The notes below the pieces were generated by a model, which saw nothing but the letters and a program-made list of their open reading frames with translations, made no database searches and was not told the DNA's origin. Of a DNA stretch of 24,312 nt, positions 1 through 24,312 are shown in pieces (position 1 is the first letter of the stretch; the number at the start of each line of letters is the position of its first letter). A program made the translations under genes and the position numbers. The stretch comes from a virus. The DNA is taken from IMG/VR virus record IMGVR_UViG_3300042934_000430, positions 1 to 24,312 of that record. One strand, 5' to 3'.

Positions 1-29
1 TTGGCCACAATTTCCATTAATTCAGACAT
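1..29 (-). CDS. Start of a leftward gene, probable phage repressor (partial)
   Basis: Only nine complete codons are visible (MSELMEIVA) before the gene leaves the window at base 1. The ATG lies at 29-27, and a GAGAG ribosome-binding-like sequence sits about six bases upstream on the minus strand. The gene diverges from a small HTH-type gene at 199, and the space between them carries two similar dyads that look like operators. That arrangement is typical of a CI-type repressor facing cro. The identity is inferred from position only; too little protein is visible to see a domain. It could be another leftward early gene. Confidence 0.4.
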
Positions 30-82
30 GCGCAATCTCTCATTCGGCGCCGTGAGTTTTCACGCCTTGGCAATAGATGGAT

Positions 83-88
83 ATTATC
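83..88 (-). promoter_or_regulatory. Possible leftward promoter -10 (repressor maintenance type)
   Basis: On the minus strand GATAAT (88-83) matches the sigma70 -10 consensus at five of six positions, and lies about 55 bases upstream of the leftward ATG. No good -35 is visible at 16-18 bases, and the expected -35 position falls inside the dyad at 105-121. A weak -35 covered by an operator would fit a promoter controlled by its own repressor. Low confidence because only one promoter element is clear. Confidence 0.3.
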
Positions 89-104
89 CGTAACCCGAAG
101 AAAT

Positions 105-121
105 ATACACTTTAAGTGTAG
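105..121. promoter_or_regulatory. Operator candidate 1 (TACACTT-T-AAGTGTA dyad)
   Basis: Bases 106-120 form a perfect inverted repeat with 7-base arms and a one-base centre. With one flanking base on each side it makes a 17-bp site whose half-sites (TACAC/GTGTA) recur in operator candidate 2. It lies in the divergent control region and overlaps the expected -35 position of a leftward promoter. The likely ligands are the leftward repressor and the Cro-like product; no binding is shown here. Confidence 0.5.
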
Positions 122-138
122 ATACTGCGAAAAAAAGC

Positions 139-168
139 TTGAGGAATGGGATCCAGTCGAAATAGAAT
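139..168 (+). promoter_or_regulatory. Rightward early promoter candidate
   Basis: TTGAGG (139-144) and TAGAAT (163-168) are separated by 18 bases and resemble sigma70 -35 and -10 boxes. The start point would fall near 175, inside operator candidate 2, so a bound repressor would block it. It would drive the operon that starts at 199. Confidence 0.45.
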
Positions 169-184
169 TACACTAATCGTGTAA
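168..184. promoter_or_regulatory. Operator candidate 2 (TTACAC-N5-GTGTAA dyad)
   Basis: A 17-bp dyad with perfect 6-base arms overlaps the last base of the predicted -10 box and covers the expected transcription start. It ends about 15 bases before the GTG start at 199. It shares half-sites and overall length with operator candidate 1, which supports a common repressor. Confidence 0.5.
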
Positions 185-198
185 AGGGGTGTCTATTT

Positions 199-462
199 GT
201 GGAATTAAACCAGTGGATTGAAAGCGTCGGTGGAGTGACGCCGGCAGGCAAGCTGAGCCTAGCCGCGATTAACGCCGTCGCCAGTCTGCTAGGTGAAAAG
301 CCCCGCACTGTTATGTCGTGGTATCGCAAGGAGCGCCGGCCCTCTTTTGAGTCGGGCGTCAAGATCCTTATCAAGTCAGAAGGCTGCGTAGATTGGAACG
401 GTATCTATGCGCCATTTGCCTTGGAGTTGCTTAAGTCCCGGGTGAAAAATGCCAGCGCTTAG
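199..462 (+). CDS. Cro/CII-like DNA-binding protein
   Basis: This 87-residue protein is the first rightward gene opposite the presumed repressor. A helix-turn-helix-like stretch is visible around residues 21-45 (AINAVASLLGEKPRTVMSWY), followed by a basic segment. The C-terminal half has a VDWNGIYAPF motif, which I have seen in small phage regulatory proteins but cannot tie to a function. The start is GTG, with AAAGGGG at 183-189 at good spacing. Its last 14 bases overlap the next gene. Position and size fit a Cro- or CII-type regulator that binds the dyads upstream; which of the two cannot be decided from sequence alone. Confidence 0.6.
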   Translation: MELNQWIESVGGVTPAGKLSLAAINAVASLLGEKPRTVMSWYRKERRPSFESGVKILIKSEGCVDWNGIYAPFALELLKSRVKNASA

Positions 463-1015
463 CCTCCCGCCGCTTTTCTCCGCGTTGCCGATCGTTCTCA
501 AGGTCGAACAGCGTTTTGGCCCTGCCGGCTTCGCGCGCCTGGTCAAGTTACTGGAGCTGTTCGCGGCCAGTCCTTCCCGGGATTCTGGCGTGATCGAGCT
601 GCCGGCCAGTGACTGGCGTAGCGCCTTACAGGCTGGCCCGTTGGAGCTGAGCCTATTCCTTGACTACCTGGCCCAAGATGGCTGGCTCTCGCAAGAGCAG
701 GCCGCCGAAGCCGGCGCATCGTTACGCGTAACGCTGATGAACTTCGCCGAATTCCTGCCGGCTCTGGAGCTGCCAAAGATCGCCGATCAGTGGCGCCGCT
801 GGTTCGAATTTGAACTCAGCCTGCCGCCGCTGCATGGGAAAGACCCGTACAACCAAGATTTGTTCCGTCGGTGGTGTGCCACCAACGTGACCATAGAAGA
901 AATGGAGCAGGCCGTAGAGCTTGCCCGCCAGGCGAACACCGCGCCCAGCCCGGCCGCCTTGCATGAATTTTTGAAGACTGTGCGCAATACCAAAATCGTA
1001 CGAGCCCGCCGCTGA
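449..1015 (+). CDS. Phage early protein of unknown function
   Basis: A 188-residue protein, second in the early operon. The ATG at 449 overlaps the upstream gene by 14 bases and is preceded by GGGTGA at a suitable distance, indicating translational coupling. The N-terminal half (to about residue 110) is helical and rich in Leu and Ala. The second half holds a WRRWFEFELSLPP segment, then Y-N-Q-D-L-F-R-R-W and a C-terminal helix with several basic residues. I do not recognise the family. Its place between a Cro-like protein and a Q-like protein is where phages often carry replication or recombination accessories, but no catalytic motif is visible. A GTTACGCGTAAC dyad sits inside the gene at 721-732. 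Confidence 0.6.
   Translation: MPALSLPPLFSALPIVLKVEQRFGPAGFARLVKLLELFAASPSRDSGVIELPASDWRSALQAGPLELSLFLDYLAQDGWLSQEQAAEAGASLRVTLMNFAEFLPALELPKIADQWRRWFEFELSLPPLHGKDPYNQDLFRRWCATNVTIEEMEQAVELARQANTAPSPAALHEFLKTVRNTKIVRARR
721..732. repeat. Dispersed GTTAC-SS-GTAAC dyad, copy 1
   Basis: GTTACGCGTAAC, here a perfect 12-base palindrome flanked by C and GC. It lies inside the coding sequence of the second early gene, where it is read as TCG TTA CGC GTA ACG. It is the only copy with a CG/GC centre; other copies carry GG or CC. Confidence 0.6.
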
Positions 1016-1036
1016 CGGCTGGCCGAGGAAAACACC

Positions 1037-1492
1037 TTGTTATTGATCGCACTTTCCGGCGGTACCGAAGCCGAGCGCACCGCCATTGCTGACCGCCTGG
1101 TCGACTCGGGCAAAGAATCACTGGCCGCCTTTGCGGTGACAGCCCCGGGCATCAACCGCCCGCTACGTCGTTCGATGATCCTGCGTGATGCGCTCGACAC
1201 CGCCCTGGACAAAAGCACCAAAAACCCGGCCGGCGGCCTGGTGGTTGTTCACTGCCTGACAGAAGAAGAAGCCCGCGTGGTGCGTGACCATGGTGGCGTT
1301 GTCTGGCACGTCTACGGCGCGCCTTCTGATCAGGTGGTAATGCGCCAAGGCGACTTCAACGTCACCGCCAAGGCTGAGAGTTTTCGCCACGTCCTGGCCC
1401 CGCTCGATGCGCTGTCGGAGCTGGTATTACCCCAGTTGCGCACTATCGCGCCGCTGTGCGCGGCAGCCGTCGACGCGCTGGCCGCTCAGTAA
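1037..1492 (+). CDS. Degenerate P-loop nucleotide kinase-like protein
   Basis: A 151-residue protein starting at TTG 1037 with GAGGAA six bases upstream. It opens with a hydrophobic strand and an ALSGGTEAERT loop, which resembles a nucleoside-monophosphate kinase P-loop but lacks the GKT/GKS lysine-threonine pair. Later, a strand is followed by an EEARVVRDHGGVVWHVYG segment (about residues 75-93). That resembles the part of phage deoxynucleotide monophosphate kinases where the substrate-binding lid region begins. I infer a kinase fold that has lost canonical ATP binding, so it may be a non-catalytic relative or act on a different ligand. It sits between an unknown early gene and the Q-like gene in one operon. 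Confidence 0.5.
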   Translation: MLLIALSGGTEAERTAIADRLVDSGKESLAAFAVTAPGINRPLRRSMILRDALDTALDKSTKNPAGGLVVVHCLTEEEARVVRDHGGVVWHVYGAPSDQVVMRQGDFNVTAKAESFRHVLAPLDALSELVLPQLRTIAPLCAAAVDALAAQ

Positions 1493-1503
1493 GGCGCCCA
1501 GCC

Positions 1504-1923
1504 ATGGCCAGACGCAAAACCGACCTGGATATCGGCCTTGAGCTTTGGGCGCGCTGGAGCCTCCCAGGAGGCACCGCGCCGGGTGGTCGCTCGATGCTGG
1601 CCAAGCTGATCGACAACAAGGGCGAGCTGTTTTTCGGCGGGTCTGGATCCGGTAGCGGGCCAGCCGATGGCATCGAGTGGGCCATTGAATCCGCTGTGCT
1701 GTCGATGTATGCCGCCGATCCGATGCGCGCGGACGTGCTGCGCTTTGAATACGGCGCCGCTGACTTGCAGGTCGCCGAGCGGCGCGGAATCACTGACTAC
1801 GACCCATGCGGCCTTGACCAGTACCAGAAGGCCCACGCCTTGGGGATCAGTCGCCGCACCTACATGCGCCGCTTGTCCGAGGCGCGCGAACTGATTGCAG
1901 ACAAACTGAGGTTAAGCGAATGA
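1504..1923 (+). CDS. Antitermination protein Q-like regulator
   Basis: A 139-residue protein, ATG at 1504 with AAGG about ten bases upstream. The C-terminal third (residues 103-132) reads like a sigma region 4-type helix-turn-helix: DQYQKAHALGISRRTYMRRL followed by a helix with E-A-R. This is the pattern of phage Q proteins of the phage 82 type. The N-terminal part is variable and has a Gly/Ser-rich loop (residues 45-53). Such proteins bind near a late promoter and modify RNA polymerase to read through terminators. The promoter-terminator pair at 5205-5320 is the obvious target. It overlaps the next gene by four bases (ATGA). Another small HTH regulator is possible. Confidence 0.55.
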   Translation: MARRKTDLDIGLELWARWSLPGGTAPGGRSMLAKLIDNKGELFFGGSGSGSGPADGIEWAIESAVLSMYAADPMRADVLRFEYGAADLQVAERRGITDYDPCGLDQYQKAHALGISRRTYMRRLSEARELIADKLRLSE

Positions 1924-2153
1924 CCAACGAACAACTGGCCAAGGTCGAGAACTATTTCGGTCCATACAAGCAACAGGCCGAGTTCAAGCCCGCGATTGAA
2001 CTGATCGAACACACCAAGGAGCTGCGCGCCTTTGTGCTGGTATTGACCGACTACCTGGCCATGCCAGGTCCGACCGCCGAGAAGACGGCCGAGCATTACC
2101 AGGTAGTGCGCCGCGCCAATGAGCTGCGCAACAAGATTCAACCCGTCAAATAG
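1920..2153 (+). CDS. Small phage protein of unknown function
   Basis: A 77-residue, largely helical protein (NEQLAKVENYFGPYKQQAEF at the N-terminus) with no cysteines and no membrane segment. Its ATG overlaps the stop of the Q-like gene by four bases, so the two are translationally coupled. I do not recognise it and see no functional motif. Confidence 0.55.
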   Translation: MTNEQLAKVENYFGPYKQQAEFKPAIELIEHTKELRAFVLVLTDYLAMPGPTAEKTAEHYQVVRRANELRNKIQPVK

Positions 2154-2166
2154 TCGAGGTGTCGCC

Positions 2167-2376
2167 ATGCTGGGAACATTGTTCAACCTGTCAAAGGCCG
2201 CTGTAGCTGTGGCGGTAACGCCTCTGGCGGCAGCGGTCGATGTGGTCACGCTGCCGCCCAATGCTGAGCGAGGTGCACCGCCGTTTGGTCGTGCTGCGCG
2301 CTGCCTGGGCCAGGCAGGCAAAGCCTTTGATGCGGCGATAGAACCGTCCGAATCCGCTAACGAATTAATGAAATAA
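2167..2376 (+). CDS. Small phage protein with hydrophobic N-terminus, unknown function
   Basis: A 69-residue protein with GAGG upstream of the ATG at 2167. Residues 1-30 are alternately hydrophobic (LFNLSKAAVAVAVTPLAAAV), which could be a membrane-associated helix, followed by a polar tail with a conserved-looking GQAGKAFDAAIEP segment. Similar short proteins are common and uncharacterised in tailed-phage genomes. It is the last gene before the integrase leader. Confidence 0.5.
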   Translation: MLGTLFNLSKAAVAVAVTPLAAAVDVVTLPPNAERGAPPFGRAARCLGQAGKAFDAAIEPSESANELMK

Positions 2377-2523
2377 AGACTTAAAGAATTAAAGAATGAA
2401 TCAGTGCGCAGTCTTTCCCCGCTGTATGCCCGTCGCTTGTATGGGTAGGGGAGTCCTGCGCCCAGCCCGCGACCGGGCCGCCTGACTGATTGGCCTGGTC
2501 GCCTTACCCAAGGAGCCAGGCCC
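2375..2523 (+). promoter_or_regulatory. Structured leader of the integrase gene
   Basis: About 147 bases between the preceding stop and the integrase ATG hold several structures. Two tandem copies of TTAAAGAA lie at 2381-2396 and could be integrase or excisionase arm sites. AAAGACT (2375-2381) pairs with AGTCTTT (2410-2416). GGGTAGGG (2443-2450) pairs with CCTTACCC (2502-2509) with one G-T wobble. GCCCG and CGGGC (2465-2478) form an internal hairpin. GGCCTGG (2492-2498) pairs with CCAGGCC (2516-2522). The last two long stems interlock in pseudoknot order, with the ribosome-binding sequence AAGGAG (2510-2515) between them. Likely a control element for integrase translation; no T-run terminator is present. 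Confidence 0.5.
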
Positions 2524-3837
2524 ATGTCAAAACCCGAAAGCGGAACCGTCAGTGTTGCGCTGTCAGATGCGGCGATTAAGCGTCATGCCGCAGACCCTAC
2601 CGTCAAGCAACTGCGCGATTCGCGCCGTCCCGTCGTATTCCGCTACCACGCTTCCCGAGCCTCGGGCAGTTGGTACGTCGTCACCTACAGCAAGGGCCAG
2701 GTAAACCCCTACAGCAAAATTGCCAACTGGCCGGCCTTGGGCGCTGCCGACTTCATGGACGCGCTACCCAAGATTCTCCAGAAGCTGGCAATTGATCCGT
2801 CTGCCTCGGTGGCTGTGGATGGCTGGCAAACGGTCGGGGAGCTGTTGACCTGGTACCGAGAACGCAGCAAGCGCGAACGCAATAAATCAACCAAGCGCAA
2901 AGACGCCATCCGGTCGGTGATCAAGTGTCACCTGTGGCCGAACCTGGCGTCTGTGCGCCTGACTGAGCTGAATCAATCGTGCCTTGATGAAAAGCTGATC
3001 TGGCCCTTGCAAGAGCGGTATGCGCTGTCCTACGTGCGCCAGGTGTTTGGTGTGTTGACCGGTGCCTTCAAGCAAGCGCACAAGCTGAAACTGATCACCG
3101 TCAACCCGCTGGCAGAGTTCACCTTTCCCGACTTCATTGAAACCCGAATCGAGGCCAAGCCCGGGGCTATTCGTCCTGACCAGGTGCGCGGTGTGCTGGC
3201 CGGTCTGCTGGCTTATGTGGCGACCTGGCAAGGCAAGATCCCGAAATCCGTTGTCCTGGCGGTGATGATGCTGGCCCACGGTACACGCATCGGCGAAACC
3301 CGACTGACGAAAATCAAGAACCTGAATTTTGAGGATCGGGAGTGGTTTATTCCGTCGACTGATGCCAAGACCCGGGCGGAAATGGTGGTCCCGATGACCG
3401 ATCAAATCTGCGCCTTCCTTCGCCTTTACCTTGAGCAACAAAAAGCCGCCGGATATGACGGGGCGTACTTGTTCCCGGGCAGCAACGGCAAACCCCTCAA
3501 TCCCAAACAAGCCGACGATCTATTCAAACCCTTGACCGGTGGTGAGTGGACCAGTCACGACCTGCGCAAGGTGGCTCGGACGTGCTGGGCAGACCTGGGC
3601 GTGGATCACCTGGTCGGGGAATTCTTGCTCAATCACAAGCTGCAAGGCGTCAGCGCCGTTTATATCCACACCACCTTAAAGGCACAGAAACGGGCCGCCC
3701 TGGAGCGCTGGCACGCCTGGCTAGATGCCCGTGGATTCGACCAGTTGCACGGCCACCACGCCGAGACAGAAGCGAGACAGGCCGCACAGCCTGATTCGAT
3801 GCAAGCCAATAACCACGCGGCTTTCAGCGCAGCTTAA
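2524..3837 (+). CDS. int: Tyrosine-type site-specific integrase
   Basis: A 437-residue tyrosine recombinase that would insert and excise the phage genome at an attachment site. All catalytic positions are visible: Arg255 (HGTRIGE), Lys282 (TDAKT), His345 and Arg348 (SHDLRK), His371 (LLNHK) and the nucleophile Tyr380 (AVYIHTT). An N-terminal arm-binding-like region (about 20-90) precedes a core-binding domain (about 98-190), and the catalytic domain starts near 215. The start is ATG 2524 with AAGGAG at 2510-2515. The gene lies inside the phage gene order, between the Q-like operon and the lysis genes, and not at a visible phage end. The nearest attachment-site candidate is the upstream structured leader, which is not proven. 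Confidence 0.93.
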   Translation: MSKPESGTVSVALSDAAIKRHAADPTVKQLRDSRRPVVFRYHASRASGSWYVVTYSKGQVNPYSKIANWPALGAADFMDALPKILQKLAIDPSASVAVDGWQTVGELLTWYRERSKRERNKSTKRKDAIRSVIKCHLWPNLASVRLTELNQSCLDEKLIWPLQERYALSYVRQVFGVLTGAFKQAHKLKLITVNPLAEFTFPDFIETRIEAKPGAIRPDQVRGVLAGLLAYVATWQGKIPKSVVLAVMMLAHGTRIGETRLTKIKNLNFEDREWFIPSTDAKTRAEMVVPMTDQICAFLRLYLEQQKAAGYDGAYLFPGSNGKPLNPKQADDLFKPLTGGEWTSHDLRKVARTCWADLGVDHLVGEFLLNHKLQGVSAVYIHTTLKAQKRAALERWHAWLDARGFDQLHGHHAETEARQAAQPDSMQANNHAAFSAA

Positions 3838-3867
3838 ACATTCATTCTAAAGGAGGAAGTTAATCCC

Positions 3868-4137
3868 ATGAAAACCCCCGGACAGCGTCACACCCTGGAA
3901 CTGTGGCAAGACCAATGGAGCGAGGTAATACAGCCGTCGTACCTGATTGAGATTGCGCAAATTCTCAGTACCGAAGTTAACCGTCCCGAGGTGCGCGAGT
4001 GGATCGAGGCCAGCCCTATGCACGTCAACCAGTACACCCAGTTACGTCACCTGCTACTGATCCTCAAGAAGTCGAAAGTCACCGGTCCGCGCCGCCTGAC
4101 CTGGTGGGAGCGAATCACCGGGAGGGTTCAAGCATGA
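3868..4137 (+). CDS. Accessory phage protein of unknown function
   Basis: An 89-residue protein with the strongest ribosome-binding sequence in the region (AAAGGAGGA at about 3849-3857), which suggests good expression. It is mostly helical and polar, with a basic C-terminus (KKSKVTGPRRLTWWERITGR). I see no known domain. It opens a three-gene block between the integrase and the late promoter and overlaps the next gene by four bases. Confidence 0.55.
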   Translation: MKTPGQRHTLELWQDQWSEVIQPSYLIEIAQILSTEVNRPEVREWIEASPMHVNQYTQLRHLLLILKKSKVTGPRRLTWWERITGRVQA

Positions 4138-4748
4138 GCGTGATCGACGTTGATTTGAGTCATTGCAAGGCTTGCCGGATCGTATATGGCTGCTGTGCTG
4201 ACTACTGTCATATCTGCGAAAAGCCTACGGTTGTCGGTGATCTGTCTGTGGCTGTAGCAGACCTGCGCCAAGCCATGGACGTGCTGTTCGCGCCATTGGT
4301 GCGCGTGGTGGATTGGCTGGCTGACAGCCTGGAGAAGTTGCGCGTTCGTTTCCCGCGTGCGCTTTCGTTTTTGGCGGTCAAGCCATCGGAACCCCAGCCG
4401 GCCCGATGGGTCGGCTTTGATATGGCGTCTGGTCGCGACCGCACCGCCATTTTTCACACGGGGCTTATGGCCGGCGTCTCTATCAATGAGTTTCGAGGGT
4501 TCAAAATGACGGTGCCGCGTCGACCAACAAAGAAGCCGCGAGAAAGTGTGTTTTTCGCGCCGCTCGATCTGCTTATTCAGCCCCAGGGCGACAAGTGCGC
4601 CCAGGACTACGCCAGTCGGGTCAATGTCGAGGCCTGGAATCAGTGCCGGCGGTTTGGGCGTGAGCCGAACAATGCTCGAGCAAGCGTTACCCGTCACATT
4701 CATAAGTTGACGCGTTACAGCCAGCGCGCGCTAACCGGTCGAGGCTGA
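4134..4748 (+). CDS. Unknown protein with N-terminal zinc-ribbon-like cysteines
   Basis: A 204-residue protein; the ATG at 4134 follows GGAGGG (4121-4126) and overlaps the previous stop (ATGA). Cys11-x2-Cys14 and Cys25-x2-Cys28 form a likely zinc knuckle. Residues 35-70 are an amphipathic helix. In the middle, WVGFDMASGRDRTAI resembles motif I of RNase H-fold nucleases (compare VGVDLASKSDITAV in the terminase of this window). The rest is too short and lacks clear further acidic motifs, so nuclease activity is not claimed. The C-terminus is basic. I do not recognise the family. A one-mismatch copy of the dispersed dyad lies near its 3' end. Confidence 0.5.
   Translation: MSVIDVDLSHCKACRIVYGCCADYCHICEKPTVVGDLSVAVADLRQAMDVLFAPLVRVVDWLADSLEKLRVRFPRALSFLAVKPSEPQPARWVGFDMASGRDRTAIFHTGLMAGVSINEFRGFKMTVPRRPTKKPRESVFFAPLDLLIQPQGDKCAQDYASRVNVEAWNQCRRFGREPNNARASVTRHIHKLTRYSQRALTGRG
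4686..4697. repeat. Dispersed dyad, one-mismatch copy (GTTACCCGTCAC)
   Basis: GTTACCCGTCAC differs from the consensus GTTAC-SS-GTAAC by one base in the right arm. It lies 51 bases before the end of the zinc-ribbon-like gene and is preceded by CAAGC. Bases 4681-4690 are identical to 4761-4770, next to the following copy. Confidence 0.5.
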
Positions 4749-4750
4749 TC

Positions 4751-5134
4751 ATGGCCAAAGCAAGCGTTACGGGTAACGCCGCGAAGAAAAAGGCCGGAAC
4801 CCAGCGGCAGCAGAAGCGCCGCGAGCGATTAAAGGCTGAGGACGTTAAAGAGGTTACGGCGAAGTTTGGCCCGGCGTTGCGCGCCATGCTGGACGAGGCA
4901 CGGACCATTCGTGGCGGCCTGGATGGGCCTTACGATGTAGAAGAGTACATATGTACTCTTGTGCGCGAAGACAGTGCCAGGCTTAAGGGGCAGATTGCCG
5001 ATGCGCAGCGCTACCCGTGCAAGCAGTGCGGAAAAACGTTGCCGGCGGGCTGTGGCGGTGCCTTCAAGGGTGAGCTTGCGTGCCTGCTGACCCCGACTGC
5101 ATGGAAACTCAAGATTCCTGCCGTCGAGTTGTGA
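4751..5134 (+). CDS. Unknown basic protein with C-terminal four-cysteine cluster
   Basis: A 127-residue protein with GAGG (4741-4744) before the ATG at 4751. Residues 11-28 are strongly basic (KKKAGTQRQQKRRERLK), suggesting nucleic-acid contact. The middle contains a conserved-looking GPYDVEEYICTL segment. Cys90-x2-Cys93, Cys101 and Cys111 form a possible zinc-binding cluster within CKQCGKTLPAGCGG. I have the impression that similar proteins occur in other pseudomonad phages as hypotheticals, but I cannot name a function. Dispersed-dyad copies lie at both ends: 15 bases after the start, and across the stop codon. Confidence 0.6.
   Translation: MAKASVTGNAAKKKAGTQRQQKRRERLKAEDVKEVTAKFGPALRAMLDEARTIRGGLDGPYDVEEYICTLVREDSARLKGQIADAQRYPCKQCGKTLPAGCGGAFKGELACLLTPTAWKLKIPAVEL
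4766..4777. repeat. Dispersed GTTAC-SS-GTAAC dyad, copy 2
   Basis: GTTACGGGTAAC within a longer GCGTTAC-GG-GTAACGC dyad (4764-4779, 7-base arms). It begins 15 bases after the start codon of the four-cysteine protein gene and is read as GTT ACG GGT AAC. Confidence 0.65.
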
Positions 5135-5142
5135 CGGGTAAC
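5131..5142. repeat. Dispersed dyad, one-mismatch copy spanning a stop codon
   Basis: GTGACGGGTAAC, the reverse complement of GTTACCCGTCAC. It contains the TGA stop of the upstream gene. With flanks, 5126-5144 is the exact reverse complement of 8521-8539 (19 bases). It lies about 60 bases upstream of the late promoter. Confidence 0.5.
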
Positions 5143-5171
5143 GCCAAAAGCGGGTTGATAGTGCGCGGTTT

Positions 5172-5188
5172 TTACACGATCTGAGTAA
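5172..5188. promoter_or_regulatory. Operator-like dyad upstream of the late promoter
   Basis: TTACAC-GATCT-GAGTAA has the same length and half-site layout as operator candidate 2 at 168-184 (TTACAC-N5-GTGTAA), with one imperfect position in the right arm. It lies 17 bases upstream of the late promoter -35. It could let the lysogenic repressor touch late control directly, or it could be chance. Confidence 0.3.
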
Positions 5189-5204
5189 ATTTGCACTTTT
5201 CGTG

Positions 5205-5233
5205 TTGACGGCTTTGGCACTTTTCCGTATCTT
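5205..5233 (+). promoter_or_regulatory. Late promoter candidate
   Basis: TTGACG (5205-5210) and TATCTT (5228-5233) are spaced by exactly 17 bases, a good sigma70 promoter. Transcription would begin near 5240 and run about 75 nt to the terminator at 5290-5320. No gene lies between, so the promoter serves either a short leader RNA or, with read-through, the lysis and structural genes. It is placed like lambda pR'. Confidence 0.6.
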
Positions 5234-5289
5234 TTGATTCATCGTGGTGATGTTGCGGCCACGGTGGCACTGCACAGTCATTCCCTTAG

Positions 5290-5320
5290 CCCCCGGCCAT
5301 CACTGGTCGGGGGTTTTTTT
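5290..5320 (+). terminator. Intrinsic terminator ahead of the lysis genes
   Basis: CCCCCGGCC (5290-5298), a six-base loop and GGTCGGGGG (5305-5313) form a 9-bp stem with one G-T pair, followed by seven T residues. This is a textbook intrinsic terminator. It stands between the late promoter and every late gene, so late expression must either read through it (Q-type antitermination) or come from elsewhere. Confidence 0.8.
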
Positions 5321-5334
5321 ATGGAAAAAATAAA

Positions 5335-5538
5335 GTGAACGAATCCCCCGACCCGTCCGCTGTTTTCGCTAAGGCGACCCCTCCGGCGGCATACGTCGGG
5401 GCGCAGGTTCTCGAAATCCCGATTGAAACGTGGATCAGCGTACTGACCGTGATCTATCTGGTTCTGGCAATCGGAACCCTCATTTTTCCGGGGTGGCGAA
5501 CCCTGGTCGCGTCCTGGTGGCAGAAATGGCGAAAGTAA
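5335..5538 (+). CDS. Holin-like small membrane protein
   Basis: A 67-residue protein with one clear membrane segment (residues 33-51, WISVLTVIYLVLAIGTLIF), a polar N-terminus and a short aromatic/basic tail (WWQKWRK). It directly precedes and overlaps the endolysin by 13 bases, the usual place of a holin or pinholin that depolarises the inner membrane. The start is GTG at 5335 with only a weak GGA upstream. A five-codon frame (ATG 5321 to TGA 5338) overlaps this start. Function is inferred from size, topology and position. Confidence 0.6.
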   Translation: MNESPDPSAVFAKATPPAAYVGAQVLEIPIETWISVLTVIYLVLAIGTLIFPGWRTLVASWWQKWRK

Positions 5539-6029
5539 CCATTCCAAGGGCGATCTTTGCTGTGGTTGCTGCGGGGGCTACGGCCTTCGGCATCATGCAA
5601 GAGAGCGTGCCCATTCTTGAGGCGAATCCGCTGGTTGCTTACCAGGATATCGGCGGCGTCTGGACGATCTGCGGCGGCGTCACTTATGACGTCAAGCCGG
5701 GCGATATTGAGACGGTCGAGGGCTGCAAGCGGCGCAATGCGGCGGCCATCAACATTGGTCTGGCGGCGGTTGATCGTTGCGTCACCTATCCCATGCCGGA
5801 ATCGCGGCGCGCTGCCTTCGGGTTGATGGCCTACAACGTCGGCGGTTCGGCGTTCTGCAAGTCCACGGCCGCCAAGCTGGCAAATGCTGGGCGCACGGCC
5901 GAGGCGTGTGCGCAGATTGATCGCTGGGTGTACGTCGCCGGCAAAGACTGCCGGCTCAAGTCCAGCAACTGTGCCGGCATCGTCCACCGTCGCGCTATTG
6001 AGCGCGCCTTATGTGAGCTTGAGCTATGA
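5526..6029 (+). CDS. SAR endolysin, glycoside hydrolase 24 lysozyme
   Basis: A 167-residue muramidase that cuts peptidoglycan. The catalytic triad of T4/P1-type lysozymes is visible with correct spacing: Glu32, Asp41 and Thr47 (E-x8-D-x5-T) in the segment ending GVWTICGG. Residues 9-24 (AIFAVVAAGATAFGIM) form a weakly hydrophobic Ala/Gly-rich N-terminal helix, typical of a signal-anchor-release domain. Such enzymes are exported by the Sec system and stay tethered until the membrane is depolarised, which fits a small pinholin-type partner upstream. There is no cysteine in this helix, so activation is more like phage 21 R than P1 Lyz. It overlaps Rz by four bases. Confidence 0.88.
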   Translation: MAKVTIPRAIFAVVAAGATAFGIMQESVPILEANPLVAYQDIGGVWTICGGVTYDVKPGDIETVEGCKRRNAAAINIGLAAVDRCVTYPMPESRRAAFGLMAYNVGGSAFCKSTAAKLANAGRTAEACAQIDRWVYVAGKDCRLKSSNCAGIVHRRAIERALCELEL

Positions 6030-6460
6030 ACGGTTACGGATTGGCCGGCGGCTTGGGTGCTGCCCTGGTCGTCTCGTTGTCGCTTTGGTTTGCTGATCAC
6101 GCGTGGCAGAACAGCGAGCGACTGACCGTCCGGAACGAGGGCATGGCCCGCGAATTGGTCGCCATGGCGACCGCCCTGGATAGCCAGGCAGTGTTGCGTG
6201 ATGCGGTCGACAAGATCGATCGGCAAACCCGCTTTATCAGTACCGCGCTGGATGGCCAGGCCGCCCAGCTCAATCGCAACCTGGCCGAGCTGAAACGCAC
6301 CGATGAAAAGACCAACTCTTATCTGGCTGAGCTTGTCCCTGTTGCTCTCGGCCTGCGCTACCAGCGACCCGAAACCACCGACCCCGTCGCTTACCGGGCC
6401 GGCGCTGTCGTGCAGCCTCGTGCCGTGTCGCCTGCCGGGTCGGCCGCCGCTTCTCAATAA
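6026..6460 (+). CDS. Inner-membrane spanin Rz-like
   Basis: A 144-residue protein with an N-terminal membrane segment (about residues 5-22) and then a long helical, coiled-coil-prone region (about 30-105), ending in a Pro/Ala-rich tail. This is the layout of the i-spanin Rz, which sits in the inner membrane and joins Rz1 across the periplasm to fuse the membranes in the last step of lysis. It follows the endolysin with a four-base ATGA overlap. The Rz1 reading frame begins inside it. Confidence 0.75.
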   Translation: MNGYGLAGGLGAALVVSLSLWFADHAWQNSERLTVRNEGMARELVAMATALDSQAVLRDAVDKIDRQTRFISTALDGQAAQLNRNLAELKRTDEKTNSYLAELVPVALGLRYQRPETTDPVAYRAGAVVQPRAVSPAGSAAASQ

Positions 6461-6623
6461 CGAGGCGTGGACCCAGGCCTTGGACGAAACCGAAGACGCC
6501 TTAGTCCGCTGCGCTACCCAGGTGCTGGACTGCATCCAGAAACAAGGAGCTGCGACCAATGCCGCCAAAGGCCAAGCGTCCGTGCCGGTCGCCGATGTGC
6601 CCGGCCAAGACTCAAGACTCTAG
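6303..6623 (+). CDS. Outer-membrane spanin lipoprotein Rz1-like, nested start
   Basis: A 106-residue lipoprotein starting inside Rz in another frame and running 163 bases past its end. The signal peptide (MKRPTLIWLSLSLLLSAC) ends in a lipobox Leu15-Ser16-Ala17-Cys18. The mature part begins with a Pro-rich stretch, as in o-spanins. The longer C-terminus with Cys pairs (LSCSLVPC, VRCATQVLDC) matches the P2 LysC-like type more than the short lambda Rz1. It overlaps the HNH gene start by 65 bases, so three reading frames are stacked here. Confidence 0.8.
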   Translation: MKRPTLIWLSLSLLLSACATSDPKPPTPSLTGPALSCSLVPCRLPGRPPLLNNEAWTQALDETEDALVRCATQVLDCIQKQGAATNAAKGQASVPVADVPGQDSRL

Positions 6624-6951
6624 CGGTTTCTGCGACAAGCATTTGCACCTGGCCAGCGGCTGGGTAAAGCCTGAGCGCGGCACTGCTGAGCAGCGCGGGT
6701 ATGACTGGGCATGGCGCAAGAAGCGCGCCGCTGTCCTCAAGCGCGACCGCTACCTGTGTCAGTGCGATGACTGCAAAGGTTGTCGCCTTCCTGCTACCGA
6801 AGTCGATCACATAACTCCTAAATCCATGGGAGGAACTGACGATTTTTGCAATTTGCAGTCGCTAAATCGCGATTGCCACAAGGCCAAAACACAAAGGGAA
6901 GCGGCCGAAGCCCGTATAGGCCTCGTCGGCGAACGTGCGGGCATCAGGTAG
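6559..6951 (+). CDS. HNH endonuclease next to the terminase
   Basis: A 130-residue HNH nuclease. The core is visible as Asp83-His84 (TEVDHITPK), Asn98 (CNLQSL) and His107 (CHKAKT), with cysteines 67-75 and 97/106 likely to bind zinc. A second small cluster, Cys9, Cys14, Cys25 and His28, lies at the N-terminus. The start has AAGGAG at 6543-6548. HNH proteins immediately before TerS, like HK97 gp74, work with the terminase in cutting DNA at cos during packaging, so this is probably a packaging protein rather than a homing endonuclease. Confidence 0.85.
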   Translation: MPPKAKRPCRSPMCPAKTQDSSGFCDKHLHLASGWVKPERGTAEQRGYDWAWRKKRAAVLKRDRYLCQCDDCKGCRLPATEVDHITPKSMGGTDDFCNLQSLNRDCHKAKTQREAAEARIGLVGERAGIR

Positions 6952-7093
6952 CGAAAAACGGTCGAAAAATCACCAGGTAGGGGGGGTGGGGTAAATCTCT
7001 AGAGGTTTTCGCCTTCTCCACCGCTCGCCCAGCCTTTAACGCGCGACCGCGAAATTAAAAAATTCGTACTTTTGGAAATTTGGAGGGGTGTCC
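6952..7093. other. cos-like intergenic region between HNH and TerS
   Basis: No gene fits in these 142 bases. They hold a G-rich run (6980-6991, seven G, T, four G) followed by TAAATCTCTAGAGG with the palindrome CTCTAGAG (6997-7004). Further on is an AT-rich imperfect dyad (7050-7066). A G-rich tract followed by AAATCTCT-like sequence near the HNH gene recurs in HK97-like phages in my recollection and is a natural place for cos and terminase-binding sites. The cut position cannot be determined here. Confidence 0.4.
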
Positions 7094-7561
7094 ATGGGCC
7101 GTCCAGCCAAGCCGACCGCACTGAAAGTGTTACAGGGCAACGCCGGCAAACGGAAACTGAACAAAAACGAGCCGTCACCCGACGCCCTGGTCGTGGTGCC
7201 GGAACCGCCGGAATGGTTCGGGCCTATCGCCGTCGCCGCCTGGCAACAGGTCGCGCCCTGGTTGATCGAAGCCAAGATCCTGACCGGCACGGATCTGCAC
7301 AACCTGGAAGCGTTTTGCATGGCGTACCAGCGTTGGCGCGAAGCCCAAGACGACATTACGAAAAACGGAATCATCGTCATGGGCGCCAAGCAGGAAATCA
7401 AAAACCCGGCCTGCACCGTGGCGAACGAAACCATGCGGCAAATGGCGACATTCGGCAGCGCGCTGGGCCTCGACCCGGCCGCGCGCGCCCGCCTGAAACC
7501 GGGCGGCGCTGAGAAACCCAAGAACCCCTTTACCGCATTGCGGGGAGGCAAAAGCGGATAA
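7094..7561 (+). CDS. Terminase small subunit, P27 family
   Basis: A 155-residue DNA-recognition subunit of the packaging motor. It begins MGRPAKPTALKVLQGN, the characteristic opening of P27-type TerS proteins, followed by the conserved pattern of a W near residue 33 (EPPEWFG) and a helical body. The ATG at 7094 is preferred over GTG 7088 because GGAGGGG (7082-7088) is then correctly spaced. It binds near cos and hands DNA to TerL, encoded ten bases downstream. Confidence 0.85.
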   Translation: MGRPAKPTALKVLQGNAGKRKLNKNEPSPDALVVVPEPPEWFGPIAVAAWQQVAPWLIEAKILTGTDLHNLEAFCMAYQRWREAQDDITKNGIIVMGAKQEIKNPACTVANETMRQMATFGSALGLDPAARARLKPGGAEKPKNPFTALRGGKSG

Positions 7562-7570
7562 CCACCGACT

Positions 7571-9304
7571 ATGGCCAGTTCACCCAACGTCAACGCGGCG
7601 AACAAGTACGCCCGCGACGTGGTGGCCGGCAAGATCGAGGCGTGCAAGTGGGTGCGCGCCGCCTGCCGGCGTCACCTGGGCGACCTGGAGAAGTCCACGA
7701 AAAAGGGCTATGCCTGGAAGTTCGACAAGGCCGAAGCCGAGCGGGTTTGTAAGTTCATCCAGCTACTGCCGCACACCAAGGGCAAGTGGGCCGGCAAGAA
7801 ACAACTGATCACCCTGGAGCCGTGGCAGAAATTTATCTTCTGCTGCATCTTCGGCTGGCGGTCGAAGCGCACCGGCCTGCGGCGCTTTCGTGAGGTCTAT
7901 TGCGAGATTCCGCGCAAGAACGGCAAAAGCGTCATTGCCGCCGGCCTGGGTCTATTCATGTTCACCATGGACGGCGAATTTGGTGCTGAGGTGTATTGCG
8001 GTGCGACCACCGAAGACCAGGCCATGGAGGTGTTCCGACCGGCGCGGTTGATGCTCAAGAACACGCCGGATCTGATCGAGGCGTGCGGTGCTGAACTGAT
8101 GGTGATGAACCTGTCGCTACCCGATGACGGTAGCCGGTTCGAACCGTTGATTGGCGACCCGGGCGACGGTAGTTCGCCAAGCTGCGCGATTGTCGACGAG
8201 TACCACGAACATGCGTCGTCGTCGCTATACGACACCATGATCACCGGCATGGGCGCGCGGGAACAGCCGCTGATGTTCGTGATCACCACGGCCGGTTACA
8301 ACCTGGCCGGACCGTGCTACGTCATGCGCGGCCAGGTCAAAGACATGCTGCTGCACGCCCTGGGCGAAGGTGGGATCGAGAACGAGGAACTGTTCGGGAT
8401 CATCTACACCATTGACGAGGGCGACGACTGGCAAGACCCGAAGGTGTTGCGCAAGGCCAACCCGAATTATGGGGTGTCGGTCGGTGACGAATACCTGCTG
8501 CGCATGCAGACCAATGCCAAGCGTTACCCGTCACAACTCAACAAATTCAAAACCAAGCATTTGAATGTGTGGGTTAGCTCTCGTTCGGCCTGGCTGAACA
8601 TGGCGGACTGGGCGGCGTGCGGCAATCCTGAATTGACCCTGGAACAGTTCCGGGGTCGCCAGTGCTGGGTCGGTGTCGACCTGGCCAGCAAATCGGACAT
8701 AACGGCCGTCGCCCTGGTGTTCAAAGACAAGGACGAACGCGGCCGGGACGTGTGGACGGTGTTCTGCCGCTCCTATCTGCCGGAAGGTGCGATAGAGCGC
8801 GCAACGACCTTCAAGGATGCTTACGAGGGCTGGGTGAACACGGGCGAGTTGCTGACCACGGACGGCGAGGAAACCGACTTTGACGTCATTCGTGACGACA
8901 TCAAGGACCTGGCCGACATGTTCGACATTCAGGAAATCGCCTACGACAAATGGCGGGCTACGCAACTTGCCCACCAGTTGCAGGAGGACGGCGCCGAAGT
9001 GGTCGAGGTCGGCGGCGGCATTCAGACGATGAACATGCCTATGCGCGAGGTGGAAGCGGCCCTGGTGTCGCGCCGCTTCAATCATCCTGAAAACGGTGTG
9101 TTGTCGTGGATGGCGGGCAACGTGACGACCCGTGAATATCGCGGCTGTCTGACCCCGATGAAGGAAGACGAAGGCAAAGGCAACTTGCGCAAGATCGACG
9201 GCATGGTCGCCATCCTGATGGCCATGAGCCGCGCAATGCTGGCCGACCACGCCGAGCGCAGCTTGCTCGACAACCTCACAGACGACGACATTCTGGCGAT
9301 GTAA
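7571..9304 (+). CDS. Terminase large subunit, HK97 type
   Basis: A 577-residue packaging ATPase and nuclease. The ATPase domain shows a Walker A-like PRKNGKS (residues 114-120), Walker B CAIVDE (205-210, catalytic Glu210) and coupling motif ITTAG (238-242). The nuclease domain begins at GVDLASKSD (368-376) with Asp370 as the first metal-binding acid. It acts at the portal to drive DNA into the prohead and cuts concatemers at cos. No strong ribosome-binding sequence precedes the ATG at 7571, so coupling to TerS is likely. A one-mismatch copy of the dispersed dyad lies inside it at 8523. Confidence 0.95.
   Translation: MASSPNVNAANKYARDVVAGKIEACKWVRAACRRHLGDLEKSTKKGYAWKFDKAEAERVCKFIQLLPHTKGKWAGKKQLITLEPWQKFIFCCIFGWRSKRTGLRRFREVYCEIPRKNGKSVIAAGLGLFMFTMDGEFGAEVYCGATTEDQAMEVFRPARLMLKNTPDLIEACGAELMVMNLSLPDDGSRFEPLIGDPGDGSSPSCAIVDEYHEHASSSLYDTMITGMGAREQPLMFVITTAGYNLAGPCYVMRGQVKDMLLHALGEGGIENEELFGIIYTIDEGDDWQDPKVLRKANPNYGVSVGDEYLLRMQTNAKRYPSQLNKFKTKHLNVWVSSRSAWLNMADWAACGNPELTLEQFRGRQCWVGVDLASKSDITAVALVFKDKDERGRDVWTVFCRSYLPEGAIERATTFKDAYEGWVNTGELLTTDGEETDFDVIRDDIKDLADMFDIQEIAYDKWRATQLAHQLQEDGAEVVEVGGGIQTMNMPMREVEAALVSRRFNHPENGVLSWMAGNVTTREYRGCLTPMKEDEGKGNLRKIDGMVAILMAMSRAMLADHAERSLLDNLTDDDILAM
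8523..8534. repeat. Dispersed dyad, one-mismatch copy in TerL
   Basis: GTTACCCGTCAC, identical to the copy at 4686 and to the reverse complement of the copy at 5131. The identity with 5126-5144 extends to 19 bases (GCGTTACCCGTCACAACTC). It is read in the TerL frame as CGT TAC CCG TCA CAA (RYPSQ). Confidence 0.5.
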
Positions 9305-9308
9305 CCCT

Positions 9309-9455
9309 ATGAAAAAATACTTACCCGACCTGCTCGGGGCGGCGGGCTATTGCCTGTTGACGGCTGGGCTGTACGCCCAGTTTGGTTCTGGTGTCGCGCT
9401 GATTACCGGCGGTGTGCTGATGATGGTCGGCGCCTGGTATTGGGGGCGGTCGTGA
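9309..9455 (+). CDS. Small membrane protein between TerL and portal
   Basis: A 48-residue frame from ATG 9309 to TGA 9455. It starts MKKYLPDLLGAAGY and is hydrophobic through most of its length (about residues 6-46), consistent with one long or two short membrane helices. It begins five bases after the TerL stop and overlaps the portal GTG start by four bases (GTGA), filling the gap exactly, which supports translation. Function is unknown; small hydrophobic frames occur here in some HK97-like phages. Confidence 0.55.
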   Translation: MKKYLPDLLGAAGYCLLTAGLYAQFGSGVALITGGVLMMVGAWYWGRS

Positions 9456-10675
9456 TTTTCTCCAGCCGTCACGAACGGCGCAGCATGGAAAACCCGGCGG
9501 TTTCGCTGAGCACTCAGGAGCTGGGCGAACTGCTGGTGGGGGGAACTGGCATTCATGTCAGCCCGGAGACGGCGCAGAAACTGACGGCGGTGTATGCCTG
9601 TATTTACGTGCTTTCCAGCACGCTGGCCCAGTTGCCGATCAATGTCCTGCGCAAGGTCGACGGCCGCATCGTTCCAGGCACGGACCACCCGGCGCACTAC
9701 CTGCTCCACGATGAACCGAACATGTGGCAAACGTCCTACAAGTGGCGGGAAACCAAACAGGCTCATACGTTGGGGTGGGGTAACGGCTACAGCCGCCTGG
9801 TGCGCGGTCCGCGCGGCGATTTGCAGGGCATCGAGCTATGCCAGCCGCAAAGCACGCAACTGCTGCGCAACGGTCGCCGCTGGGTCTACGGCACCCTGGA
9901 TGACGACGACCAGCCGCTGGCCGTGGCGCCCGAAGACATGATCCATGTGCGGGCCATCGGTTCAAACGGCAAGGTTGGCATCAGCCCGATTCGTCAGAAC
10001 GCCGAAACGATCGCTTTGGGCTTGGCGGCCGTGCGTTACGGCAAGGAGTTTTTCGAAGGTGGCGGTCGGCCTACCGGCATCATCACTCTTAAAAGCGGGT
10101 CGGTGAAAGAGGACGGCTGGGAGCGCCTGAAAAAGGCTTGGGCCACGGCCGCCGGCAAGTTACGGCAGTCGGAAAACAAGACGCTCTTGTTGCCGGCGGA
10201 TCTGGATTACAAGGCGCTGACCATTGCGCCGGAGGATGCCCAGTTTCTGGAGACGCGCAAGCTGACCCGAAGCGAAATCGCCGGCTTGTTCAACGTGCCG
10301 GCGCACATGATCAACGACCTGGAAAAGGCGACGTTTTCCAACATCAGCGAACAGGCTATCCAGTTCGTGCGGCACTCAATCATGCCGTGGATTGTGAACT
10401 GGGAGCAGGAAATAAACCGCAAGGTTTTCACCCGCGCCGAGCGCCTGGCTGGCTACTACGTCAAGTTCAACTTGGCCGGCTTGTTGCGCGGCACTCCAAC
10501 CGAGCGCGCCGAGTTTTACAGCCGGGCGATTCTTGACGGCTGGATGACGCGCAACGAGGTGCGGGTATTCGAAGACATGAACCCGATCACTGGGCTGGAT
10601 TCGATGCTGATCAACGTCAACGCGCGGCTTCTTGGGGCTGACGGCTTGCCGTTACCCGTAACGCAACAGGAATAA
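9452..10675 (+). CDS. Portal protein, HK97 gp3 family
   Basis: A 407-residue portal subunit; twelve copies form the vertex ring through which DNA enters and to which the tail is joined. Family-typical segments include TAQKLTAVYACIYVLSSTLAQLP near the N-terminus, a HPAHYLLHDEPN stretch, and TRSEIAGLFNVPAHMI in the stem region. The GTG at 9452 is chosen because it overlaps the previous stop (GTGA) and matches the family's usual N-terminus; an upstream in-frame ATG lies inside the small membrane protein gene. An exact dispersed dyad lies near its 3' end. Confidence 0.93.
   Translation: MIFSSRHERRSMENPAVSLSTQELGELLVGGTGIHVSPETAQKLTAVYACIYVLSSTLAQLPINVLRKVDGRIVPGTDHPAHYLLHDEPNMWQTSYKWRETKQAHTLGWGNGYSRLVRGPRGDLQGIELCQPQSTQLLRNGRRWVYGTLDDDDQPLAVAPEDMIHVRAIGSNGKVGISPIRQNAETIALGLAAVRYGKEFFEGGGRPTGIITLKSGSVKEDGWERLKKAWATAAGKLRQSENKTLLLPADLDYKALTIAPEDAQFLETRKLTRSEIAGLFNVPAHMINDLEKATFSNISEQAIQFVRHSIMPWIVNWEQEINRKVFTRAERLAGYYVKFNLAGLLRGTPTERAEFYSRAILDGWMTRNEVRVFEDMNPITGLDSMLINVNARLLGADGLPLPVTQQE
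10651..10662. repeat. Dispersed GTTAC-SS-GTAAC dyad, copy 3
   Basis: GTTACCCGTAAC flanked by CC and GC, 13 bases before the end of the portal gene, read as CCG TTA CCC GTA ACG. The use of TTA, a codon avoided in most of this window, suggests constraint at the DNA level. Confidence 0.65.
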
Positions 10676-10679
10676 ATCC

Positions 10680-11297
10680 ATGAGCGAAATTGAAAAACGC
10701 ATGCTGCCGGCGCAGCAGTGCGAGCTTCGTGCTGTCCCTCTTTCAGAGGGCCAGTCCGGCCCGCCGAAGATCGCCGGCTATGCCGCCGTGTTCAACGTGC
10801 GCAGCGACTTGCTGGGCGGCTTCTTTGTCGAGGTGATTGCCCCGGGCGCTTTTGACAGCGTACTGGCCCAGGACACGCGCGGCCTGTTCAACCACGACCC
10901 CAACTATCTGTTGGGGCGGACCATCAGCGGCACGTTGCGTCTGAGCGTCGATGAACGCGGCTTGGCCTACGAAATCGACACGCCGGATACGCAGACCATC
11001 CGCGACCTGGTTGTCGCGCCGATTGCACGCCGCGATATGTCCGGTAGCAGCTTCGCCATGGTGGTCGCCCCGGGCGGCGATACCTGGCACGAAGAAGACG
11101 GCGTGGTCGTTCGCACCATTTACAAGGTCGCCGAGCTGCGCGACGTCGGGCCGGTGTCCTTTCCGGCCTACCCCGATTCAAGCGCTGCTCAGCGCTCTCT
11201 AGACGCTTGGAAACAGGCGAAAAACGAAGGCCTTGAAGCCCGTGGTCAGTTCGACCGCGATGCCCGTGAGCGCCTGTTGAACCTGCTGGATCTATAA
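10680..11297 (+). CDS. Prohead maturation protease, HK97 gp4-like (U35)
   Basis: A 205-residue serine protease that trims the capsid delta domain during prohead maturation and then degrades itself. The family core is visible: IAGYAAVFNV (31-40), VIAPGAF (52-58), His72 in LFNHDPNYLLGRT and Ser124 in DMSGSSFAM as the likely catalytic pair. AGGAA precedes the ATG at 10680. It lies between portal and capsid as in HK97. Confidence 0.92.
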   Translation: MSEIEKRMLPAQQCELRAVPLSEGQSGPPKIAGYAAVFNVRSDLLGGFFVEVIAPGAFDSVLAQDTRGLFNHDPNYLLGRTISGTLRLSVDERGLAYEIDTPDTQTIRDLVVAPIARRDMSGSSFAMVVAPGGDTWHEEDGVVVRTIYKVAELRDVGPVSFPAYPDSSAAQRSLDAWKQAKNEGLEARGQFDRDARERLLNLLDL

Positions 11298-11314
11298 CCC
11301 CTGGGGAACCCTGT

Positions 11315-12553
11315 ATGACTCTGAAAGAACTGAAAGCGCTGTACGCCACTAAAGCGGCGGAGATGCGCAGCCTGCACGAAAGCACTGGTGAAGACGCATG
11401 GACGGGCGAGACGCGCGCGAAGTGGGAAGCTATCCGCACCGAGCTGGCCGGCATCAAGGAAAAGATCGAACGTGAAGAAGAGCTGCGCGACAACGACCAG
11501 GCGTTTGTCGAAGGTCGCGCACGCAATCTCAACTCGCAAACCCCGCTCAGCGATCTGACTGGCGATGAGGCCGAACAACGTTCGGCCTTTGAAACGTTCC
11601 TGCGCCATGGCCCCGAGGGTCTGACGGCAGAGCAACGTTCCGCTGTGCTCGCCATGCGTGCCCAAGGAACCACCGGGCAAGAGGCGGGCGGCTACACCGT
11701 GCCAACCACTTTGCAGGCGCGCGTGATCGAGGCGCTGAGCACGTACGGCGGTATCGCCAGTGTTTGCCAGTTGCTCAACACCGATAACGGTGCGCCGATT
11801 GCCTGGGCGGTCAGTAATGGCGGCGAAGAAGAAGGCGAACTGATCGGCGAGAACAAGCAGGCGTCGGAAAAGGACGTTGAGTTTGGAATGGGGACGCTGG
11901 GTTCCTACACCATCAGTTCGAAAATCATTCGCGTGTCTGAGCAGTTGTTGCAAGACTCCGGGATCGACATGGAAGCGTTCCTGGCCGGTCGCATCAGCAA
12001 GCGTTGCGGCCGCACCCGTAACCGCCTGATCGTGCAAGGCACGGGCGCGGCGGAAACGGCCGACACACCGGCCCAGCCGAAAGGTCTGGAAGCGGCGGTG
12101 ACGGTTGGCAAAGTTACTGCCGCCGCAACGAAATTCACCTGGCAAGAAGTCAACGGCTTGATTCACTCGGTCGACCCGGCCTATCGCGCGGCGCCGAATT
12201 TCCGTTTGGCCTTCAACGACAACACCTGTCAAGCCATGGAAGAAATGGTCGACGGCAACAACCGTCCGCTGTGGCTGCCTGGCATCGACAGCGACCGCCC
12301 GGCGACCATCCTGAAACAGCAATACGTGATCGACCAGGCGATTGCCGATATCGCCGCCGGCAAGAAATTCATGTATGCCGGCGACTTTAACGAACTGATC
12401 CTGCGCGCGGTTCGCAGCCTGACCCTGAAACGTCTGGTTGAGCGTTATGCCGAATTCGGCCAGGTCGGTTTCCTGGCCTTCCTGCGCTTCGGCATCGTCC
12501 TGCAAGACACGGCGGCTATCAAAGCGTTGCAGGGCAAACCTGCTGCGGCCTAA
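11315..12553 (+). CDS. Major capsid protein, HK97 gp5 family
   Basis: A 412-residue capsid protein. The first 100 or so residues are charged and coiled-coil-prone, corresponding to the delta scaffold domain removed by the upstream protease. The mature fold begins around GGYTVPTTLQARVIEAL. The TISSKIIRVSEQLLQDSGIDM and IVQGTGAA segments are typical of the family. GGGGAA precedes the ATG. A GNRA-type hairpin follows the stop codon. Whether HK97-style cross-linking occurs cannot be seen. Confidence 0.95.
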   Translation: MTLKELKALYATKAAEMRSLHESTGEDAWTGETRAKWEAIRTELAGIKEKIEREEELRDNDQAFVEGRARNLNSQTPLSDLTGDEAEQRSAFETFLRHGPEGLTAEQRSAVLAMRAQGTTGQEAGGYTVPTTLQARVIEALSTYGGIASVCQLLNTDNGAPIAWAVSNGGEEEGELIGENKQASEKDVEFGMGTLGSYTISSKIIRVSEQLLQDSGIDMEAFLAGRISKRCGRTRNRLIVQGTGAAETADTPAQPKGLEAAVTVGKVTAAATKFTWQEVNGLIHSVDPAYRAAPNFRLAFNDNTCQAMEEMVDGNNRPLWLPGIDSDRPATILKQQYVIDQAIADIAAGKKFMYAGDFNELILRAVRSLTLKRLVERYAEFGQVGFLAFLRFGIVLQDTAAIKALQGKPAAA

Positions 12554-12564
12554 CACGGAGCTGG

Positions 12565-12578
12565 GCCGAGCAATCGGC
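12565..12578 (+). other. Small GNRA hairpin after the capsid gene
   Basis: GCCGA-GCAA-TCGGC forms a 5-bp stem with a GNRA tetraloop, 12 bases after the capsid stop and 12 before the connector start. There is no T-run, so it is not an intrinsic terminator. It may protect the capsid message or reduce translation of the next gene, which lacks a clear ribosome-binding sequence. Confidence 0.3.
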
Positions 12579-12589
12579 TCAGTACGCTG

Positions 12590-12973
12590 ATGCTCAAGCT
12601 GGAAGAAATCAAAGAGCATTGCCGGGTTGAGGTGGACCAGACCGAAGAAGACCGTTTGCTGCTGGCCTACGGTCGCGCCGCTTGGCGCCTGGTCGAGAAC
12701 GTCACCGGCCGCAAGCTGTTCGAAGTCGTGGTGCCGGCGGATGCCACGCCGGAGCAGCGCGACGATTACGACTACTTGCAAACCTTGCTGCCGTCCGGCG
12801 CGCCTGAAAACGCGGTCGCGGTGGACGAGGATCTGCGGTTGGCCATGCTGTTGATGGTCGCGCACTGGCGGCGCAATCGTGAGGCGGTGACGGATTCGCT
12901 CAGCACCGGCCTGCGCGAAGTGCCGCTAGCCTTCTCGGCCATCACCAGCCCTTACCTGTGGGTGACGTTATGA
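12590..12973 (+). CDS. Head-tail connector, HK97 gp6-like
   Basis: A 127-residue helical protein. The opening LEEIKEHCRVEVDQTEEDRLLLAYGRAAWRLVENVTGR is the classic pattern of gp6-like connectors, which form the ring under the portal. The middle MLLMVAHWRRNREAV segment is also typical. It overlaps the next gene by four bases (ATGA). No clear Shine-Dalgarno sequence precedes ATG 12590. Confidence 0.85.
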   Translation: MLKLEEIKEHCRVEVDQTEEDRLLLAYGRAAWRLVENVTGRKLFEVVVPADATPEQRDDYDYLQTLLPSGAPENAVAVDEDLRLAMLLMVAHWRRNREAVTDSLSTGLREVPLAFSAITSPYLWVTL

Positions 12974-13353
12974 TCAGTCCCGACACGGGGGCACGGGATA
13001 AGCGCATCACGCTGCGCCGTCGCAATGACAAGCCCAAGGATGACGACGAGCTGGTTTCGGATTACATCGAGCTGGGCCGGCGCTGGGCCAAAATCGATCC
13101 ACTAGGAACGCTCCTGGTGAACAGCGGTATCACAGTCGGTAACAAGATTACTCACCGCATTACGTTCGCCATGCTGCGCGGTCTGGATCAGCGTTGTGAG
13201 GTGGTCTGCGGTAATCGTCTGTTCCGGGTGTCGGCTGTCGGCGACCTGAACGAGGCGGGAATCGACACGATGCTGGACGTTGAGGAAATCACCGGGAACC
13301 CGCAAAGCGCTGGATCCGTTACGGGTGACGTTTACGGTGATCCGTATGGCTAA
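12970..13353 (+). CDS. Head-tail adaptor, HK97 gp7 / SPP1 gp16-like
   Basis: A 127-residue, mostly beta protein of the head-tail joining family. The pattern is a short N-terminus, then RDKRITLRRRND, the WAKIDPLG strand and a region ending in DLNEAGIDTMLDVEEI. It stops DNA leakage and provides the interface for the tail. The ATG at 12970 overlaps the connector stop. A one-mismatch dispersed dyad (13318) lies near its 3' end. Confidence 0.82.
   Translation: MISPDTGARDKRITLRRRNDKPKDDDELVSDYIELGRRWAKIDPLGTLLVNSGITVGNKITHRITFAMLRGLDQRCEVVCGNRLFRVSAVGDLNEAGIDTMLDVEEITGNPQSAGSVTGDVYGDPYG
13318..13329. repeat. Dispersed dyad, one-mismatch copy (GTTACGGGTGAC)
   Basis: Differs from GTTAC-SS-GTAAC at one base of the right arm. 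It lies 24 bases before the end of the adaptor gene and 16 before the gp10-like start, read as GTT ACG GGT GAC. Confidence 0.45.
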
Positions 13354-13864
13354 CTCGGTTTCGATTGACGGTTATCTGCACGTTGAGGGCTTCGACAAGT
13401 TCGAGCGCGAAGCCTTCGATAAACGCAAGATCCGCGCCGGCATGCGCAAGGCGGGCTTGCTGGTCACGCAGCGCGCGCAAATGAACCTGGTGCTGTCTCG
13501 GGGCGAATCTGGCTACCCGGTCAACCGCACTTCGGAGCTGGTGCATTCCATTGGTTTCAAGGTGTCCCGGGCCGGCTTCCTGGTCAAGGTTGCCCCGCAA
13601 ATGACCAGCGGCATGACGGCCTATTATCCGGCCTTCCTGCACTACGGCGTAAAGCAGGGCAGCAAGGTAAAGCCTTTGGCCCCGGGCAAAGGGCACGGCA
13701 AAAGCAACCGGCGCGCCCGTGGTGAGCGGGCCGACCTGATCACGGCACGCAAGGCCGGCGGATGGCGGATTGCGCCACGCGACAACTACATGACAGACGC
13801 CCTGCAGGATGCGAAGTCAGACGTTCAAAAGATCCTCAACGACGCATTTGCCAGCGCGTTGTAA
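13346..13864 (+). CDS. HK97 gp10-like tail/neck protein
   Basis: A 172-residue protein of the gp10 type: an N-terminal GFDKFEREAFDKRKIRAGMRKAGLLV segment, a central TSELVHSIGFKVSRAGFLVKV strand region, then AYYPAFLHYGV, a basic loop and RDNYMTDALQDAKSDV. It is placed at the neck or tail completion stage in HK97-like phages. The ATG at 13346 overlaps the adaptor stop by eight bases. A terminator-like hairpin follows 16 bases after its stop. Confidence 0.8.
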   Translation: MANSVSIDGYLHVEGFDKFEREAFDKRKIRAGMRKAGLLVTQRAQMNLVLSRGESGYPVNRTSELVHSIGFKVSRAGFLVKVAPQMTSGMTAYYPAFLHYGVKQGSKVKPLAPGKGHGKSNRRARGERADLITARKAGGWRIAPRDNYMTDALQDAKSDVQKILNDAFASAL

Positions 13865-13880
13865 TGCCCTTCAACCCAAG

Positions 13881-13902
13881 CCCCGAATACCGGGGTTTTT
13901 TT
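13881..13902 (+). terminator. Internal terminator between head and tail modules
   Basis: CCCCG-AATAC-CGGGG followed by seven T residues, preceded by AA that extends pairing with the T-run. The stem is short (5 bp) but all G-C, with a good U-tract. It separates the head module from the tail module and is probably a partial terminator. Confidence 0.6.
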
Positions 13903-13920
13903 ATGCCTGGAATTTCAACC

Positions 13921-14529
13921 ATGCGTTTGACCCCGCTAATCCGGCACATGCGTCAGCAGTGCCCAACCCTGGCGCGCCGGGTATTCGGTGCGCTCGATTG
14001 GGATCCCACCAAGGAGGTATCAAAGGCCGACATGCCGGCGGCCTATGTGGTGGTGCTGGGTGATGATGCCGACCCTTCTGACACTCAAAACACCATTCGC
14101 CAAGTGGTGCGCGATCAGTTCGATGTGTGCGTCGAAGTGTTCAACCAGGACGAACGCGGGCAGTCCGCCGCCGATGCCTTGCACGACCTGCGGGCGGAGC
14201 TGTGGCGGGCCATCGTGGGGTTTAGCCCTGGTGCCGATGGCGATCCGATCCAGTACGACAGCAGCGCCTTGATGCTGATCAATCGCAGTAAAGCGGTGTA
14301 CCGGTTTCGCTTCTTCACCGAGTTTCAGTTAGGCCGCAACCCGCCGGCACCAGGGGCGCCGATGCCGCCGGCTGAAACCTGGCATGAACAAGAACTGGAC
14401 GGCCTCAAGCCGTTTGAAGGCGTCGACTACAACGTCGATTTTATCGACCCCATGGTCGACAAGAACCTATCCCCGACTGGCCCTGACGGCCGGATCGAAA
14501 TCAAAGCAAGCGAGGATCTGCAACCGTGA
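13921..14529 (+). CDS. Tail terminator-like protein (Mu gp37 position)
   Basis: A 202-residue protein of the size and layout of phage tail terminators, which cap the finished tail tube: MRLTPLIRHMRQQCPTLARR, then AAYVVVLGDDA, a long beta segment around QFDVCVEVFN, and an ALHDLRAELWRAIVGF helix. ATG 13921 is preferred because GGA lies nine bases upstream; the in-frame ATG 13903 directly follows the terminator T-run without a ribosome-binding sequence. It stands immediately before the DUF2635 gene and sheath, as gp37 does in Mu. Family assignment is by pattern and position. Confidence 0.7.
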   Translation: MRLTPLIRHMRQQCPTLARRVFGALDWDPTKEVSKADMPAAYVVVLGDDADPSDTQNTIRQVVRDQFDVCVEVFNQDERGQSAADALHDLRAELWRAIVGFSPGADGDPIQYDSSALMLINRSKAVYRFRFFTEFQLGRNPPAPGAPMPPAETWHEQELDGLKPFEGVDYNVDFIDPMVDKNLSPTGPDGRIEIKASEDLQP

Positions 14530-14729
14530 ATCGACTTTTCCTAAAGCCGGTCGCCGGCCGGGCATGCCCCGACCCAGGCAACGGCAACGCGCTGTTGCCC
14601 GAGGTCGGCGCCTGGGTGACGAACAGTGTCTATTGGCAACGCCGGATCAAAGCGGGCGACGCCGAGCAGGCCGAAGACCCCAAACCCAAAAAGGCCAAGG
14701 CCGCCACCGCTGAGGGCACTGCACCATGA
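14526..14729 (+). CDS. DUF2635 small tail protein (Mu gp38-like)
   Basis: A 67-residue protein with the DUF2635 pattern: LFLKPVAGRACPDPGNGNALLPEVGAWV followed by YWQRRIKAGD, then a Lys/Ala-rich tail. The GTG start at 14526 overlaps the previous stop (GTGA), and its own end overlaps the sheath ATG by four bases. It occupies the gp38 slot of Mu. Function is unknown; it is probably linked to sheath or tail assembly. Confidence 0.8.
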   Translation: MNRLFLKPVAGRACPDPGNGNALLPEVGAWVTNSVYWQRRIKAGDAEQAEDPKPKKAKAATAEGTAP

Positions 14730-16222
14730 GCGTCGGATTCAGCAACATTCCGAGCGATATCCGCGTCCCGCTGTTCTATGCGGAAATTGATAACTCCATG
14801 GCCAACAGCGCCACGTCGTCGCTACGCCGTCTGATCGTCGCCCAAGTCAACGATGACGCCACCAGTGACGATATTGGTAGCCTGGTGCTGGTGTCGCGCA
14901 CGTCGCAAGCCAAGGACATTGGCGGCCATGGCTCGATGCTGGCCGCCATGCACAAGCTGCACCGCGACCTTGATGTCGTCGGTGAGGTCTGGTGCCTGCC
15001 GTTGAAAGTCGAAACCGGCACGGCGGCGAAAGCCACCGTTACCGTAACGGGCACGGCGACCCAAGCCGGTTTGCTCAATCTGTACGTGGCCGGCAAGCGG
15101 GTCAGTTCGATCGTTCCTGAGCAGGCCGCCGCATCAGTGGTGGCGACCGCGCTGGTCAATGCGATCAATGAAGCGATTGATCTGCCAGTGAAGGCGGCGG
15201 CCGCTGACGGCGTGGTCACGCTGACCTGTAAATTCAAAGGCGAGCTGGGCAACGATATTTCCCTGGCGTTGAATCGCCTGGGCCGGGTCAATGGCGAAAC
15301 TACGCCGGCCGGTCTGACGGTCGCCTTGTCCGACATGGCCGGCGGCGTCGGCACTCCGAACATGACGGCCGCGCTGGCCGCCCTGGGTGACGAACCTTTC
15401 GAGTTCATTGCTCAGCCCTGGACGGATACGGCCTCGCTGGACGCCTGGCGCGACGTGATGAACGACACGGCCGGTCGCTGGTCCTGGGCCAAGCAGATTT
15501 GGGGGCATGTCTACAGCGCCAAGCGCGGCACCCTGGGCCAGTTGGTGGCAGCGGGCCGCCTGCGCAATGACCCGCACATGAGCATTGCCGGCATGGAACC
15601 GACCGTGCCCCAGCCGGTTTGGGAGTTTGCCGCTCAGTTTGCTGCGCGTACGGCGGTGTTTATCAGTGCCGACCCGGCCCGACCGACGCAGACCGGCGCG
15701 CTGCCGGGGATCGATCCGGCGCCGGCCAGTGATCGGTTCATGCTCGATGAAGCGCAGTCGCTGCTGAGCAGCGGTATTGCCGCGTTTACCTACAGCGGGA
15801 GCCTGGTGCGGATCCAGCGCGCCGTCACGACCTACCAGCGCAATGCATACGGCCAGGCGGATGACTCTTACCTGGACAGTGAGCCGCTGCACCAATCGGC
15901 CTACGTGCTGCGAGCTTTGCAATCGCGCATCACCAGCAAATACGGCCGCCACAAGCTGGCCAACGACGGCACCAACTTCGGCCCGGGCCAGGCCATCGTC
16001 ACGCCGCTGGTGATCCGTGGCGAGCTGATCGCGGCCTACGGTGAACTGGAGCGCGCCGGCATCGTTGAGAACATGGACCTGTTCAAGGCGAATTTGATTG
16101 TTGAGCGTGCGGCCGACAATCCGAATCGGCTCAACGTGTTGTTCCCGCCGGATCTGGTCAATCAGTTGCGCGTGTTCGCGTTGCTGTACCAGTTCCGTTT
16201 GCAGTACCCCGACGCGGCGTAA
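14726..16222 (+). CDS. Tail sheath protein, Mu gpL family
   Basis: A 498-residue contractile sheath subunit. It opens FSNIPSDIRVPLFYAEIDNS, the hallmark of Mu gpL-type sheaths. It has a variable insertion with repeated Ala/Val/Thr strands (about 95-210) and ends with the conserved domain around VENMDLFKANLIVERAADNPNRLNVLFPPDLVNQLRVFALLYQF. Contraction drives the tube through the host envelope, so the phage is a myovirus. GAGGG precedes the start. It is followed by a terminator-like hairpin before the tube gene. Confidence 0.93.
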   Translation: MSVGFSNIPSDIRVPLFYAEIDNSMANSATSSLRRLIVAQVNDDATSDDIGSLVLVSRTSQAKDIGGHGSMLAAMHKLHRDLDVVGEVWCLPLKVETGTAAKATVTVTGTATQAGLLNLYVAGKRVSSIVPEQAAASVVATALVNAINEAIDLPVKAAAADGVVTLTCKFKGELGNDISLALNRLGRVNGETTPAGLTVALSDMAGGVGTPNMTAALAALGDEPFEFIAQPWTDTASLDAWRDVMNDTAGRWSWAKQIWGHVYSAKRGTLGQLVAAGRLRNDPHMSIAGMEPTVPQPVWEFAAQFAARTAVFISADPARPTQTGALPGIDPAPASDRFMLDEAQSLLSSGIAAFTYSGSLVRIQRAVTTYQRNAYGQADDSYLDSEPLHQSAYVLRALQSRITSKYGRHKLANDGTNFGPGQAIVTPLVIRGELIAAYGELERAGIVENMDLFKANLIVERAADNPNRLNVLFPPDLVNQLRVFALLYQFRLQYPDAA

Positions 16223-16239
16223 GCCGATTCAGAACAACT

Positions 16240-16263
16240 AAGCCCGCCCTGTGCGGGCTTTTT
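16240..16263 (+). terminator. Internal terminator between sheath and tube
   Basis: AAGCCCGC (16240-16247) and GCGGGCTT (16253-16260) form an 8-bp stem with a five-base loop, ending in a five-T run. It lies between the sheath stop and the tube start, and could shape relative expression or mark a separate transcription unit. Confidence 0.7.
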
Positions 16264-16277
16264 AGTGGGAATTATTT

Positions 16278-16625
16278 ATGGGCCAGAAAGTTGCTGGTAC
16301 TTGCTACATCAAAGTCGATGGCGACCAATTGGTAATTACGGGTGGTGTGGAATGCCCTATTTCCAAAGTTAAACGCGAAACCATTGTTAAGGGTTACTTC
16401 AAGGAAGAAGACGTAATCCCGTCCATCAAAGTTGACGCGGTGAAAACGCCCGGCCTGGACATTAGCAAAATCACCACGGCCACCAATATGACCGTTACCG
16501 CCGAATTTAAAGACGGCAGTAGCTATGTATTAAGCGGCGCTTACATGGTCGACGACGCCACGGTGAATGGCGACGACGGAAAACTCAGCCTCAAGTTCGA
16601 AGGCATTAACGGAGATTGGCAGTAA
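16278..16625 (+). CDS. Tail tube protein, Mu gpM family
   Basis: A 115-residue, beta-rich tube subunit. The GTCYIKVDGDQLVITGGVECPISKVKRETIV opening and the KITTATNMTVTAEFKDGSSYVLSGAYMV segment are typical of the Mu-like tube family. The protein stacks as hexamers inside the sheath. GGGA (16267-16270) precedes ATG 16278. Codon use is somewhat more AT-rich here than in the flanking genes. It overlaps the chaperone gene by one base. Confidence 0.9.
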   Translation: MGQKVAGTCYIKVDGDQLVITGGVECPISKVKRETIVKGYFKEEDVIPSIKVDAVKTPGLDISKITTATNMTVTAEFKDGSSYVLSGAYMVDDATVNGDDGKLSLKFEGINGDWQ

Positions 16626-16927
16626 TGGCAGATAAACAAACCGTACAACTCAAGACGCCGATCAAAGCACACGGCGAAGAACTGACCGCGCTGGAGTTGC
16701 GCCGCCCGACCGTCCAAGAGATTCGCGCGATCAAGGTGCTGCCGTATGTCCTGGGCGACAACAACATGCCGGTGCCGGACATGGAAGCGACTTGCAAATA
16801 TCTGACGGTCTGCGCGGCCATTCCGCAAGGCTCGGTCGAACAATTGTCGTTGGTCGACCTGAATAACCTAGCCTGGCTGGTGACTGGTTTTTTCCTGTCG
16901 AATGGATCGGAAGAACCGACGACCTGA
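16625..16927 (+). CDS. Tail assembly chaperone, Mu gp41-like (short form)
   Basis: A 100-residue protein with the gp41 pattern: TVQLKTPIKAHGEELTALELRRPTVQEIRAIK and a C-terminal CAAIPQGSVEQLSLVDLNNLAWLVTGFFLS. It is the unshifted product of a tail assembly chaperone pair and should coat the tape measure protein during tail assembly. The start forms TAATG with the tube stop. A slippery heptamer near its 3' end allows a longer frameshifted form. Confidence 0.85.
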   Translation: MADKQTVQLKTPIKAHGEELTALELRRPTVQEIRAIKVLPYVLGDNNMPVPDMEATCKYLTVCAAIPQGSVEQLSLVDLNNLAWLVTGFFLSNGSEEPTT

Positions 16928-17058
16928 CGGCCCTGGTCTATGACCTGGCTTACTTCTGGAAAACCGACCCTGAATCAATGATGGGTCGGCCCCTCGACGT
17001 GTTGTTTGAAAGTTACGAACACGCGCACCGGATCTTGCAAGAACAGCGGGTGGAATAA
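16625..17058 (+). CDS. Tail assembly chaperone, -1 frameshifted long form
   Basis: At 16888-16894 the sequence T-TTT-TTC in the chaperone frame is an ideal -1 slippery heptamer. After slipping, the frame stays open to TAA 17056-17058. It adds 54 residues, including a DDLTALVYDLAYFWKTDPES segment that looks like the GpE/gpT-type second half of tail chaperones. The fused product is about 144 residues (16625-16894 joined to 16894-17058). The extension has no good start of its own. Its stop overlaps the tape measure ATG. Programmed frameshifting at this spot is widely conserved in tailed phages. Confidence 0.8.
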
Positions 17059-19097
17059 TGTCCGATAAGTTCCAGTTAAAGGCGCTTATTACCGGCGTCG
17101 ATAAACTGTCGCCGATGCTCAGTGGTGTTCGTAAAAACGCCATGGGGTTGCGCAAGCAACTCAATAGTTCCGGTCTTGGCAAAATCAGTTTTATGGAAGC
17201 GCTCCAGGGCGGCGCGATGGCTGCGCCGTTTGTCATGGGTGTCAAAGCGGCTATTGGCTTTGAGAGTGCCATGGCCGACGTGAAGAAGGTGGTTAACTTC
17301 GACACGCCGCAACAGTTCAAGCAAATGAGCAAGGACGTGCTTGACCTGTCGGAACGTTTGCCTATGTCGGCCGAAGGTATTGCGGCGATTGTCGCGGCCG
17401 GTGGCCAGTCGGGCATTGCCCGGGCCGAGCTGAATAAGTTTGCCGAAGACGCGGTAAAGATGGGCGTAGCTTTCGATCAGACAGCCGAGGAATCCGGCTC
17501 GATGATGGCGAAGTGGCGAACCGCGTTTAAGTTGAACCAGGAGCAGGTCGTTAGCCTGGCGGACAAGATTAACCAGCTCGGCAACACCGGGGCGGCCAGC
17601 ACCGGGCAAATTTCCAAGATCGTGACCGCCATTGGTCCACTGGGCGAAATTGCCGGCCTTAACGCCGGCCAGATTGCCGCGATGGGCGCCGCGTTGGCCG
17701 GTGTGGGGATCGCTGAGGACGTGGCCGCGACGGGCATGAAAAACTTTGCCCTGACATTGACGTCGGGTACGGCGGCCACCAAGGCGCAGAAGGAAGCTTT
17801 TAAGGCATTGCGCCTTGACTCGGCGGCCATTGCAAAAGGCATGTCGACGGATTCAGAGGGCACCATTAACAAGGTGCTTAAGTCGATTGCCAAGGTCGAG
17901 AAAAGCAAGCAGGCCGCTGTTCTGACGCAGTTGTTTGGCAAGGAATCGGTAGGGGCTATCGCGCCGCTGCTGACCAATCTGGACACGCTGCAAAAGAACA
18001 TGGCGCTGGTGCGCAACGAACAGGAATACGCCGGTTCGATGGAAAGGGAATACGCCTCACGTTCGGCCACTACGGCGAACGCGGTGCAACTTCTCCAGAA
18101 CCGCGTCACGGGTTTGGGTATCGCGGTCGGCTCGGCGCTGCTGCCACCGTTTAACGACTTCTTGGCCCAGGTCGGCCCGCTGATCAGCGGTGTATCAGAA
18201 CTGGCAGAGGCCAATCCCTGGCTGATTAAGGGCTTGATCGGTGCGGCGGTGGGCTTCGGAATCCTTCGGATCGCCACCGTCGCGTCAACCGTCGCCCTGG
18301 GCGTAATGAACGCGGTGGCCACCATGAGTCCGATTGGTCTGGTGGTGCGGGGCATTGCCATTGCAGCGGGCTTGCTGATGGGAAATTGGCAAACGGTTGC
18401 GCCATTCTTCCAGGCTGTTTGGGAGCGCATCCGCGCGCCGGCCCTGGTGTTGTGGGACGTACTGAAAACCTTCGCGGCCTATACGCCCATTGCCCTGGTG
18501 GTGAACAACTGGGGCGCGCTGTCGGAGTTCTTCGGTTCGCTGTGGGAATTGATCAAGGCTTACAGCACGCCGTTCATGGATTTCATGGGCACCATTTTCG
18601 AATGGTCGCCACTGGGCCAGGTTGTTAAATACTGGTCGCCGGTCAAACAGTTTTTCCAGGACTTGTGGGATGGCATCGCGCCGATTCTGGAGCCGATCCT
18701 AAGTTTCTTCGGCGGGGGCAAGGATGGCCCGGGGATCATTGCCACGGCGAAAAGCAATGTCGACACCTGGGCGGCAGAGCAGCGCGAGCGCAATGTCGGC
18801 CCCGGTGGCGGCGACGGTAGTTTCTTGCAGCCTGGGGCGCCGGAGAACGCGCGCAGCCTACAGGCCCAGCGCAACCTAACCCAAGGTGGCGGCCTGGACC
18901 CCAAGGCATTGCTACAGGCGCCTGGCTCGCTCAATCAGCAAACCGCAGCCAACCAGCGCACCAACCTGGACGGCGCCTTATTGCTGCGCTTTGAGAACGC
19001 GCCGGGCGGTCTGCGCGTGGAGTCCAGCAAAACCAATCAACCCGGCTTGCAGGTCAAGTCTCAGGTTGGCACGCGCAGCCTTTCCAAGCAGGAATAA
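17058..19097 (+). CDS. Tail tape measure protein
   Basis: A 679-residue tape measure that sets tail length and is released during DNA injection. It has an N-terminal helical region, then the core domain shared with TP901-type tape measures (about residues 65-300, with FESAMADVKKVVNF and MSAEGIAAIVAAGGQSGIA). Hydrophobic stretches (about 390-470) and a C-terminal LLLRFENAPGGLRVESS segment complete the Mu-like type. The ATG overlaps the frameshifted chaperone stop (TAATG). At this length the tail would be roughly 100 nm by the usual 1.5 angstrom per residue rule. Confidence 0.93.
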   Translation: MSDKFQLKALITGVDKLSPMLSGVRKNAMGLRKQLNSSGLGKISFMEALQGGAMAAPFVMGVKAAIGFESAMADVKKVVNFDTPQQFKQMSKDVLDLSERLPMSAEGIAAIVAAGGQSGIARAELNKFAEDAVKMGVAFDQTAEESGSMMAKWRTAFKLNQEQVVSLADKINQLGNTGAASTGQISKIVTAIGPLGEIAGLNAGQIAAMGAALAGVGIAEDVAATGMKNFALTLTSGTAATKAQKEAFKALRLDSAAIAKGMSTDSEGTINKVLKSIAKVEKSKQAAVLTQLFGKESVGAIAPLLTNLDTLQKNMALVRNEQEYAGSMEREYASRSATTANAVQLLQNRVTGLGIAVGSALLPPFNDFLAQVGPLISGVSELAEANPWLIKGLIGAAVGFGILRIATVASTVALGVMNAVATMSPIGLVVRGIAIAAGLLMGNWQTVAPFFQAVWERIRAPALVLWDVLKTFAAYTPIALVVNNWGALSEFFGSLWELIKAYSTPFMDFMGTIFEWSPLGQVVKYWSPVKQFFQDLWDGIAPILEPILSFFGGGKDGPGIIATAKSNVDTWAAEQRERNVGPGGGDGSFLQPGAPENARSLQAQRNLTQGGGLDPKALLQAPGSLNQQTAANQRTNLDGALLLRFENAPGGLRVESSKTNQPGLQVKSQVGTRSLSKQE

Positions 19098-19102
19098 CCC
19101 CG

Positions 19103-20344
19103 ATGACGGACAAGACCTGGCGTGACGAGTTACAGCCGGCGTCCTTCCGAGGCGTGCCCTTTTGGGTCGACTCGGACAGCACGCCGGTCGGGCGCCGAAC
19201 GCAAACGCACGAGTACCCCCAGCGCAACAAACCGATGGTTGAAGACCTGGGCGAGAAAACCAGGATCATCAAGCAAAGCGGTTTTGTCATTGGCGACGAC
19301 TGTTTTTTTCAGCGCGACAACTTGCTGCACGCGCTGAATACGCCCGGGCCTGGGGTGTTGATCCATCCCTGGTTTGGGCGGATGACCGTCACCGCGACGG
19401 ATTGCGAAGTGGTGCATGCCCGCCGTGACGGCGGCATGGTCGTCTTCGACCTGACCTTCGTTGAGGATGGGGAAAAGGGCTACCCGGCCGGCGTGCCGAA
19501 CACGTCGCGTCAATTGGAAGACGAGAACGAAAGCCTGCTCGACTCGGTGGTCCGGCGCTACAAGCAAACCATGGCCCTGGTGAACAAGGCGAAGCTGAGC
19601 ATTGTTGCGCTGCAAAACGGTTTGGCCGGTGTGCAAATGGCAATCCAGCGCGAAGTTGGCCAGGTCGCGGACCTAATCGGTTCGGTGGCCGGCCTGGCTG
19701 ACATGGTGATGAATTTCCCCGACAGCCTGGCGGACATGCTGGGCGCGCAGTTCTCTGGCATCGACGCAGAGTTTGACCGTTTCAGTTCTTCCAAACGCCA
19801 GGCAAGTAGCCAGGTTGAAAGCGCCCAAACCATTGCCGCCTTGCCGCCACCTACAGGCGGCGTGGAAACGGTGGCGGCCGTTCAGGCGGTCCGGGATCTG
19901 GTGCGCGAAGTGCTGATCGTCTCAGCCGTGCGAACGGTGGCAGTTATGCCGGTGGTGTTGCCGGCGGCGCCGCTACCTGGTGTGCCGACTGTTGCCCAAC
20001 AAGGGGCGGCACCGATCCAGCGGCCCGAGGTGCCGGCGGCCGCTGACGTCGTGGTGGTGCGTGATGCGCTGGTGGCGGCGTTGTGGGAAGCCGCATTGGT
20101 AGCGCCTTTCCAGCACTTCGAACGGCTGGAGAGCGTGCGCAAGTTGGTCAAGGCGCATTTGACCGAAGTGGCCCGGGCCAGCGTTCGCATGGTCACGGTT
20201 ACACCAAAACAAAGTCTGCCGGCGGTCGTGCTGGCTTATCGGCAGTTCGGGGATGCAACCCGGGCTGACGAAATCGTTACCCGTAACGCAGTGCCCCATC
20301 CGGGTTTTTTGCCTCCGCTGCCGTTGCAAGTCGCCCAGGAGTAA
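19103..20344 (+). CDS. Baseplate protein, Mu gpN family (DNA circularisation domain)
   Basis: A 413-residue protein beginning TWRDELQPASFRGVPFWVDS, the signature of the so-called DNA circularisation protein N domain. In Mu the gpN protein is part of the baseplate/tail tip; the historical DNA-circularisation name should not be taken as function here. The C-terminal half is Ala/Val-rich and helical. AGGAA precedes the start. An exact dispersed dyad lies near the 3' end. Confidence 0.9.
   Translation: MTDKTWRDELQPASFRGVPFWVDSDSTPVGRRTQTHEYPQRNKPMVEDLGEKTRIIKQSGFVIGDDCFFQRDNLLHALNTPGPGVLIHPWFGRMTVTATDCEVVHARRDGGMVVFDLTFVEDGEKGYPAGVPNTSRQLEDENESLLDSVVRRYKQTMALVNKAKLSIVALQNGLAGVQMAIQREVGQVADLIGSVAGLADMVMNFPDSLADMLGAQFSGIDAEFDRFSSSKRQASSQVESAQTIAALPPPTGGVETVAAVQAVRDLVREVLIVSAVRTVAVMPVVLPAAPLPGVPTVAQQGAAPIQRPEVPAAADVVVVRDALVAALWEAALVAPFQHFERLESVRKLVKAHLTEVARASVRMVTVTPKQSLPAVVLAYRQFGDATRADEIVTRNAVPHPGFLPPLPLQVAQE
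20276..20287. repeat. Dispersed GTTAC-SS-GTAAC dyad, copy 4
   Basis: GTTACCCGTAAC flanked by TC and GC, 57 bases before the end of the gpN-like gene, read as ATC GTT ACC CGT AAC. This frame differs from that of the copies at 10651 and 22699. Confidence 0.65.
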
Positions 20345-20350
20345 GCCCCG

Positions 20351-21460
20351 ATGAATGACAGTAACGCCGTCACGCTGACCGCGAACGGCCTGGATTATGG
20401 CGGCTGGAAAACGGTGAGTATTACCGCAAGCATCGAGAACCAGGCGCGGGATTTTAACCTTGGCATCACCTGGAAATGGCCCGGGCAGAACACGGAAATA
20501 CCGATCAAGGAAGGCACCCGGGTAGAGGTTCGAATCGGTGCCGACCTGGTGTTGACCGGTTACGTCTACGCCCGGCCGGTCAGCTATGACGCCGGCCAGA
20601 TAACCCGAGGCATCGGCGGCCGTTCGCTGACGTCGGATCTGGTCGACTCTTCGGCGGTCAATCAGCCCGGCCAGTGGAGTGGGCAGAGCATGCAGGCCAT
20701 CGTCCAGGCACTGGCCGCGCCGTACGGCATCAAAGTCTTAAGCCAGGTGCCCGAGACGTCGAAAATCTCCGATCACACCATCGAACCCGGGGAAACCGTG
20801 TTCGAGTCCATCGACCGGTTGTTGACGCTGTCGCGGCTGCTGTCGACCGACGACGGCCGGGGCCGCCTGGTGATCGTCGAGCCGGGCAGCGGTGGCCGTG
20901 CGGTCGACCGCCTTGAGCTGGGCGAAAATATCCTGACCGGTAGCGCCGGCTTTGACTTTTCCGGGGTGTTCTCCGAATACCGCGTGGTCGGGCAACGCAA
21001 GCGCGCAGACAACGAAGATGCCGACAAGGCTTCCGAGGTACAGGCCAGCGTCACCGACCCACGGTCGCCGCGCCGTCGTGTGTTGCTGATCCATGAAAGT
21101 GGCCAGATGACCGACGAACTGGCCAATGCCCGGGCCAACTGGGAGCGCGGCAACCGCATCGGTAAGGCGCTGATGACGCAATACAAGGTGCAAGGGTGGC
21201 GGCAGTCGAACGGCGCACTGTGGACGGTTAACACCATCGTCCACGTCCGCGACCCCTTGCTGGGCTTTGATCGGGACATGTTGATCAGCCAAGTCGAATA
21301 CGTCCTCGACGAGGGGGGCACGATTTGCAATATCACCGTGGGGCCGATGGAAGCCTTTCTGCCTGAGCCGAAAGATCCGCACAAGGCGCGCAAGCTCAAG
21401 AAGGGCGGCAAGGCGGACAACTTCGAATACTTGATCCCCGCTGACTGGAAGCCTGACTAA
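20351..21460 (+). CDS. Baseplate hub protein, Mu gpP family
   Basis: A 369-residue protein of the gpP (T4 gp27-like) hub family: an N-terminal two-barrel region with VRIGADLVLTGYVYARPVSYD, RSLTSDLVDSSA, the IEPGETVFESIDRLLTLSRLL segment, and a C-terminal EGGTICNITVGPMEAF. It forms the trimeric hub linking tube and spike. AGGAG precedes the ATG; the end overlaps the spike gene by one base (TAATG). Confidence 0.9.
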   Translation: MNDSNAVTLTANGLDYGGWKTVSITASIENQARDFNLGITWKWPGQNTEIPIKEGTRVEVRIGADLVLTGYVYARPVSYDAGQITRGIGGRSLTSDLVDSSAVNQPGQWSGQSMQAIVQALAAPYGIKVLSQVPETSKISDHTIEPGETVFESIDRLLTLSRLLSTDDGRGRLVIVEPGSGGRAVDRLELGENILTGSAGFDFSGVFSEYRVVGQRKRADNEDADKASEVQASVTDPRSPRRRVLLIHESGQMTDELANARANWERGNRIGKALMTQYKVQGWRQSNGALWTVNTIVHVRDPLLGFDRDMLISQVEYVLDEGGTICNITVGPMEAFLPEPKDPHKARKLKKGGKADNFEYLIPADWKPD

Positions 21461-21963
21461 TGAGCCTAAAAAATCTACTGGCGCGCGGTGTCGTCAGCCT
21501 GGTCAATGCCGCCGGAAAAATGCAGGGCATGCAGGTCAAATTGCTGGCCGGCGAAGTCAAGGACGGCATGGAACACTTCGAACCTTACGGGTTCACGTCC
21601 AACCCCCAGGCCGGCGCCGAGGTGCTGGCCGCGTTCTTCGGCGGCGACCGTTCACACGGGGTAATCATTTGCGCCGGAGATCGGCGCTTTCGTTTGCAGA
21701 ACACGGCGCCGGGTGAAGTGGCTTTGTACACCGACGAAGGCGACAAGCTGCATTTCAAGCGCGGCCGAGTGATCGAAATCGAGACGTTGACGCTCAAGGT
21801 CAAGGCGCAAACGGCGGTGAACTTCGACACGCCGCTGATCACTACCACCGGCAAGATCGTTTCCCAGGGCGACCAGGTGGCCGGTGGCATCAGCCAGATG
21901 CAACACGTTCACAACGGTGTGCAGGCGGGCAATGGCTCGACCAATAAGCCCGTGGGAGCGTGA
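21460..21963 (+). CDS. Baseplate spike, Mu gp45 family
   Basis: A 167-residue trimeric puncturing spike. The N-terminal OB-like domain (about 20-100) includes a FGGDRSHGVIICAGDRR segment. The C-terminal beta-helix ends in QMQHVHNG, where His149 and His151 (HxH) would bind a metal ion at the needle tip, as in Mu gp45 and P2 gpV. It pierces the outer membrane when the sheath contracts. Confidence 0.92.
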   Translation: MSLKNLLARGVVSLVNAAGKMQGMQVKLLAGEVKDGMEHFEPYGFTSNPQAGAEVLAAFFGGDRSHGVIICAGDRRFRLQNTAPGEVALYTDEGDKLHFKRGRVIEIETLTLKVKAQTAVNFDTPLITTTGKIVSQGDQVAGGISQMQHVHNGVQAGNGSTNKPVGA

Positions 21964-21966
21964 CCG

Positions 21967-22368
21967 GTGAATCTGATCAATGAAGACCTGACCGAAAGCG
22001 CCTGGCGCCGCGCGGCGGTGATCAGCCTGCTGACCTGGCGCCGGGCCGGCGCAGACGACGCGGTGGACGATGCGGAGTTACAGGGGTGGTGGGGCGACAG
22101 TTTCCCCAGCCTGGTCAATGACCGAATCGGTTCGCGGCTGTGGCTGCTGCGCCGCCGCTCGCTGACCGCGCAGACCGAGCGCGATGCGGTGGCGTATGCC
22201 CGTGAGTCGCTGCAATGGATGCTCGACGACGGCCGCGTGATCGACGTCGCCATCACGGCCGCGCGCGGCAACGATCGTCTGACACTGCATGTCGTGCTGA
22301 CTTTCCGCGACGGCGCAACCCTTGAACTTTTTCTAGACGACCTTTGGCAGGTGATCCATGCCGTTTAA
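21967..22368 (+). CDS. Baseplate wedge protein, Mu gp46 family
   Basis: A 133-residue protein of the gp46 (T4 gp25-like) family. GWWGDSFPSLVNDRIGSRLWLLRR is its signature, followed by an AYARESLQWMLDDGRV helix and a beta C-terminus. Such proteins join the sheath to the baseplate wedge. The GTG start at 21967 has GGGAG upstream. It overlaps the gp47-like gene by eleven bases. Confidence 0.9.
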   Translation: MNLINEDLTESAWRRAAVISLLTWRRAGADDAVDDAELQGWWGDSFPSLVNDRIGSRLWLLRRRSLTAQTERDAVAYARESLQWMLDDGRVIDVAITAARGNDRLTLHVVLTFRDGATLELFLDDLWQVIHAV

Positions 22369-23398
22369 TACCCCAACGCTGCCGGCGTTGATCCTGCGTG
22401 CCCAAGGCGATTTGGCGGGGTCTAGCGCCCTGCTGCGCTCTGATGCTGAGGTGTTGGCCCGTGTGCTGGCGGCGGCCTCCTACGGCCGGTACGGCCACCA
22501 GGCGTATATCGCTGATCAAATCCTTCCTGATACGGCAGACGAAGACACGCTGCGCCGCATGGCTCGGGCCAGGCTCAAGCGCGACCAGTTGCCGGCCGTG
22601 GCCGCCAAGGGGCCGGCCAGTTTTGCCGGCGCGTCCGGTGCTGTGCTCGATGCCGGCACGCTGTTGCAGCGCGGCGATGGTCAGCGCTTCCGCGTGTCGT
22701 TACCCGTAACACTGACCGGGCCAACCGGTGCGGCCACGCTGGAGGCGGTCGACGCGGGCCAGCTTGGCAACACGCCGGCCGGCACCACGTTGCGCACCGT
22801 GTCGCCCGTGCTGGGCGTGTCGGACACCTTCACCGTGTTAGCGCCCGGGCTGACCGCCGGCACCGAAGCGGAAAGTCTCGAGACGCTGCGCGCCCGGGTG
22901 ATTCGTTCGTACAAGGTTGTCGCCCATGGCGGTAGCAAGTCCGACTATGAAACTTGGGCGCTTGAAGTGCCGGGCGTGACCCGCGCCTGGGTGGCGCGGC
23001 ATTGGATGGGGCCGGGCACGGTCGCGGTGTTCATTGTGCGCGATGGCGATATCGACCCGATCCCGACGCCCGAAGCGCTGGCCCAAGCCTTCGCTTATAT
23101 CAATAACGAGCGCCCGGTCACGGCCGAGCTGGCCGTATTGGCTCCCTTAGAAAAACCGGTTCCTTACAGAATCAAGCTGACCCCGGACACGGGCGCGGTG
23201 CGCGCGGCAGTGGAAGCCGCACTGGTGGATCTGCACAACCGCGAAGCCGACCTGGGCGTCGCACTGCTGTCGACGCACATTCGCGAGGCGATCAGCGGCG
23301 CGGCGGGCGAAAAGGATCACAAGCTTTTTTCGCCGCTCGACGACGTGCCGGCGGCGGGCAATGAGCTGCTGACCTTTGGAGGCATCGTATGGCAGTAA
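22358..23398 (+). CDS. Baseplate wedge protein, Mu gp47 / P2 gpJ family
   Basis: A 346-residue baseplate J-like protein. Typical features are GTLLQRGDGQRFRVS, VEAVDAGQLGNTPAGTTLRTVSPV (with one differing residue), the ETLRARVIRSYKVVAHGGSKSDYETWALEVPGVTRAWV core and a C-terminal GEKDHKLFSPLDDVPAAGNELLTFGGI. It builds the baseplate wedge that triggers contraction. It overlaps gp48 by ten bases. An exact dispersed dyad lies at 22699. Confidence 0.92.
   Translation: MPFNTPTLPALILRAQGDLAGSSALLRSDAEVLARVLAAASYGRYGHQAYIADQILPDTADEDTLRRMARARLKRDQLPAVAAKGPASFAGASGAVLDAGTLLQRGDGQRFRVSLPVTLTGPTGAATLEAVDAGQLGNTPAGTTLRTVSPVLGVSDTFTVLAPGLTAGTEAESLETLRARVIRSYKVVAHGGSKSDYETWALEVPGVTRAWVARHWMGPGTVAVFIVRDGDIDPIPTPEALAQAFAYINNERPVTAELAVLAPLEKPVPYRIKLTPDTGAVRAAVEAALVDLHNREADLGVALLSTHIREAISGAAGEKDHKLFSPLDDVPAAGNELLTFGGIVWQ
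22699..22710. repeat. Dispersed GTTAC-SS-GTAAC dyad, copy 5
   Basis: GTTACCCGTAAC inside the gp47-like gene, read as TCG TTA CCC GTA ACA. Unlike the other exact copies it is followed by AC rather than GC, and it is not close to a gene end. Confidence 0.65.
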
Positions 23399-23994
23399 GA
23401 GAGGCAAGCGACTACTACGGCCAGCTTGTTGCGCTGCTGCCGCCGGGGCCTGCGTGGGATGTTGAGCGGGTGCCGGCGATTCGTGACCTGCTGACCAATG
23501 CGGCCGAAGAGCTGGCGCGAGAGGATCAGCGCCTTAACGATCTGTTCAACGAAATGTTCCCCGATACCGTGCGCGAGCTGGTGCCCGATTGGGAGCGGGT
23601 AATGGATCTGCCAGACCCGTGTATGGGCGAGAACCCGGCTTTTGAAGATCGCCAGCTAGCAGTGCGCCGCCGCTTGCTTGAGGTAGGCGGGCAAAGCCGG
23701 GCGTTCTTCATTGAATTGGCAATTACGCAAGGCTACCCACACGCGACGATCACTGAGCATCGGGCGCCGCGCTTTGGGCGTGCCCGATTTGGTCGTGATC
23801 ATTTCGGAACATGGTCGGCGCAATTCATGTGGACGCTCAACACCGGCCCGCGTCGTCGTCTTGGCCGCCGTTTTGGTGCCAGTTTTTGGGGGGAGCACTT
23901 CGGGGCCAATCCTAGCGGCGCTTTGGAGTGCGTTATCCGTCGCAGTGCGCCTGCGCATGCACTTGAATTTATTAACTATGGGGTTTCTGAGTAA
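23389..23994 (+). CDS. Baseplate/tail fibre-attachment protein, Mu gp48 family (DUF2313)
   Basis: A 201-residue protein. The DYYGQLVALLPPGPAWD opening, the FPDTVRELVPDWERVMDLP segment and the C-terminal LECVIRRSAPAHALEFINY segment are typical of gp48-type proteins that link the wedge to tail fibres. Between them is a Phe-Gly-rich insert with exact five-residue spacing (FG at 129, 134, 139, then 162 and 171). GGAGG precedes the ATG. The stop overlaps the tail fibre start (TAATG). Confidence 0.88.
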   Translation: MAVREASDYYGQLVALLPPGPAWDVERVPAIRDLLTNAAEELAREDQRLNDLFNEMFPDTVRELVPDWERVMDLPDPCMGENPAFEDRQLAVRRRLLEVGGQSRAFFIELAITQGYPHATITEHRAPRFGRARFGRDHFGTWSAQFMWTLNTGPRRRLGRRFGASFWGEHFGANPSGALECVIRRSAPAHALEFINYGVSE

Positions 23995-24312
23995 TGGACT
24001 ATCCGAAAAGCGTGCCAAACGTGGGTTTGGTGGATGGCAAGTTTGTTGATGAAAATACGACTACTGGTGTCGTTGGCTCGTTGATTCCCGCGACATGGGG
24101 TAATTCAGTGACGGATGAAATTCTGTCAGTGATTCGCAGTGCTGGGATTGAGCCAGTCGAGAGTCAACGCGATCAGCTCGCCCTGGCAATCAAAAAAATC
24201 GTGACGACCGATATTTCTAACGCGCCTGGCCGCCTGCTGGGTGTTCGTCGAATTAGAACGACACAAATCTATAACGCGACCCCCGGCACGAAAAAAATTC
24301 GGTATAGAGGGG
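23994..24312 (+). CDS. Tail fibre N-terminus (runs off the window)
   Basis: 106 codons are visible without a stop. The protein starts MDYPKSVPNVGLVDGKF, then SLIPATWGNSVTDEILSVIRSAGIEP and DQLALAIKKIV, the standard N-terminal baseplate-attachment module of Mu/P2-type tail fibres in Pseudomonas phages. The distal receptor-binding part lies beyond base 24312. The last 70 bases are visibly more AT-rich than the preceding tail genes, a common sign of exchange in fibre genes. Confidence 0.85.
   Translation, partial: MDYPKSVPNVGLVDGKFVDENTTTGVVGSLIPATWGNSVTDEILSVIRSAGIEPVESQRDQLALAIKKIVTTDISNAPGRLLGVRRIRTTQIYNATPGTKKIRYRG

Follow-up and report, generated by a model that had tools for sequence, protein, structure and literature searches.

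A conserved structured RNA leader with two mutually exclusive hairpins precedes a phage integrase gene

Introduction

Phage-plasmids must hold a recombinase available and yet keep it scarce. To our knowledge, the control of recombinase level in these elements has been little studied. The locus described here raises the question of whether such control may reside in the messenger RNA itself. The window, by which we mean the whole stretch of 24,312 bases that was analysed, is the IMG/VR record IMGVR_UViG_3300042934_000430 from position 1 to 24,312, and this record is a fragment. It encodes a tyrosine recombinase of the integrase type. A first-pass annotation of the sequence had placed two interlocking stems around the ribosome-binding site of this gene and had read them as a cis-regulatory RNA that controls integrase translation. 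We ask here whether the region is a conserved RNA, how it is built and what it may do for the recombinase. The leader that we describe would be a compact and testable answer to the need for a scarce enzyme, and it offers a signature for searches.

Results

The integrase gene lies within an operon-like run of small genes (Table 1); downstream of it, at 4751-5134, a transcription regulator (phrog_536) is encoded. The small upstream gene ends about 50 nt 5' of the first hairpin of the leader, and the leader thus sits between two genes of one operon-like run. Neither a sigma-70-like promoter nor a terminator-like site was found in 2150-2650, and a Pfam scan of the nine proteins neighbouring the integrase gave no match. 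Further downstream, a GC-rich inverted repeat followed by a T run (window positions 5288-5322) looks terminator-like by eye, and the equivalent place of a related Pseudomonas contig (L002) holds one too.

The two stems of the first-pass annotation are present with the right letters at the right positions, and they stand in pseudoknot order. The first stem pairs GGGTAGGG (2443-2450) with CCTTACCC (2502-2509) over 8 pairs, one of them G-U. The second, here called P5, pairs GGCCTGG with CCAGGCC over 7 pairs and encloses the Shine-Dalgarno sequence. Dinucleotide shuffling of 2375-2523 produced interlocking helix pairs of at least this strength in 9 of 500 cases, and by itself the interlock is thus no more than moderately unusual. 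Folding 2375-2545 gives a z-score of -2.55, with 1 of 200 shuffles as good. The strongest helix of the region had been missed. This helix A pairs GCGACCGGGCCG with TGGCCTGGTCGC (2469-2480 with 2491-2502) over 11-12 pairs, and a single helix as strong as its 11-pair form appeared in 4 of 500 shuffles. Helix A takes up the 3' part of the hairpin at 2465-2478, which the first-pass annotation had also proposed, together with the 5' arm of P5. In the window this small hairpin excludes helix A and therefore favours P5; as a feature of the family it was not seen in the leader alignments.

Table 1. Features of the integrase leader and its flanking genes in the window
Feature	Position	Strand	Remarks
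Small upstream gene	2167..2376	+	frame of ORF 2119..2376; phrog_38693, unknown function, E 4.7e-6
P1, basal part of 5' hairpin (CCCC)	2417..2420	+	can pair with GGGG 2448-2451 (minimum-free-energy fold)
P2 5' arm (TGCCCGT)	2427..2433	+	RNAalifold on the 14-leader alignment; pair counts in 30 leaders
P2 3' arm (ATGGGTA)	2441..2447	+	RNAalifold on the 14-leader alignment; pair counts in 30 leaders
GGGTAGGGG	2443..2451	+	invariant in 22/22 integrase leaders; includes one strand of the first stem
Hairpin GCCCG(CGAC)CGGGC	2465..2478	+	in the minimum-free-energy fold of 2375-2545
Helix A 5' arm (GCGACCGGGCC)	2469..2479	+	6/11 pairs changed on both sides (18 cells)
Common middle arm (GGCCTGGTCGC)	2492..2502	+	3' arm of A; 2492-2498 is the 5' arm of P5
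Shine-Dalgarno sequence AAGGAG of the integrase	2510..2515	+	inside P5; AAGG can pair with CCTT 2502-2505
P5 3' arm (CCAGGCC)	2516..2522	+	ends one base 5' of the start codon; 4/7 pairs changed on both sides
Tyrosine recombinase (integrase), 437 aa	2524..3837	+	start codon ATG at 2524; PF00589 E 3.7e-17; phrog_1 integrase E 4.4e-45

Related leaders were gathered by integrase searches, with the integrase of a related phage, by an alignment search and with short patterns. The family comprises 22 leaders: the window and the loci L002-L010, L090, L141, L143-L147, L158, L193, L199, L255 and L329. One Pseudomonas contig and nine viral contigs came from the first integrase searches. Identity to the integrase of the window is 99% for L003, 75-78% in a near group and 44-49% in a distant group. 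Most integrases of similar distance lack the leader; of the 80 loci from the alignment search, 7 carry it, and five of these seven are re-finds. A covariance model of P2 (the conserved part of the 5' hairpin) and helix A, built from 14 leaders, recovered the held-out members L141 (E 2.6e-11), L145 (2.8e-9), L009 (8.9e-9), L255 (3.1e-8), L090 (5.3e-7), L010 (5.8e-7) and L143 (0.017), with all other loci of that search above E 1, and it gave E 1.4e-17 for the later find L329. On four plasmid-borne leaderless recombinases the model found nothing, and on 22 leaderless records it gave one weak partial match only. Among 398 Pseudomonas genomes, 83 hold a relative of the integrase (E 1e-80 or better), and in one of them the model places a leader before the integrase. 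Simpler probes were discarded. The pattern TGCCCN{2,14}ATGGGTAGGGG matched six times in the same 398 genomes, once at the known leader and five times at places that do not look like integrase leaders by eye; the leader as a DNA query gave one true match there besides short ones; and pattern scans of viral contigs returned, apart from leaders, mostly chance matches. AT-rich direct repeats of a TTAACGAATTAACGAA type or a CTTTGACG type lie immediately 5' of the leader in the window (2359-2400), in L003-L007 and L193, and in L009, L010 and L145; these may be sites for a recombinase or a regulator.

In a tree of 58 integrases (19 leader rows and 39 leaderless rows, without L005, L006, L158 and other leaderless loci, L211 being dropped for an internal stop) the leader rows fall into two supported clades of 6 and 13. 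The leader label changes twice on this tree, against a shuffled mean of 16.1, and three leaderless long branches lie between the clades. L007 and L008 have sister integrases (support 100/99) and leaders of two different sequence types, which suggests that leaders have been exchanged as a unit between phages.

Helix A and P5 both covary across the family. Two alignments were used, one of 14 of the 22 leaders (without L009, L010, L090, L141, L143, L145 and L255) and one of 18 (without the near-copies L003, L005 and L006), with L329 found after both. In a shuffle control that ignores kinship, although several rows are close kin and relatedness inflates the pair counts, helix A of the 14 leaders has 91.2% of its cells paired and a score of 0.288 against a shuffled mean of 0.144 (0/500), with at most 0.188 for slid arms; P5 likewise has 91.2% paired and scores 0.220 against 0.111 (0/500), its slides reaching at most 0.078. 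With 18 leaders, which include badly aligned distant ones, helix A is paired in 83.9% of the cells, again with 0/500 on score, and P5 in 86.8% (score 0.238 against 0.106 shuffled, 0/500; 11 cells with changes on both sides). A better argument for the helices than the pair counts comes from the slid controls and from how diverse the arms are. RNAalifold, run on a MAFFT alignment of the 14 leaders that was not fitted to any structure, returned P2 and helix A unprompted. Covariation in homologous leaders, by which the first-pass annotation had wanted its stems to be judged, is thus seen for its second stem.

The first stem behaves differently. Read as a pseudoknot, it would pair in the loop of P5 and lock the Shine-Dalgarno sequence, and it pairs more often than the neighbouring registers do (89.9% of cells paired, against 61-62% for one-column slides); the rarity of so strong an interlocking pair among shuffles, given above, also speaks for it. 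However, its 5' strand is invariant, so that no pair has changed on both sides, several leaders form it in part or not at all, breaks or gaps interrupt it in the majority of distant members of the 18-leader alignment, and its GGGTA is already paired in P2, a helix with covariation support of its own. The folding programs that we used do not represent pseudoknots, which bears on exactly this pairing with the P5 loop. We consider the pseudoknot very unlikely. The first-pass annotation was right about the place and the kind of element and half right about its structure: the conserved structured leader that encloses the Shine-Dalgarno sequence stands, while a two-state arrangement takes the place of the single pseudoknot.

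Helix A and P5 both need positions 2492-2498, and therefore only one of them can form. The leader is a conserved structured RNA with two mutually exclusive hairpins, one of which encloses the Shine-Dalgarno sequence while the other competes for one of its strands, and both show covariation. The same plan of three arms recurs in other letters: GGCCAGG/CCTGGCC against TCCTGGC/GCCAGGA in L143, GCGCCC/GGGCGC against CGGGGC/GCCCCG in L009, and GACCCG/CGGGTC against TGCCGGGT/GCCCGGCG in L141. On a joint three-arm score, 20 of 21 leaders reach at least 12; among 73 leaderless integrases from this family 13 do so, and their median is 10. With script-picked arms, 20 of 21 leaders have the end of the last arm 0-4 nt 5' of the start codon. 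The ungapped scores of L008, L145, L147 and L193 did not beat their own shuffles. L145 shows a variant wiring (1427-1497): its arm next to the start codon is a copy of the middle arm and has its complement in the 5' arm. By eye, L144, L147 (968-1046) and L158 have no clear Shine-Dalgarno sequence before the integrase.

Predicted folding gives the two hairpins an order in time. In transcripts that end just past helix A, its pairing probability is 0.81-1.00 in 11 of 11 leaders. At equilibrium the full leader favours P5 with a probability of at least 0.77 in 6 of these 11 (L193 and L158 being unscored for P5), whereas helix A dominates in L143 (0.98) and L141 and L144 are mixed. For a growing transcript of the window, the energy model, in which pseudoknots are not represented, predicts helix A at 1.00 from nt 2504 to 2518 and P5 at 1.00 at nt 2522. 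This predicted takeover falls two bases before the start codon and lowers the mean exposure of the Shine-Dalgarno sequence from 0.62 to 0.21. As isolated helices, A (-22.3 kcal/mol) is calculated to be more stable than P5 (-18.2 kcal/mol). We infer that P5 wins in the whole leader since the hairpin at 2465-2478 is freed as well.

Upstream of the two competing hairpins stands P2. Over 30 leaders, 97.6% of its cells are paired, and its closing pair is C-G in 14, U-A in 10, U-G in 2 and unpaired in 4. Two of its positions retain G-U, in 29 and in 25 of the 30 leaders, which suits an RNA better than a DNA palindrome. This matters, since the region might instead be a DNA site whose inverted repeats, together with the AT-rich direct repeats upstream, are bound or crossed over by the recombinase or bound by a repressor, with RNA folding as a by-product. 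A recombinase gene is adjacent, direct repeats of the two types were seen by eye upstream of several members, and a strand test inside the helices, in which G-U and A-C mismatches were given equal treatment, counted seven G-U against seven A-C mismatches, a result without strand bias that gives no support for RNA over DNA, the choice of helices being partly off target. Against a DNA site stand the two G-U pairs of P2, kept in nearly all members, the varying length of the spacers between arms, and the position of the last arm, which keeps its distance from the start codon and encloses the place of the Shine-Dalgarno sequence. The same hairpin also occurs in the same orientation between a stop and a start codon before unrelated genes of other phages. 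We consider a DNA site unlikely.

The 3' arm of P2 runs into GGGTAGGGG, and these nine invariant bases could themselves be the functional element, bound by a trans-acting RNA or protein to which the hairpins merely present the site. Beyond the 22 integrase leaders the bases are also found in leaders of other phage genes, although there the pattern search required them. There is no known partner, and the reading leaves the preserved pairing of A and P5 unexplained. As a full account of the leader it appears quite improbable; it can also be true together with a switch.

The conserved letters also hold an open reading frame. A translated leader peptide (MGRG..., with its start at xTGCC and its stop in the loop of helix A) might set the hairpins by the position of the ribosome, as in erm-type attenuators. 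The frame is open beyond GGGTAGGGG in 21 of 21 leaders, a stop follows 22-43 nt later in 20 of 21, and 19 of 21 have an in-frame start codon at the TGCC site. However, by eye no Shine-Dalgarno-like sequence precedes this start in the leaders inspected, L002 falls out of frame, and a stop is missing in L147. Modelling a ribosome at the stop codon produced no consistent change, with a mean Shine-Dalgarno exposure of 0.34 in the free and 0.37 in the blocked leader. Pairing in P2 accounts for the start codon as well as for the R of RTGGGT. The peptide had been tried as a driver for its conserved MGRG frame and was dropped, as P2 pairing explains the conserved letters; we rate it as highly improbable. 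In L147 the leader frame enters the integrase with no stop between.

The leader-bearing records share a further property. Of 19 leader records, some of them short fragments, 12 contain a ParA relative (L003, L004, L006, L007, L010, L141, L143, L145, L147, L158, L199 and L255), as does 1 of 20 leaderless records, which were hand-chosen for record length from the leaderless loci. These counts suggest that the leader-bearing "integrases" reside mostly in phage-plasmids. The nearest relative of the window, L003, is among the positive records, and the ParA-family ATPase of the Pseudomonas contig, with which the records were searched, matches Pfam CbiA (E 2.8e-12). One member of the family is the Delftia plasmid pHQS1, a circle of 39,999 bases that carries genes for ParA, terminase and capsid as well as one of the S24 family. 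The Pseudomonas contig L002 (35,695 bases) has phage genes throughout in the frames inspected and no exact terminal repeat. Judged by gene content, the leader-bearing records are probably largely phage-plasmids.

Discussion

The data presented here show that the integrase gene is preceded by a conserved structured leader. We propose that the 150 nt before the gene act in cis as an mRNA leader with three conserved helices, P2, A and P5. When helix A is formed, the Shine-Dalgarno region would be free and translation on; when P5 is formed, the Shine-Dalgarno sequence would be enclosed in a helix that reaches to the start codon and translation would be off. Helix A would form first in the order of transcription, and P5 would displace it once its last arm is made, at about the time the start codon emerges. 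The switch would then probably be kinetic in nature. Its likeliest use may be a brief window of translation on the new mRNA followed by shut-off, which would keep the recombinase low in a phage that probably lives mostly as a plasmid. P2 might be the receiver of a signal or a stabiliser of the fold. A translational switch is the best reading of the leader, and we put it forward with fair though not high confidence.

The Cre recombinase of P1 resolves dimers. By analogy, it is plausible that the leader-bearing recombinase may be a dimer resolvase instead of an integrase.

The int-alpA motif of Rfam is named for phage integrase neighbourhoods, and the first-pass annotation had raised it as a possible relative. 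The neighbourhood is common to both; however, no scanned leader matches any Rfam family at gathering score. A cmscan with the whole library (4227 models, int-alpA presumed among them) reached no gathering score, either in the window or in sets of ten and eight further loci, and in 2340-2600 up to E 10 it returned two unrelated families only, far below their cut-offs, which we regard as chance matches; int-alpA was not among the hits even at E 10. The int-alpA lead is not supported. In the literature on int-alpA, candidate structured RNAs and structured phage integrase leaders, covered at the level of abstracts with subscription papers mostly outside, no description of this leader was found, and searches of the same scope on lambda retroregulation and integrase mRNA hairpins returned no paper. 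The STAXI motif, an RNA candidate near genes of DNA-handling proteins including integrases, is described as tandem pseudoknots (PMC2864571). It shares with our leader the vicinity of integrase genes and differs in this architecture, and the leader matches no Rfam family.

In their working, the nearest known systems are leaders whose transient fold times translation. In the leader of the MS2 maturation gene, a transient fold permits translation before the stable fold closes the start site (PMC6733600). A transient fold of new RNA would time translation here in the same sense as in MS2. However, MS2 is an unrelated RNA phage and its leader a long cloverleaf, while here two hairpins share a strand; the two are compared by working, not by sequence. 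Co-transcriptional folding also governs access to the Shine-Dalgarno sequence in the aapA3 and hok toxin mRNAs (PMC6733600). Their setting is that of toxin-antitoxin systems, and for aapA3 it is the transient hairpins that mask the Shine-Dalgarno sequence, the final fold being opened by 3' processing (PMC6733600).

Translational attenuators of the erm type use mutually exclusive hairpins, one of which sequesters the Shine-Dalgarno sequence of the next gene, and they need a translated leader peptide. The leader described here differs in that its open frame has no ribosome-binding site visible by eye.

The 5' hairpin reaches beyond integrases. The pattern TGCCCRYN{3,12}RTGGGTAGGGG matches 103 stretches of viral contigs, and among the 71 of these matches that were listed many are leaders of other genes (L265, L267, L279, L283, L311, L324, L294 and others, as well as L259:1501-1661). 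Since the pattern imposed the conserved letters, only the unfixed positions count as evidence in these non-integrase leaders. The genes that follow the hairpin are small ones without a known function and one for a primase. In the cases viewed more closely it stands between two genes of P2-like early operons; in L265 it follows an Ogr-like regulator (phrog_603) and phrog_3461 and precedes phrog_3967 and a primase (phrog_1139), the terms P2-like and Ogr-like being labels from our own reading. A search for the three arms of the A/P5 plan in the non-integrase leaders found no comparable switch. A common 5' hairpin before unrelated genes hints at a common signal or factor, one that is unnamed in Rfam and in the literature searched. 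It is conceivable, though we consider it doubtful, that unrelated temperate phages use TGCCCRY/RTGGGTA-GGGG as a shared receiver domain of their early mRNAs, those for recombinases in phage-plasmids and those of replication operons in P2-like phages. In the former it would drive an A/P5 platform that ties translation of the recombinase, perhaps for dimer resolution, to a phage or host signal, and the whole would be a new class of phage regulatory RNA. The TGCCCRY/RTGGGTAGGGG hairpin was also seen once in a Pseudomonas genome (G242).
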